This document shows positions 1 to 64,000 of a DNA stretch of 64,000 nucleotides, piece after piece. The notes below the pieces were generated by a model. The model was not told the origin of the DNA, searched no databases, and worked only from the letters and a program-made list of their open reading frames with translations. The stretch spans positions 1 through 64,000 of the forward strand of contig JAIYAC010000008.1 in the NCBI GenBank assembly GCA_027489245.1. The letters run 5' to 3'. This DNA comes from Neisseriaceae bacterium (GTDB lineage Bacteria; Pseudomonadota; Gammaproteobacteria; Burkholderiales; Chromobacteriaceae). Each line of letters opens with the position of its first letter. Within the stretch, counting starts at the first letter, position 1. Both the position numbers and the translations under genes were made by a program.

Positions 1-36
1 AAAGGGTCGGGCGTTCGAATCGCTCCGGGTGCGCCA
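1..36 (+). tRNA. 3' end of a tRNA (probably tRNA-Arg), truncated by window start
   Basis: T-arm GGGCG-TTCGAAT-CGCTC followed by acceptor strand CGGGTGC-G-CCA; amino-acid identity inferred from acceptor stem only. Confidence 0.6.
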
Positions 37-42
37 CAATCT

Positions 43-118
43 GTCCCCATCGTCTAGAGGCCTAGGACATCGCCCTTTCACGGCGGTAACCGGGGTTCGA
101 ATCCCCGTGGGGACGCCA
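43..118 (+). tRNA. tRNA-Glu (anticodon TTC)
   Basis: GTCCCCA...TGGGGAC acceptor stem, anticodon loop CTTTCAC, GGTTCGAATCC T-loop, encoded CCA. Confidence 0.95.
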
Positions 119-126
119 GGATTCGA

Positions 127-157
127 CAAAAAAGCCACCGCAAGGTGGCTTTTTTGT
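127..157. terminator. Rho-independent terminator (bidirectional look)
   Basis: AAAAAAGCCACCgcaaGGTGGCTTTTTT. Confidence 0.8.
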
Positions 158-167
158 TTTGCGCTGC

Positions 168-3100
168 CTACTCGCTATCCGGCAGCTGCACGATAGCCTG
201 CCTGCACGCCTCGAATACCGGCACCAATGCGGCCAACTGGCCAGCCAGCACCGCCTCGGGCTGCTGATCACGCACACTACTTTCCAGCTGCTCTGCCAAC
301 TCGCGTACCGATTCTGCACTCACATTGCTGGCCGCCCCTTTCAAGGTATGCGCCAGGCGCTGCAACAACACATGGTCTTGCTGGGCCAGCGCCTGCGCGG
401 CCTCCTGCGGGAAGGGTTCCTGGCTCTGGGCAAACAGCCGCAGCCATTTCAGATACACCTTGCGCTTGCCCATGGCCCGCGTCTGGCCTTCCTGCAGTTG
501 CACACCGGTGCGCGCCAAGGCTTGCCAGGCATCGTCTTCAGAAACAGGGGGCACCGCTTCGGCAGCGATATCCACGGCAGGCAAGGGCAAGCCTTCCGCT
601 TCGCCGGCAGGCGGGGTGGACACACCCAGCCTGGCGAGAACAGCAAACAGTTTTTCAGGGTCGATCGGCTTGCTGATGTAGTCGTCCATGCCGGCTGCAA
701 TGGCCTCTTCGCGGCTACCGCTCAAGGCGTTGGCCGTCAAGGCCACAACCGGTATGCCAGACCACAGCGGGTGGGCACGGATGCGTGCGGTGGCGGTAAA
801 GCCATCCATCACCGGCATGTGGCAGTCCATCAGGATCACGTCTGGCCGTTCGCTTGCCAGCCGGTGCAAAGCCTCTTCGCCATTACCGGCATAGCTCACC
901 CGGGCGCCGGCATCCATCAGGTAGGCTGCCACGACTTCCTGATTGAGCAACACATCATCCACCACCAGCACATGACGGCCCGCCAGGCACTGTTCATGCG
1001 CCATCTGGTGTACCAACTGCCCCTGCGCGGGTTGACGGCCCAGTTGTTTCAGGCCGTGGCGCAGGCGCTGCGGAGTAAGCGGTTTCACCCAGACAGCAGC
1101 CACCGGCATGCTTGCCGGTGCAAAGGGGCCGACCTCGGCCAGGCTCAAGTGACGCGCACTCAGCAAGACACACCAGACCGCCGGCTGCCAGCGCACATCC
1201 TGGAAAACATGCGCCCAGCCTGGCTGGTCGATATCTACCAACCACACATCGCCCGCCCGCTGCTCTGCCAGTGCGCACACAGTCGTGCCGACCCCGGCAA
1301 ACGTCTGCACCGGCAAGCCCATGGCGGCAAACTGCCGCTGCAGCACCGCTGCCAGGGTTGGCCGCACGCCGTACAAGTGCACGCGGTTTACCACGAGTGG
1401 CCCGGCTTGCTTCAGCCCGCTACCCGCTGCGAGCGGCAGGGTAAAGCTGAAGGTGCTGCCCACGCCAGGCTGGGAGACGACATCAATACACTCGCCCCCC
1501 ATCAGGCGCACCAGCTGGCTGGAAATCACCAAGCCCAGGCCGGTACCGCCGTAGCGGCGCTGGGTAGACACATCGGCCTGGCTAAAGGGCTGGAACAAGC
1601 CCTGCTGCTGGCTGCTACTCATGCCAATGCCGGTGTCGCTGACACTGAAATGCCAGCCAGCGTCATGCGGGCGGACACGCAGGATGATTTCGCCTTCACG
1701 GGTAAATTTGACGGCGTTGCCCAGCAGGTTCAGCAACACCTGTCCCAGGCGCAGCGAGTCACCGATCAACACAGGTGGCACGGTGGGGTCGATATCAAAC
1801 ACCAGCTCCACCGGCTTGCCCTCCAGCCGCATGGCCAGCATATCGGCCAGCGAGCCCAGCACGTCCTCCATGTCGAACGGCACCTGCTCTACCTGCAAGT
1901 GGCCGGATTCGATCTTGGAAAAATCCAGAATGTCATTGATGATATCCAGCAGCCCGCGGGCCGAGCCCAGCAGCTTTTGCAGAAACTGCCGGGTACGCTC
2001 GGGCAAGGTGTCGCGTAGCGCCAGGTCGGCCATGCCGATGATGGCATTCATCGGCGTGCGTATTTCATGGCTCATATTGGCCAGAAAAGCACTCTTGGTC
2101 GCGGCGGCCGCCTCTGCGGCCAACCTGGCAGCCTCCATTTGCTGCACCAGGGCTTTCTGCTCGCCGATATCCTCCTGGATGCTGATAAAGTGCGTCAGCC
2201 GCCCGGCGCTATCGCGCAAGGGCGAGATCATCTGCATCACCCATAGCTCACTGCCATCTTTGCGCCGGTTCAGCATCTCGCCGTGCCAGCTGTTACCTTG
2301 TCGCAGTGCCTGCCACAAATCCTGGTAGGTCTGCTCACTGGTGTGGCCCGACTTGAACAACTGGGGTGTCTGCCCCAGGATTTCGCGCTCGGCGTAGCCC
2401 GTCATGGCGATCAGGCGCGGGTTCACATATTCGATCACGCCCTGGATATCAGTAATCAGCACCCCGGCAGGGCTCTGCGTCACGGCACGCGACATCTGTT
2501 CCAGCCGGGCCTCGCTGGCGCGCTGGGCGCTGATATCACGGAAATACAGCACGGCCGCCAGGTTGCCGTGCCCTTCCGGCAGCAGGTGCAGCTCGTAGGC
2601 CACCGGGAAAGCCGCCCGTTGCTCACTGCCAAACAGCTCCCACTGGCTGGCGCAAGGCTGCCCCAATGCCAGCGCTTGCGCCAACGGCCCGGGGGTACCG
2701 TAGGGCTCCCCTTCCGGGTTATGGTGCTGCAGCACATCGTCCAGTACCCGTCCGGTCAGCGTGGCCACCACCAGCCCCAGCATGCCGGCAGCCGCCGGGT
2801 TACTGAACACCACCAGGCCATCCATGCTCAGGCCGATGATACCGTCGTCGATGGCGTGCAAAATGGCTTGCGCCTTGGCCTCGGCATGGCCCACGGCCTG
2901 CTCTGCCCGCGCCAGGCGCTCCTGCTCCAGCGCTTTCAAGGTGGCGGTTTTTTCTTCCAGAATCGCGACGTAGTGCGAAATATCCTGTATCACCGCCATA
3001 CGCCGTACAGGCTGGTGATCGTCTGAAAAATCGTAGCGCCCGTACTCTTGTACGTATTTCACTTCCCCGGCCAGCTGCAGCCGGTAGTTCAGGCGGTACT

Positions 3101-4535
3101 GCCCTGCCTGGGTACGCTGGTAAGTATCCAGCACACGTGCCTGGTCATCCGGGTGGATACGCGCGCGAAACAGCACCTCGCTGGCGCCGAACTGGTCCGG
3201 GTAGCCCAGCAGCTCGGCCATCTGCCGCGACCATGACACCTCGCCGGTTTGCAAATGGGCAATGTAATAGCCCAGCCTGGCCATCTGCTCGGCATCTTCC
3301 AGCTGCTGCTGGCGTTGCAGCAGGGTAGCAGTGTGCTCGGCCACCTTGGCCTCCAGCTCGAATGCATAGTTCCACAGCCGCTTTTGCGACTGCGCCAGCT
3401 GTTCTGCCATGCTGTTGAAACTATGCCCCAGCACACCTATTTCGTCGGTCCCCGGGTGCTGGACACGGGTATGAATATCCCCCTCGCCCAAACGCACACT
3501 AGCCTGTACCAAAGCCTGCAAAGGGTGGAGCAAACGCTGCGAGGCCCAGTAAGCCAGCACGCTGATGACCAACGCCACCAGCAGCAACACCTGCAGCACC
3601 TGCCACTGCAGCTGGCGCAGCGGCACCAGCGCTTCTTGCTGGTCTATCTTCACCTCTACTGCCCAGCCCAGGCCTGGCACCGGGGCCCAGGCGGCCAACA
3701 CCGGCTCGCCACGGTAATCCAGCCGCAAACCCGCACCGCGCTGGCCCTGTAGCGCATCAAATATCGGCTGAGGCTCGCTATGGCGGCGGCTAATGCGCAA
3801 ATGGAAAGCCGCGTCCGGATGGTGGTGCAGCGGGCCCATCACCAGCGCCTTGCCATCCGGCTCCTTCCTGGCCAGCATCACTTCACCGCTTTGCCCCAGC
3901 CCCGTGCGGCTTACCAGAATGGGGTTAAGCGACGCATCACTGATACTGATAATGAAAAAGCCGCCAACCTTGCCCTGCTCCACCATGGTGGCCAGCCAGA
4001 ACGCCGTTTCACGGCCGCTGGGTGAGTAAAAATCGTAAGGCACAAAATACATGCCAGGCTGACGCAAAGCTTTGCGCACCCCGTCGGCCAGCATGGTACG
4101 GCCCAGCTCGCCCTGAAACAGCTCCGAGCCAAAATCCCGCCGCCCCTTGGCGCTGTACACCACCCGGCCAGCGGCGTCGGCCAGCAAAATATCGTCCACC
4201 CCCTCCAGCCCACCCAGGTCCAGCGCCTGGGCACACGCCGCACGCACCACACCATAGGCTGCCGACAGCGGCCCGCTCTGGCGCATCGCCTGGCCAAGGC
4301 TGGCCCGGCACTGCTGGATGGCAGGGTTGGCCGCCAGAACTTGCACATGGTCTGCCTGGCTCAGCCGCCAGTGCTGCAGCTCGCGCACACGGTCTTCGGT
4401 CAGCGCTTGCATCTGGTCGAACAAGCCGGCCAGCAAGCTCTCGCGCGCCTGCTGGTAAGCCACCACCCCGGTAAACACAACGGGCAGCAAGCTGCCCAGC
4501 AAAAACCACAGCAGTAAACGATGGCGTATCGACAT
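168..4535 (-). CDS. Hybrid sensor histidine kinase: N-terminal sensor region, HAMP, PAS domains, HisKA/HATPase, REC, Hpt
   Basis: Motifs FLANMSHEIRTPMNAIIGM (H box), GGTGLGLVISSQLV (G2), VLVVDDVLLNQEV/VILMDCHMPVMDGF (REC), LAHTLKGAASNV (Hpt). Confidence 0.9.
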   Translation of the reverse strand: MSIRHRLLLWFLLGSLLPVVFTGVVAYQQARESLLAGLFDQMQALTEDRVRELQHWRLSQADHVQVLAANPAIQQCRASLGQAMRQSGPLSAAYGVVRAACAQALDLGGLEGVDDILLADAAGRVVYSAKGRRDFGSELFQGELGRTMLADGVRKALRQPGMYFVPYDFYSPSGRETAFWLATMVEQGKVGGFFIISISDASLNPILVSRTGLGQSGEVMLARKEPDGKALVMGPLHHHPDAAFHLRISRRHSEPQPIFDALQGQRGAGLRLDYRGEPVLAAWAPVPGLGWAVEVKIDQQEALVPLRQLQWQVLQVLLLVALVISVLAYWASQRLLHPLQALVQASVRLGEGDIHTRVQHPGTDEIGVLGHSFNSMAEQLAQSQKRLWNYAFELEAKVAEHTATLLQRQQQLEDAEQMARLGYYIAHLQTGEVSWSRQMAELLGYPDQFGASEVLFRARIHPDDQARVLDTYQRTQAGQYRLNYRLQLAGEVKYVQEYGRYDFSDDHQPVRRMAVIQDISHYVAILEEKTATLKALEQERLARAEQAVGHAEAKAQAILHAIDDGIIGLSMDGLVVFSNPAAAGMLGLVVATLTGRVLDDVLQHHNPEGEPYGTPGPLAQALALGQPCASQWELFGSEQRAAFPVAYELHLLPEGHGNLAAVLYFRDISAQRASEARLEQMSRAVTQSPAGVLITDIQGVIEYVNPRLIAMTGYAEREILGQTPQLFKSGHTSEQTYQDLWQALRQGNSWHGEMLNRRKDGSELWVMQMISPLRDSAGRLTHFISIQEDIGEQKALVQQMEAARLAAEAAAATKSAFLANMSHEIRTPMNAIIGMADLALRDTLPERTRQFLQKLLGSARGLLDIINDILDFSKIESGHLQVEQVPFDMEDVLGSLADMLAMRLEGKPVELVFDIDPTVPPVLIGDSLRLGQVLLNLLGNAVKFTREGEIILRVRPHDAGWHFSVSDTGIGMSSSQQQGLFQPFSQADVSTQRRYGGTGLGLVISSQLVRLMGGECIDVVSQPGVGSTFSFTLPLAAGSGLKQAGPLVVNRVHLYGVRPTLAAVLQRQFAAMGLPVQTFAGVGTTVCALAEQRAGDVWLVDIDQPGWAHVFQDVRWQPAVWCVLLSARHLSLAEVGPFAPASMPVAAVWVKPLTPQRLRHGLKQLGRQPAQGQLVHQMAHEQCLAGRHVLVVDDVLLNQEVVAAYLMDAGARVSYAGNGEEALHRLASERPDVILMDCHMPVMDGFTATARIRAHPLWSGIPVVALTANALSGSREEAIAAGMDDYISKPIDPEKLFAVLARLGVSTPPAGEAEGLPLPAVDIAAEAVPPVSEDDAWQALARTGVQLQEGQTRAMGKRKVYLKWLRLFAQSQEPFPQEAAQALAQQDHVLLQRLAHTLKGAASNVSAESVRELAEQLESSVRDQQPEAVLAGQLAALVPVFEACRQAIVQLPDSE

Positions 4536-4586
4536 AGTGGGCGCAGACGTGAAAACGGGGCGGGCCTGGCGGCCAACCCCGTGTGT

Positions 4587-5705
4587 TTACAGATCCGGCA
4601 GCGCGGCCAGTGCCTGTTTCAAGGCCTCTACCGCCTTGGGGTCGCCGCGGTACAGGTCCAGCACCTTGTAGCTGGTTTCGCGCAGGGTAGACACCAGCTG
4701 CTCCTCCTGCGACTCGGTCAGCCCCAGGTGCACCAGGTCACGCTCCACCCGCCCAAGCGACGTCTCCAGAAAAGTACTGGCCGCCATGCGATCTTCACAG
4801 CGCTGCGCATCCAGGCTATGGATACCATCGCGAATGGTTTGCAGCAAAGAACGCAGCTGCGCTTCCTGGCGGGCCGCCCGCTGCTGCAGCGCCAGGATTT
4901 TCAGGCGCTCGGCCACCAGCTCGCCCAGTACCGCAAAATGATCGCGTAGCCGCCCGGCGCGGTCTTCGTCCCCTACCGGCAGGTCGCGCACCAGCAGCGT
5001 GACCCCTTCGTAGTTAAACGCCGCACGCTTGCCCAGCGCCACCACGCGGCCACAGTCGGCAATCAGCTGCAGCACGCCGCGCTCCATCTCGCTCACCTCC
5101 CCCTCCTGGCTCAGGGCAAGCCGCTCGCCCCCGCTAGCCAGTGCGACGGCACCGCTCACACCAAAACCCTGCACCGTATCCAGCAGGGTGCGCCCCAGCT
5201 GCATCAGGTCGGCACAGGCCATGGCACGGCGCGAAAAATCCACCACCAGGCCCAGCTCGGCAGCATTACTCATCGCCGTCATGGCTGTCGCGGTAGCAAA
5301 GCTGGCCTGGTTGGCCAAGGCCGCCTTTTCGCGCTGACGGCGGAAAATGGCATCGATGCGCGAGGCCACCACCGCCAGGTTCAGCGGCTTGGAGGTAAAG
5401 TCTTCGCCACCCGCATCGTAGGCCGCCACGCGGTCTTCCAGCGCTGTCAGGCCAGACAGGAACACCACCGGGATATCGCTGGTATCAAAATCCGCCTTCA
5501 AGCGACGGCATACTTCATAGCCGTCCATTTGCGGCATGTTGATATCCAGCAGGACCAGCGCGGGCTGCAGCGCCCCCACCTGGGCCAATGCCTCCAGCGG
5601 GTTGGTAAAACCACGAATGCTGTACTGATCCTCCAGACCATCGCTGATCATTTCCGTGGTCAGCACATCATCGTCAATCACAATAATCAGCGGTTTGTCG
5701 CTCAT
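4587..5705 (-). CDS. Response regulator with N-terminal REC domain
   Basis: MSDKPLIIVIDDDVLTTEMI...LVLLDINMPQMDGYEV; start chosen at internal Met. Confidence 0.85.
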   Translation of the reverse strand: MSDKPLIIVIDDDVLTTEMISDGLEDQYSIRGFTNPLEALAQVGALQPALVLLDINMPQMDGYEVCRRLKADFDTSDIPVVFLSGLTALEDRVAAYDAGGEDFTSKPLNLAVVASRIDAIFRRQREKAALANQASFATATAMTAMSNAAELGLVVDFSRRAMACADLMQLGRTLLDTVQGFGVSGAVALASGGERLALSQEGEVSEMERGVLQLIADCGRVVALGKRAAFNYEGVTLLVRDLPVGDEDRAGRLRDHFAVLGELVAERLKILALQQRAARQEAQLRSLLQTIRDGIHSLDAQRCEDRMAASTFLETSLGRVERDLVHLGLTESQEEQLVSTLRETSYKVLDLYRGDPKAVEALKQALAALPDL

Positions 5706-5988
5706 CGGGCACCTGCCATGGCTTTTATGTTGAATCACTATGGGGCCTGCACCCTTCATTCTAGCCACAGTTCGTTAAGTAAAAACCCGCTTTAGTCGAT
5801 AATTTTATCTAATCACAAAACGTCTATATTCCTGCAATAGCACCAAATCACCCCATATATAGCATATAGATATATATATTCATTCTTTCGGGGGTAGCGG
5901 CTCTCCGGTACATTTGCACTGCCGGAAAGTCCGGCACGGCGCCTGCCCGGGTGCCGCGATGCAAACAGCCAGAGAATTGAGCGCAAAG

Positions 5989-6915
5989 ATGAAAATCAGT
6001 CAGGAGAGGCTGACTCACCTCAAGCAACTTGAAGCCGAGTCCATCCATATCATCCGTGAAGTCGCTGCCGAGTTCGATAACCCGGTGATGCTGTACTCCA
6101 TCGGCAAGGACTCTGCCGTCATGCTGCATCTGGCCCAGAAAGCCTTTGCCCCAGGCCGGCCGCCTTTCCCGCTGATGCACGTGGATACCACCTGGAAATT
6201 CAAGGAAATGATTGCGCTGCGCGACAAGCAGGCCCGTGAATACGGCTGGGACCTGATCGTGCACGTAAACCAGGACGGCGTAGACGCCGGCATCAACCCG
6301 TTTACCGCCGGCAGTGCCAAGCACACCGACGTGATGAAAACGGAAGGCCTGAAACAGGCACTGAACAAGTACAAGTTCGATGCTGCTTTCGGCGGCGCGC
6401 GTCGCGACGAAGAAAAATCGCGCGCCAAAGAGCGCGTGTACTCTTTCCGCGACAAGAACCACCGCTGGGACCCGAAAAGCCAGCGCCCGGAGCTGTGGAA
6501 CATCTACAACGCCAAGATCAACAAAGGCGAAAGCATCCGCGTGTTCCCGCTATCGAACTGGACCGAGCTGGACATCTGGCAGTACATCTTCCTGGAAAAC
6601 ATCGAGATCGTACCGCTGTACTTTGCCGCCGAACGCCCGGTTATTGACCGCGACGGCACACTGATCATGATCGACGACGAGCGCATCCTGCAGTATCTGA
6701 GCGAAGAAGAAAAAGCACAGATCCAGCACAAGAACGTGCGCTTCCGCACCCTGGGCTGTTACCCGCTGACCGGCGCCGTAGAATCCACGGCCACCAATCT
6801 GGCCGAGGTCATCCAGGAAATGCTGCTGACCAAAACCTCCGAACGCCAGGGCCGCGTGATCGACCACGACTCGTCCGGCTCGATGGAGAAAAAGAAGATG
6901 GAAGGCTACTTCTAA
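5989..6915 (+). CDS. cysD: Sulfate adenylyltransferase subunit 2
   Basis: [68 protein letters not shown]-terminus. Confidence 0.95.
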
Positions 6916-6944
6916 GCCCCGCTTCGCCCCTACCGAATATCCTG

Positions 6945-6968
6945 AGGTTGGCCGCACGCGGCCAACCT
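6945..6968. repeat. Inverted pair of the GGTTGGCCGC motif in the cysD-cysN gap
   Basis: AGGTTGGCCGC-ac-GCGGCCAACCT, no T-tract. Confidence 0.85.
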
Positions 6969-6990
6969 TGCTGATGCAAGGCATACGCTC

Positions 6991-8424
6991 ATGGCACACC
7001 AATCCGACCTGATCGCCAGCGACATCCTGGCCTACCTGAAGCAGCACGAAAACAAAGACATGCTGCGCTTCATCACCTGTGGCAACGTGGACGACGGCAA
7101 ATCCACGCTGATCGGCCGCTTGCTGCACGACTCCAAGCTGATCTTCGAAGACCAGCTGGCCGCCATCCAGCGCGACTCGAAAAAGTACAACACCACCGAC
7201 GAAGACATCGACCTGGCCCTGCTGGTAGACGGCCTGCAAGCCGAACGCGAGCAAGGCATTACCATCGATGTGGCCTACCGCTACTTCAGCACCGACCGTC
7301 GCAAATTCATCATTGCCGACTGCCCGGGCCACGAGCAGTACACCCGCAACATGGCCACCGGTGCCTCCACCTGCAACCTGGCGGTGATCCTGATCGACGC
7401 CCGCTACGGCGTGCAAACCCAGACCCGTCGCCACAGCTATATCGTGAGCCTGCTGGGCATCAAGCACGTAGTGGTAGCCATCAACAAAATGGACCTGCTG
7501 GACTTCGATCAGGCCGTCTTCAACCGCATCCGCGACGAATACCTGGCCTTTGCGGCCAACCTGGGCATCGCCGATATCCGCTTCGTGCCGATCAGCGCGC
7601 TGCGTGGCGACAACGTGGTGAGCGCCAGCGAGCGCACACCGTGGTACGACGGCCAGACCCTGATGGGCATTCTGGACAGCGTGGAAGTCGACCACGACAT
7701 AGCACAAAGCGCCTTCCGCCTGCCGGTACAGTATGTCAACCGCCCCAACCTGGACTTCCGCGGCTTCTGCGGCACCATCGCCAGCGGCGAAATCCGCCCC
7801 GGCGACCGCATCGTGGCGCTGCCATCCGGCAAGCAAAGCACGGTAGAAAACGTGGTGGTGTACGAAGGCAATCTTGATGTCGCCAGCAGCGGCCAGGCCA
7901 TTACCCTGACACTGGCAGACGAGATCGACATCTCGCGCGGTGACATGATCGTGCGCGCCGACGAAATCGCCCCGACGGTCAGCCAGGCGGTAGAAGCCCA
8001 TCTGGTGTGGATGGACGAAACCCCGCTCTCCGTGGGCAAGGACTACAGCTTCAAGCTGGGCGGCAAAACCGTTACCGGCCGCGTGGAGCGCATCGTGCAC
8101 CGTGTAGACGTGAACACGCTGGATGCTTTCGAAGCCGAAAAACTGCAGCTGAACGAAATCGGCCTGGTACGCATCGCCTTCACCGCCCCGGTAGTGTTCG
8201 ATCCTTACACCCAGTGCCGCGCCACCGGCAGCCTGATCGTGATCGACCGCCTGTCCAACGCCACCTCGGCCGCCGGCATGATTCGCGGCGAAGCGCAGAT
8301 CGATAGCGCCAGCCAGGACCAGAACGACCTGGCCCGCCTGCGCGCCTTCGAGATCGAGTTCAACGCCCTGGTGCGCAAGCACTTCCCGCACTGGGACGCG
8401 AAGGATATTTCCAAGCTGCTTTGA
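6991..8424 (+). CDS. cysN: Sulfate adenylyltransferase subunit 1 (GTPase)
   Basis: [41 protein letters not shown] GTPase motifs. Confidence 0.95.
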
Positions 8425-8655
8425 TACCACGCTTAGGGTGCCAAGCTAACCGGGCATAGCGCCCCATACGCTGAAAACCCGCCCCTGTGGCAACAAAATA
8501 TTCCCCCCTATCCTCCCCCGTATTGCGGGAAGAACAGGGGGAATTTTCTTATGGCAGCCGGCAAAAATAGCGCATAACCCCTACAGAAAAGGCTGGGGCA
8601 TCAGGAGCATGGAGGGGCTCGCCCTGCTTCGCCCCTACCCACGGCCAAGCTGCAT

Positions 8656-8682
8656 AAAAAAACCCCGCGCAGCGCGCGGGGC
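8656..8682 (-). terminator. Rho-independent terminator downstream of the dctM remnant
   Basis: Reverse strand CCCCGCGC-gct-GCGCGGGG followed by T7. Confidence 0.8.
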
Positions 8683-8710
8683 AAGGCATGGGCAGCGCCC
8701 GAGCAGAGGA

Positions 8711-9304
8711 TTACATCATGCCCAGCGTTCTGGGCAGCCACAGCGAGATAGACGGTACGTAGGTCACCAGCACCAGGAACCCGAGCATGGTGAGCAGCCA
8801 TGGCCATACCGCGATGGTGAGCTCGGTAATGCCCATTTTGGTAATGCCGGATGCCACGTACAGGTTCAGGCCCACCGGCGGGTGGCACATGCCTACTTCC
8901 ATGTTCACCACAATCAGGATGCCGAAGTGCACCGGGTTGATGCCCAGTGCGATGGACGGTGGAATCAGGATACCCAATGCACCGGAAGTGGTAATCACGC
9001 CGGCGCCAAAGCGTGGCGGGAAGCCCTGCTTCACCATGGCCGGCAGCAGGATGGAGCCGATGGCCACCACGCAGGCCTGGCTGGAAACTGATACGGCGGC
9101 AAACAATGCACAGGCCAGTACACCAGCCAGCCCCAGGCCGCCGTGCCAGTGGCCCACCATACTAGTGGCAAAGTTGATCATGCGCCGCGCTACCCCGCCG
9201 TGGGTCAGGACATTACCGGCCAGGATAAAGAACGGAATGGCCATCTGGCACACCGCCTGGCGCAACTCGACCCGGCGACACCACAGCAGGTCACCATAGA
9301 ACAC
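8711..9304 (-). pseudogene. TRAP transporter large permease (DctM-like) remnant: N-terminally truncated with large internal deletion
   Basis: AIPFFILAGNVLTHGG...GVITTSGALGILIPPSIALGINPVHFGILIVVNMEVGMCHPPVGLNLYVASGITKMG; IPPSI is joined directly to the LGI(D/N)PVHFG segment. Confidence 0.8.
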
Positions 9305-9498
9305 CCCGGCGGCCAGCTACAGACGCAAGTCTGCCAGGATGGCCTGGACGCCGAAGGTTGGCCGCATATCAGCAAAACTGGCGTGGTACGTACCGCCCGG
9401 CCACTGGTAGCCGGTGTGACCTATGTCCCCGGCCACCTGTGGTAAGCCCCACCCGACAACCTTGGCGGCCCACCCGGCTAGCGACGCCGGGCAGGCGG

Positions 9499-12400
9499 TC
9501 AGTCGTCCACCACCTCGCGCCAGCTTACGCGCTGTACGGTGCGGTTGCAGCTGGAACCGGCGTTTAGCCGTACAGTCTGCCCGGCACTGGTCTTGACGTT
9601 ATTGGCACAGCCTTCATTGTTTTTGCCCACCAGAAATGGCTGGTAGGGTTTGTCCTGCATGCTGTAGAAGCTGCTGCCTCGCGGGGCATCAAACAGGTTG
9701 TAACCAAAGGCCGCATTGACTTTCACACCCGATGTATACGACAGCTGGTCATTGTTAGCGGCATCAACCTGGTCGGTTATCACAATGGATGCGCTGCTGA
9801 ACGCCCCGCCAGTCTGCGTATTCACCGCCATCAGGTAGCCCTCTGCCGCCTGGGTGGCGCAGCCATTTACCGAGATATCGGGGATATAGGTCAGGTACTG
9901 CAGCTGCTTGGCAGTCTGCGTCAGGTCAGTGATCACCCGCTCGCCATTGGATGGCAAATCCTGATACCAGCCCAGACGGTAGTCGGTAGATAGGGGCGTA
10001 GCGGTAAACGGGTACTGGGTGCCGCCTAGCAGTTTGTCGGTAACGAAGGTGCGCGGGCTGCCGTTATTGCTGCAAGAGGTGGCAATGATATTCGCAGGCG
10101 GAAACGCCACCGCATTCCGGGTAAGCGTGCGGTACACCGTGCCGCCGATCGCCGTGTACTGGCCAATGGTCTGGGCCCGCAGCTCGTGACGGCCACACAC
10201 GGGGCCACCGTAATCCCAGATACCGTACACGCTATTGGTCGCCGACTCGCGTTTGCGTACCAGGTCGTTCTTGCCGCACTCGCCCGCGCTTTTGTCGCAC
10301 TGCTCGATAAACTTACCGGTACCGACAAACACCATCAGGCCGGGCTTGCTCACGCTAGGGTTATCCACTTTACGCTCGGTGTTATACGCCACGGCAGGCG
10401 CCACCACGATGGGCTGGATGTTGCCGTCTGGCCCGGTGGCGGTAAACAGCGGCTGGCTTGCCACGCTCCACTGTGCAGGCGTGGTACTGCTGAGGTCGAA
10501 CTTCCAGACATTGCCACGCAGATCACCGGCATACACCATGTCCACCTTGCCATCCTTGTTCAGGTCTACCGGGCGCAGCTCGGACAGGCCATTTTCGCCG
10601 ACCACCGACGTCATCAGCTTGAAGTAGCTACTGCCGCTAGCGTTGCCAGGCTGATTGACCCAGGCACCGCTCTTGTTAACCGGCAGGATGAACAGCCCGG
10701 CCTTGCGTGTGGCGGCGGTATCGGTAGCGGGGAAACTGCTCTTGTCGTAATAGCCATTGGGGGCCAGCACGTACCAGTTACCGTCATTCAGTTTGGCAAT
10801 GTAGGGCCGGCCAAAGGTCAGGCCCAGGTCGCTGTCGTCACTATGGGTAAACTCCCACTTCACCAGGTTGGCCGCAATGCTTTCCGAGACGCTGTCCGGC
10901 TGGGTGATGTCCAGCAGGTAGAGCTCGCGCCCGCCCTCGCCCAGTGCCCCGGCCAGCAGGGTGCGCCACTGGGTACCGACTTTGGCTTCGGCACGGGTCT
11001 GCTGGCCGTTCACAAAGTTCTGGTGCGTGGCGGCGTAGCCTTGCCGTACCACATCCACCAGTTTGGAGCGCTCGGTGGACTTCAGGAACACTTTGGGAAT
11101 GAAGCTGAAGGCTTCCTCGCCGCTGCTGGCCTTGAAACCATGCAGCATGCCGTCGTTGCCGCCCACGTACACCATGGGGGTGCGGGTAAGGTTATTGCTG
11201 CGGAAGGTTTCGTAGTCGCTGCTCTGCTCTACCTGGTAGTAAGGCGCGCCAACATACAGCGGCGCCGAGCGCAGCAGGTCGCCCAGCTTGGTCTGGGTGC
11301 GGGCGCGGTACTGGCCGCTGCCGGTGCCTTCGTTGCTGCTGCTGCCGCGCAGGTAATCCAGACGTACCTGAGCGTTGGTATTATTGCTTTCATTTGCCTC
11401 ACGCAAGCTGGATAGCACCCCGGCAGTCTGCAGGTTGGCCGCACGGAACGGTATGCCGCCACTATTGCTACCGGCGATGATCTTGCGGTCTGCACCAGCC
11501 ACTTTCTCTGACGTGAGCTTGCCACCAGCAGACCACTGCAAGGTAGACGTGGTACCGGTATCGACCACACCACTGCTGAGGTTCACTTTGTAGGCCGACA
11601 GCTCGCCAGTCCAGTTGGCGGAATCGAAGGTGGTTTCGAAATACAGCGAATCGGCCATCACCTTGAGCGAAGTGGCACTGCCGGAAGTCAGCGACCCGGC
11701 ACGCCGGGCGATGCTGTCGAAGGCAGCAGCCAGCTGCGCCTCCAGCCGGAGCGGGTTCACCACCAGAAAGTAGTTATCCGGCGTACCGTCGCCATCGTTA
11801 TCCCAGATCTGGTTGAAAGCAGACGGGCTGTTCGCCAGCGTACTGTCCGCATAGCCGCCGTACTTGGCGGCATACCACAGCGGGTCGTTCAGCGTGGTGA
11901 CCGCCGACGCACTGGTGTCCACGTCGAACTCCAGCGTGCACTTCAGTGGCAAATCATTGGTCGTTGCCTTGCAGCTGTTATTGTTGGTATCGCGGTAGTC
12001 CAGGGCGTAATTGATGGACCTGCCTTCTTGGTCTTTCACGACCAGATAAAGACCATCGCTGCGGCCATTCTTGACTGGTTTTACCCCGGTAATGATGTAA
12101 CCCATATGCTGGTCGATGCCGCCAGCAGCGTAGGTGGAATCTACCGTCACGCTCACTTTGCCCGTACTGGTCACTGCAATGGTGTACTGGGCAATGGCGT
12201 CCATATCGTGGTCAGCGCCCTGCTCCACGTCTTCATAGTTGATGGAAAACTTGTAGTAAGGCCGGCCACCGTTGACGCTGGCGTCGTAATTGGACGGCAC
12301 GGTATTGGCCACCTGGGTGACGTAGTAATCCACAATCTGGTCGGTAGGGTAATAACCATTTTTGGGAATGCCGCTGCCACCATCACTCACCGACTTGGCA

Positions 12401-14238
12401 AAGGGCTGGATGCTGACCATCTTGCCCGCCAGCGGGATACTCACCTTCAGCGCGGGGGAAGACAAAGATACAGCGTAGGTGTTGATCTTGGGCAGCAGGC
12501 TGCTGTTACTAGGCGTGTTGCTGCCGGGTGGGTTGATCAGGGTATTGCTGCGGGCATAGTAAGCCAGCAATGATGTGCCAAAGCCCCCCTGGCGCGTGGG
12601 TTCCCCCGGTGTTTGCCCGCGGATGGTGGCAAAGGAGCTGGCCGTTTTGAGTGTTGGCGCCAGGTCGTTTGCGCTGGTCGTGGATAGCTCGCCAATGGCG
12701 ATGTTGCGGCTGCGGGTACTGCCGTCGGCAAACTCCCAGTTCCACAGGGTATTGCCTGCACTGAGCATGCTGAAAGAACCCAGACTGGCCCGCCCCTCGT
12801 TACCAAACGGCGAGCCGGGCAGCCCGGTATCGTAAGAGGTGTAGGCGTCGCTGATCAGGGTGATATTGGGTTTAGCGCACCAGTAATTACGCGGTTTGTT
12901 ATTGCCATCCAGGCCGTAGGGGTTTTGCCAGTTCACATCAACGGGCAACCCCATGCCGCTATCCTCCGAAGTGGACGTACTGAACGCCGACGTTTTGCCC
13001 AGGCCAGCGTAGTAGCGTAGCGCCTCGTACATCATCTCGGCCAGCGGGTTACCCCAGTTACGGCATTTGCCGATATTGCCCAGGTCGTTGGACAGCTCCC
13101 AACCGCAGCTGTAGGACCAGCCGGAGTTATTGAAGCCGACCACCCGCAGCTTGTTCAGCGTGCTGATGATGCCGTTACTGGAGGACAGAAACTGGCCGCT
13201 AGTGGCGCTGATTTCATCACCGAGATCACCCACGTTCTTGCGTAGCACGCCACCATCCAGCGGCTGGTCGAAGCTACCGGTCAGCAGGCCAAAGCGCATG
13301 CGGTTACTGTCGCCGTACTTTTGCAGCAGGCCGGATGGGCGCAGGCTGCCATCGCTGTATTTCTTGCAGTTGTCTTCGGGAAAGCTCGCGTCACACACCC
13401 GGACCCGTACGTTAAAATTGCTAGGGCTGATCGACACATCACCACTGCCCGCGTTGTAGCTGTTACCGGCTACCGGCCGTTCCTTGCTTAGCCAGTTCCA
13501 TATATTGACGGAGGAAGACACTTTGACCACGCGCAGCAGGGGGGCATCCGTCTCGGTACCAATGGTGACGTTGGCAAACAAGGTGCGCTCGCCACTAGCG
13601 GGCTGCCAGGCGGTAGGCGCGTAACGGCTCAGGTCGTACCCGTCCACCGCGCTACTGGTGTATTGCTTGCCCCAGGCGTGGGCGTCTTGCGGGATATAAG
13701 CGCGCTGCAGCACCACTTGGCCGTTTGGCCGGCTACCAGAAACGGCAGCATCCTGATAGCGGCTGCCGCCGTACAGCACGCGCCGCAGGGCATCGATACG
13801 CGCGGTGGTCAGGTAGTTCAGAAAGTCGCCGGACCATTGCTCAGTGTCACCGCCGCTATTGCACTGCTTGTTGGTCGTGGTCTGCACCGGGTCGAAACGG
13901 CCGTTGCTGCTGTACACATAGCACTTATTGCTGTCGAAGTAGCCGTAATAGTCAATGCTAGCCGGCTTGTAGCGCGTATCCACCAAGCCGTCGCCATCCA
14001 GGTCGGAAGCGTCGTCGTAGGCCTCGTAAAACAGTTTGTGGTCTTTACCCAATACCAACAGGTTTAATGGCGTCTGCGTTGACGCATTCGTTACCAGGGG
14101 TACCACGGGCACGTCCAGCGCCCAGGCGGGCCCGGCGATCGTCGCGACGACAGTAGACCATAGCAAGACCGCCACCCGCTTGTACCGACCTTGGCCAGCC
14201 AGCCTGTGTAGCAGGCATCCAGATTCCATCGTTAGCAT
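9499..14238 (-). CDS. PilY1/PilC-family type IV pilus tip-associated protein
   Basis: C-terminal beta-propeller signature YVGGNDGMLHGFKASSGEEAFSFIPK, DLNKDGKVDMVYAGDLRGNVWKFDL; DLDGDGLVD and DNDGDGTPD repeats; N-terminal signal-like segment. Confidence 0.9.
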   Translation of the reverse strand: MLTMESGCLLHRLAGQGRYKRVAVLLWSTVVATIAGPAWALDVPVVPLVTNASTQTPLNLLVLGKDHKLFYEAYDDASDLDGDGLVDTRYKPASIDYYGYFDSNKCYVYSSNGRFDPVQTTTNKQCNSGGDTEQWSGDFLNYLTTARIDALRRVLYGGSRYQDAAVSGSRPNGQVVLQRAYIPQDAHAWGKQYTSSAVDGYDLSRYAPTAWQPASGERTLFANVTIGTETDAPLLRVVKVSSSVNIWNWLSKERPVAGNSYNAGSGDVSISPSNFNVRVRVCDASFPEDNCKKYSDGSLRPSGLLQKYGDSNRMRFGLLTGSFDQPLDGGVLRKNVGDLGDEISATSGQFLSSSNGIISTLNKLRVVGFNNSGWSYSCGWELSNDLGNIGKCRNWGNPLAEMMYEALRYYAGLGKTSAFSTSTSEDSGMGLPVDVNWQNPYGLDGNNKPRNYWCAKPNITLISDAYTSYDTGLPGSPFGNEGRASLGSFSMLSAGNTLWNWEFADGSTRSRNIAIGELSTTSANDLAPTLKTASSFATIRGQTPGEPTRQGGFGTSLLAYYARSNTLINPPGSNTPSNSSLLPKINTYAVSLSSPALKVSIPLAGKMVSIQPFAKSVSDGGSGIPKNGYYPTDQIVDYYVTQVANTVPSNYDASVNGGRPYYKFSINYEDVEQGADHDMDAIAQYTIAVTSTGKVSVTVDSTYAAGGIDQHMGYIITGVKPVKNGRSDGLYLVVKDQEGRSINYALDYRDTNNNSCKATTNDLPLKCTLEFDVDTSASAVTTLNDPLWYAAKYGGYADSTLANSPSAFNQIWDNDGDGTPDNYFLVVNPLRLEAQLAAAFDSIARRAGSLTSGSATSLKVMADSLYFETTFDSANWTGELSAYKVNLSSGVVDTGTTSTLQWSAGGKLTSEKVAGADRKIIAGSNSGGIPFRAANLQTAGVLSSLREANESNNTNAQVRLDYLRGSSSNEGTGSGQYRARTQTKLGDLLRSAPLYVGAPYYQVEQSSDYETFRSNNLTRTPMVYVGGNDGMLHGFKASSGEEAFSFIPKVFLKSTERSKLVDVVRQGYAATHQNFVNGQQTRAEAKVGTQWRTLLAGALGEGGRELYLLDITQPDSVSESIAANLVKWEFTHSDDSDLGLTFGRPYIAKLNDGNWYVLAPNGYYDKSSFPATDTAATRKAGLFILPVNKSGAWVNQPGNASGSSYFKLMTSVVGENGLSELRPVDLNKDGKVDMVYAGDLRGNVWKFDLSSTTPAQWSVASQPLFTATGPDGNIQPIVVAPAVAYNTERKVDNPSVSKPGLMVFVGTGKFIEQCDKSAGECGKNDLVRKRESATNSVYGIWDYGGPVCGRHELRAQTIGQYTAIGGTVYRTLTRNAVAFPPANIIATSCSNNGSPRTFVTDKLLGGTQYPFTATPLSTDYRLGWYQDLPSNGERVITDLTQTAKQLQYLTYIPDISVNGCATQAAEGYLMAVNTQTGGAFSSASIVITDQVDAANNDQLSYTSGVKVNAAFGYNLFDAPRGSSFYSMQDKPYQPFLVGKNNEGCANNVKTSAGQTVRLNAGSSCNRTVQRVSWREVVDD

Positions 14239-14583
14239 TCTCTACCCCAACCCTTCGCGCACAAAGACCGATATCGCTTGCAATCAATAAATTGAGCAAT
14301 AAAAACTCGCAGTAAAAACGGCCACGTTTTTTAGCGTTAACTGTCGAATGACAAAGCCAAGATTATCTACCAATCAAGGCCCATGTCATACAGCTTTTCA
14401 AGCAGAGAACAGCAGAACGCGCGGTGTCAAACACAGACAGGCGGTTTATCGCGCCAGCGACAGAGATGCGGCCAACCCTGCCAGTCGGGCAGCGCAGCCG
14501 GGATACGGGTGGTGGGGGTAGCGCATATATCGTTACCGGCACCGGCCATCTTGCCAGGCGCAGGGCGGCCAGGCGGAGAGAAC

Positions 14584-15561
14584 CTAGGCGGAGGCCAGGC
14601 CAGCGGCGTGCAGACGCGTCTGGCTGGGCGTTTCGCCAAACAGGCGGCGGTAGTCGTAGCTGAAGTGGCTGGGGCTGGCAAAGCCCCAGGCGGCAGCCAG
14701 ATCATTGATGGGGGTATCGTCCTGCGGGTGGTGGCGGAGTGCCTGGCGGATGTGGTTAAGGCGCAGCGCGCGCAGCCACTGCAGCGGGCTGGTGGCCACC
14801 ACCTCCTGGAAGCCGTTTTGCAGGGTGCGGCGGGTCACGTGCAGCTGCGCACACAGGCTATCCACCGTCGGCAGGGTGTCCGCCGGGCTGGCAGCCAGTG
14901 CGCTGGCTGCGTTTACCCAGTCCAGATGGCGCTGCTGGATGACACTGCGGCCAACGTGGCCACCACCCTGCCCGTGCAACAACGCCTGCACCAGCGCAGT
15001 GATGCTGGCCTGGGCCAGGCGCGACGGCGCGGCACTGTCGGCCGGGGTATCGAGAATGCTGTCCAGTGTCTGGCATAGCTGGCCATACGCCGCCGCCGGC
15101 AGGGTAAGCATGCCGCTATGGCGCCAGGCAGCCGGGGCATCGTGGCCGCTAAGCAGCTGGGCGTGCAGGTCTAGCAGCGCCAACGGTAGCACCATGCCGT
15201 AAATCAGGAAACCCGGTGGCGTGCGCAAGGTAAAGTCGCTGCCGCCAGGCGAGAGCAGCACCGTGTGTGCCGGCACGCTGCGGCCACAATAGCGCAGCGG
15301 GCCGCTACTGCCGGGGCGCGGTATGCCAAACCACACGGCATCCGCCCACGGCTGGCAGTGCTGCCAGGTTTCGCACAGCGAAAACTCGCGAAACAGCTGC
15401 AGGCGCGGCAGGCACAGCTCGTCCAGCCGCCCTTGGTAACGCCCGCAGGATAGTTGGGCGTAGTCCTGCTGCCAGCCGGTGATAAAGGCGGCGTGATCGG
15501 CCGCGTCTTCGGCCATGCGGGTGGTCAGCTGCATGCTGGCCATGCCGGTGAGTGCTTGCAT
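14584..15561 (-). CDS. AraC-family transcriptional regulator (EutR-like by context)
   Basis: C-terminal HTH: LHVTRRTLQNGFQEVVATSPLQWLRALRLNHIRQAL...AAAWGFASPSHFSYDYRRLFGETPSQTR; beside the eut genes. Confidence 0.8.
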   Translation of the reverse strand: MQALTGMASMQLTTRMAEDAADHAAFITGWQQDYAQLSCGRYQGRLDELCLPRLQLFREFSLCETWQHCQPWADAVWFGIPRPGSSGPLRYCGRSVPAHTVLLSPGGSDFTLRTPPGFLIYGMVLPLALLDLHAQLLSGHDAPAAWRHSGMLTLPAAAYGQLCQTLDSILDTPADSAAPSRLAQASITALVQALLHGQGGGHVGRSVIQQRHLDWVNAASALAASPADTLPTVDSLCAQLHVTRRTLQNGFQEVVATSPLQWLRALRLNHIRQALRHHPQDDTPINDLAAAWGFASPSHFSYDYRRLFGETPSQTRLHAAGLASA

Positions 15562-15917
15562 GGCATCCTCCGTTTATCAAAAACCACAGTGGTCCGCAGC
15601 AATATCCACACCAGCTCGCCGGCATGACATTGGCTATCCAAAACCGGCAAATTCGCCATGCTTGTGCACGCCGGGTGGCCAGCATGCGCCAGCCCGGTGC
15701 AGCGCGGGGGCACGCTAGCGGCCAACTGCACTGCCGCTGGGCAGACCACCGGCAGGACATTTGCTGCATGGCAGCAAAAGCGGCCACGCGCCCCCTGAAT
15801 GCCCGGTGCAATTTCCGTTTTGCGATACCGGCCCCGGCGGCCCGCTTCCTACCATGGCGTTGAGGGCCTGACAGCGGGTGCTGCAGGCAGGGAGCAAACA
15901 AGCATGGAGCAACCACA

Positions 15918-17339
15918 ATGAGCACAAGCAACCATGGCCTGGCACGCAAGCTGGGCGGCTGGCAGCTCTGGGGCATCGCCGTCGGGCTGGTGATCTCGGG
16001 CGAATACTTTGGCTGGAGTTACGGCTGGGCACAGGCAGGCACGCTGGGCTTTCTGGCCACCACACTATTTGTGGCGCTGATGTACACCGCCTTTATCTTC
16101 AGTTTTACCGAACTCACCACCGCCATCCCGCACGCTGGCGGGCCGTTTGCCTACGCCCGTCGCGCCTTTGGCCCGGTGGGTGGCTTTGTGGCCGGTTTCG
16201 CCACGCTGTGCGAATTCGTGTTTGCGCCACCGGCTATTGCGCTGGCGATTGGTGCCTACCTGAACGTGCAGTTCCCGGCGCTGGACGCCAAGTGGATTGC
16301 CTGCGGCGCCTATCTGGTGTTCATGACGCTGAATATCGTGGGGGTGAGCATTGCCGCTACCTTCGAGCTGTGCGTCACCCTGCTGGCCATTTTCGAACTG
16401 CTGGTGTTCATGGGCGTGGTGGCGCCGGGCTTTAGCTGGGCCAACTTTACCGCCCACGGCTGGGCCGGTAGCGATGGTTTCAGCCTGGCGGCCATTGGCG
16501 GTATTTTTGCGGCGATTCCGTTTGCCATCTGGTTCTTTCTGGCCATCGAAGGTGCCGCCATGGCCGCCGAAGAGGCGCGCGACCCGGTGCGTACCATTCC
16601 GCGCGCCTATATTGCCGGCATCCTCACGTTGGTGGCGCTGGCGCTGGGCGTGATGGTGATGGCCGGTGGTGTGGGCGACTGGCGCACGCTGTCCAACATC
16701 AACGACCCGCTGCCGCAGGCGATGAAGGTGATTGTGGGCGGTGACAGCGGCTGGCTGCACATGCTGGTATGGCTGGGCGTGTTCGGCCTGATCGCCAGCT
16801 TCCACGGCATCATCATGGGTTACTCGCGCCAGATCTTTGCGCTGGCCCGTGCCGGCTACCTGCCGCCCGCGCTGGCCGTGGTGCACCCGCGCTTCAAGAC
16901 CCCGCACCGCGCCATTCTGGCAGGTGGTGTGATCGGTATCGCCGCCATCTTCAGCGATAGCTTTATCCAGATTGGCGGCCTGCCGCTCACCGCCAACATC
17001 GTCACGCTGTCGGTGTTCGGCGCCATCGTGATGTACATCGTGTCCATGCTATCGCTGTTCAAACTGCGCCGCAGCGAGCCTGCGCTGGCACGCCCCTACG
17101 CCGCGCCGCTGTTCCCCATGCTGCCCGCCATTGCACTGGGCTGCGCGCTGGTGTGCCTGGTGGCCATGGTGTACTACAACACCATGCTCACCGGCCTGTT
17201 CCTGGCCATTATGGCGGCCGGCTTTGCCTACTACCTGGCGACCCACCGCCAGCGTGCCGCTGCCGCACACGACGCGCTGCTGCACGGCGAGGCTACAACG
17301 CCAGAAGTGAAACCCGTACTGGCCACCGAAGCATCCTAA
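15918..17339 (+). CDS. eat: Ethanolamine permease (APC family)
   Basis: LGGWQLWGIAVGLVISGEYFGWSYGWAQAGTLGFL; upstream of eutBC. Confidence 0.85.
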   Translation: MSTSNHGLARKLGGWQLWGIAVGLVISGEYFGWSYGWAQAGTLGFLATTLFVALMYTAFIFSFTELTTAIPHAGGPFAYARRAFGPVGGFVAGFATLCEFVFAPPAIALAIGAYLNVQFPALDAKWIACGAYLVFMTLNIVGVSIAATFELCVTLLAIFELLVFMGVVAPGFSWANFTAHGWAGSDGFSLAAIGGIFAAIPFAIWFFLAIEGAAMAAEEARDPVRTIPRAYIAGILTLVALALGVMVMAGGVGDWRTLSNINDPLPQAMKVIVGGDSGWLHMLVWLGVFGLIASFHGIIMGYSRQIFALARAGYLPPALAVVHPRFKTPHRAILAGGVIGIAAIFSDSFIQIGGLPLTANIVTLSVFGAIVMYIVSMLSLFKLRRSEPALARPYAAPLFPMLPAIALGCALVCLVAMVYYNTMLTGLFLAIMAAGFAYYLATHRQRAAAAHDALLHGEATTPEVKPVLATEAS

Positions 17340-17381
17340 TACCCGTCGAGGCAGGGCCGGCAGCGCCGGCCCTGAAGCACC

Positions 17382-18761
17382 ATGTACCACATCACCATCG
17401 GCCCGCGCCGTTACCACTTTGCCGACCTCAAAACCCTGCTGGCCCGCGCCTCGCCGCTGCGCTCCGGCGACCTGCTAGCCGGTGTGGCCGCCGCCAGCGC
17501 CGAAGAACGCGTGGCGGCACGCTACTGCCTGGCCGACGTACCGCTGCGCGACTTTCTGCAGCACCCCATCATCCCGTACGAAGACGACGAGATCACCCGG
17601 CTGATTATCGATAGCCACGATGCCGCCGCCTTTGCTGCCGTGGCCCACCTGACCGTGGGCGGCTTTCGCGACTGGCTGCTGTCCGATGCGGCCAACCCTG
17701 CCACCTTGGCCGCACTGGCCCCCGGCATCACGCCGGAAATGGCCGCCGCCGTCAGCAAGCTGATGCGCAACCAGGACCTGATTCTGGTGGCGCGCAAGTG
17801 CCGCGTGGTCACCGCCTTTCGCAATACCCAGGGCCTGCCCGGCCACATGGGCGTGCGCCTGCAGCCCAACCACCCCACCGACGACGCGCGCGGCATTGCC
17901 GCTGCCATGCTGGACGGCCTGCTGTACGGCGCTGGCGATGCAGTGATCGGCATCAACCCGGCCACCGATAGCCCGGAGGCCATCCACACCATGCTGGCGA
18001 TGATGGACGAGGTGCGCCTGCGTTACGCCATCCCCACGCAAAGCTGTGTGCTGACCCACGTCACCACCACGCTGGAACTAATAAACCGCGGTGCGCCGGT
18101 GGACCTGGTGTTCCAGTCGGTAGCGGGTACCGAGCGCGCCAACAGCGGCTTCGGCATCAACTTGGCGGTGCTGCAAGAGGCACACGACGCCGCACGCAGC
18201 CTGCAGCGCGGCACGGTGGGCAACAACGTGATGTATTTCGAAACCGGCCAGGGCAGCGCGCTATCCGCCGGCGCGCACTGGGGGGCCGACCAGCAAACCT
18301 GCGAGGCCCGCGCCTACGCCGTGGCGCGGCATTTCAGCCCGCTGCTGGTCAATACCGTGGTGGGCTTTATCGGCCCGGAATACCTGTACGACGGCAAGCA
18401 GATCATCCGCGCCGGGCTGGAAGACCACTTCTGCGGCAAGCTACTGGGCCTGCCCATGGGCTGCGACATCTGCTACACCAACCATGCCGAAGCCGACCAG
18501 GACGATATGGACACCCTGCTCACCCTGCTGGGCACCGCGGGCATCCACTTCATCATCGGCGTGCCCGGCGCCGACGACATCATGCTGGGCTACCAGAGCA
18601 CCTCGTTCCACGATGCGTTGTACCTGCGCGAGCTGCTGGGCCTGAAACGGGCGCCGGAATTCGAAGACTGGCTGGAAACCATGGCCATTACCCGCGCTGG
18701 CCGCCTGCAGGCACACGGCCAGCAGCCGCCGCTATTGGGCCTGATGGAGACAGTAGCATGA
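17382..18761 (+). CDS. eutB: Ethanolamine ammonia-lyase large subunit
   Basis: NPATDSPEAIHTMLAMMDEVRLRYAIPTQSCVLTHVTT; FETGQGSALSAGAHWGADQQTCEARAYAVAR. Confidence 0.95.
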   Translation: MYHITIGPRRYHFADLKTLLARASPLRSGDLLAGVAAASAEERVAARYCLADVPLRDFLQHPIIPYEDDEITRLIIDSHDAAAFAAVAHLTVGGFRDWLLSDAANPATLAALAPGITPEMAAAVSKLMRNQDLILVARKCRVVTAFRNTQGLPGHMGVRLQPNHPTDDARGIAAAMLDGLLYGAGDAVIGINPATDSPEAIHTMLAMMDEVRLRYAIPTQSCVLTHVTTTLELINRGAPVDLVFQSVAGTERANSGFGINLAVLQEAHDAARSLQRGTVGNNVMYFETGQGSALSAGAHWGADQQTCEARAYAVARHFSPLLVNTVVGFIGPEYLYDGKQIIRAGLEDHFCGKLLGLPMGCDICYTNHAEADQDDMDTLLTLLGTAGIHFIIGVPGADDIMLGYQSTSFHDALYLRELLGLKRAPEFEDWLETMAITRAGRLQAHGQQPPLLGLMETVA

Positions 18762-19582
18762 GCGTCATCCCCTTCCCCGGCCCTGCGGCCAACCCTGACA
18801 CCATTACCGAAGACAGCTGGCAGGCGCTGAGCCAGCACACGGTAGCGCGCATCGCGCTGGGCCGCGCCGGCGCCAGCCTGCCCACCCGCGAAACGCTGCG
18901 CTTTGCGCTGGCCCACGCGCAAGCGCGCGACGCGGTACACACGCCGCTGGACAGCGCCGCGCTGGCCGCCACGCTCACACAGGCTGGCCACCGCGTGCTG
19001 CAGGTGCAGTCGGCTGCGGCCAACCGTGCACGATACCTGCAGCGCCCCGACCTGGGCCGCCGGCTGCACCCCGACAGCCGCGCGCAGCTGCTGACACACG
19101 CTGCGGATGGCTGCGACGTGCTGTTTGTGGTGGGCGACGGGCTGTCGTCGCTGGCCACCGCCAGCCACGCCGCGCCCCTGCTGGCCGCCACCCTGCCCTA
19201 CCTGGCCGAGGCAGGCCTGAGCGTCGGCCCGGTGGTCATCGCCAGCCAGGCCCGCGTGGCGTTGGCCGACGAAGCCGGTGAATGCCTGCAGGCGCGGCTG
19301 GTGGTGATGCTGCTGGGCGAGCGCCCTGGCCTGAGCTCGCCGGACAGCCTGGGCGTGTACCTGACCTGCGCGCCCAAGGTTGGCCGCATGGACTCGGAAC
19401 GCAACTGCATCTCTAATGTGCGCCCCGCCGGCCTACCCTACCCGCTGGCCGCGTTCAAGCTGGCGTGGCTGCTGCGCGCCGCGCTGCAGCAGGGCAGTGG
19501 CGTGGCGCTGAAAGACGGTAGCGCAGCCGAGCCCGGCTGGGCCGCGCTGCTGGCACGCGCCCATCCCGCCTTACCCGCCTGA
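18758..19582 (+). CDS. eutC: Ethanolamine ammonia-lyase small subunit
   Basis: ARIALGRAGASLPTRETLRFALAHAQARDAVHTPLD; ATGA overlap with eutB. Confidence 0.95.
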   Translation: MSVIPFPGPAANPDTITEDSWQALSQHTVARIALGRAGASLPTRETLRFALAHAQARDAVHTPLDSAALAATLTQAGHRVLQVQSAAANRARYLQRPDLGRRLHPDSRAQLLTHAADGCDVLFVVGDGLSSLATASHAAPLLAATLPYLAEAGLSVGPVVIASQARVALADEAGECLQARLVVMLLGERPGLSSPDSLGVYLTCAPKVGRMDSERNCISNVRPAGLPYPLAAFKLAWLLRAALQQGSGVALKDGSAAEPGWAALLARAHPALPA

Positions 19583-19808
19583 ATACGCACACCATCACAC
19601 CATGGCACCGCAGCAATAGGCGGTGCCATTTTGCGTGGCATATCAGCTGTTTACATTCTGCAACAGCAGGGGGAAAGCCCCGATAGCCCCGCCGGCGGCA
19701 GATGCTGGTAAACTGCCGCGCTTCCGGTTTCCCCTGACAGAGCAAACCATAAAGGACGACGCATCCGGCGCCGGAACGGGCTGCGTTACCGACAACACAG
19801 GATTCACC

Positions 19809-21218
19809 ATGAACCTTACCCGTCTGCCGCACCTGCTGGCCGGCGCCCTGCTGCTGTTACCTGCGTTTGCGCAGGCCAGCATCAACGGCGGCGAGCTGGC
19901 CATTGCCTGGGCACTGCCGTTTGCCGGCATGCTGCTGTCCATTGCCCTGTTGCCGCTGTTGGCGGCCAACCTGTGGCACCACCATTTCGGCAAGATTGCC
20001 GCCATGTGGTCGCTGCTGTTCATCGTGCCGTTTGCCGCCAGCCACGGCCTGGGCGCTACCGCCTACGAAATGGCCCATACCCTGGTGCTGGAATACGTGC
20101 CGTTCATCATCCTGCTGGTATCGCTGTTTACCGTGGCCGGCGGTATCTACCTGCGCGGTAACCTGCACGGCTCGCCGCTGCTGAATACCGGCTTTCTGGG
20201 CGTGGGTACCGTGCTGGCCAGCTTTACCGGCACCACCGGCGCGGCCATGCTGCTGATTCGCCCGCTGCTGCGCGCCAACGACAACCGCCGCTACAAAACA
20301 CACGTGTTTGTGTTCTTCATCTTTCTGGTGGCCAATATCGGCGGCTCGCTGACACCGCTGGGCGACCCGCCGCTGTTTCTGGGCTTTCTGAAGGGCGTGG
20401 GCTTTGGCTGGACCATGGTGCACATGCTGGCACCGATGGCGCTGGCCAGCACCATCCTGCTGGTGGTGTTCTACCTACTGGACCGCCACTACTACCACAA
20501 GGAAGACGACCTGCCGCCGCTGCCGGATCCGACGCCGGATTCGCGCGTGAGCATTGAAGGCAAGGTGAACTTTGCGCTGCTGGGCGGCATTGTGGTGGCC
20601 GTCCTGCTGTCCGGCATCTGGAAGCCGGGTATCAGCTGGCAGATTGCCGGCCTGGATATCGCGCTGCAAAACGTGGTGCGCGACATCCTGCTGCTGGGCG
20701 TAACCCTGCTGTCGCTCAAGCTCACCCCGGGCCGCTGCCGCCAGGCCAATGCGTTTAACTGGGGCCCGATGCTGGAAGTGGCCAAACTGTTTGCCGCCAT
20801 TTTCATCACCATGATTCCGGTACTGGCGATGCTGAAAGCCGGCAAGGCCGGCGCTTTTGCCGAGCTGGTCAGCATGGTCAGCACGCCAGACGGTGCCCCG
20901 GTCAACGGTGCGTATTTCTGGCTGACCGGCGCGCTGTCCAGCTTCCTGGATAACGCCCCCACCTACCTGGTGTTCTTCAACCTGGCCGGTGGCGACGCGG
21001 CCTACCTGATGCACGATGGCGCGGCCACGCTGATGGCCATCTCCATGGGTGCCGTCTTCATGGGGGCCAACAGCTATATCGGTAACGCGCCGAACTTCAT
21101 GGTGAAAGCCATCGTGGAAGAACGCGGCGTGGCCATGCCCAGCTTCTTTGCCTACATCGGCTGGGCCTGCCTGTTCCTGATTCCTACCTTTGTGCTGCTG
21201 ACTTTCGTGTTTTTCTAA
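19809..21218 (+). CDS. NhaD/ArsB-superfamily sodium:proton antiporter
   Basis: Polytopic protein; ANIGGSLTPLGDPPLFLGFLKGV and LSSFLDNAPTYLVFFNLAGG motifs. Confidence 0.8.
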   Translation: MNLTRLPHLLAGALLLLPAFAQASINGGELAIAWALPFAGMLLSIALLPLLAANLWHHHFGKIAAMWSLLFIVPFAASHGLGATAYEMAHTLVLEYVPFIILLVSLFTVAGGIYLRGNLHGSPLLNTGFLGVGTVLASFTGTTGAAMLLIRPLLRANDNRRYKTHVFVFFIFLVANIGGSLTPLGDPPLFLGFLKGVGFGWTMVHMLAPMALASTILLVVFYLLDRHYYHKEDDLPPLPDPTPDSRVSIEGKVNFALLGGIVVAVLLSGIWKPGISWQIAGLDIALQNVVRDILLLGVTLLSLKLTPGRCRQANAFNWGPMLEVAKLFAAIFITMIPVLAMLKAGKAGAFAELVSMVSTPDGAPVNGAYFWLTGALSSFLDNAPTYLVFFNLAGGDAAYLMHDGAATLMAISMGAVFMGANSYIGNAPNFMVKAIVEERGVAMPSFFAYIGWACLFLIPTFVLLTFVFF

Positions 21219-21223
21219 GCGGC

Positions 21224-21249
21224 TGCGGCCAACCTTGGGGTTGGCCGCA
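21224..21249. repeat. Inverted pair of the GGTTGGCCGC motif
   Basis: TGCGGCCAACC-ttgg-GGTTGGCCGCA between convergent genes. Confidence 0.85.
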
Positions 21250-21264
21250 TGGCGTATGCATCAG

Positions 21265-21292
21265 CAAAAAGCCCGCTTTCGCGGGCTTTTTT
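21265..21292. terminator. Rho-independent terminator
   Basis: AAAAAGCCCGCtttcGCGGGCTTTTTT. Confidence 0.85.
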
Positions 21293-21312
21293 ATTGGGTG
21301 CTACGGGGTGGC

Positions 21313-21936
21313 TTACACGCGGTAGCTGGTGGCGGTCATCACCTTGGCGGTGAGCTTCATCAGCCCTTTTACCGGCAGCGGCAGTGGCGCGGCGCCAAAA
21401 TCGTGTGCCATGTCGGCGTGCTTCAGCTCGTCGTCGCGCATTTGCGCCACAATGGCGCGGCTTCTGGCGTCCTGGTCCGGCAGCTGCTGCAGGTGGCTAT
21501 CCAGGTGGGCACCGACCTGCTTTTCGGTTTCCTCCAGAAAGCCCAGGTTCCACTTGTCGCCCAGCAGGCCAGCCGTGACGCCGATGGCCAGCGAGCCGGT
21601 GTACCACACCGGGCCCAGCAGGCTGGGGCGGCCGCCCAGCTCGCGGATGCGCTGCTCGGTCCAGGCCAGGTGTTCTACCTCTTCAAAAGCGGCATGGCGC
21701 AGCGCTTCGCGTGCGGCAGGGTTGCGCGCGGTAAGCGCCTGGCCCTGGTAAAGCGCCTGGGCACATACCTCGCCGCAGTGGTTCACCCGCATCAGGCCGA
21801 TGGCGTGTTGTTTTTCCGCTGCCGTCAGCTCCGCCTCGGCTACCGCGTGGTCCGGGCGGGGGCGGCTGCTGACTGCCGGCGCAAACAGGGTGCGCAGGCC
21901 GCGATCGAATTCTGTAATCAGTTTGTCTAGCATCAT
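21313..21936 (-). CDS. coq7: 2-polyprenyl-3-methyl-6-methoxy-1,4-benzoquinone monooxygenase
   Basis: Di-iron motifs [38 protein letters not shown]. Confidence 0.95.
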
Positions 21937-22042
21937 GCTGGCTTATGGCAGTCATCAATAGTGGCGATTATACCTTGCCGGTGCTGCTGTTATAATCCCG
22001 TGGTTTGTTTCACTCTACCCTACCCTAACAAGGACACCGCGT

Positions 22043-22573
22043 ATGAATATCGACCTGATCAGCCCGGGCAAGGACATGCCTAACGACATCAACGTTGTGA
22101 TCGAGATCTCCGCCAACAGCGCACCGATCAAATACGAATTCGACAAAGAAACCGGCGCCCTGTGTGTAGACCGTTTCATGGGCACTTCCATGTTCTACCC
22201 GGCCAACTACGGTTTTGTACCGCAAACCATCGCCGGTGACGGCGACCCGGTAGACGTGCTGGTGGTGACCCCGTTCCCGCTGCCACCTGGCGTGCTGATC
22301 CGCGTACGCGCCCTGGGCCTGATCAAGATGGAAGACGACGGCGGCGTGGATGCCAAGCTGATCGCCGTGCCGGTAGAAAAACTGTGCCCGATGTACAAGG
22401 ACATCCAGAAACTGGAAGACCTGCCGCAGCTGCTGCGTGACCAGATGGTGCACTTCTTCGAGCACTACAAAGATCTGGAAAAAGGCAAATGGGTCAAGAT
22501 CAACGGCTGGGGCACGCTGGAAGATGCTACCCGCGAGCTGAACGAAGGTATCGAGCGCGCCAAGCAAGGCTAA
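22043..22573 (+). CDS. ppa: Inorganic pyrophosphatase
   Basis: VVIEISANSAPIKYEFDKETGALCVDRFMGTSMFYPANYGFVPQT...GDGDPVDVLVV. Confidence 0.97.
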   Translation: MNIDLISPGKDMPNDINVVIEISANSAPIKYEFDKETGALCVDRFMGTSMFYPANYGFVPQTIAGDGDPVDVLVVTPFPLPPGVLIRVRALGLIKMEDDGGVDAKLIAVPVEKLCPMYKDIQKLEDLPQLLRDQMVHFFEHYKDLEKGKWVKINGWGTLEDATRELNEGIERAKQG

Positions 22574-22589
22574 GCCTGCCGACGCACGC

Positions 22590-22618
22590 AAAAAAGCCGG
22601 GTTACCCCGGCTTTTTTG
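22590..22618. terminator. Rho-independent terminator
   Basis: AAAAAAGCCGGGgttaCCCCGGCTTTTTT. Confidence 0.85.
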
Positions 22619-22642
22619 TTGCCTGCTGCACGGTTGGCCGCA

Positions 22643-23197
22643 TCAGGCGCCGCGTTTGAACTGCGCGGCTTTGTCGGCCAGACGGGCACCAAACAGGCGC
22701 GCGGTTTCCAGGTCGGCCGCATCCGGTGTCACCTCAGCAGGCGCGTTGTCGGTACGGGTCATCAGGCCCAGCGAGCTGCCGTAGCGGTTGATGTCGCTGC
22801 CAATGGTGCCACCGGGCATCAGGCCGGTACCGACCCAGATCATGCTGTGCTGGGCAGCAAACACCGACAGCTGCTGCAGGGTGTTCAGCTTGTCGCCACT
22901 CGGGCTGTTGGACACGGTAAAGCCACCGGCGATCTTGTCTTTCCAGCCCTGGCTGTACCACACCTTGGCGCTGGCATCCATGAAGGCTTTGAACGGCGCA
23001 GACACGCTACCCATATAGGTCGGCGCACCAAACACGATGGCGTCGAATGCGGCCAACTCTTCAATACGCGCAGTCGCCTCGTCAGCATTGAACAGTACCA
23101 CCTCGGCGTGGGCGCGGGCGCCCTCGGCCACGTACTCTGCCACCTTGGCGGTGTGGCCGTAACCACTGTGATAAACAACGGCAAGTTTGGTAGTCAT
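22643..23197 (-). CDS. Flavodoxin-fold NAD(P)H:quinone oxidoreductase (WrbA-like)
   Basis: KLAVVYHSGYGHTAKVAEYVAEGA; FGAPTYMGSVSAPFKAFMD. Confidence 0.85.
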   Translation of the reverse strand: MTTKLAVVYHSGYGHTAKVAEYVAEGARAHAEVVLFNADEATARIEELAAFDAIVFGAPTYMGSVSAPFKAFMDASAKVWYSQGWKDKIAGGFTVSNSPSGDKLNTLQQLSVFAAQHSMIWVGTGLMPGGTIGSDINRYGSSLGLMTRTDNAPAEVTPDAADLETARLFGARLADKAAQFKRGA

Positions 23198-23431
23198 CGC
23201 ATTTCACCTATATAAATAGAACGAAGTCATAGCATGGCTGCACCATCTGTCTGGCTGGCCAACAACACGCTAATTCAGAAAATCCGGCAATAGCAAAGCA
23301 CCCGTGCCAATATCAAAAATGGCTGACAAACCAACGCTTTGTACTGCAGCAAACTGTCATTGGCAGTATATTGCTGTGCCAGTGATGGATATAGCGTAAC
23401 TTTCTGACACTTTTTTTCAGATATTCTGAAG

Positions 23432-24322
23432 ATGAAACTATCCCTTGATGCCCTGATGGTGCTGGATGCCATCGACCGGCGCGGCAGCTTTGCCGCCGCC
23501 GCAGAAGAGCTGTACCGCGTCCCTTCTGCCATCACCTACAGTGTGCAAAAGCTGGAGCAAGACCTGAACGTGCAGCTGTTTGATCGCAGCGGCCACAAAG
23601 CCAGGCTGACGTCTACCGGCGAGCTGCTGCTGAAGGAAGGCCGCTCCTTGCTGGATTCGGCAGCCATGATAGAAAGCCGCGTCAAAACGCACGCCACCGG
23701 CTGGGAAGGCGAGCTGCGCATTGCCATGTCCGACCTGCTGTTCTTTGACGATGTGCTGCTATTGCTGGAAGAGTTCAACCAGCTCGGGGCCGATACCGAG
23801 CTGCGCATTACACGCGAGGTATTTGGCGGCACCTGGGATGCGCTGGTGGATGGCCGGGCGGATCTGGCCATTGGCGCCACCGAAAACAGCCAGGGCGGTG
23901 TGTTCCAGACCCGCAGCATGGGCAAGACCAAGTTTGTGTTCTGCGTGGCACCCGACCACCCCCTGGCCACGGCAGACGAGCCGATTCCGCAGCATCTGAT
24001 ACGCCGCTACCGCGTGGCCGTGGCGGCAGATACATCACGCAGTTTGCCTCCACGCAGCGTTTCGATACAGGAAGGTCAAAGCCGTCTGACCGTTGCCACA
24101 GTAGAAGACAAAATCGCTGTTCAACGCGCCGGCCTTGGGGTAGGTTTCTTACCACTTTGCCGTATCCATGAAGATGTAGCGGCCGGCCGGCTGGTGATCA
24201 AGGAAGTAGAAGAAAAGCGCGCGCCAGTACAGCTGCACTACGCATGGAAAGAAAGCCAGCCTGGCCAGGCGCTGGGCTGGTTCATCAAGCGGCTGCAGAC
24301 ATTCGAATGGAAACTTAGCTAG
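23432..24322 (+). CDS. LysR-family transcriptional regulator
   Basis: N-terminal wHTH LDALMVLDAIDRRGSFAAAAEELYRVPSAITYSVQKLEQDLNVQLFDRSGHKARLT. Confidence 0.92.
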   Translation: MKLSLDALMVLDAIDRRGSFAAAAEELYRVPSAITYSVQKLEQDLNVQLFDRSGHKARLTSTGELLLKEGRSLLDSAAMIESRVKTHATGWEGELRIAMSDLLFFDDVLLLLEEFNQLGADTELRITREVFGGTWDALVDGRADLAIGATENSQGGVFQTRSMGKTKFVFCVAPDHPLATADEPIPQHLIRRYRVAVAADTSRSLPPRSVSIQEGQSRLTVATVEDKIAVQRAGLGVGFLPLCRIHEDVAAGRLVIKEVEEKRAPVQLHYAWKESQPGQALGWFIKRLQTFEWKLS

Positions 24323-24330
24323 CCGCTACC

Positions 24331-24996
24331 ATGCTTGCACCCAGTCATGACCGCGATACCCTGCTGCACCGCTTGCCCGCCGAGCAAGCCGTACTGTGCA
24401 CGCCACAAGGCCATGACCTGTTCATCTGGCAAGGCATCACACTGCATTGCCGCCCCCTGCCGCTAGATGCCAGCAAGCCTGGCGATCACATGGAACTATG
24501 CCTGCTCTGGCAGCCCTTGCCCGAATCCCCTACCGCCCTGCTGGTAGCGGGTCACCCGGCCAAACACCAGCAGTGCCAGCCTTTACTGCAAAGCCTGGCC
24601 GGCGCCGGGCAACCCTGGCTGTACTGCGGGCCAACAGGCGCTGCAGGCTTGTGCAAGCGCGTCTTTGATAGCCTGTTTTACCTGGCCGGCCCGGCGCTGG
24701 CACAGCATGCCAGCCAGGCACAGGGCGCTGCGGTACAGATAGACTGGCTCAGTCTGGTGCGCCAACAGCAACAGTTGGCCGACAAGCTGGCGGCGCTATG
24801 CCGGCATTACCTAACACAACATGGCGTATATCAACTGCCACAGGATGCCAATAGCGTGCTGGACCGCTTCCGCCAGCCGCCGCAGCAGCAAGCCCACTAC
24901 GCCCTGACACTGGCCACATTACTGGCACTGGCACTGGAGCTGGGCGAGCCCGCCAGAAAGCTGTTTGACAGCCTGCTGCCACAAACACACACATAA
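24331..24996 (+). CDS. Hypothetical protein
   Basis: ORF 8 bp after the lysR gene; weak resemblance to C-terminal region of beta-hydroxyacid dehydrogenases (GPTGAAGLCKRVFDSLFYLAGPALAQ). Confidence 0.6.
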   Translation: MLAPSHDRDTLLHRLPAEQAVLCTPQGHDLFIWQGITLHCRPLPLDASKPGDHMELCLLWQPLPESPTALLVAGHPAKHQQCQPLLQSLAGAGQPWLYCGPTGAAGLCKRVFDSLFYLAGPALAQHASQAQGAAVQIDWLSLVRQQQQLADKLAALCRHYLTQHGVYQLPQDANSVLDRFRQPPQQQAHYALTLATLLALALELGEPARKLFDSLLPQTHT

Positions 24997-25000
24997 AATG

Positions 25001-25027
25001 GAAAAAGCCCGCCGAAGCGGGCTTTTC
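25001..25027. terminator. Rho-independent terminator between convergent genes
   Basis: GAAAAAGCCCGCcgaaGCGGGCTTTTC. Confidence 0.8.
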
Positions 25028-25043
25028 ATATACTAGCGAGCGA

Positions 25044-25622
25044 TCAGGCAGCTGGCGTAGCAGGAGTCTTGCGAGCGCGGCTAACAGCAGCGCTAGCCGC
25101 TTTGGCCGATGTTTCGGCAGCTTCTACGCTGGCTTCAGCAAACTCGGAGCCTACTTTTTTGGCTGTTTTGGAAGCATTTTCAAAAGCAGCGCTGCTGGAA
25201 GTCACCAGATTTTTCAGTGCCTGTACAGCAGGCTCGGAACCAGCTGGGGCGTTTTTGGCAAAACGGTCCAGTACGTCCAGTACTTGCTTGTTGGTTTCAG
25301 CCACTTGCTCTTCCACAAAGGAAGTCAGCTCGGTCTGGGTTACCAGGGTAGCGTCGTACACTTCGCGGGCAGTGGTCAGTGCTTTGTCCAGGCTAGGCTG
25401 GGCCAGACCAGCCTGGAATTCAGCGAATGCTTTCGGATCTTTGATGGCGGACAGCTGCTTCAGGGTTTCAGCGTTGGCAGCCAGCAGCTTGCGGGAGATT
25501 TCCAGCTGCAGGTTGGTCAGGCGCTCGGCGCTGGACAGGAAAATGGTGGACAGGCGAACGGCTTTATCAAACTGTGCCTGACCGAAAGCGGAAAATTCTT
25601 GTGCGTTGGTAAACATGGACAT
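25044..25622 (-). CDS. phaP: Phasin (PHA granule-associated protein)
   Basis: MFTNAQEFSAFGQAQFDKAVRLSTIFLSSAERLTNLQLEISRKLLAANAETLKQLSAIKDPKAF. Confidence 0.88.
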   Translation of the reverse strand: MSMFTNAQEFSAFGQAQFDKAVRLSTIFLSSAERLTNLQLEISRKLLAANAETLKQLSAIKDPKAFAEFQAGLAQPSLDKALTTAREVYDATLVTQTELTSFVEEQVAETNKQVLDVLDRFAKNAPAGSEPAVQALKNLVTSSSAAFENASKTAKKVGSEFAEASVEAAETSAKAASAAVSRARKTPATPAA

Positions 25623-25672
25623 GATCCTTTTCGAATGTGAGAACTCAGCAGCAAAACCGTCGTTTAGTCTCG

Positions 25673-25716
25673 TTGCTGCATTGCAGCAATACGGATTCTA
25701 TATTGCAGCGCAGCAA
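25673..25716. promoter_or_regulatory. Candidate PhaR-type operator upstream of phasin gene
   Basis: TTGCTGCA-t-TGCAGCAA palindrome, followed by ATTGCagcgcaGCAAT; TGC-rich sites in a phasin promoter. Confidence 0.5.
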
Positions 25717-25980
25717 TGTCAAGAAGATTTGAATCTGCACTGCAAGTAAGGCTCTCTTTTTACAACAGCTTTTGCCGCATCATGGCCAGAAAAAATGACA
25801 AAATCGTGAAGCCAGCCACGGCAGAAATGCCCCGCCGTAGCGGCAAGGCACAAAACACCACAGGGAGTTTTGCCTTTTGCCATCGGGGCGAACGAATATG
25901 TCATGCATGCGTTGAAAGGCCGTCGCCAAAGCTTTACACTCCGGTGATAAATTAAATCTATCCGGTAGCGAAGCCACACA

Positions 25981-26709
25981 ATGAGCCCTGCGGCCAACCC
26001 TTTTGATATCAAGTCTGCCAGCCTGGACCTGCTGGCAGTGCTGCTGCGCAGTGGTGATTGCGCACAGCTGGAAGCGGCGCTGGAAGCCCGCTTTGGCAAC
26101 CAGATCGATGCCTCGCAAAGCGAAGCTTTCCTGCTGGACCTGGACGCCATAGACAACCCAGCCAGCCTGGATCTGGATCAGATTCGCGCCTTGTTTCTGG
26201 CCAAGGGCATTCGCATCATCGCCCTGCGCCACCGCGATATGGCCGTGGCCGAGCTGGCCCGCCTGTACGGCCTGGCTTATGTCAACGCCAGCGCCAGCCC
26301 GCGTAGCGAGCTGGCCGCGCCACCCGCCAGCCAGCCCGCCCCGGTCGCCGCGCCAGCTGCTGCACCGGTGGCAGCGAATACCCTGATCGTCGATCGCCCG
26401 GTACGCGCCGGCCAGCAGATTTACGCCAAAGGCGGCGACCTGGTGGTACTGGCCACCGTAAACGTGGGGGCCGAGCTGATCGCCGATGGCAGCATCCACG
26501 TATACGCCCCCATGCGTGGCCGTGCGCTGGCCGGTGCGCGTGGTAATACCCAGGCACGTATCTTTGTACAGGGCATGGAAGCCGAGCTGGTATCCATTGC
26601 CGGTGTCTATCGCACCATAGAGCAAGCACTGCCTGACAGTATTCAGGGCAAACCGACCCAGATTTATCTAGAAAACGAGCGCCTCGTCATGACGGCGCTT
26701 GGCGAATAA
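25981..26709 (+). CDS. minC: Septum site-determining protein MinC
   Basis: [39 protein letters not shown]; upstream of minDE. Confidence 0.95.
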
Positions 26710-26740
26710 CACGAATCACGACGACGCAAGGAAGACCATC

Positions 26741-27553
26741 GTGGCAAAAATCATTGTTGTTACCTCCGGCAAGGGTGGTGTGGGCAAGACCACTACCAGC
26801 GCCAGTTTTGCATCCGGCCTGGCACTGCGCGGCCACAAGACTGCGGTGATCGACTTCGACGTCGGTCTGCGTAACCTGGACCTGATCATGGGCTGCGAAC
26901 GCCGCGTGGTATACGACCTGATCAACGTGATCAACGGCGAAGCCACCCTGAATCAGACCCTGATCAAGGACAAGCACTGCGACAACCTGTACGTGATGCC
27001 GGCCTCGCAAACCCGCGACAAGGACTCGCTCACCGAAGAAGGCGTGGAAAAAGTACTGAAAGACATGGCCGACATGGGCTTTGAGTACATTGTGTGCGAC
27101 TCGCCAGCCGGTATCGAAAAAGGTGCCCTGCTGGCGCTGCTGTTTGCCGACGAAGCCGTGGTGGTCACCAACCCTGAAGTCTCGTCCGTGCGCGACTCCG
27201 ACCGTATCCTGGGCATTCTGTCGTCCAAATCCCGCCGCGCCATCGAAGGCCGCGAGCCGGTAAAAGAGCATCTGCTGATTACCCGCTACTCCCCTAGCCG
27301 CGTGGACAAGGGTGAAATGCTGTCGGTAGACGACGTCAAAGAAATCCTGCGCGTAAACCTGATCGGCGTGATTCCAGAATCGCAGGCCATTCTGCAGGCC
27401 TCGAACTCCGGTACCCCGGCCATCCACCTGAAAGGCAGCGATGCAGCCGAGGCCTACGCCGACGTGGTGGCCCGTTTCCTGGGTGAAGACCGCCCTATGC
27501 GCTTCCTGGAAGCCGAAAAAATCGGTTTCCTCAAGCGTCTGTTTGGAGGCTAA
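26741..27553 (+). CDS. minD: Septum site-determining protein MinD (GTG start)
   Basis: AKIIVVTSGKGGVGKTTTSASFASGLALRGHKTAVIDFDVGLRNLDLIMGCERRVVYDL. Confidence 0.97.
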   Translation: MAKIIVVTSGKGGVGKTTTSASFASGLALRGHKTAVIDFDVGLRNLDLIMGCERRVVYDLINVINGEATLNQTLIKDKHCDNLYVMPASQTRDKDSLTEEGVEKVLKDMADMGFEYIVCDSPAGIEKGALLALLFADEAVVVTNPEVSSVRDSDRILGILSSKSRRAIEGREPVKEHLLITRYSPSRVDKGEMLSVDDVKEILRVNLIGVIPESQAILQASNSGTPAIHLKGSDAAEAYADVVARFLGEDRPMRFLEAEKIGFLKRLFGG

Positions 27554-27556
27554 GCC

Positions 27557-27814
27557 ATGTCCCTGATCGATATGATTTTTGGCAAACGCCAGAAAACCGC
27601 CTCTATTGCCCGCGAACGCCTGCAGATCATCCTGGCGCACGAGCGCAACGGCCGCAGCGCACCCGACTACCTGCCCGCGCTGCAGCGCGAGCTGATGGAA
27701 GTGATCTCCAAGTATGTCTCGGTCAACCTGGACGATATCAAGGTACAAGTAGAACGCCAGGACGACTTCGAGGTACTGGAAGTCAATATCGTGCTGCCGG
27801 AACACCAGCGCTAA
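27557..27814 (+). CDS. minE: Cell division topological specificity factor MinE
   Basis: [40 protein letters not shown]. Confidence 0.96.
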
Positions 27815-27816
27815 TC

Positions 27817-28755
27817 ATGACCCTCACCGAACTGCGTTATATCGTGGCAGTGGCGCGCGAGCGCCACTTTGGCCGCGCGGCGCAAAGCTGCTTTGTCAGC
27901 CAGCCCACGCTGTCCATCGCCATCAAGAAGCTGGAAGACGAGCTTGGCGTGACGCTGTTTGAGCGCGGCGGGCAAGAGGTGTCTGTCACCGAAATCGGCG
28001 AGCGCATCATCGAACAGTCGCAGCGCGTACTGGAAGAAGCCGACACGGTAAAACGCCTGGCCGGCGAACACCAGAACGAGCTGGCTGGCCCGCTGAAGCT
28101 GGGGGTGATTTTTACTATCAGCCCCTACCTGCTGCCGCGCCTGATCCCGGCACTGCGCATTCTGGCGCCGGACATGCCATTGATCCTGGAAGAAAACTAC
28201 ACCGCACGGCTGGCCGAAATGCTCAAGCGCGGCGAGGTAGACGCCATCATCGTGGCCGACCCGTTTGACGAACCGGGTACCGAAGCCTACGCGCTGTACG
28301 ACGAGCCCTTCATGGTGGCCACACCCAAAGGCCACCCATGGGAAAAGCGCGAGCGCATCCAGGCCTGCGACCTGCGCGAGGAAAGCGTGCTGCTGCTATC
28401 GCAAGGCAACTGCTTCCGCGACCAGGTACTGCAAGCCTGCAGTGAGGTAGCCAGCAAGCAATATCAAGCCAACAGCCTGGCTTCCACCGTGCAGGGCAGC
28501 TCGCTGAACACTATCCGCCACATGGTCGCCAGCGGCATGGGGGTAACGGTATTGCCAGCGACGTCGGTTAGCCCTGCAGATGAAGGGCTGCTGTCGGTGA
28601 TTCCGTTCCAGGCACCGGCACCACAGCGCCGGGTGTTACTGGTAACACGTCGGCAGTTCTTCCGTAAAAAAGCCATCGAGACACTGCAGCAGGCGGTATT
28701 CCGCTCTGGCCTACCAAGCGTCACCATGCTGGAAGACAACGCCATCAGCGCCTGA
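27817..28755 (+). CDS. oxyR: LysR-family hydrogen peroxide-inducible regulator OxyR-like
   Basis: MTLTELRYIVAVARERHFGRAAQSCFVSQPTLSIAIKKLEDELGVTLFERG; redox Cys region LLLSQGNCFRDQVLQAC. Confidence 0.88.
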   Translation: MTLTELRYIVAVARERHFGRAAQSCFVSQPTLSIAIKKLEDELGVTLFERGGQEVSVTEIGERIIEQSQRVLEEADTVKRLAGEHQNELAGPLKLGVIFTISPYLLPRLIPALRILAPDMPLILEENYTARLAEMLKRGEVDAIIVADPFDEPGTEAYALYDEPFMVATPKGHPWEKRERIQACDLREESVLLLSQGNCFRDQVLQACSEVASKQYQANSLASTVQGSSLNTIRHMVASGMGVTVLPATSVSPADEGLLSVIPFQAPAPQRRVLLVTRRQFFRKKAIETLQQAVFRSGLPSVTMLEDNAISA

Positions 28756-28782
28756 TAGCCACCGCGCAGGCGCAGACGACAC

Positions 28783-28810
28783 AAGGCCGCCAGGCATGCC
28801 TGGCGGCCTT
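28783..28810. terminator. Perfect 28-bp palindrome, likely bidirectional terminator/attenuator
   Basis: AAGGCCGCCAGGCATGCCTGGCGGCCTT between convergent genes. Confidence 0.6.
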
Positions 28811-28823
28811 GTTGCATGGCAAG

Positions 28824-28839
28824 TTGGCCGCGGCCAACC
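28824..28839. repeat. Back-to-back copies of the GGTTGGCCGC motif
   Basis: GTTGGCCGCGGCCAAC palindrome in aaGTTGGCCGCGGCCAACct. Confidence 0.75.
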
Positions 28840-28854
28840 TGCCTTGGTGATGGC

Positions 28855-30006
28855 TTACTGCGCGGCGCGAATCACACCGGCCAGGCGCTTGATGCCTTCT
28901 TCGATGCGCTCTGGCGAGGCATGGCTGAAGTTCAGGCGCAGGTGGCCGATGCCCTCTTCCGGCTTGGCGTAGAACGCCTCACCCGGCATGAAGGCCACGT
29001 TATTTTCTTCCAGCGCCACCTTCAGCAGCGGGCGGGTGTCGCGTGGCTGCTTCAGCGTGAGCCAGAAGAACAGGCCGCCTTGCGGTACCAGCCAGTCGGC
29101 CAGGTCAGCAAAGTGGGTTTCCAGCGCGGCTTGCATGGCGTCGCGGCCAACCTTGTAGCTTTGCTGCAGCTCTTTGAGGTGACCAACGTAGTCGCCGCTG
29201 TTCAGCCACTGGGTGTTGAACCACTGGCCCAGGCGGTTGGTGTGCAGGTCGGCAGCCTGTTTCAGCTTCAGCAGATACGGCATCAACTCTGGCGAGGCCA
29301 CCATGTAGCCGATGCGCAGGCCAGGGGCCAGCGTCTTGGAGAAGGAGCCACAGTAGATCCACGGTGCTTTTTTCAGGTGCGTTACCAGCGGGCGCGGGGC
29401 TTCGCCATCATAAGACAGCGCACGGTACGGGTCGTCCTCAATCACCGGCAGGTTGGCCGCGTCGATCACCTCGGCCAGGCCGCGGCGGGTTTCTTCGCTA
29501 TAGCACGCACCAGACGGGTTCTGGAACGACGGAATCAGGTAGGCCAGCTTGGCCTGGCTGGCGGCAATGGCCTCGGCCAGCTTGGCGGGCGGCAGCTGGC
29601 CCTGCTCTTGCTGCACGGTGGTGATGTCGGCACCAAACAGCTTGAATACCTGCAGGGCGGCCAGGTAGGTAGGGCCTTCGGTAATCACCGGGGTGTTCGG
29701 GTCGATAAACAGCTTGGCGGCCAGGTCCAGCGCCTGCTGGCTACCGGACAGCACCAGCACCTGCGAGGCATCGATATCCAGGCCGATACGTGCCAGCTCC
29801 TGCACGATGGCGGCGCGGAATTCCGGCTCGCCTTCGCTGGTGCCGTACTGCGCCAGATGCGGCGGTACGCCACTGAAATCCAGCTTGGGCAAACAGTCTG
29901 CCGCAGGCAGGCCACCGGCAAACGAAATCACCTCCGGGCGCTGTGCAGCGGCGAGAATCTCGCGGATCAGCGAGCCGGACAGGCGTTCGATGCGTTCTGA
30001 AAACAT
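28855..30006 (-). CDS. PLP-dependent aminotransferase (MocR/2-aminoadipate transaminase-like)
   Basis: EVISFAGGLPAADCLP; VLSGSQQALDLAAKLFIDP; YCGSFSKTLAPGLRIGYMVA. Confidence 0.88.
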   Translation of the reverse strand: MFSERIERLSGSLIREILAAAQRPEVISFAGGLPAADCLPKLDFSGVPPHLAQYGTSEGEPEFRAAIVQELARIGLDIDASQVLVLSGSQQALDLAAKLFIDPNTPVITEGPTYLAALQVFKLFGADITTVQQEQGQLPPAKLAEAIAASQAKLAYLIPSFQNPSGACYSEETRRGLAEVIDAANLPVIEDDPYRALSYDGEAPRPLVTHLKKAPWIYCGSFSKTLAPGLRIGYMVASPELMPYLLKLKQAADLHTNRLGQWFNTQWLNSGDYVGHLKELQQSYKVGRDAMQAALETHFADLADWLVPQGGLFFWLTLKQPRDTRPLLKVALEENNVAFMPGEAFYAKPEEGIGHLRLNFSHASPERIEEGIKRLAGVIRAAQ

Positions 30007-30039
30007 GTTACTCTCCTTGGCAGACACGTATTGTTTTTA

Positions 30040-30054
30040 GTCAAACTGTTTGAC
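30040..30054. promoter_or_regulatory. Perfect 15-bp palindromic operator, candidate MarR site
   Basis: GTCAAAC-T-GTTTGAC in the divergent aminotransferase/marR intergenic region. Confidence 0.65.
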
Positions 30055-30085
30055 CAAATTAACGCTTTGTGACGAGCACGTCAAC

Positions 30086-30523
30086 ATGAATTCCACCCCC
30101 ACAAACACATTGTTACGCGATGCGATGAAGGCGTTTTTTCATGCCTATCAGGCCTTTACCGACAAGCCGGACGAAATGCTGGCCAAACGTGGCCTGGCGC
30201 GCGTACACCACCGCATTCTGTTCTTTGTGGCCCTGCACCCCGGGCTGTCGGTAAAAGACCTGCTGGCCTGTCTGGGCGTGACCAAACAGGCGATTAATAT
30301 CCCACTGCGCCAGCTGATGGAAATGGACCTGGTCGAGGCAGGCACCGCCGAACACGACAAGCGCGTGAAAGAGCTGCGCCTGACCGAAGAAGGCCGCAAG
30401 CTGGAAGAAGCGCTACACCGCGAGCAGGCGCGCCTGCTGCTGCAAGCCTTTGGCGAAGCCGGCCAGCAGGCCACCGAAGGCTGGTTGAAGGTGAACCAGG
30501 TCATGGCCCGCCCCCAAGCCTGA
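30086..30523 (+). CDS. MarR-family transcriptional regulator
   Basis: VKDLLACLGVTKQAINIPLRQLMEMDLVEAGTAEHDKRVKELRLTEEG wHTH and wing. Confidence 0.9.
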   Translation: MNSTPTNTLLRDAMKAFFHAYQAFTDKPDEMLAKRGLARVHHRILFFVALHPGLSVKDLLACLGVTKQAINIPLRQLMEMDLVEAGTAEHDKRVKELRLTEEGRKLEEALHREQARLLLQAFGEAGQQATEGWLKVNQVMARPQA

Positions 30524-30593
30524 GCGCAGGCCAAGCTGGCTACTGCGCCAGCTACCCTGCACGCGCCCCACCGCTGCATACAATAGACAGCCT

Positions 30594-31154
<561 letters not shown>

Positions 31155-31176
31155 GGTTACCTCGTTACAAAAACAA

Positions 31177-31202
31177 AACGCCCCCGCAAAAGCGGAGGCG
31201 TT
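31177..31202. terminator. Rho-independent terminator
   Basis: AACGCCcccgcaaaagcggaGGCGTT hairpin. Confidence 0.55.
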
Positions 31203-31215
31203 ATCAGCGTGATGT

Positions 31216-32484
31216 CTAGTCGCGCTTGCCGGTTTTAGCCTGGCCGGTCGCCGTCAGGCCCGCCCATTTCATGACCGCTGCTACTTCCGCCTCGTTCAGC
31301 TCATAGTACTGGCCACGCTTCAGGCGTGGGGGCAGGCCGATGTTACCAAAACGCACGCGGATCAGGCGGCTTACGGTGAGGCCGAAGTGTTCAAACATGC
31401 GGCGCACTTCACGGTTACGGCCTTCGCGGATCACCACGTTGTACCAGCGGTTGGCGCCCTCTTCCGCGCCACCCTTTTCGCTCACGCGCTGGAATACCGC
31501 CGGGCCGTCTTCCAGCTCAACGCCCTTAGTCATTTCCTGCATCTGCTCGCGTGTCAGCTCGCCCAGCACGCGTACCGAGTATTCACGATCGAACTCGAAG
31601 CTGGGGTGCATCATGCGGTTGGCCAGCTCGCCGCTGGTGGTAATCAGCAGCAGGCCGGAGGTGTTCACGTCCAGGCGGCCGATGGCAACCCAGCGGCTGG
31701 ATTTGGCTTGCGGCAGGCGATCGAACACGGTGACGCGGCCTTCCGGGTCGTCACGGGTAACGATTTCGCCTTCCTGCTTGTGGTACATGATCACGCGAGG
31801 CAGGCGGTCGGCCCACTTCAGCTTGATCGGGTTGCCTTTGGCGGTCACGCGGTCTTGCGGGCCAACCTTGTCACCCAGCGCAGCTTTTTTGCCGTTTACC
31901 GTGATAAAGCCGGCTTCGATCCACTCTTCCATTTCACGGCGCGAGCCCACACCGGATGCGGCCAACGCTTTTTGCAGGCGGATCGGCTCGATCTTGCTGT
32001 AATCCACGCGGGTTTCGCGCAGGCGGGCGGAGCGGTCGACGATTTCCTGTTTTGGCGCACGCAGTGCCAGTTTTTTGGCGCGCTGTACTTTCGGGGCCGG
32101 GCCTTCGCGGCGGGCCTTGCCGAATTCCGGCTGCGGGGCGTCGGTGGCCGGCATGGCGGCGTTTTTATTGCCAAAGCGGCGCTCGTGCTGCAGCGCGGCC
32201 TCGCCGCGTACGGGCGCGGCGCGGCGGGTATCGTAGTTTACCGGGGCGCGGCGGCCTTCCGGGTTGATCGGCGCGGCATCGCGGCGCGCGGCCGGGGCCG
32301 GTTTGCCCTGCGGCGCGGCCGGGGCGTTGCGCGGGGTCAGAAAGCTGCCGGTGGGTTTGCCACGGCCAGACGGCTTGCTGCCGCCACCGCTACGGCCCAT
32401 ATCGGGCTGGCGGGGTTGGCCGCTTTCCTGGCCACGTACGCGGGCCACGGGTTGGCGGGAGGTATTGCGTTGTCCTTTAGACAT
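31216..32484 (-). CDS. rluB: 23S rRNA pseudouridine synthase RluB with long basic N-terminal extension
   Basis: S4 domain IRLQKALAASGVGSRREMEEWIEAGFITVNG; catalytic region VAIGRLDVNTSGLLLITTSGELANRMMHPSFEFDREY. Confidence 0.92.
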   Translation of the reverse strand: MSKGQRNTSRQPVARVRGQESGQPRQPDMGRSGGGSKPSGRGKPTGSFLTPRNAPAAPQGKPAPAARRDAAPINPEGRRAPVNYDTRRAAPVRGEAALQHERRFGNKNAAMPATDAPQPEFGKARREGPAPKVQRAKKLALRAPKQEIVDRSARLRETRVDYSKIEPIRLQKALAASGVGSRREMEEWIEAGFITVNGKKAALGDKVGPQDRVTAKGNPIKLKWADRLPRVIMYHKQEGEIVTRDDPEGRVTVFDRLPQAKSSRWVAIGRLDVNTSGLLLITTSGELANRMMHPSFEFDREYSVRVLGELTREQMQEMTKGVELEDGPAVFQRVSEKGGAEEGANRWYNVVIREGRNREVRRMFEHFGLTVSRLIRVRFGNIGLPPRLKRGQYYELNEAEVAAVMKWAGLTATGQAKTGKRD

Positions 32485-32585
32485 GGTGTTTCCTGTTTAG
32501 CTGTGCGGAAGGCAGCTGCATGCGCAGGCTGAGTACTGCCTTCCCGGCATGGCCTTGCCCGGCGGGGCCGGTGTGGGCGATGCGC

Positions 32586-33176
32586 TTATTGGGGCGCCTC
32601 ATCAGCGAGGGGCTCTTCGTCCGGTGGCGCCGGCTCGCTGACCACCAGGGTGGACAGCTCGGCCAATGGCGGCAAATCACGCAGGGTATGAAACCCGAGG
32701 TCGTCGAGAAACTTGTGCGTGCTGGCGTATAGCCCCGGGCGTCCGGGCACGTCTTTGTGCCCGATGACTTCAATCCAGCCCCGCTCCAGCAGGGTCTGCA
32801 TCACACTGGTAGACACCGATACACCGCGTATGGCTTCGATATCGCCACGGGTAACCGGCTGTTTATAGGCAATGATGGCCAGTGTTTCCATGACCGCGCG
32901 CGAATAACGCGGCGGCTTTTCCGGCGTAAGCCGTGCCAGGTACGGGGTAAATTCGGCGCGGGCGCGAAAGCGCCAGCCAGAAGCCAGCTTGACCAGCTCT
33001 ACCCCGCGGCCTTTCCAGTTTTGCTGCACCTCGTCCAGGATGTCATTGATCAAGGCCGCTTTCACGTCTTCGGTGAACAGCTTTTTCAGCTGGCCCACGG
33101 TTAACGGTTCCTGCGCGGTAAGCAGGGCGGTTTCCAGCACGATCTTCAGGTAATTGAGGTCGGTAATGGTGGACAT
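32586..33176 (-). CDS. scpB: SMC-Scp complex subunit ScpB
   Basis: [32 protein letters not shown]...[26 protein letters not shown]. Confidence 0.95.
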
Positions 33177-33218
33177 GACAGCCGCGAGACGGGCAAAACA
33201 GAACGGAAGGCGCGGATT

Positions 33219-33773
33219 TTACACGATTTTTTGCCCACCGGTACGGCTGTTTCCATAGCGCTGCGCCGGCAGATGGTAGTAGCGCAGCCAGGCCTCGCCC
33301 GGCCCCTGCGCCGTGGCGGTCAGCAGCACGCCGCCTGCGCGGCTGATCACGCGTTGCGAGGCGGCGTTGTCATCGTCGCAGGTTATCAGCCAACCGCCGT
33401 CCAGTTGCGGTGCGCCGTGGCGCTGCACGTACGCCAGCAGGCTGCCGGCCACGCCACGCCCCCGTGCTGCCGGGTGAACCTCGTAACCGATGTGGCCGCA
33501 GTGATCGAGAATGAACTGCGTGCAGCCGTGCCGCAGGCGGATGGCGCCCAGGATGCCGCCCTGCGCGTCCAGCGCAAACCAGGTCTGGGTAGGCAGCTCG
33601 CCTGGCGGCAGCTGGCGTCCGGCGGCGCGGTCCAGCACGCGTTGGTAAAACACCGCCGCGCTGTCATCGCTATCGCGGTAATGGCTGCAACCGGCAGCGC
33701 GGCATTGCTGGAAATACGCGGGGTAAGCGTGGCTGTGCAGCACGCTGGCGGCTTCGATACGCACGATGGACAC
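33219..33773 (-). CDS. GNAT-family N-acetyltransferase
   Basis: YEVHPAARGRGVAGSLLAYV motif A; start codon uncertain (GTG at 33773 proposed). Confidence 0.7.
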   Translation of the reverse strand: MSIVRIEAASVLHSHAYPAYFQQCRAAGCSHYRDSDDSAAVFYQRVLDRAAGRQLPPGELPTQTWFALDAQGGILGAIRLRHGCTQFILDHCGHIGYEVHPAARGRGVAGSLLAYVQRHGAPQLDGGWLITCDDDNAASQRVISRAGGVLLTATAQGPGEAWLRYYHLPAQRYGNSRTGGQKIV

Positions 33774-33823
33774 CTGTCGACCATTTATCGATATCGTAGC
33801 GTTTATCTCTTTCGGGTAGCAAG

Positions 33824-34144
33824 CTAGCCACGTGGCGCCAGCATGATCACCAGCATACCGGCCAGGCACAGCGCCACCCCGGCCGCATCCCACAAGGTTG
33901 GCCGCACGCCATCCACCGCCCATAGCCACAACAGCGCCACGCTCACATACACCCCGCCATACGCCGCGTAGATACGGCCGGACGCATCCGGGTGCAGCGT
34001 GAGCAGCCAGGCAAACAACGCCAGGCTCGCCGCCGCCGGCAACAACAACCATGCCGACGCGCCCTGCTTCAGCCACAGCCACGGCAAATAGCAGCCAATG
34101 ATCTCGGCCAGCGCGGTCACAACAAACAGGGCAAAAGTACGCAT
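33824..34144 (-). CDS. YnfA-family (UPF0060) small membrane protein
   Basis: [28 protein letters not shown]...[31 protein letters not shown]. Confidence 0.9.
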
Positions 34145-34354
34145 GAGGTCTCGTTCTGGTAAGCAGGGTGCGGCGTAGGCCGTGGTTCAGGGATGTGCTG
34201 GTACGACGGGCTGCATGATGCCACGGCAGGTGTGATGGGCGCGAGATGGAGTGTAAAGCAAGGTTGGCCGCAAGGCATTTTGCCCGCATGGCATTTGACG
34301 GTATCATCAAACGGATAGCTAGGCGTAGATACCGTCTTGTATGAAGGAAACCGA

Positions 34355-34864
34355 ATGGCACCCAGCCATCAACATCAAGTCATCCCCCTGATGCATGGCC
34401 CGGCAAGAACCGCCGCCATCGCATACCTTGAGGCGCTTGCGGCAGACTTCAGCTTACCGGTAAGCCCTTCTTCTGACGCTTCACTGCGGGTCACCAGCAT
34501 AAACGGACAGCCACTACCGGATGGCAGTTTTAGCAACGGCCGCGGATCTTCAGCAGATGACGGTACAGCCATACTCGCCGATTACCTGCAGGCACGGCAC
34601 GTCACCGAGCTACTGGTTCGGGAACCGTATCTGGACATTGGCGAAGCCGACTTACCCGCCCATCTGATAGACGGTGATATCTACTACCTTTATTCGAGCA
34701 CGCGATTTCTGAAACACACGCTGATCACCGCCGTGGCGAAAAACCTTGTCACCTGGTTTTTCTTTGCACTAGCGCACTTACGCCAAGGCAACACCCTGAT
34801 GATCGTAGGTGCTTATGATGGCGAAGGCTTTCTGGTTTTTGAAGAAGACACCGATAGCAAGTAG
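34355..34864 (+). CDS. Hypothetical protein
   Basis: Intact ORF, no recognisable domain. Confidence 0.55.
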   Translation: MAPSHQHQVIPLMHGPARTAAIAYLEALAADFSLPVSPSSDASLRVTSINGQPLPDGSFSNGRGSSADDGTAILADYLQARHVTELLVREPYLDIGEADLPAHLIDGDIYYLYSSTRFLKHTLITAVAKNLVTWFFFALAHLRQGNTLMIVGAYDGEGFLVFEEDTDSK

Positions 34865-34956
34865 GTGGGCAGAACGCAGCGTGCCCACTACGCTCCCCGA
34901 TACTGATGGGCACGGTTTCAGCGCGCTAGTTTGGACTGAATGATATGAGGCCCAAT

Positions 34957-35050
34957 GTTTACCGTGAATCAAGGTTGGCCGCATCAAGCCTTGGAAATAA
35001 AAGACGCTAGCGATGGTGTATTAACTTGCCTGTACGGTGGGCACGGCCTT
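34957..35050 (+). repeat. ~94-bp imperfect direct repeat, copy A
   Basis: GTTTACCGTGAATCAAGGTTGGCCGCATCAAGCCTTGG...GGTGGGCACGGCCTT; matches copy B at 35645. Confidence 0.7.
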
Positions 35051-35063
35051 CCGCCTTTGTTTC

Positions 35064-35510
35064 TTATTCACGAATTTCCGCTTCGACGAGCTGGGCAAGC
35101 AATACCAGCGACTCTTGCCACCCCAGGTAGCAGGCCTCCGGCGGAATGGCCTCGGGGATACCTTCCTGCACAATATCCAGCGCCACGCCACAGAACACCG
35201 CTCTCAGGGATACCGTGGTTTGCATCCTTCCTGGCAGATTGGGGTCGTCGAACCTGGCCGTGTAGCGGATTCGTTCATGTGGTACCAGTTCAAGATATTC
35301 GCCGCCGAAAGCATGGCTGTGGCCAGTGGTGAAGTTGGTAAACGACATGTCGTAGCGCCCGCCAACCTTGGCGTCCAGGTGATGCACGTTGCCAGTAAAA
35401 CCGTTTGGCGGAAGCCACTTGGCCATGGCTGCGGCATCCAGAAACGCGCGATAGACGCGCTCTGGTGAAGCCTTGAGTACGCGGTGAAGCCGGACAGTAT
35501 GTGTGACCAT
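35064..35510 (-). CDS. SRPBCC / AHSA1-domain protein
   Basis: LKASPERVYRAFLDAAAMAKWLPPNGFTG...YDMSFTNFTTGHSHAFGGEYLELVPHERIRYTARF. Confidence 0.88.
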   Translation of the reverse strand: MVTHTVRLHRVLKASPERVYRAFLDAAAMAKWLPPNGFTGNVHHLDAKVGGRYDMSFTNFTTGHSHAFGGEYLELVPHERIRYTARFDDPNLPGRMQTTVSLRAVFCGVALDIVQEGIPEAIPPEACYLGWQESLVLLAQLVEAEIRE

Positions 35511-35644
35511 GATTTATCTCCAAAACAGTGGAAGTCCCGCAACGGCACGATCAAGAAAACACAAGCAGACAACACATAGCCTGCCTGATTTTGGCCAGCA
35601 CGGCCTTCGGCCCGGTTGCCTGGCTGTATTCAGTGAAGTCCGAC

Positions 35645-35734
35645 GTGTACCGCGAATCAAGGTTGGCCGCATCAAGCCTGGTACAGCCAGGATGCCAGTG
35701 ATGATGTAGCAATGCGCAAGGCGGGTACGGCCTT
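35645..35734 (+). repeat. ~90-bp imperfect direct repeat, copy B
   Basis: GTGTACCGCGAATCAAGGTTGGCCGCATCAAGCCTGG...GGCGGGTACGGCCTT. Confidence 0.7.
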
Positions 35735-35782
35735 GGGTCTTTGCCCACCCTGCGCCAATCACCTGCCCCGATGATAGCCCCG

Positions 35783-36601
35783 CTACACCAGCGCCAAGCG
35801 TACGTAGATGGGCTGGTACGGCTCGTCCTGGCTGACTTTCACCATGCCCTCTTTCACCAGCTCCAGCACGGCGATGAAGTTCACTACCAGGTGGGCGACG
35901 CCTTTGTGGATGTCGAACAGCTCTTCAAACGCCACGTAGTCGCGGCCGTCCAGGTAGCGCAGGATCCAGCTCATTTGCTCGCGTACCGATAGCTCGTCTT
36001 TTTCTACCTTGTGGTGGCGGTTGTGCTTGGCGCGCGACAGGATGGCCAGCCAGGCCTGGCGCAGGTCCAGCGGGCTGACGTCGGGCAGGCGCTGCTCGGC
36101 GGACTGTTCTACCAGTACGGCCAGCCAGGCAAAGTCGCGGTCGGCTTGCGGCAGCTTGTCCAGTTCCAGCGCGGCCAGCTTCATTTGTTCGTATTCCAGC
36201 AGGCGGCGCACCAGCTCGGCGCGCGGGTCGTCCGGGTCGTCGTCACCTTCTACCGGCGGGCGCGGCAGCAGCAGGCGTGATTTGATTTCGATCAGCAGCG
36301 CGGCCATCAGCAGGTACTCGGCGGCCAGCTCCAGCCGGCCGTCGCGCATGGCGTCGATATAGCCCATGTACTGCGCGGTAACCTCGGCCATGGGGATGTT
36401 GAGCACGTCCAGGTTCTGCTTGCGGATAAGGTAGAGCAGCAGGTCCAGCGGGCCCTCGAAGCTTTCCAGAATCAGCTGCAGGGCGTCGGGGGGGATAAAC
36501 AGGTCTTGCGGGACTTCCAGCACCGGCTGGCCGAAAACATGGGCGATGGGCACGCTGGCAGGCAGGGCGGGCGGGGTAAGCTGGAAGGCGGTGTCGGTCA
36601 T
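35783..36601 (-). CDS. scpA: Segregation and condensation protein ScpA
   Basis: LILESFEGPLDLLLYLIRKQNLDVLNIPMAEVTAQYMGYI; ELAAEYLLMAALLIEIKSRLLLP. Confidence 0.95.
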   Translation of the reverse strand: MTDTAFQLTPPALPASVPIAHVFGQPVLEVPQDLFIPPDALQLILESFEGPLDLLLYLIRKQNLDVLNIPMAEVTAQYMGYIDAMRDGRLELAAEYLLMAALLIEIKSRLLLPRPPVEGDDDPDDPRAELVRRLLEYEQMKLAALELDKLPQADRDFAWLAVLVEQSAEQRLPDVSPLDLRQAWLAILSRAKHNRHHKVEKDELSVREQMSWILRYLDGRDYVAFEELFDIHKGVAHLVVNFIAVLELVKEGMVKVSQDEPYQPIYVRLALV

Positions 36602-36720
36602 GGTGTCTCTTACCTGCCGCAGGCGCGCTGGCCGGCAGGCAATATGCATTTATTGAACAATCCGGGGCCCTGCGAGGCGCCCCTATACTGGCCAGACGCC
36701 CATTGTACGCCAGGTTCACC

Positions 36721-37569
36721 ATGACTCGCCTAGCCACGCTTCTGCTTGCTCTTGCCCTGCTGGCTACCCTGCCCGGCTGCGGCCAACCTGATGCCAATGC
36801 GGCCGCCACGCAGGCGTCAGCCTCGCGTACCCAGCTACCGGCCTACGGGCGCTTTGTCGCGGTTTACCTGGCACCGCAAACCCCGGCATTACACAGCCTG
36901 TACAAGCAGGCCAAACAGGAGCGCTGGCTGGATGAGATGGTGCACAGCCTGAATACCGAGTTTCGCCTGCCGCGCGATATCGACGTCGCCACGGCGGAGT
37001 GCGGTGTCAGCAATGCGTTTTTCGACCCGGAGGCGCACAGCATCACGCTGTGCTACGAGCTGATTGTGGAGCTGCAGCAGCAGGCACTGGAGCAAAAGCT
37101 GCCCACGGTCGAACAAGAAGCGTATCTGGAAGGGGTGCTCAGCTTTGTGTTCATCCACGAGCTGGGGCACGCGCTGGTACACGAGCTGGCGCTGCCGGCT
37201 ACCGGGCGCGAAGAAGACGTGGCCGACCAGCTGGCCGTGGTGTCGCTACTGGGCGAGCCGGATAGTGACAGCGAGCAGACCTTTGCCAACAGCGTGGCGC
37301 AGATCGGCCATGTGGCAACCTGGTTCCAGCTGAACGCTAGCGGCGAGTACGAACTGGAGGCGCTGGCCGACAGCCACGCGCTGGATGAGCAGCGCTTTTA
37401 TAACGTGATGTGCTGGCTATACGGCGCCCAGCCCGAGGCGTTTGACGACATGATTGTCAGCGGCCAGCTACCGGCCGAGCGGGCCGAGGGCTGTGCCGAT
37501 GAATACCGGCAGATACGGCATAGCTGGGATACCTTGCTGGCACCGCACCTGCTGACACAGACACACTAG
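36721..37569 (+). CDS. DUF4344-like putative metallopeptidase, predicted lipoprotein
   Basis: Lipobox-like LATLPGC; FIHELGHALVHELALPATGREEDVADQLAVVSLL. Confidence 0.75.
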   Translation: MTRLATLLLALALLATLPGCGQPDANAAATQASASRTQLPAYGRFVAVYLAPQTPALHSLYKQAKQERWLDEMVHSLNTEFRLPRDIDVATAECGVSNAFFDPEAHSITLCYELIVELQQQALEQKLPTVEQEAYLEGVLSFVFIHELGHALVHELALPATGREEDVADQLAVVSLLGEPDSDSEQTFANSVAQIGHVATWFQLNASGEYELEALADSHALDEQRFYNVMCWLYGAQPEAFDDMIVSGQLPAERAEGCADEYRQIRHSWDTLLAPHLLTQTH

Positions 37570-37613
37570 GCGCAGTTGACGCCATCGCCCACGGCCCCCT
37601 GGCCGGGGGCGTA

Positions 37614-37652
37614 AAAAAAGGTTGGCCGCAGGGCATGCGGCCAACCTTTTTT
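37614..37652. terminator. Inverted GGTTGGCCGC motif pair forming a bidirectional terminator
   Basis: AAAAAAGGTTGGCCGCA-gggca-TGCGGCCAACCTTTTTT; 17-bp perfect stem between convergent genes. Confidence 0.9.
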
Positions 37653-37674
37653 ACGGGTGGTGCCCGTTATGGCA

Positions 37675-38871
37675 TCAGTAGCCCAGGCCCATGGCTTGGC
37701 GTACGTCGTTCATGGTGGCGCGGGCCACCTGCTCGGCTTTGGCGTTGCCTGCGGCCAGAATCTCCTGCACCAGCTTGGGGTTGCTCAGGTATTTCTCGGC
37801 GCGCTCGAACATCGGTTGCTGCTCGCGCACCACGGCGTCGATCACCGGCTGCTTGCAGTCCAGGCAGCCGATGCCGGCGCTGGTACAGCCCGCTTTCACC
37901 CACTCTTTGGTGGCACCGTCGCTGTACACCTCGTGCAGCTGCCATACCGGGCACTTGGCCGGGTTGCCGGCGTCGGTGCGGCGCACGCGCGCCGGGTCGG
38001 TGGGCATGCCGCGAATCTTCTTGGTGACCGCTTCCGGCGCTTCGCGCATGGTGATGGTGTTGCCGTAGGATTTGGACATCTTCTGCCCGTCCAGGCCCGG
38101 CATTTTGGAAGCGGCGGTCAGCTTGGCCTCGCACTCCGGCAGGATGATCTTGCCCTTGTTTTCCAGCCAGCCCAGCAGGCGCTCGCGGTCGGCGCCGCCC
38201 AGATTCTGGCTTTGCGCCAGGATCTCGCGCGCTTTTTCCAGCGACTCGGCGTTGCCGTCCTGCAGGTAGGCGGTACGCAGCTGCTCGAACTGCTTGCCGG
38301 CCTTGCCGATTTTCTTCACCGCGGCCTTGGCCAGCTCTTCAAAGTTCGGCTCGCGGCCGAACATGTGGTTGAAGCGGCGGGCCACTTCGCGGGTGAGCTC
38401 GATGTGCGGCACCTGGTCTTCGCCTACCGGCACCAGGCCAGCTTTGTATACCAGAATGTCGGCGGCCTGCAGCAGCGGGTAGCCCAGGAAGCCATAGGTG
38501 GTAAGGTCTTTGTGGCTGAGCTTGTCCATCTGGTCTTTGTAGGTGGGCACGCGTTCCAGCCAGCCCAGCGGCGTCACCATGGACAGCGCCAGGTGCAGCT
38601 CGGCGTGCTGTGGCACCTTGGACTGCACGAAGATGGTGGATTTTTCCGGGTCTACGCCCGAGGCCAGCCAGTCGATCACCATCTCGTTGATGGATTTGCC
38701 GATGATGGAGACGTCGTCAAAGTTGGTGGTCAGCGCGTGCCAGTCGGCCACCATGAAGAAGCATTCGTGGCTGTGCTGCAGCTCTACCCAGTTCTTGATC
38801 ACGCCGTGGTAGTGGCCCAGGTGCAGGCTGCCGGTGGGGCGCATGCCGGAAAGAATACGGTTGGCAAACAT
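37675..38871 (-). CDS. trpS: Tryptophanyl-tRNA synthetase
   Basis: RILSGMRPTGSLHLGHYHGVIKNWVELQ; KMSKSYGN. Confidence 0.96.
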   Translation of the reverse strand: MFANRILSGMRPTGSLHLGHYHGVIKNWVELQHSHECFFMVADWHALTTNFDDVSIIGKSINEMVIDWLASGVDPEKSTIFVQSKVPQHAELHLALSMVTPLGWLERVPTYKDQMDKLSHKDLTTYGFLGYPLLQAADILVYKAGLVPVGEDQVPHIELTREVARRFNHMFGREPNFEELAKAAVKKIGKAGKQFEQLRTAYLQDGNAESLEKAREILAQSQNLGGADRERLLGWLENKGKIILPECEAKLTAASKMPGLDGQKMSKSYGNTITMREAPEAVTKKIRGMPTDPARVRRTDAGNPAKCPVWQLHEVYSDGATKEWVKAGCTSAGIGCLDCKQPVIDAVVREQQPMFERAEKYLSNPKLVQEILAAGNAKAEQVARATMNDVRQAMGLGY

Positions 38872-38891
38872 GTATGGCTTTCAGAAAAAGG

Positions 38892-39536
38892 TCAGGCTCT
38901 TACCAGCAGGTAGAGCAGGTTCAGTACGATTTCGATAAACGGACTCAGGATGGGCGACAGCGTACGGGTAAACACCAGCGCCAGCAGTATCCACATGCCG
39001 TACGGCTCCAGCCGGGAATACTGGTACGCCAGCCCCGGCGGCAGCAGGCTTTCCACGATACGGCCGCCGTCCAGCGGCAGCAGCGGCATCAGGTTCAGCA
39101 CCATCAGCACCACATTAATGCCGATACCGGCCTGGCTCATCAGCGCCAGCGGCTCGCTGTAGCTGTTGTTCATTACCACAGCCAGTTTGAATAGCAGCAC
39201 CCACAGTACCGCCATGGCAAAGTTGGCCAGCGGGCCGGCGGCCGCAACCCAGCGCATGCCGGCGCGTACATTGCGCAGGTTGCCAAAGCGTACCGGCACC
39301 GGCTTGGCCCAGCCAAACAGGAAACCGCCCACGGCCAGACACATCAGCGGCAGCAGGATGGTGCCCACCAGGTCGATATGGCGCAGCGGGTTCAGCGATA
39401 CGCGGCCCAGATTGTAGGCGGTGTTGTCGCCCCAGTACTTGGCCACGTAGGCGTGCGCGGCTTCGTGCAGGGTGATGGCAAACAATACCGGCAGTGCGTA
39501 TACGGAAATCTTCTGGATCAGGTTGAGTTCTTCCAA
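38892..39536 (-). CDS. Site-2 protease family (M50) membrane protein
   Basis: ITLHEAAHAYVAKYWGDNTA; NLMPLLPLDGGRIVESLLP. Confidence 0.9.
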   Translation of the reverse strand: MEELNLIQKISVYALPVLFAITLHEAAHAYVAKYWGDNTAYNLGRVSLNPLRHIDLVGTILLPLMCLAVGGFLFGWAKPVPVRFGNLRNVRAGMRWVAAAGPLANFAMAVLWVLLFKLAVVMNNSYSEPLALMSQAGIGINVVLMVLNLMPLLPLDGGRIVESLLPPGLAYQYSRLEPYGMWILLALVFTRTLSPILSPFIEIVLNLLYLLVRA

Positions 39537-39554
39537 GATGCGGTCCTTGCAGGG

Positions 39555-40175
39555 TTACAGGCCCAGGCGCGCGGGGTCGCCCTTGCCCTGGCGAATCAGC
39601 GCCACGCCGTCGGTCATGTCGATAACAGTGGTGGGCTCGGTGCCGCACCAGCCTCCATCGATCACCAGGTCCACCAGATGTTCCAGCCGCTCGCGGATTT
39701 CGTAAGGGTCGGTCAGCGGCGCGTCGTCACCCGGCAGCTGCAGGGTACAGGACAAAATGGGCTCGCCCAGCTCTGCCAGCAGCGCCAGCGCCACGGCGTG
39801 GTCTGGCACGCGCAGGCCGATGGTGGCGCGCTTGGGGTGCAGCGTGCGCTTGGGCACGTCGCGGCTGGCTTCCAGAATAAAGGTGAAGCTGCCCGGCGTG
39901 GCGGCCTTCAGCAGCCGAAACTGGCCGTTGTCCACGCGGGCATAGGCCGCCAGCGACGACAAGTCGGCGCACACCAGCGTCAGGTGGTGCTTGAGGTCGA
40001 TCTGGCGGATGGCCAGCAGGCGCTCCATGGCTTTCTTGTCGCCCAGGTGGCAGCCCAGCGCGTAACAGGAATCGGTGGGGTACACCACCACGCCGCCGTC
40101 GCGGATGATCTTGGCGGCTTCGCGTATCAGCCGCGCCTGCGGGTTTTCCGGGTGAATCATGAAGAACTGGGACAT
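39555..40175 (-). CDS. L-threonylcarbamoyladenylate synthase-like (Sua5/YciO/YrdC)
   Basis: AAKIIRDGGVVVYPTDSCYALGCHLGDKKAMERLLAIRQ; TIGLRVPDHAVALALL. Confidence 0.9.
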   Translation of the reverse strand: MSQFFMIHPENPQARLIREAAKIIRDGGVVVYPTDSCYALGCHLGDKKAMERLLAIRQIDLKHHLTLVCADLSSLAAYARVDNGQFRLLKAATPGSFTFILEASRDVPKRTLHPKRATIGLRVPDHAVALALLAELGEPILSCTLQLPGDDAPLTDPYEIRERLEHLVDLVIDGGWCGTEPTTVIDMTDGVALIRQGKGDPARLGL

Positions 40176-40179
40176 GGCA

Positions 40180-41076
40180 TTAGCTCGCTAGGTTGGCCGC
40201 GGGGTTGGCCGCAGGGTTGGCCGCAGGCTGCTGGATGCGCGCGGCCAACGGTAGCCAGACCGGCTGGCAGATAGGGGGCAGCGGCTGGGTGCTGCCGACG
40301 TCGCGCCCACCCTCGCCCGGCGCGTGAAAGTCGCTGCCGGCGCTGGCGTACAGCTCGTGGCGCTGGGCGTGCAGGGCAAACTTGATCATGTCGTCCAGGC
40401 TGTGGCTGCCGCTGGCAATTTCGATGGCTTCGCCGCCGGCGGCCTTGAAATCCAGAATCAGCCGCTCGATCAGCGTGCGCCCCATATCGTAGCGCCCCGG
40501 GTGGGCGATCACCGCCATGCCGCCGGCGGCGCGTATCCACGCCACAGCGTCTTCCAGGCTGGCCCACTCGTGCGGCACGTAGCCGGGCTTGCCGGCGGTG
40601 AGGTATTTGCGGAACACGGTTTTCACGTCTTTGACCTCGCCGCTTTGCACCAGATAGCGGGCAAAGTGGGTGCGGCCAACCATTTCCGGGTTACCGGCAA
40701 AGCGCATGGCACCATCGAACGCGCCGTGGATACCGGCTTTTTCCAGCGAGGCCGACATCTGGCGCGCACGCTCTACGCGGCCATCGCGGATGGATTGCAG
40801 CCCGGCTTGCAGTACCGGGTTGGCCGCATCGATGCCCAGGCCAACAATGTGCACGGTATGGCGCTGCTGCCAGCTGACCGATACCTCGACGCCGTTCAGA
40901 AAAGGCACGCCGCAGGCGGCCGCGGTGGCGGCAGCCTCGGCCAGGCCGGCGGTGCAGTCGTGGTCGGTGAGCGCCAGCAGGGTGGCGCCGCGCTCGGCGG
41001 CACGGCGTATCACCTCGGCCGGGGGGAGCCCGCCGTCGGACGCGGTGGAGTGAAAGTGCAGGTCAATGCTGTTCAT
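40180..41076 (-). CDS. PHP-domain phosphoesterase (YciV/TrpH-like)
   Basis: MNSIDLHFHSTASDGGLPPAEVIRRAAERGATLLALTDHDCTAG; C-terminal PAANPAANPAANLAS. Confidence 0.92.
   Translation of the reverse strand: MNSIDLHFHSTASDGGLPPAEVIRRAAERGATLLALTDHDCTAGLAEAAATAAACGVPFLNGVEVSVSWQQRHTVHIVGLGIDAANPVLQAGLQSIRDGRVERARQMSASLEKAGIHGAFDGAMRFAGNPEMVGRTHFARYLVQSGEVKDVKTVFRKYLTAGKPGYVPHEWASLEDAVAWIRAAGGMAVIAHPGRYDMGRTLIERLILDFKAAGGEAIEIASGSHSLDDMIKFALHAQRHELYASAGSDFHAPGEGGRDVGSTQPLPPICQPVWLPLAARIQQPAANPAANPAANLAS
40191..40225 (+). repeat. Triple tandem (12-bp period) of GGTTGGCCGC motif in 3' end of PHP gene
   Basis: GGTTGGCCGC-gg-GGTTGGCCGC-ag-GGTTGGCCGCA. Confidence 0.95.
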
Positions 41077-41299
41077 CAGGGCCTTTGTTTGCCGCCTGGG
41101 CCTGGCGTGCGGCTTCGCGCAGCTGCCAGGCGGCCAGCTTCTGGCGGTGTTCACTGACCGCAGAATCGTAAATATCCCAGACGCAGGGCTGGCAGCCGCT
41201 ATGGCAGCAGGCGTAGTCGTCCGGTGCTTCGGGGGGCGCTGGCTGCGGGTCGAAGTCGTCGTCGAACGCTTCGGGGCCGATGGCTTGCAGGGTACTCAC
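41063..41299 (-). CDS. Small oxidoreductase-like domain protein (Cys-rich)
   Basis: EAPDDYACCHSGCQPCVWDIYDSAVSEHRQKLAAW; GTG start proposed. Confidence 0.75.
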   Translation of the reverse strand: MSTLQAIGPEAFDDDFDPQPAPPEAPDDYACCHSGCQPCVWDIYDSAVSEHRQKLAAWQLREAARQAQAANKGPDEQH

Positions 41300-41514
41300 G
41301 CTGCGGCTACCACCTTGATGGTAAAGCCGTCGCCGGACACCAGCTGGCCTACGCGGATCTTGTTGGTCTTGCGCAGCTCTACCTGGCCGTCTACCAGCAC
41401 ATTGCCCTCGGCAATAAAGTGTTTGGCCATGCCGCCGGTGTCGCACACACCGCAGGTTTTCAGCAGGTCGCACAGCGGGATGTAGTCGCCGCTCAGTTCG
41501 TAGATTTCGTTCAT
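41296..41514 (-). CDS. S4-domain RNA-binding protein (YbcJ-like)
   Basis: YIPLCDLLKTCGVCDTGGMAKHFIAEGNVLVDGQVELRKTNKIRVGQLVSG. Confidence 0.88.
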   Translation of the reverse strand: MNEIYELSGDYIPLCDLLKTCGVCDTGGMAKHFIAEGNVLVDGQVELRKTNKIRVGQLVSGDGFTIKVVAAA

Positions 41515-41557
41515 GGTTCTGTTCACAGGGGTTGTACACACCGCCTTTTGACAGGGC

Positions 41558-41734
41558 TGTGTGCCGGCTGTGGACAATTGCCACAAGCCTTTGTTTGTTC
41601 TTGCCATTTTCTGGCTGACTATTTTTTCAGCAGCCACTTTTTACTTTCCACACCGCAGCGGGACAGGCTTGTGCACCGGCTGTGGACAAAGCGCCTAACT
41701 GGCTGAGCCATAAGGCGAAAGCCACGCCTGCCTA
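41558..41734 (+). repeat. Modular TGTG / TGTGGAMAA / A6-or-T6 repeat, units 1 and 5
   Basis: TGTGTGCCGGC-TGTGGACAA...ATTTTTT (41569, A at 41621); TGTGCACCGGC-TGTGGACAA...TAAAAAAC (41681, A at 41734). Confidence 0.6.
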
Positions 41735-42292
41735 AAAAACAGGCAGCTGCGGCAGTACGCGCCGCAGCGCCGCCCACGCGGCGGCCTGGCGCTGCGCCCC
41801 CTGCCCTGCCACCAGCTGATACGGCACGCCGGCTGCCTGCAACGCTTCGCGGTACAGGCCAAACAGCCAGTCGCGGCTATCGGGGTGGCTGCGTAGCGGG
41901 TCCGGCTGCCATGGCAGGTCGGGTGCGGTGAGCAGCGTCTGCGTGTAGCTGTGCGGCTGGTTGATGGCCAGCAGTGCCGGCTCGGCCTGGCCAAAGGCGA
42001 CCTCGGCCCAGATACGGCAGGTCAGCACCGTGGTATCACACAACAATACCGTGGCACCGGCGTCGCAGGCGGCCTGCTCGGCGGCCAGCTGCCCGCGGGC
42101 AATGGCCAGGATATCGGCAGCAGCGGGCTGGTAGGGCCGATGGGCATAGTAGGCGCGGGCGTACTCTGCCACCGCTACCGCCGCCACACCGTGCTGCTGC
42201 AGCCGGCTGGCCAGCTGCGCGGCCAACGTGCTTTTACCGCAGGATTCGGGGCCGACAATGGCAATGCGTACAGGGGAGCAAACGTCAGACAT
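41732..42292 (-). CDS. NadR/Ttd14-like AAA domain ATPase
   Basis: VRIAIVGPESCGKSTLAAQLASRLQQHGVAAVAVAEYARAYYA P-loop. Confidence 0.85.
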   Translation of the reverse strand: MSDVCSPVRIAIVGPESCGKSTLAAQLASRLQQHGVAAVAVAEYARAYYAHRPYQPAAADILAIARGQLAAEQAACDAGATVLLCDTTVLTCRIWAEVAFGQAEPALLAINQPHSYTQTLLTAPDLPWQPDPLRSHPDSRDWLFGLYREALQAAGVPYQLVAGQGAQRQAAAWAALRRVLPQLPVF

Positions 42293-42384
42293 ATGCCGCC
42301 TATTATACGCGGCAACCGCCCTGCCCTGTTACCCGCCTGCAGCACAGGCCCGCACGCCTGGCCTGGCTATCCACAGTATGCGTA

Positions 42385-42435
42385 AAAACGCCCACATCCT
42401 GTGGGAGCAAGGGTGTGGGCGGGCTGTGGAAAAGC
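42385..42435 (+). repeat. 51-bp hairpin-containing direct repeat, copy 1
   Basis: AAAACGCCCACATCCTGTGGGAGCAAGGGTGTGGGCGGGCTGTGGAAAAGC. Confidence 0.95.
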
Positions 42436-42773
42436 ATCACAAGTTCATGTTTTATCGAAACAAAACACCAGCAGCCTATTTTTTAAGCAAGTCCTGCGTA
42501 GCATGCCACACCTTGGCCATTCCCACGCTGCCAGACACACCGTGGTAACAGATCAAGCCAAAACGCCCACACCCTGTGGGAGCAAGGGTGTGGGCGGGCT
42601 GTGGAAAAGCCAGGCAAGTCCTTGAAACAGCAGGCACAAAGCGCGGGTGACTATTTTTTAATCACCCACCGTGCTTTATGCACGCCAGCGCTGGAAAGCG
42701 CTGTGGGGTGGTTGTGGACAAATGCGGTAAACCCATGACGCACAATGCTTTTCCGGCACTGCACATTTTTTAA
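42414..42773 (+). repeat. Modular TGTG / TGTGGAMAA / T6 repeat, units 2, 3 and 4
   Basis: TGTGGAMAA at 42425, 42600 and 42713, with ATTTTTT at 42478, 42653 and 42765. Confidence 0.65.
42560..42610 (+). repeat. 51-bp hairpin-containing direct repeat, copy 2
   Basis: Same as copy 1 with one T-to-C difference; stem CGCCCACACCC/GGGTGTGGGCG. Confidence 0.95.
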
Positions 42774-43768
42774 TCAGCCAGCGAGACTTCTCCGCGCAGA
42801 TTAGCGGCCCACGCCTGGCGCAAAGCTTCTGCGCCAAGGCCCTGCGACAGCAGGTAAAGCAGCTTGGCGTTGGCCGCTTCCGGCGTCATGTCGCCACCGG
42901 CTAGCGCGCCGGCCTGCGCCAGCGGCTGGCTGGCGGCGTAGGCACCCACTTCTACGGCGCCTTTGCCGCACTGGGTCAGATTGACCACCAGACAGCCGCG
43001 CGCGCTGGCCACGCGCACGCCGTCCAGCAGCGCGGCGTCGTCTGGCGTGTTGCCGTTGCCGTAGCTGTGCAGGATGGAAGCCTGCGGGGTATCTGCGGCC
43101 AACCAGCGGCCAAAGTCGCCCGCCATGCTGCCTGGCAGCAAAAAGCCGCTGCGGATGCTGGCCGGCTGCGGCAGCACGGCGCGGAAGCTGCCACTGCCAC
43201 GGCGCCACTGTGCGGTGTCCCAGCCAGCGTGAATGCCAAAGCGGGCCAGCGGCGCGGCGTTGGGGCTATCAAAGCCGGCAAAGCTGGCGGCGTCTACCTT
43301 GCGCGCACGGCAGCCGCGCAGCAGCAGGCGGTTGAAGGCGATGGCCACCTCGTGCAGCGCAGGCTGGCAGGCAGCCTCGATGGCGTCGGCCAGGTTGCCC
43401 CAGCCATCGCTGCGCGGGTGGCCCAGCGGCAGCTGCGAGCCGGTCACGATCACCGGCTTGGCCAGGTTTTCCAGCGCAAAGGCCAGCACGCTGGCGGTGT
43501 AGGCCATGGTGTCGGTGCCGTGGATCACCACGAAACCGTCGTAACGGTCGTACGCCGCCGCCAGGTCGGCTACCAGCTTTTGCCAGTCGGCCACGGTAAT
43601 GGCCGACGAGTCGATCAGCTGCGGGTATTCCACCACATCCCAGCTAACGCCGTCGCGTGCCAGGCGCTGCAGCTGGGCGGGCAGGTAGCCCGGCACGGGT
43701 GCCAGGCCAGCGGGGGTGGGGGCCATGCCGATGGTGCCACCGGTGTAAAGAATCAACAGTTTGCTCAC
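42770..43768 (-). CDS. L-asparaginase (type I)
   Basis: LLILYTGGTIGMAPTPAGL; GFVVIHGTDTMAYTASVLAFALENLAKPVIVTGSQLPL. Confidence 0.93.
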   Translation of the reverse strand: MSKLLILYTGGTIGMAPTPAGLAPVPGYLPAQLQRLARDGVSWDVVEYPQLIDSSAITVADWQKLVADLAAAYDRYDGFVVIHGTDTMAYTASVLAFALENLAKPVIVTGSQLPLGHPRSDGWGNLADAIEAACQPALHEVAIAFNRLLLRGCRARKVDAASFAGFDSPNAAPLARFGIHAGWDTAQWRRGSGSFRAVLPQPASIRSGFLLPGSMAGDFGRWLAADTPQASILHSYGNGNTPDDAALLDGVRVASARGCLVVNLTQCGKGAVEVGAYAASQPLAQAGALAGGDMTPEAANAKLLYLLSQGLGAEALRQAWAANLRGEVSLAD

Positions 43769-43785
43769 GCGCCATGCTCCTTATG

Positions 43786-43819
43786 AAAAAACGGCGTCCC
43801 CGGAAGGGTAACGCCGTTT
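43786..43819. terminator. Rho-independent terminator-like hairpin
   Basis: AAACGGCGT...ACGCCGTTT. Confidence 0.6.
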
Positions 43820-43828
43820 GGATGTGCA

Positions 43829-45151
43829 TTACAGATTGTGTACCAGAATGCCCAGAATCAACACCGGGGCCAGGTAGCGGCAGAAACCGCGCATGGCACG
43901 CAGCCACAGCGGGTTACGCCCGCCCGGTGCCAGCTCGCCCTGCACGACCGGCCAGACACGCCAGCCCACGAACACCGCCAGCAGTACCTCGCCCAGCGGC
44001 ATCAGCAGATTGGACGTGATGTAGTCCAGCAGGTCGAAAACACCCTTGCCGAACACGGTGTATTCGCGCCAGATACCCAGCGACAGCGACGCCGGAATAC
44101 CCAGCAGAAACACGCCGGCAGACACCAGCAGCGCGGCACGGCGGCGTGGCAGCTTGAATTCGTCCATTACCGCGCTCACCACCACCTCCAGCAGCGATAC
44201 CGACGAGGTCAGCGCCGCCACCAGCAGCAGGCAGAAGAACAGCACGGCAAACAGCTGGCCACCGGCCATCTGGGCAAACACCGCCGGCATGGTGATAAAG
44301 GTGAGCCCCGGGCCGGCGGACGGGTCGAAGCCAAAGGCGAACACCGCAGGCAGCACCATCAGGCCGGCCAGGAAGCAGGTCATCACGGTCAGGGCGATCA
44401 CCCACAGCGAGGAGCCCAGCAGCGGGGTGTCGCGGCCAACGTAAGAGCCATAGGTAATCATCACGCCCATGCCCAGCGACAGCGAGAAAAAGGCCAGGCC
44501 CATGGCGTCGACCAGCATGGTACCGGTGACTTTGCCAAAATCCGGCGTCAGGAAATACAGCAGGCCATCCATGGCGCCTGGCAGCGTGAGGCCACGCACG
44601 ATCAGCACCAGCATCAGCACAAACAGGGCCGGCATCAGAAACTTGGACAGGTTCTCGATGCCCTTCTGCACGCCGCCCAGCACCACGGCCAGCGTCAGGC
44701 CGGCAAACAGGCCATGGTAGATCAGCGGCTGTACCGGGTCGGTAATAAAGCCATTAAAGGTATCGCCCAGCACCTTGGCATCGCTGGTCAGGATGCTACC
44801 GCTGAGCGACTTGCCGATATAGGCGATAGTCCAGCCACCGACCACACTATAGAAAGAGTAAATCAGGAAGCACACCAGCACGCCGGTAAAGCCCACCCAC
44901 GGCCAGGCACGGCCGCCCAGCTGGCGAAAGCTGCCCACGGCATTGCTGTTGGCCGCACGGCCCAGCGCCATTTCGCCCAGCATCAACGCCAGGCCCACGG
45001 TCATGCAAATGAGCAAGTAAATAAACAGGAACGCACCACCGCCATTGGTGGCCGCCACGTACGGAAACTTCCAGATGGCCCCCAGGCCGATGGCGGAACC
45101 CGCCGCAGCAAGAATAAAACCGAGGCGCGAGCCCCATTGAGATCGAGACAT
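43829..45151 (-). CDS. Sodium-dependent transporter (SNF/NSS family)
   Basis: SQWGSRLGFILAAAGSAIGLGAIWKFPYVAATNGGGAFLFIYLL. Confidence 0.95.
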   Translation of the reverse strand: MSRSQWGSRLGFILAAAGSAIGLGAIWKFPYVAATNGGGAFLFIYLLICMTVGLALMLGEMALGRAANSNAVGSFRQLGGRAWPWVGFTGVLVCFLIYSFYSVVGGWTIAYIGKSLSGSILTSDAKVLGDTFNGFITDPVQPLIYHGLFAGLTLAVVLGGVQKGIENLSKFLMPALFVLMLVLIVRGLTLPGAMDGLLYFLTPDFGKVTGTMLVDAMGLAFFSLSLGMGVMITYGSYVGRDTPLLGSSLWVIALTVMTCFLAGLMVLPAVFAFGFDPSAGPGLTFITMPAVFAQMAGGQLFAVLFFCLLLVAALTSSVSLLEVVVSAVMDEFKLPRRRAALLVSAGVFLLGIPASLSLGIWREYTVFGKGVFDLLDYITSNLLMPLGEVLLAVFVGWRVWPVVQGELAPGGRNPLWLRAMRGFCRYLAPVLILGILVHNL

Positions 45152-45527
45152 ACAGACTTCACTTCCAAACGGTAACGAAACAGGGCTGCCGGTAAGCACC
45201 CCACGCAAGCGCCACGCTGCCGGTAAGCATCATGGCGATTCACACGCTCGTTGCCGGTCTTGCCACGGCGGGTAGCACGGGCAAGGTCCTGCAGCAGCCG
45301 GGTAGGCTGGCCCTGGGTGCAGGCCACCGGGCAGCCAGGTTGGCCGCGGGTGCCACGCAGGCGGGCGGAACGCACTGGCCCTAAAAAGCCAGAACCGCCA
45401 GCGGCACAGCCTGCCTGGCGGTTTTGTATACGAAATACAGTACATAAAATACCATGGCGCCGCTTTTGCGTCAGCCACAGCCTTGCCTAGCCCCGCTGCT
45501 ATGCGTATACTCGCGCTTCACCTGAGT

Positions 45528-45601
45528 GCGGGTGTAGCTCAATGGTAGAGCAGAAGCTTCCCAAGCTTACGACGAGGGTTCGATTCCCTTCACCCGCTCC
45601 A
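45528..45601 (+). tRNA. tRNA-Gly (anticodon CCC)
   Basis: GCGGGTG...CACCCGC-T-CCA; anticodon loop TTCCCAA; GGTTCGATTCC. Confidence 0.93.
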
Positions 45602-45631
45602 TCCTGCCTTATCAATCACGCCGCAGACCCA

Positions 45632-47812
45632 ATGCCCATGAAATGGAACTCTGGCCGGCTATGGCTCAAAACCGCTGTCTATAGTCTCGTTGCCCTGGTT
45701 TCGCTGCTGGCCATCGGGCTGATTCTGTTTTTCCTGCGTTTCGATAGCCAAAGCGTACGCAACAACCTGCAAAACTCGCTGGCAGACACCCAACGCACCG
45801 TTACCATCAACGGCAAGATTTCCCCCATGCTGTTCCCCTCGCCTGGCCTGGCCATTGGCGGGCTGGAAGTGAGCGAGCCTGGCAGCAAGGCATCTTTTGC
45901 GCGTATCGGCGAAGTAGAAGCCCGCCTGGCCTGGCTACCCTTGCTGTTTGGCGAGCTGGAAATCACCCACCTGTCGCTGCACGACACGCAGTTGGACCTG
46001 GTGCGTAACAGCGATGGCAATATGAACTTTGCCGATCTGCTGCGCCGCCGTAAAACCAGCAAATTCAAGCTGGACCTGGACACCATGACCCTGCGTGGCA
46101 CCAGCATGACGCTGTCCGACCGCGTAAACGGCCGCCTGAGCCGCCTGGAAGAAGGCAGCCTGGACATCGAAGGGCTGAAGTCTGACGCACGGCTGTCGTT
46201 CGGTGGCCGTATCGTTAGCGACAACCACGTCGTCAGCGTCGCCGTCAAAGCACCGTTTACCCGCCAGGATGACCAGGTCAGCATCGACCAGCTGGACGCA
46301 CTGGCCATCAGCAGCACCGACAAGCTGGGCGAAGTACGCCTGGGGGCGGAAGGCCGCCTGAAGCTGAACTTTGGCACCCTGCTGGCCAGCGGCGAGGACA
46401 TCAAACTGACGCTGGACACCTCGCTGCCCAAAGGCCATGCCGAAGCGCGCCTGCCGCAGGTAAGCGCCAGCCTGACCGAGCTGTCCACCCCGGCTGCCGC
46501 CATTACCGGTTCGGTGAATTACGCCCGCACGCAATACCGTTTTTCCAGCCAGCTGGCTGAAATCAAGCTGAATCGTGAAGGCGCATTTGCCGACCAGATG
46601 CTGGGCAACTTTGCCTGGTCGGTAGGTGGCCACGCCATCAACATGAACCTGCGCGCACCGCTGAGCCTGGCGGCCTACCACCAGCTGCGCCTGGAGCCGC
46701 TGGCACTAACCGCCCACCTGAAAACGCCGGTGCTGCCACGCGGCCAACTACAGGCGTCGCTGCAAGGCGCACTGGATGGCGACCTGGCCGAAAGCCGGCT
46801 GAACCTGCGCGTAGCGGGCCAGCTGGACGGCGCTGCGCTGGCGGCCACCGCCACGCAGTACGGTTTCTTGCAGCCACGCCACGAAGCCACGCTGACGGTA
46901 GGCAAGCTGGACCTGAACCGCTATCTGCCGGAAAACCAAGCCGAAAAAGCCGTGGCGCTGTTCCAGAACGGCACGCCTTTCCGCCTGGACTGGATGGATT
47001 TCCTGAATGTGGACGGCAAGCTGTCGGTGGGCGAGCTGGCCATGGGCCGCTTCCGCATTAAAGGCATTACCGCCGATATCAAGGCACGGCCGGAAAGCAT
47101 CACGCTGGACCAGCTGGGCGCAGAGATCTACGACGGCAAGCTCAAGGGCAGCATGAAGCTGCTGCGCGACAAAGAGCCACGCGTGGAGCTGTCGCAGCAG
47201 CTGATCGGCATGCAGATCAAACCACTGATGCTGGACCTGTTCGACTTCAACCGCGTGGAAGGTGCCAGCAACGGCTGGGTACAGCTGAACGCCCACGGCA
47301 ACTCGCTGGCTGCGCTGCGCAATACGCTGAGCGGCAAAGTGGCGGTGCGGCTGGAAAAAGGCGCGCTCACCGGCATCGACCTGGTCTCGGCCCTGCGCGA
47401 CCTGCCGGGCGAGCTGAAAGACTGGAACAACAACACCATGGTGGCGCAGGCAGACCAGAAAACCACCTTCTCGGCCCTGTCGGCCGGGTTCGAGCTGGAC
47501 AACGGCATTGCCCGCAATCAGGACTTGAACCTGGAATCGTCGCTGGTGAATGTGAAAGGCGGGGGCAAGTTCGACCTGACGCAGAGTATTGTGGACTACA
47601 CGCTGAATGTGCGCGCCAACCCGCAAGCCTTCAAGCAGCTGAACGGCATTAATGTACCGCTGAAAATCACCGGCCAGATCAACAAGCCCACCTACTCGCT
47701 GGACTTCAACGCCATGGTAAAAGGCAAGAAAACCGAAGGCGAAAAGCAGCAGGCGCTGAAAAAAGAGCTGACCAAACAGATCACCACCATCCTGCCAGGC
47801 AGCAAGCAGTAA
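45632..47812 (+). CDS. AsmA-family protein
   Basis: N-terminal TM and AsmA-like repeats; GKISPMLFPSPGLAIGGLEVSEP; C-terminal VKGGGKFDLTQSIVDYTLNVRANP. Confidence 0.88.
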   Translation: MPMKWNSGRLWLKTAVYSLVALVSLLAIGLILFFLRFDSQSVRNNLQNSLADTQRTVTINGKISPMLFPSPGLAIGGLEVSEPGSKASFARIGEVEARLAWLPLLFGELEITHLSLHDTQLDLVRNSDGNMNFADLLRRRKTSKFKLDLDTMTLRGTSMTLSDRVNGRLSRLEEGSLDIEGLKSDARLSFGGRIVSDNHVVSVAVKAPFTRQDDQVSIDQLDALAISSTDKLGEVRLGAEGRLKLNFGTLLASGEDIKLTLDTSLPKGHAEARLPQVSASLTELSTPAAAITGSVNYARTQYRFSSQLAEIKLNREGAFADQMLGNFAWSVGGHAINMNLRAPLSLAAYHQLRLEPLALTAHLKTPVLPRGQLQASLQGALDGDLAESRLNLRVAGQLDGAALAATATQYGFLQPRHEATLTVGKLDLNRYLPENQAEKAVALFQNGTPFRLDWMDFLNVDGKLSVGELAMGRFRIKGITADIKARPESITLDQLGAEIYDGKLKGSMKLLRDKEPRVELSQQLIGMQIKPLMLDLFDFNRVEGASNGWVQLNAHGNSLAALRNTLSGKVAVRLEKGALTGIDLVSALRDLPGELKDWNNNTMVAQADQKTTFSALSAGFELDNGIARNQDLNLESSLVNVKGGGKFDLTQSIVDYTLNVRANPQAFKQLNGINVPLKITGQINKPTYSLDFNAMVKGKKTEGEKQQALKKELTKQITTILPGSKQ

Positions 47813-47830
47813 GCTGGCGGCGTATGAAAT

Positions 47831-47866
47831 AAGGTTGGCCGCATTAGCATGCGGCCAACCTTTTTT
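47831..47866. terminator. Inverted GGTTGGCCGC motif pair forming a terminator
   Basis: AAGGTTGGCCGCAT-tagc-ATGCGGCCAACCTTTTTT; 14-bp perfect stem between convergent genes. Confidence 0.9.
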
Positions 47867-47902
47867 CATGCTCCCTGCCCGCCATGGCGGGCAGGCTACC
47901 GG

Positions 47903-49870
47903 CTAGCCCTGCAGCAGCAGGGTTTCTGCCAGCAGCAGCTGTTCCGGCTTGGCCAGCAGTACCAGCACATCGCCTTCGCGCAGCTCGAAATCCGGTGTCA
48001 GCTCGGTATAGCGCGTGTGGCCACGGCGCACGGCCTTCACTTCTACCTGGCTGTCGGGCAGCTTGATGGCCCCCAGCGGTGAGCCGATGGCGTGCGCACC
48101 ACTCACCAGCTGCACGCTATGCAGGCGCGACATCTGGCTATCGTCGATACCGTCTACTTCGTCACTGGCACCGCGGAAGAAGCCCTTGAACAGGTTGTAG
48201 CGCTCTTCGCGCACGGTGCGGATACGGCGCAGCACGCGACCCAGCGGCACGCCCAGCACCACCAGCGCGTGCGAAGCCAGCATCAGGCTGCCTTCCATCA
48301 CCTCGGACACCACCTCGTCGGCGCCGGCCTGGCGCAGCTGTTCGATATCGGTGTCGTCGATGGTGCGCACAATCACCGGCAGGTCGCTACGCAGCTGGCG
48401 CACCACATCGATAATGCGTTCGGAGGCATGGGTGTCGGCAAAGGTAATCACCACCGCCTTGGCGCGCAGCGCGCCGGCAGCGGTCAGCACCTCGCGCTTG
48501 GCGGCATCACCAAACACCACCGGGTCGCCCGCCTCGCCGGCCTCGCGCACGCGCTCCGGGTCCAGATCCAGCGCAAAAAAGGAAATATCTTCGCTTTCCA
48601 GCAGGCGGGCCAGGTACTGGCCGCTACGGCCGTAGCCGCAAATGATCACGTGTTCGTTCTTGCTCATGGTCTGCACCAGGATCTGGTGCAGGTCGACCGA
48701 CATCAGCGCCCAGTCCTGCTTGATCAGGCGCTTGCTGATACGGTCGGCGTACTGGATCAGGAACGGCGCCACCAGCATGGACAGCAAAATGCCGGCAATC
48801 GCCGCCTGCTCGGTGGCTGGCTGCAACAGCTTGAGGCTACCGGACAGCGACAGCAGTACAAAGCCGAACTCGCCGCCCTGTGCCAGCGCCAGGCCTGCCT
48901 TGAACGCGTCGTTGGCACGGTGGCCCATGGCGCGTGCCAGACCAAACACCACCAGCAGCTTGACTGGCAGCAGCAGCACCAGCATCAGCAGCACGGCGCC
49001 GGACTGCTCGAACAGCACGCCCACATCCAGCCGCATACCAACGGTAATAAAGAAGAAGCCAAGCAAAATATCGCGGAAAGGCTTGATGTCTTCCTCTACC
49101 TGGAAACGGTATTCGGTTTCCGAAATCAGCATGCCCGCCACAAACGCGCCCAGTGCCAGCGACAGGCCAGCCTGCTGGGTGATAAATGCCACCCCCAGGG
49201 TGATGAGCAGCACATTGATCATGAACAGTTCGCTGGAGCGCTGGCGCGCCACCAGATGGAACCACGGCCGCATCAGGCGCTGGCCAAACACCAGCAGCAG
49301 GCTGAGCACCAGCACCACCTTCACTGCCGCCATGCCCAGGTCGGCGGCCAGGTGGCTAGAGTTGGCCGCAAAGGCCGGCAGCAGGATCAGCAGCGGCACC
49401 ACGGCAATATCCTGAAACAGCAGCGTGCCCATGGCCAGCTGCCCGTGCGCCTGCGCCAGCTCCAGGCGCTCGGCCAGCAGCTTGCTGACAATGGCGGTAG
49501 ACGACATGGTCAGCGCGGCACCAATGGCAAAGCCGGCCAGCGTACTGCCCGTGAGCCAGCCCACGGCACCGGTAATCAGCAGTAGCGTCACCACCACCTG
49601 CGCCAGCCCCACGCCGAACACCAGGTGCTTCATGGCCTTGAGCTTGGCCAGCGAAAACTCCAGCCCGATGGAGAACATCATGAAGACAATGCCGATTTCA
49701 CCCAGAAACTCGGTCTCGGGGCCTTCCGGTATCAGGTGCATCACACCCGGGCCCGCCAGAAAGCCCACCACCAGATAGCCCAGCATGGGCGGCACACGCA
49801 GGCTACGGCAGGCGGTAACGGCCAGCACGGCGACCAGCAACACCACTACTATGGGAAACAGGGAATGCAT
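47903..49870 (-). CDS. CPA2-family cation:proton antiporter with TrkA-N domain (KefB/C-like)
   Basis: PPMLGYLVVGFLAGPGVMHLIPEG; EHVIICGYGRSGQYLARLLESEDI. Confidence 0.92.
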   Translation of the reverse strand: MHSLFPIVVVLLVAVLAVTACRSLRVPPMLGYLVVGFLAGPGVMHLIPEGPETEFLGEIGIVFMMFSIGLEFSLAKLKAMKHLVFGVGLAQVVVTLLLITGAVGWLTGSTLAGFAIGAALTMSSTAIVSKLLAERLELAQAHGQLAMGTLLFQDIAVVPLLILLPAFAANSSHLAADLGMAAVKVVLVLSLLLVFGQRLMRPWFHLVARQRSSELFMINVLLITLGVAFITQQAGLSLALGAFVAGMLISETEYRFQVEEDIKPFRDILLGFFFITVGMRLDVGVLFEQSGAVLLMLVLLLPVKLLVVFGLARAMGHRANDAFKAGLALAQGGEFGFVLLSLSGSLKLLQPATEQAAIAGILLSMLVAPFLIQYADRISKRLIKQDWALMSVDLHQILVQTMSKNEHVIICGYGRSGQYLARLLESEDISFFALDLDPERVREAGEAGDPVVFGDAAKREVLTAAGALRAKAVVITFADTHASERIIDVVRQLRSDLPVIVRTIDDTDIEQLRQAGADEVVSEVMEGSLMLASHALVVLGVPLGRVLRRIRTVREERYNLFKGFFRGASDEVDGIDDSQMSRLHSVQLVSGAHAIGSPLGAIKLPDSQVEVKAVRRGHTRYTELTPDFELREGDVLVLLAKPEQLLLAETLLLQG

Positions 49871-49966
49871 CGTGGGGGAGTGCTCCTCGCGACAAAAAAC
49901 AGGCCAAGCAAAACTTGCACCCGCCAGGTAAGGTCGAACGATTATAAGCTGATATAATTGACAACT

Positions 49967-50947
49967 ATGGATATTGAGCAAAAACAACAGCAGCTGGCGC
50001 TGGCGCGCGAGGTGCTACACATCGAAGCGGATGCCATCCACAGCATGGCAGCGCGCCTGGGCGACGCCTTTCTGGACGCAGTCAGCCTGGTACTGGCTTG
50101 CCAGGGCCGCGTGATTGTCACCGGCATCGGCAAATCGGGCCATGTTGGCCGCAAGATTGCCGCCACGCTGGCCAGCACCGGGACGCCGTCGTTCTTCATG
50201 CACCCGGCGGAGGCGGCCCACGGCGACCTGGGCATGGTGACCACGCGCGACGTGATTCTGGCGCTGTCCAACTCGGGCGAAAGCGACGAAATCATTGCCC
50301 TGCTGCCCGCGCTCAAGCGCAAAGGCATTGCCATTATCGCCATGACTGGCCGCCCGCACTCCACGCTGGCGCAAGAGGCCAATGTGCACCTGGACGTGGC
50401 GGTAGAAAAAGAGGCCTGCACGCTGGGCCTGGCACCCACCACCAGTACCACGGCCACACTGGCCATGGGCGATGCCTTGGCCGTGACCCTGCTGGATGCC
50501 CGCGATTTCAAACCGGAAGACTTTGCCCTGTCCCACCCCGGTGGCAGCCTGGGCCGCCGCCTGCTGGTGCATATCAGCGACGTGATGCACAGTGGCGACG
50601 CCCTGCCGGTGGTACGCAGCGGCGCATCGCTCAAAGACGCCCTGCTGGAAATGACCCGCAAAGGCCTGGGCATGACGGCCGTCCTGGCTGCGGATGGCAG
50701 CCTGGCAGGCATCTTTACCGATGGCGACTTGCGGCGTACGCTGGACCACTCCCTGGACCTGGCCGGCCTCACGATCGATGACGTCATGGGCCGCCAGCCA
50801 CGCACCATTGCGGCCAACCTGCTGGCTGCCGAAGCCGCAAAAGAAATGGAGCTGCGCAAGATCAACGGCCTGCTGGTGGTAGACGGCAACGGCGCCCTGA
50901 TTGGCGCACTGAATATGCACGACCTGCTCAAGGCAGGCGTGGTGTAA
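49967..50947 (+). CDS. kdsD: Arabinose-5-phosphate isomerase (SIS + CBS)
   Basis: GRVIVTGIGKSGHVGRKIAATLASTGTPSFFMHPAEAAHGDLGM. Confidence 0.95.
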   Translation: MDIEQKQQQLALAREVLHIEADAIHSMAARLGDAFLDAVSLVLACQGRVIVTGIGKSGHVGRKIAATLASTGTPSFFMHPAEAAHGDLGMVTTRDVILALSNSGESDEIIALLPALKRKGIAIIAMTGRPHSTLAQEANVHLDVAVEKEACTLGLAPTTSTTATLAMGDALAVTLLDARDFKPEDFALSHPGGSLGRRLLVHISDVMHSGDALPVVRSGASLKDALLEMTRKGLGMTAVLAADGSLAGIFTDGDLRRTLDHSLDLAGLTIDDVMGRQPRTIAANLLAAEAAKEMELRKINGLLVVDGNGALIGALNMHDLLKAGVV

Positions 50948-50955
50948 GGACCCCC

Positions 50956-51480
50956 ATGCAAAAAATGACCGACCTGGCCAAACGAACCCGCCTGCTGATC
51001 CTGGATGTAGACGGCGTGCTCACCGATGGCCGCATCTTCATTACCGCCAGCGGCGAAGAGTTCAAAGCCTTCAATACCCTGGACGGGCACGGCCTGAAAA
51101 TGCTGCAAGCCACCGGCGTACAGCTGGCTATCATCACCGGCCGTGCCGCGCCCAGCGTGGCACACCGCGTGCGTGGCCTGGGCATAGACCACTACTACGA
51201 AGGCGTGCACGACAAACGCACCGCCTTTGCCGAGCTGCTGGCCAAAACCGGCATCGCCGCCGAAGACTGCGCCTATATCGGCGACGATGTCATCGACCTG
51301 CCGGTCATGAGCCGCGTCGGGTTGGCCGTAGCCGTGCCGGATGCCCCCAGCTTTGTGCGCCAGCACGCCCACTTTGTCACCGGCAACCGGGGCGGGCGCG
51401 GGGCGGTACGCGAGCTGTGCGAGCTCATCATGCAAGCCCAGGGCAACTTTGACCGCGTCATGGCCAGCTACCTAGAATGA
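50956..51480 (+). CDS. kdsC: KDO-8-phosphate phosphatase
   Basis: LLILDVDGVLTDGRIFIT; CAYIGDDVIDLPVMSRVGLAVAVPDA. Confidence 0.95.
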   Translation: MQKMTDLAKRTRLLILDVDGVLTDGRIFITASGEEFKAFNTLDGHGLKMLQATGVQLAIITGRAAPSVAHRVRGLGIDHYYEGVHDKRTAFAELLAKTGIAAEDCAYIGDDVIDLPVMSRVGLAVAVPDAPSFVRQHAHFVTGNRGGRGAVRELCELIMQAQGNFDRVMASYLE

Positions 51481-52040
51481 ACCGCGCAGCAAGACTGTTC
51501 CCCATCGGCCTGATGCTGGCCATGGGCCTGCTATCGTTCTGGCTGAATGTGCTTACCGAATGGCGTACGCCAGCGCAGCACCAGCTTGACCCCACGCAGC
51601 CCGAATACACCATCGACAAGCTGCAGGCTACCCGTTTCGACGAACAAGGCCAGCCACTGCAGCGCCTGAACGCCAGCAAAATGTGGAAGCTGCCGCAAAC
51701 CGAACAGGTGTACATGCAACAGCCAGATGTAAAACAGTACCGTAACGGCCAGCTGGACTACACCCTGCGTGCCGACCAAGGCCGCTACGCACGCAGTACC
51801 GGCATCGGCCTGTTTGACGGCCATGTAGACATGCAGCGCCAACCCATGGGCCAGCAAGCCGCCATTCATCTGCAAACGCCCTCGCTACGGGTAAACAGCC
51901 AAAGTGGCATTCTCAGCAACCAGGCACCGGTGACCATTGATGATGGGCAGTCGCGTATCAATGCTATTGGCTTCTACTACAACCACCCGGCGGGGCAGCT
52001 GAAACTGCTATCTCGAGTAAGGATTTCCTATGCGCCATAG
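51477..52040 (+). CDS. lptC: LPS export system protein LptC
   Basis: N-terminal TM, Asp/Pro-rich LptC-like beta-jellyroll pattern; position between kdsC and lptA. Confidence 0.9.
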   Translation: MNRAARLFPIGLMLAMGLLSFWLNVLTEWRTPAQHQLDPTQPEYTIDKLQATRFDEQGQPLQRLNASKMWKLPQTEQVYMQQPDVKQYRNGQLDYTLRADQGRYARSTGIGLFDGHVDMQRQPMGQQAAIHLQTPSLRVNSQSGILSNQAPVTIDDGQSRINAIGFYYNHPAGQLKLLSRVRISYAP

Positions 52041-52530
52041 CCTGATGCTTGCGCTGGCACTCGGTACCGTATGCACCCCTGCATTCGCCGAAAAAGCCGA
52101 CAGCAGCAAACCTATCGAAGTAAATGCCGACAGCGCATCGCTGGACCAAAAACAGGGTATCAACGTGTTTGAGGGCAATGTCATCATTACCCAAGGTACC
52201 CTGAGCCTGCGTGCGCAAAAAACCGTTGCCACACAAGACGCCAACCGCCGCCAGAAGCTGCAAGCTACCGGCAGCCCGGTGTACTTCCGCCAAAAACTGG
52301 ACGGCCAGGCTGAATATGTAGACGGCCAGGCCAGCCGCGTGGACTACGACTCGGCCAGCAATACTGTCGTACTGACCGGCAAGGCACAGGTCAAGCGCGG
52401 CAAGGATGTCGTCACCGGCGAACAGATTACCTACAACACCGCCACCGAGATTTATCAGGTGAAAGGCCAGGGCGGCAGCAATACAGCCGGCCGCGTCACC
52501 ATTATTCTTCAGCCGCAGGAAAAACCATGA
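52030..52530 (+). CDS. lptA: LPS transport periplasmic protein LptA
   Basis: [36 protein letters not shown]. Confidence 0.93.
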
Positions 52531-53255
52531 GCCAAAGCCGGCTGAGCATCCAGCACCTGAAGAAAACCTTCAAGAAACGTACCGTGGTGCGTGACGTGTC
52601 CATGGACATCGCCAGCGGTGAGGTCATCGGCCTGCTCGGCCCCAACGGTGCAGGCAAAACCACCAGCTTTTACATGGTGGTAGGGCTGGTGGCCGCCGAA
52701 GCCGGTGAAATCACCCTCAACGGCGAAGTGATCACCCACCTGCCCATCCACAAACGTGCCCGGCTGGGCCTGGGTTACCTGCCGCAGGAAGCGTCCATCT
52801 TCCGCAAGATGACCGTAGAGGAAAACATCCAGGCCGTGCTGGAAGTCGCCGGCCTGTCCGGCGAAGCACTGGCCAATGAGCTGCAGCTGCTACTGGACGA
52901 CCTGAACATCGGCCACCTGCGCGAAACCAATGCCATGGCCCTGTCTGGTGGCGAGCGCCGCCGCGTGGAAATTGCCCGCGTACTGGCCACCAAGCCGCGC
53001 TTCATCCTGCTGGATGAACCCTTTGCCGGCGTCGACCCGATTGCCGTGATCGACATTCAGAAAATTATCTCTTTCCTGAAAGAGCGCGGCATCGGCGTGC
53101 TGATTACCGACCACAATGTGCGCGAAACGCTGCGCATCTGCGACCGCGCTTATATTATTTCCGAAGGCCGCGTACTGGCTTCCGGCCTGCCAGACGAATT
53201 GGTCAATAACGAACAGGTTCGCCAGGTTTACCTGGGCGAGCATTTCCACCTGTAA
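52527..53255 (+). CDS. lptB: LPS export ABC transporter ATP-binding protein LptB
   Basis: [61 protein letters not shown]. Confidence 0.97.
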
Positions 53256-53260
53256 GCGAA

Positions 53261-54664
53261 ATGAAACAGACTCTCCAGCTCAAAGTCAGCCAGCAGCTTA
53301 CCCTGACCCCGCAACTGCAGCAGTCCATCAAACTGCTGCAAATGTCCACACTGGATCTATCCAGCGAACTGGAGCGCTACCTGCTGGAAAACCCGCTACT
53401 GGAACGCAGCGACGGCAGCGATAGCCCACCGGCAGAAGGTGACGCCCCGGCAACCCAGGAAAGCAGCAACGACACCGCAGAAGACCGCCAGCAAGACAGC
53501 ATGGAGCTGACTGACTGGGGCAGCGGTAGTGGTGGCGGCAGCCACGATGGCGACGACGAGTTCGACCCCATTCTCAATGCCCCCTGCCGCCCCACCCTGC
53601 GCGAGCATCTCACGGCGCAAATGAGGGAAACCCAGCTAGGCCGCCGCGATAGCGCCCTGCTGGCCTTGCTGATTGACGAGCTGGACGACGACGGCTACCT
53701 GCAAACCCCGCTGGAAGACGTAGCGGCCGAACTGCCGCTAGAGCTGGATGTTGAAGCCGAAGAACTGGAAACCCTGCGCAAGCTCATGATGCAATTTGAG
53801 CCCATGGGCATAGGCAGCCGCGACCTGGGGGAATTCCTGGCGCTGCAGCTGGGCAACCTGCCGGCGCACACGCCCTCGCTCCCCCTGGCACGCAAGCTGG
53901 CAGGCGAACACCTGGCACTACTGGGCAGCCGTGACTACACCCGGCTGAAGAAAATCCTGGGGGTGGGCGAAGCCGAATTACGCGCGGCGCATAGTCTTAT
54001 TGCCACGCTGAGACCCCGGCCCACCAGTGGTTTTGACCAGGGTGAGACACATTATGTCGCGCCGGATATCCATGTAGTACGCCGTGGCGGGCGCTGGGTA
54101 GCCCAGCTTAACCGGGGCTCGCTGCCAAAACTTCAAGTAAATCAGCTGTATGCAAACATGCTGCAGCAACGGGACAATAGCCATAACCTTTCCGGCCAAC
54201 TGCAAGAGGCCAGATGGCTGGTAAAAAACATTCAGCAACGGTTTGACACCATCCTGAAAGTGTCGGAATCTATAGTTGAAAGGCAGCAAGCGTTCTTTGA
54301 ACACGGTGAAGTGGCCATGCGCCCGCTGATATTGCGAGACATCGCAGATGAGCTGGGTTTGCATGAATCCACCATTTCCAGGGTGACTACCCAGAAGTAC
54401 CTGCTGTGCAGCAGGGGCTTGTTCGAGCTGAAATACTTCTTTGGTAATGCGCTGGAAACGGATAGTGGCGGCGAGTGTTCTGCCACAGCCATCAAGGCGC
54501 TGATACGCCAGATCATCGATAGCGAAGACGGCAAAAAACCGCTATCGGACAGCGCCATCGCCGACAAGCTCACGGCACAGGGTATTCAGGTTGCCAGACG
54601 TACGGTTGCCAAGTATCGTGAAGCTATGCAGATTCCGCCAGTTAGCCTTCGCAAGGCCTTATAG
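53261..54664 (+). CDS. rpoN: RNA polymerase sigma-54 factor
   Basis: [33 protein letters not shown]; RpoN box [10 protein letters not shown]. Confidence 0.97.
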
Positions 54665-54723
54665 AAGTGCCAAAACACCGGTGCGGCCAGCCCGACCGCA
54701 CTGTTAACAGAAGGAGTCAGGGT

Positions 54724-55044
54724 ATGAACCTCAAAATTACCGGTCTACACCTCGAAGTTACCCCATCGATTCGCGAATACATCGAGAGCAAACTAGAACG
54801 CATCACCCGCCACGTAGATAATGTCATTGGCGTTAACGTGACGCTGTCGGTTGATAAACTGGTACAAAAAGCGGAGGTCAACGTTCATCTGGCAGGCAAA
54901 GACATTCATGTCGAATCGGAAGAAGCCGATATGTACGCTGCCATCGACACACTGATGGATAAACTGGACCGTCAGGTATTGAAGTTCAAGGAAAAACAGG
55001 GTGAACACCGGGTTAACGCCCAACAGGTCAACGCCACCCTGTAA
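54724..55044 (+). CDS. hpf: Ribosome hibernation promoting factor
   Basis: [41 protein letters not shown]. Confidence 0.95.
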
Positions 55045-55063
55045 GGCACGATGATGCACAACA

Positions 55064-55089
55064 CGGGAGCCAGCAGGCTCCCGTTTTTG
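55064..55089 (+). terminator. Rho-independent terminator
   Basis: CGGGAGCCagcaGGCTCCCGTTTTT. Confidence 0.85.
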
Positions 55090-55385
55090 TTTTCCTGCCG
55101 CAGCATGACCATTTTTTTACCTGTCGCACTGATTTCAATGCTGCGCCGTGTACCAAACAGGGCAAAATGCGCATGCCCCTATTTGGCGCACCAAGCCAGA
55201 CTGTGCCATGCACCAAAGCAGCTGGCCTAATGTTTCAAGCAGTACCCGCAGCCTACCCCGCCCCAGCGCGTACCGGGTGTTTGGCCTGCGGCACTTATCC
55301 GGCCCAGGCGGGTCCTATCCTGCCCTATTGCAAACAGCCGACTCGGCGTAGAATGGCCGACGGTTTTTTCCGGCAAATGTAAATC

Positions 55386-55844
55386 ATGAGCTTGATTGGC
55401 AAGATTCTTCCGCAGCACAACGTGCTGGCGGATGTAGACGTATCCAGCAAGAAACGCCTGTTCGAACAGGTAGGCCTGATGGTTGAAAACAGCCATGGCA
55501 TTGCCCGCAGCGACATCTTTGACAGCCTGTTTGCCCGCGAAAAGCTGGGCTCCACCGGGCTGGGCCAGGGTGTAGCCATACCACATGGCCGGGTAAAGGG
55601 CTTGAAAGAAGCCACCGGCGTGTTTATCCGCCTGGCCAGCCCTATCCCGTTCGACTCACCCGATGGCAAGCCGGTCAACCTGCTGTTTGTCCTGCTGGTG
55701 CCCGAGCAGGCTACCGACCTGCACTTGCAGGTACTGTCCGAGTTGGCCCAGCTGTTTTCCAGCCGTAGCCTGCGCGAGAAAATGGCCAGTTGCGACGCTG
55801 TAACCCTGCACGAGTTACTCACCGGAAACGCCCCCCATGCCTAA
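55386..55844 (+). CDS. ptsN: PTS IIA-like nitrogen regulatory protein
   Basis: [58 protein letters not shown]. Confidence 0.94.
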
Positions 55845-56793
55845 TATCAGTGTGCGCCGCCTGTATCAGGACAACCAGCACAAGCTGAGCCTGAGCTGGG
55901 TGGCCAGCCGTGCCGGCTCTGACAACCTGATTTCCAACGAAGAACAGCGGCCAACCCAGGCGCTGGTAGGCCACCTGAACTTTATCCACCCCAACCGGGT
56001 GCAGGTACTGGGTCTGGCCGAGGTGGAATACCTGAACAAGCTGGAGCAAGCCGCTGCGCGTACCGCGCTGGACCAGCTGTTTCACAAGACCATGGCCGTG
56101 GTGATCGTGGCCAATGGCCAGCCCGTGCCCAAGCTGCTGCACGACTACTGCCAGACGCACAATGTGCCGCTGATGAGCACCCCGCTGGAAAGCCCCTACC
56201 TGATGGACGTGCTGCGCATTTACCTGGCGCGCGCCCTGGCTGTATCCACGGTGATGCACGGCGTGTTTCTGGATGTGCTGGAAATCGGCGTGCTGATCAT
56301 GGGCGACTCGGCCATGGGTAAAAGCGAGCTGGCACTGGAGCTGATCTCGCGTGGCCATGGCCTGGTAGCCGATGATGCGGTAGAGCTATACCGTATCGGC
56401 CCGGAAACCCTGGAAGGGCGCTGCCCGCCCCTGCTACGCGACTTTCTGGAAGTACGCGGCCTGGGCATCCTGAATATCCGTACCATCTTTGGCGAAACGG
56501 CTGTGCGCCCCAAAAAGGTCCTGAAGCTCATCATCCATCTGATGAAAGCCAACGACCAGGCCATGCAGGCGCTGGACCGGCTGAATATCCAGTCCGAGAC
56601 ACAAGACATACTCGGCGTCACCGTGCGCAAGGTCGTGCTACCTGTAGCCGCTGGCCGCAACCTGGCCGTACTGGTAGAAGCTGCCGTGCGTAACTACATC
56701 CTACAGCTACGCGGCATAGATAGCACCCGCGAGTTCATCGACCGCCATACCAACCTGCTACGGGACCAGGAACATGCAGCTGATTCTGATTAG
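55837..56793 (+). CDS. hprK: HPr kinase/phosphorylase
   Basis: [57 protein letters not shown]. Confidence 0.96.
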
Positions 56794-57625
56794 TGGCCTG
56801 TCCGGCTCTGGCAAGTCCGTGGCACTGCGCGTGCTGGAAGACAGCGGCTACTACTGCGTAGACAACCTGCCACCGAGCATGCTGGCTGACGCCATCGCGC
56901 TATACCACGAACACGGCCATAGCCAGATTGCCATTAGCGTGGATACCCGCTCGGCACCGACCCTGGCCGCCCTGCCCGATGCCATCAAGGCGCTGCGCGC
57001 ACTGGACATCGATGTGCGGCTGCTGTACCTGGAAGCCAGTACCGACATCCTGGTCAAGCGCTTTTCCGAAACGCGCCGCCGCCACCCCTTGTCCAATGGC
57101 AACCTCACGGTAGAAGAATGCATCCGCCTGGAGCGCGAGATGCTGGAGCACGTGGGCGAGCTGGGCCATCGTATCGACACCAGCCATCTGTCGGCCAATG
57201 CGCTGCGCGGCTACGTGAAGCTGCTGGCCGGTGCAGACAGCAGCCGCATGACCGTGGTGTTCGAGTCGTTCGGCTTCAAACACGGCATTCCGCTGGATGC
57301 CGACTTTGTGTTTGACGTGCGTTGCCTGCCCAACCCCTACTACGAAGAAACCTTGCGCCCGCTGACCGGCCGTGACCAAGCCATCTGCGACTTTTTTGCC
57401 GGCGAACCCGAAGTCCAGCAAATGGAAGAAGACATCCGGCAGTTTATTGCCACCTGGCTGCCGCGCTTCAAACAGGACAACCGTAGCTACGTCACCATCG
57501 CCATCGGCTGTACCGGCGGGCAGCACCGCTCGGTTTACCTGACCGAACGGCTAGCGGCCAGCTTTGCCGACGAGCAGGTGCTGATTCGCCACCGACAGCT
57601 GGGTGGCCGCAGCGGCGACCACTAG
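56774..57625 (+). CDS. rapZ: RNase adapter protein RapZ
   Basis: [53 protein letters not shown]. Confidence 0.96.
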
Positions 57626-57627
57626 CC

Positions 57628-57999
57628 ATGCGCCTGGCCCTGTTCAAGGCCGGTGACCTGCTGATCGCCACCCTGCTGGCCGCAAGCTGCTTCGGCAGCT
57701 TTTATTTTCTGTGGTACCAGCGCGGCCAGGCCAGCCATGTACTGCTCTATCAGCATGGCCAGCTGGTAAAGCGCTGGCCGCTGCGGCTGGATAGCCAGTT
57801 TGCCCTGCACGGCCCGCTGGGGGCCACGCTGGTGGAAATACGCCAAGGGCGCGCACGCATCGCGGCCGACCCCAGCCCCCGCCAGTACTGCGTGCAGCAG
57901 GGCTGGCTAAGCCGCCCGGGCAGTACCGCCCTGTGCCTGCCCAACCGTACAGCCATCACCCTGGAAGGCGATAGCGGCCATGACTCACTGGCGTTCTGA
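57628..57999 (+). CDS. NusG domain II-containing protein
   Basis: Single N-terminal TM; short beta-rich domain GAT/LVEIRQGRARI...CVQQGWLSRPGSTALCLPNRTAITLEG. Confidence 0.75.
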   Translation: MRLALFKAGDLLIATLLAASCFGSFYFLWYQRGQASHVLLYQHGQLVKRWPLRLDSQFALHGPLGATLVEIRQGRARIAADPSPRQYCVQQGWLSRPGSTALCLPNRTAITLEGDSGHDSLAF

Positions 58000-58522
58000 C
58001 CCACCACATGCCACGGCCCATGACCTGCAGCTGGCCCGGCTGGCGGCAATTGGCCTGGCGCTGTCGCTGCTGGAAAGCGCCATCCCCTCGCCGCTACCCG
58101 GCATCAAACCCGGCCTGGCCAACATCGTTACCCTGATTGCCCTGCACCAGCTCGGCTGGCGAGCCGCCGCGTGGGTAAGCCTGCTGCGTATCGTAGGGGC
58201 AGGAGTGCTGCTGGGCAGCCTGTTTACCCCCGGTTTTTGGCTCAGTCTGGCCGGCGGCACCGGCAGCTTGCTGATGCTGGGGCTGGCTAGCCGGCTGCCT
58301 GTGCGCTATTTCAGCTTGCTCAGCCACAGCATGCTGGCCGGCATGGCCCATCTTGCGGGACAATTGCTGCTGGCGCGGCTCTGGCTCATCCCCCACGATG
58401 GGGTCTGGCAGCTGCTGCCCCCTTTAATGCTTAGCAGCCTGCTGGCCAGTATGGCCACCGGCCTGCTCACCCTGACACTGCTGGAGCAACACCCCTCATG
58501 CCAAGCCAAACCATTACCGTAG
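57980..58522 (+). CDS. Gx transporter / heptaprenyl diphosphate synthase component I-like membrane protein
   Basis: LESAIPSPLPGIKPGLANIVTLIALHQLGWRAAAWVSLLRI; follows NusG-II gene. Confidence 0.85.
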   Translation: MTHWRSDPPHATAHDLQLARLAAIGLALSLLESAIPSPLPGIKPGLANIVTLIALHQLGWRAAAWVSLLRIVGAGVLLGSLFTPGFWLSLAGGTGSLLMLGLASRLPVRYFSLLSHSMLAGMAHLAGQLLLARLWLIPHDGVWQLLPPLMLSSLLASMATGLLTLTLLEQHPSCQAKPLP

Positions 58523-59112
58523 CCCTCACCGGCGCCTCCGGCCTGCCCTACGGCCTGCGCCTGATCGAGTGCCTGCTCGCTGCCGGTGTCCGCGTGTGGG
58601 TGCTGTACTCCCAGACGGCCCAGGTGGTCGCCCAGCAGGAAATGAACCTGACCCTGCCATCGCGCCCGGCTGCCTTTCAGGCCTGGCTGGAGGCGCAATA
58701 CCAGCCGGCAGAGGGCCTGCTGCGCGTGTACGGGCGCGAAGAATGGTTTGCCCCGCCGGCATCAGGCTCCAATCCGGCCGACGCCATGGTGGTATGCCCC
58801 TGCTCCATGGGCACCCTGGCCGCCATTGCGGCAGGCAGCAGCGACAACCTGATCGAGCGTGCCGCCGATGTCAGCATCAAGGAGCAGCGCAAGCTGGTGC
58901 TGGTACCGCGTGAGGCACCGCTATCGGCCATTCATCTGGAAAACATGCTGAAGCTCGCCCGCCTGGGCGTGTGCATCCTGCCGCCCAGCCCCGGCTTCTA
59001 CACCCACCCGCAAAGCGTGCAAGACATGGTGGACTTTGTCGTGGCGCGCATCATGGACCAAGTCGGCGTGGCACATACCCTGCTGCCACGCTGGGGAGAA
59101 GAACGCGCATGA
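58498..59112 (+). CDS. ubiX: Flavin prenyltransferase UbiX
   Basis: TITVALTGASGLPYGLRLIECLLAAG; VVCPCSMGTLAAIAAGSSDNLIERAADVSIKEQRKLVLVPREAPLS. Confidence 0.96.
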   Translation: MPSQTITVALTGASGLPYGLRLIECLLAAGVRVWVLYSQTAQVVAQQEMNLTLPSRPAAFQAWLEAQYQPAEGLLRVYGREEWFAPPASGSNPADAMVVCPCSMGTLAAIAAGSSDNLIERAADVSIKEQRKLVLVPREAPLSAIHLENMLKLARLGVCILPPSPGFYTHPQSVQDMVDFVVARIMDQVGVAHTLLPRWGEERA

Positions 59113-60587
59113 ACAGCCCCGAACACAGCCTGCTAGCCCTGCCAGCCTTACGCCAGCTGGAGCAGCAAGCAGACGCCGCCGGCCTAGCGCTGATGCAGCG
59201 CGCCGCGCAAGCCATTGCCCAGTGGTGCCAGGCACATATCCCGCCCGGCGCTGCCATTATGGTCGCCGCCGGCCCCGGCAATAATGGTGGCGACGCCATT
59301 CTGGCTGCCTGCCTGCTCAAAGAAGCAGGCTATCAGGTAGACGTATTGCTGCCCGAGCCGCGGGTGAATCATGCAGTAGAGGCGGCATTGCAGCGCTGGC
59401 AGGCACTAGGTGGCAGCGTGCGGCCAACTCTGGGCGATGCACAGCCTGCCTGGCTGCTGGATGGCCTGTTTGGCGTGGGCCTGAGCCGGCCACTGGGCGG
59501 GGCATGGCTGCACCTGATTCGCCGCCTGAATGCCCTGCCCTGCCCCAAGCTGGCTATCGATATCCCCAGCGGCCTGGACGCCTGGACCGGCCAGCCACGC
59601 GGCGCCGCCCTGCGTGCCAGCCACACCCTGAGCCTGCTCGGCCCCAAGCCCGGCCTGTACACCGCACAGGGCCGCGACTACTGCGGCCAAACCAGCGTAG
59701 ACCTGCTGGATTGCCCGCCAGGCTACTACCCGCCTGCCAGCGGCAGTATCGCCGTGCCCTCGGCCCAGCCACTATGGCGCCGGCACAGCAGCCACAAAGG
59801 CAGCTACGGCAACGTCAGCATCATTGGTGGCGCACGCGGCATGAGCGGCGCCGCCATTCTGGCAGGCCGTGCCGCGCTGGCACTGGGTGCCGGCAAAGTG
59901 TTTGTGCACACGCAAGACGCCCTGCTGCTGGACCCGGCCACGCCCGAGCTGATGCTGCGCCCCTGGCAAGACGGCATCCATGTCCCTGCGGCCAACGTCA
60001 TGCTGATCGGCCCCGGCCTGGGCCTGAGCGACCAGGCCCACCAGACACTGGCTGCCCTGCTGCTGCACGACAACACCCTGGTGCTGGACGCCGATGCCCT
60101 GAACCTGCTGGCGGCGGATAGCCAGCTACAGGCGCGTTTGCGCCAGCGTAGCCACCCGGTATTGCTAACGCCCCACCCCACTGAAGCCGCCCGTCTGCTG
60201 GACTGCAGTACCGAGCAGGTGCAGGCTGACCGTATCGCCGCCGCCCAGCAGCTGGCACAGCAGTTTGCCTGCACCGTCTTGCTCAAAGGCAGTGGCACGC
60301 TGCTGGCCACCAGCGGCCAACCTTTCCGCCTGCTGACCCATGGCAGCCCGGCGCTGGCTGTAGCAGGCCAGGGGGACCTGCTGGGCGGCGCCATCTGCGC
60401 CCTGCTGGCGCAAGGCATGCCCCTGCTGGATGCCGCCCATCTGGCGGCCGACCTGCATGCCTGCGCCGGTGAACAATACGAAGCGGCACAAGGTGGCCCC
60501 ATCGGATTAAGCGCCACCACCACCCTGCAGCTGATGACCCATGAACTGAACCAGCGCCTGAAACAGGCAGGAGCCCCCGCATTTTGA
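59109..60587 (+). CDS. nnr: Bifunctional NAD(P)H-hydrate epimerase / ADP-dependent NAD(P)H-hydrate dehydratase
   Basis: MVAAGPGNNGGDAILAACLLKEAGYQVDVL; KGSYGNVSIIGGARGMSGAAILAGRAAL; LTPHPTEAARLL. Confidence 0.94.
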   Translation: MNSPEHSLLALPALRQLEQQADAAGLALMQRAAQAIAQWCQAHIPPGAAIMVAAGPGNNGGDAILAACLLKEAGYQVDVLLPEPRVNHAVEAALQRWQALGGSVRPTLGDAQPAWLLDGLFGVGLSRPLGGAWLHLIRRLNALPCPKLAIDIPSGLDAWTGQPRGAALRASHTLSLLGPKPGLYTAQGRDYCGQTSVDLLDCPPGYYPPASGSIAVPSAQPLWRRHSSHKGSYGNVSIIGGARGMSGAAILAGRAALALGAGKVFVHTQDALLLDPATPELMLRPWQDGIHVPAANVMLIGPGLGLSDQAHQTLAALLLHDNTLVLDADALNLLAADSQLQARLRQRSHPVLLTPHPTEAARLLDCSTEQVQADRIAAAQQLAQQFACTVLLKGSGTLLATSGQPFRLLTHGSPALAVAGQGDLLGGAICALLAQGMPLLDAAHLAADLHACAGEQYEAAQGGPIGLSATTTLQLMTHELNQRLKQAGAPAF

Positions 60588-61483
60588 CTTCGCAACACAA
60601 AGCTTACGTATTTGGTTTATCCGCCGTACTCGCCTGGTCCACCGTGGCCAGCGCCTTCAAACTCAGCCTGGCCCACCTGAGCCCGGCACAGCTGGTGCTA
60701 TACGCCAGCGTGTTTTCGCTGCTGTCGCTGCTGGCCATTCTGGGCTGGCAGGGTCGGCTGGCCAGCCTGCCGGCAGCCCTGCGCCAGCACTGGCGCCGTT
60801 CGGCCATCCTGGGCGCGGTGAACCCTTTCGCCTATTACCTGATCCTGTTCCAGGCCTACGACCTGCTACCCGCGCAGGAAGCCCAGGCCATCAACTACAC
60901 CTGGGCGCTGACCATGACGCTGCTGGCGGTACCGGTACTGGGGCAAAAGCTGAAGCTGCAAGACAGCCTGGCGGCACTGGTGTGCTATAGCGGCGTGCTG
61001 ACCATCGCCACCCGTGGCGCGCCGCTGGCGCTGAATTTCAGCAACCTGGGCGGCGTCGGCTTTGCCCTGCTGTCTACCCTGCTGTGGGCGGGCTACTGGC
61101 TGTTTAATGCCAAAGATGAGCGCGAGCCGGTAATGGGGCTGACACTGAACTTCCTGCTGTCTCTGCCACTGACGCTGATCTGGTGCGCCGCCACCGGTGA
61201 ACTGACCCCGGTAGCGTGGCAAGGCATAGCGGGTGCAGCCTATGTGGGCGCACTGGAAATGGGCTTTACCTTTGTGCTGTGGCTGTCGGCCATGAAGCTC
61301 ACCAGCAGCACGGCGCGCATCGCCAACCTGATTTTCCTGTCGCCCATGCTGTCGCTGGTGCTGATCAGCACCCTGCTGGGCGAGCCCATCCTGCCCAGCA
61401 CCCTCACCGGCCTGGGCTTGATCCTGGGCGGGCTGCTACTGCAAAAGCTGCCTATCCCCGGCCTGCGCCCGGCGCGCGCCTGA
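60584..61483 (+). CDS. DMT-family (EamA) transporter (TTG start, overlaps preceding stop)
   Basis: Ten-TM EamA-like: VLAWSTVASAFKLSLAHLSPAQLVLYASVFSL. Confidence 0.88.
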   Translation: MTSQHKAYVFGLSAVLAWSTVASAFKLSLAHLSPAQLVLYASVFSLLSLLAILGWQGRLASLPAALRQHWRRSAILGAVNPFAYYLILFQAYDLLPAQEAQAINYTWALTMTLLAVPVLGQKLKLQDSLAALVCYSGVLTIATRGAPLALNFSNLGGVGFALLSTLLWAGYWLFNAKDEREPVMGLTLNFLLSLPLTLIWCAATGELTPVAWQGIAGAAYVGALEMGFTFVLWLSAMKLTSSTARIANLIFLSPMLSLVLISTLLGEPILPSTLTGLGLILGGLLLQKLPIPGLRPARA

Positions 61484-61511
61484 GCCGCAGCCTGCGCCAG
61501 CGTGCCATAAG

Positions 61512-61546
61512 AAAAGCGGCCAACCTTGATCAGGTTGGCCGCTTTT
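61512..61546. terminator. Inverted GGTTGGCCGC motif pair, bidirectional terminator
   Basis: AAAAGCGGCCAACCT-tgatc-AGGTTGGCCGCTTTTT between convergent genes. Confidence 0.9.
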
Positions 61547-61564
61547 TCACACCGCTAGCGTCAA

Positions 61565-62509
61565 TCAGGCAGCAGGCTTGCTATCACGCAGGCCGGGTGG
61601 CAGCGCAAAGGTAATGTGCTCTTCTACCCCGTTCAGCTCGCTGACTTGCTCGGCACCAAACGCTTTGATCTGCTCGATCACCGCCTGTACCAGTACCTCG
61701 GGCGCACTGGCGCCGGCGGTCACGCCCACGCGCTGCTTGCCGTCGAACCACGCCGCCTGCAACAGGCTGGCGTTGTCTACCATATAGGCGTCCACGCCTT
61801 TCAGTGCCGCCACTTCGCGCAGGCGGTTGGAGTTGGAGCTGTTGGGCGACCCCACCACCACCACGATATCGCACTCGTCGGCCAGCACCTTCACCGCGTC
61901 CTGGCGGTTTTGCGTGGCGTAGCAGATGTCGTCTTTCTTCGGGCTGTGGATAGCCGGGAAGCGGGCTTTCAGCGCGGTAATGATGTCGCGGGTTTCGTCT
62001 ACCGACAGCGTGGTCTGGCTCACGTAAGACAGCGCCGTCGGGTTGGCCACCTGCAGCGTCGCCACATCGTCCACTGACTCCACCAGGTACATGCGGCTAT
62101 TCACCTGCCCCATGGTGCCTTCCACCTCGGGGTGGCCCTTGTGGCCGATCATGATGATTTCCATCTCGGCCTGGTGCATGCGTTTTACTTCTACGTGCAC
62201 CTTGGTCACCAGCGGGCAGGTGGCGTCGTATACGGTCAGGCCCAGCGCTTCGGCTTCCTGGCGTACCGATAACGGCACCCCGTGCGCCGAGTAGATCAGC
62301 GTGCTGCCAGCGGGCACATCTTTCAGCTCTTCGATGAAGATGGCGCCTTTGGCGCGCAGGTTATCCACCACAAAACGGTTATGGACCACTTCGTGCCGCA
62401 CATAGATGGGCGCGCCGTATTTTTCCAGTGCCCGCTCGACGATGGCGATGGCACGGTCCACCCCGGCACAGAAGCCGCGCGGGTTGGCCAGCATGATGGT
62501 CTTCGTCAT
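61565..62509 (-). CDS. ispH: 4-hydroxy-3-methylbut-2-enyl diphosphate reductase
   Basis: [43 protein letters not shown]. Confidence 0.97.
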
Positions 62510-62555
62510 CGGTAATCCTTTTCATGAAAGGGGCCGCCTGAGGCGACCCGTCAGC

Positions 62556-62583
62556 CCAGGTTGGCCGCATGCGGCCAACCTGG
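62556..62583. repeat. 28-bp perfect palindrome made of two GGTTGGCCGC motif copies
   Basis: CCAGGTTGGCCGCATGCGGCCAACCTGG between lspA and ispH. Confidence 0.95.
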
Positions 62584-62584
62584 C

Positions 62585-63109
62585 TTAGCGTTTGGCTTGT
62601 TTGAAGCTGTCCAGCACCATCAGCACGGCGCCCACGCAAATAAAGCTATCGGCAATATTGAACGCCGGGTAGTACCAGCTTTGCTGCCAGTGCACCTGGA
62701 TAAAATCAATGACGTGGCCGTGAATCAGGCGGTCGATCACATTGCCCAGCGCCCCGCCCATGATAAAGGCGGCCGCCAGGTTCATCAGGCTGCTGAACTG
62801 GCGCTGCAGTATCTGCCAGCCCAGCCAGCCGGACACGGCAAACGCCAGGCCGCTGAAAAAGAACTTCTGCCAGCCACCGGCGTCGGCCAGAAAACTGAAT
62901 GCGGCGCCGGGGTTGTACAGCAGGGTAAAGTTCAGCAGTGCCGGAATCACCTCGCGCTGCTCGCCGTACTGGTAGCTGCCGTTGAAATACACCTTGGTCA
63001 GCTGGTCCAGCACGATGATGACCGCGGCCAGCACAAACCATTTGGCGACGCTGGCGGCTTTATCCACAGCCGGGGCAGCTGCCCCGGCCATTTTGCCTTG
63101 CTCAAGCAT
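62585..63109 (-). CDS. lspA: Lipoprotein signal peptidase
   Basis: VIIVLDQLTKVYFNGSYQYGEQREVIPALLNFTLLYNPGAAFSFL; GALGNVIDRLIHGHVIDFI. Confidence 0.96.
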   Translation of the reverse strand: MLEQGKMAGAAAPAVDKAASVAKWFVLAAVIIVLDQLTKVYFNGSYQYGEQREVIPALLNFTLLYNPGAAFSFLADAGGWQKFFFSGLAFAVSGWLGWQILQRQFSSLMNLAAAFIMGGALGNVIDRLIHGHVIDFIQVHWQQSWYYPAFNIADSFICVGAVLMVLDSFKQAKR

Positions 63110-64000
63110 GCAGACGTGCCTCGCCCTTGCCATCGATATTGTCTACGCAGCGGCCGCACACGTGGCCGTGGCCGGCGTGGGTGCCCACATCGGCGCGGTA
63201 GTGCCAGCAGCGGTCGCACTTCTCGTGGCTGGATGGCGTCACGCTGATGGTGGTATCGGCAGCTTCGGTCACGCTGACTTGCGACACCATCAGCACGAAC
63301 TTCAGCTCGTCGCCCAGGCTGGCCAGGTGCTGATACAGCTCGCCATCGGCGGTAACCACCAGCTCTGCCTGCAGCGAAGAGCCCAGCTGGTCGGCGCTGC
63401 GCAGCGCTTCGATTTGCTTGTTCACCTGCGCGCGGAAGGCACGGATGGCTTGCCATTTGGCGACCAGCGCTTCTTCGGCGCCCACGGCCGGGTTCGGGAA
63501 CTCGTGCCATACGTGGAACAGCGGGGTTTCTTCGTCGCTACCCAGCAGCACTTCCCACGCCTCGTCAGCGGTGAAGCACAGGATAGGCGACAGCAACAGC
63601 AGCAGGCTGCGCGTGATGTGGTACAGCGCGGTCTGGGCGCTGCGGCGCGGGTGGCTGTCGGCAGCGGTGGTGTACAGGCGGTCTTTCAGGATGTCCAGAT
63701 AGAACGCACCCAGGTCTTCCGAGCAGTAGTTCACGATGTCTTGCACCGAGTGGTGGAAGGCATAACGCGGGTACAGCTCGCCGGTGATTTTTTCCTGCAT
63801 TTCCTTGGCCATCATCAGCGCGTAGCGGTCGATCTCGCTCAGGCGCTCGTACGGCACGGCGTGTTCCATCGGGTTGAAGTCCGACAGGTTGGCCAGCAGG
63901 AAACGCAAGGTGTTACGCAGGCGGCGGTAGCTTTCGGTCACGCGCTTGAGGATCTCGTCCGAAATCGCCAGCTCGCCGGAGTAGTCGGTGGAGGCGACCC
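63102..64000 (-). CDS. ileS: Isoleucyl-tRNA synthetase, C-terminal part (truncated by window end)
   Basis: NTLRFLLANLSDFNP; C-terminal zinc motif CDRCWHYRADVGTHAGHGHVCGRCVDNI. Confidence 0.96.
   Translation of the reverse strand, partial: VASTDYSGELAISDEILKRVTESYRRLRNTLRFLLANLSDFNPMEHAVPYERLSEIDRYALMMAKEMQEKITGELYPRYAFHHSVQDIVNYCSEDLGAFYLDILKDRLYTTAADSHPRRSAQTALYHITRSLLLLLSPILCFTADEAWEVLLGSDEETPLFHVWHEFPNPAVGAEEALVAKWQAIRAFRAQVNKQIEALRSADQLGSSLQAELVVTADGELYQHLASLGDELKFVLMVSQVSVTEAADTTISVTPSSHEKCDRCWHYRADVGTHAGHGHVCGRCVDNIDGKGEARLHA

Follow-up and report, generated by a model that had tools for sequence, protein, structure and literature searches.

Introduction

The anatomy of DARS2 is known in detail from E. 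coli and its close relatives. DARS1 and DARS2 have equally spaced DnaA boxes, with box I opposed to boxes II and III (PMC5742627), and the head-to-head boxes I and II are characteristic of DARS and essential (PMC10380432). DARS2 needs, in addition, IHF and Fis bound at fixed positions, and its IBS1-2 lie 3 bp apart (PMC4245941); we read the same 3-bp spacing in the E. coli DARS2 sequence, as published, where IBS1-2 stand between the core and the Fis sites. At datA, near oriC, the minimal DnaA boxes 2, 3 and 7 are arranged around one IHF site and stimulate ATP hydrolysis. Accounts of how far DARS extends differ in reach: a 2017 review describes conservation to E. coli-proximal beta- or gamma-proteobacterial species (PMC5742627), in the primary paper Fis and the DARS2 core are confined to E. 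coli-related gamma species (PMC4245941), and another review mentions DARS-like sequences in "many proteobacterial species" (PMC10380432).

Here we describe a locus in a genome of the Chromobacteriaceae that, judged from its sequence and conservation, is probably a tandem array of compact, multi-copy DARS2-like DnaA-reactivation modules. Our literature search, of partial coverage, turned up no account of such loci in Vogesella or the Chromobacteriaceae, nor of multi-module arrays.

Five ordered units flank a NadR-like gene

The window is the whole stretch of DNA that was analysed, 64,000 nucleotides of contig JAIYAC010000008.1. Within it, the motif TGTGGAMAA occurs on the + strand at 41569, 41681, 42425, 42600 and 42713, as the earlier note had reported, and nowhere else; shuffling predicted 0.74 copies, and five or more were reached in 0 of 100 shuffles of the window. 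A genome-wide search of the 3,512,356-bp assembly with the 20-mer TGTGN7TGTGGAMAA returned five copies, all within this 1.2-kb locus. The reversed-pattern control gave 0 matches, as did 60 windows simulated with a second-order Markov model of the window.

The features of the locus, in window coordinates, are as follows.

41296..41514, - strand: S4-domain protein (YbcJ/YaaA-like; PF13275, 1e-25), a syntenic neighbour
41532..41633, + strand: module 1, with boxes I-IV, IHF and Fis (R1 match 65.9 bits); box I 41532-41540, II 41546-41554, III 41558-41566, IV 41569-41577
41584..41596, + strand: IHF-like site of module 1, CAAGCCTTTGTTT, at the fixed offset +26; last bases weak against YAANNNNYTGAT
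41617..41631, no strand: Fis-like site of module 1, GACTATTTTTTCAGC; departs from the consensus at one R position
41644..41746, + strand: module 2 (R1 match 59.1 bits); box I 41644-41652, II 41658-41666, III 41670-41678, IV 41681-41689
41696..41708, + strand: IHF-like site of module 2, TAACTGGCTGAGC
41730..41744, no strand: predicted Fis site of module 2, GCCTAAAAAACAGGC; lies partly within the 3' end of the NadR-like gene, whose stop is at 41732
41732..42292, - strand: NadR-like nucleoside kinase (AAA_28; PF13521, 8e-29; TIGR01526 kinase half), between modules 2 and 3
42391..42490, + strand: module 3 (R1 match 55.1 bits); box III 42414-42422, IV 42425-42433; box I (42388-42396, ACGCCCACA) and box II degenerate
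42440..42452, + strand: IHF-like site of module 3, CAAGTTCATGTTT
42474..42488, no strand: predicted Fis site of module 3, GCCTATTTTTTAAGC
42566..42664, + strand: module 4 (R1 match 59.7 bits); box III 42589-42597, IV 42600-42608; box I (42563-42571, ACGCCCACA) and box II degenerate
42615..42627, + strand: predicted IHF site of module 4, CAAGTCCTTGAAA
42649..42663, no strand: predicted Fis site of module 4, GACTATTTTTTAATC
42676..42777, + strand: module 5 (R1 match 65.0 bits); box I 42676-42684 (TTATGCACG), II 42690-42698, III 42702-42710, IV 42713-42721
42728..42740, + strand: IHF-like site of module 5, TAAACCCATGACG
42761..42775, no strand: predicted Fis site of module 5, GCACATTTTTTAATC; lies partly within the 3' end of the asparaginase gene, whose stop is at 42770
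42770..43768, - strand: type I L-asparaginase (PF00710, 3e-56), a syntenic neighbour

The A/T tracts on which the earlier note had remarked are present (TATTTTTT at 41620, 42477 and 42652, a variant at 42765, and TAAAAAAC at 41734). So are its two opposite-strand boxes: TTGTACACA at 41532 is box I of unit 1, and CTATCCACA at 42367-42375 lies upstream of module 3, outside the unit frame. The unit, put at ~72 bp in that note, proved to be ~102 bp long; each is opened by an oppositely oriented box 26 bp before the first TGTG, and the period is 112-113 bp where units stand in tandem, two features that had been missed. Neighbouring modules at the family loci are most often this distance apart. Of the interpretations offered before, that of an ordered DnaA-box locus for replication control is supported. 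The iteron-like and dispersed-repeat alternatives are not: the units are not short iterons, and the genome-wide search found no dispersed exact copies of what is one syntenic locus conserved across the family, with one array per genome in relatives.

A REP or other mobile repeat was rejected for the same lack of dispersed exact copies and for the synteny of the locus, yet modules 3 and 4 hold a REP-like inverted repeat of 12 bp, CGCCCACACCCT/AGGGTGTGGGCG, over boxes I-III (window 42388-42425 and 42563-42600); it is perfect in module 4 and has one mismatch in module 3. Because these two modules are 89% identical over 65 bp, a recent duplication is suggested. At window 55848-55897 the module model has a further match, weak and partial (13.5 bits).

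The same genome carries a sixth, isolated module on the - strand (G000:C12:315279-315379, that is, L244:6280-6380; 37 bits, E 7e-9) between convergent genes for a GGDEF/EAL protein and, by our own reading, an AstE-like protein. It has four DnaA-like boxes and a Fis-like site, lacks the IHF consensus and overlaps a terminator-like hairpin. This module could be a DARS1-like second locus.

The module has a fixed architecture

To define the module, 99 distinct units from the 36 family genomes with a match in the array were aligned on the first TGTG and combined in a weighted logo. The ~102-bp unit reads box I, 5 bp, box II, 3 bp, box III, 2 bp, box IV, 6 bp and an IHF consensus, followed by a 15-bp Fis consensus. 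Box I (TTTTYCACA, -26..-18) is oriented opposite to box II (NSKGGACAG, -12..-4), box III (TGTGNRCSG, 0..8) and box IV (TGTGGACAA, 11..19). The IHF element YAANNNNYTGAT at 26..37 is the reverse complement of the IHF consensus WATCARNNNNTTR, and the Fis element GCYTATTTTTTAGGC at 59/60 corresponds to the Fis consensus GNNYRNNNNNYRNNC. Between the two lies a T-rich patch at 48-52, at roughly the place where some IHF sites, such as the lambda H' site, have their A-tract. Two elements of the earlier note thus receive an identity that it had missed: its CAAG-like patch is the IHF consensus at a fixed offset, and its A/T tract is the core at the centre of the palindromic Fis consensus. The spacers between the sites are divergent.

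The search pattern fixed box IV and four bases of box III, and left the remaining logo positions free; the 157 units that were found in 36 loci also show the I-5-II-3-III-2-IV-6-IHF geometry with Fis at +59/60. Among 77 non-redundant units, which were collected by matrix and not by the pattern, 72 carry the 15-mer Fis consensus at offset 59/60 (1.3% expected from shuffling), and 46 carry the strict IHF core at +26, which appears at no other offset. An alignment of 40 sequences shows no variation at the outer G and C of the Fis site.

Two further candidates were discarded. A structured RNA found no Rfam match here, and a terminator hairpin with its T-tract gave way to the Fis consensus, a palindrome that is T- or A-rich in either sense.

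DnaA could simply be titrated by the locus, as has been proposed for B. subtilis clusters outside oriC, with IHF and Fis in an architectural role. The many boxes (~20 predicted in the window) and the dominance of near-consensus box IV would suit such a sink, which would need boxes but not an opposed box, an IHF site and a Fis site in fixed order at invariant offsets. That several conserved boxes differ greatly from the consensus also speaks against titration. We consider a sink unlikely.

Arrays are conserved across the family

All of the 41 family genomes searched carry modules (4-7 each at E <= 1e-4), and the family arrays hold 3-7 modules per locus, for example 5 in Vogesella, 7 in Aquitalea, 3 in Pseudogulbenkiania ferrooxidans and 6 in Chromobacterium subtsugae. 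Based on the presence of comparable arrays in 41/41 relatives, the family probably times the copying of its chromosome with a multi-copy version of the DARS2 switch.

As indicated by tblastn, the order S4 gene, modules, NadR-like gene, modules is kept in 33 of the 36 family array loci and in the four named genomes. The asparaginase gene lies beyond the modules in most loci, and in a few it falls outside the stretch or has no match. Close relatives of the NadR-like gene occur in V. mureinivorans (96%) and V. aquatica (94%), which makes Vogesella or a very close neighbour the most likely source of the window. At three family loci (L026, L028 and L228), tblastn gave no NadR match while 3-4 modules remain; conversely, no modules stand beside the NadR homologues of Deefgea, Chitinibacter and Chitinilyticum. 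Because of these two observations, the NadR-like gene is probably an incidental syntenic neighbour with no functional link to the modules, and a NadR regulon was rejected.

A cis-regulatory role for the NadR-like, S4 or asparaginase genes, in which DnaA or another factor would control transcription, would fit the position of the modules, which in most family genomes occupy the intergenic stretches next to these genes. The independent occurrence of modules and NadR homologues argues against this, predicted Fis sites overlap the 3' ends of genes, and the same module has matches in other families of the order, where the loci are unrelated; we regard such a role as very improbable.

In the wider order, which we take to be Burkholderiales in GTDB, 124 of 250 genomes have module matches at E <= 0.01. 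Among the matches listed, about 36 genomes from outside the family fall below 1e-6, many with several modules clustered. Arrays of other families (L249, L250, L252, L256, L258, L261 and L263) keep the 5/3/2/6 spacing and differ in the distance between modules, which is ~193 bp between three of the modules of L250. Class- and phylum-wide searches outside the order gave weak matches, the best at 3.0e-6 among ~290 class genomes, and these were treated as background. Roughly a tenth to a sixth of the genomes outside the order reach E 0.01, so single matches near this value are not evidence.

The arrays lie in mid-replichore

In six relatives, the array is separated from dnaA by 17-39% of the chromosome (array-dnaA distance/chromosome in Mb: 0.75/4.36, 0.93/4.15, 1.01/3.72 on the largest contig, 0.93/3.27, 1.04/3.63 and 1.83/4.75). 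Cumulative GC skew, calculated from 20-kb samples of three complete relatives (G001, G031 and G036), has its minimum at or near dnaA and its maximum far off, with the array in between. In the order we located dnaA in a further ten complete genomes; in the nine with listed module coordinates, 15-52% of the chromosome separates the module matches from it. For comparison, the coordinates of E. coli place DARS2 at ~21% and DARS1 at ~33% of the chromosome from oriC.

E. coli oriC carries DnaA, IHF and Fis sites together, and the same co-occurrence here could point to a replication origin or secondary origin. At 17-39% of the chromosome (0.75-1.83 Mb) from dnaA, however, the arrays are not oriC; in the three complete relatives they do not coincide with the origin-side minimum of cumulative GC skew, and E. 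coli oriC gave no score with the core matrix described below. An origin is the least credible of the readings that we weighed.

The modules are oriented against the replication fork in 6/6 complete relatives (G001, G004, G020, G025, G031 and G036), a pattern from which G250, of another family, departs.

Proposed mechanism

For protein binding, nucleotide exchange and cell-cycle timing at the DARS2-like modules, we infer a course modelled on E. coli DARS2. ADP-DnaA would assemble on the head-to-head boxes I and II, aided by box III and the strong box IV. IHF would bend the DNA just past box IV, and with Fis ~20 bp further on, the flank would be folded onto the DnaA complex. Release of ADP would be promoted in this way, and apo-DnaA would take up ATP again, ready for a new round of initiation. 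With several modules at one locus the output would be multiplied, and it would be coupled to the copy number of a locus in mid-replichore.

Partner genes are present. A Fis homologue with 45-50% identity was found in 9/9 genomes tested, and this genome has three IHF/HU-family genes; DnaA and a second Bac_DnaA protein of ~230 aa, the size of Hda, are also present. As a counterpoint to the DARS2-like reading, box II resembles the DnaA consensus weakly, boxes I and II are degenerate in modules 3 and 4, and only 46 of the 77 non-redundant units have the strict IHF consensus.

A more elaborate scheme, which we offer as a doubtful speculation, would make each module a self-contained switch: ADP-DnaA on the opposed boxes I and II would drive exchange, abundant ATP-DnaA would polymerise head-to-tail on boxes II-III-IV by the IHF site and shut the module off, the initiation clock would have its gain set by the number of modules (3-7), and replication timing in betaproteobacteria would be tuned as modules are added or lost.

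If the DARS2-like reading is true, IHF/Fis-dependent reactivation of DnaA, in a compact multi-copy form, would extend to a large bacterial group. In about 100 natural variants the sites are strictly kept while the spacers vary, which reveals the positions and distances that matter; the small size of the module makes it handy for reconstitution.

Comparison with DARS1, DARS2 and other DnaA-box loci

The three-box core of E. coli reads TTATCCACT-5-TGTGGATAA-3-TGTGTATTA in DARS1 and TTATTCACC-5-TGTGGATAG-3-TGTGAAGAA in DARS2. A core matrix of 35 bp (positions -26..8), trained on the Chromobacteriaceae family only, was scanned over 308 kb of MG1655 that included oriC, datA, DARS1 and DARS2. DARS2 ranked first (18.7) and DARS1 second (13.1); because the next score, 12.7, belongs to an unrelated site, the match to DARS2 counts as strong and that to DARS1 as moderate. 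When the spacers were left free, 5/3 bp was the best of 169 combinations at both loci. With a stricter, earlier matrix that included box IV, the rank was 1 for DARS1 in an 8-kb region and 3 for DARS2 in a 10-kb region. The full-length module model found no match in the 308 kb of E. coli, since box IV is missing from E. coli and the IHF and Fis sites here follow the core at a much shorter distance; the comparison with DARS thus rests on the 35-bp core.

The same scan bears on a datA-like function, in which DnaA boxes flanking an IHF site would stimulate hydrolysis of ATP-DnaA after initiation (DDAH). Each IHF site here lies between box IV and box I of the next module, as the datA IHF site lies between DnaA boxes, and boxes II-IV, head-to-tail at 11-12 bp, would suit ATP-DnaA oligomers. 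Against this, an opposed box I within a three-box core is the signature of DARS (PMC10380432, PMC5742627), and the core matrix did not place datA in its top ranks. As described, datA also has no required Fis site, whereas the Fis consensus occurs in 72/77 units here, and it lies ~10% of the chromosome from oriC, compared with 17-39% for the arrays. Hydrolysis at the locus and simple titration both have three features against them, namely the chromosomal position, the Fis site and the opposed orientation of box I, and we hold a datA-like function to be unlikely. What the arrays have in common with datA is DnaA boxes and an IHF site outside oriC; datA differs in its box arrangement, in lacking a required Fis site, in lying nearer the origin and in not being recovered by the core matrix.

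The DnaA-box clusters of B. subtilis likewise lie away from oriC and affect initiation, but B. subtilis is without IHF and DARS loci (PMC13220808).

DARS1 (bioD-uvrB) has the same three-box core and spacing as the modules. It is reported to need neither IHF nor Fis, whereas both predicted sites are conserved here.

DARS2 (rppH-mutH region) is closest to the DARS2-like modules. Both DARS loci and the modules share the three-box core, the opposed box I and the 5- and 3-bp spacers. With DARS2 the modules further share a predicted IHF site beyond the core (consensus at +26, strict core in 46/77), a predicted Fis site beyond IHF (consensus at +59/60 in 72/77), the same-side order core-IHF-Fis, and a non-coding, mid-replichore position away from oriC, as judged here from the distance to dnaA in six genomes and from GC skew in three. 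DARS2 differs in having one core in 455 bp, overlapping Fis sites and no box IV, and, by our own reading of its sequence, IHF follows box III after ~58 bp there and after 17 bp here. The arrays consist instead of compact ~102-bp modules with an extra strong box IV, 3-7 of them per locus, at a period of 112-113 bp where tandem. Because the core-IHF-Fis distances differ from those of E. coli DARS2, we call the modules a DARS2-like variant and not DARS2 itself.
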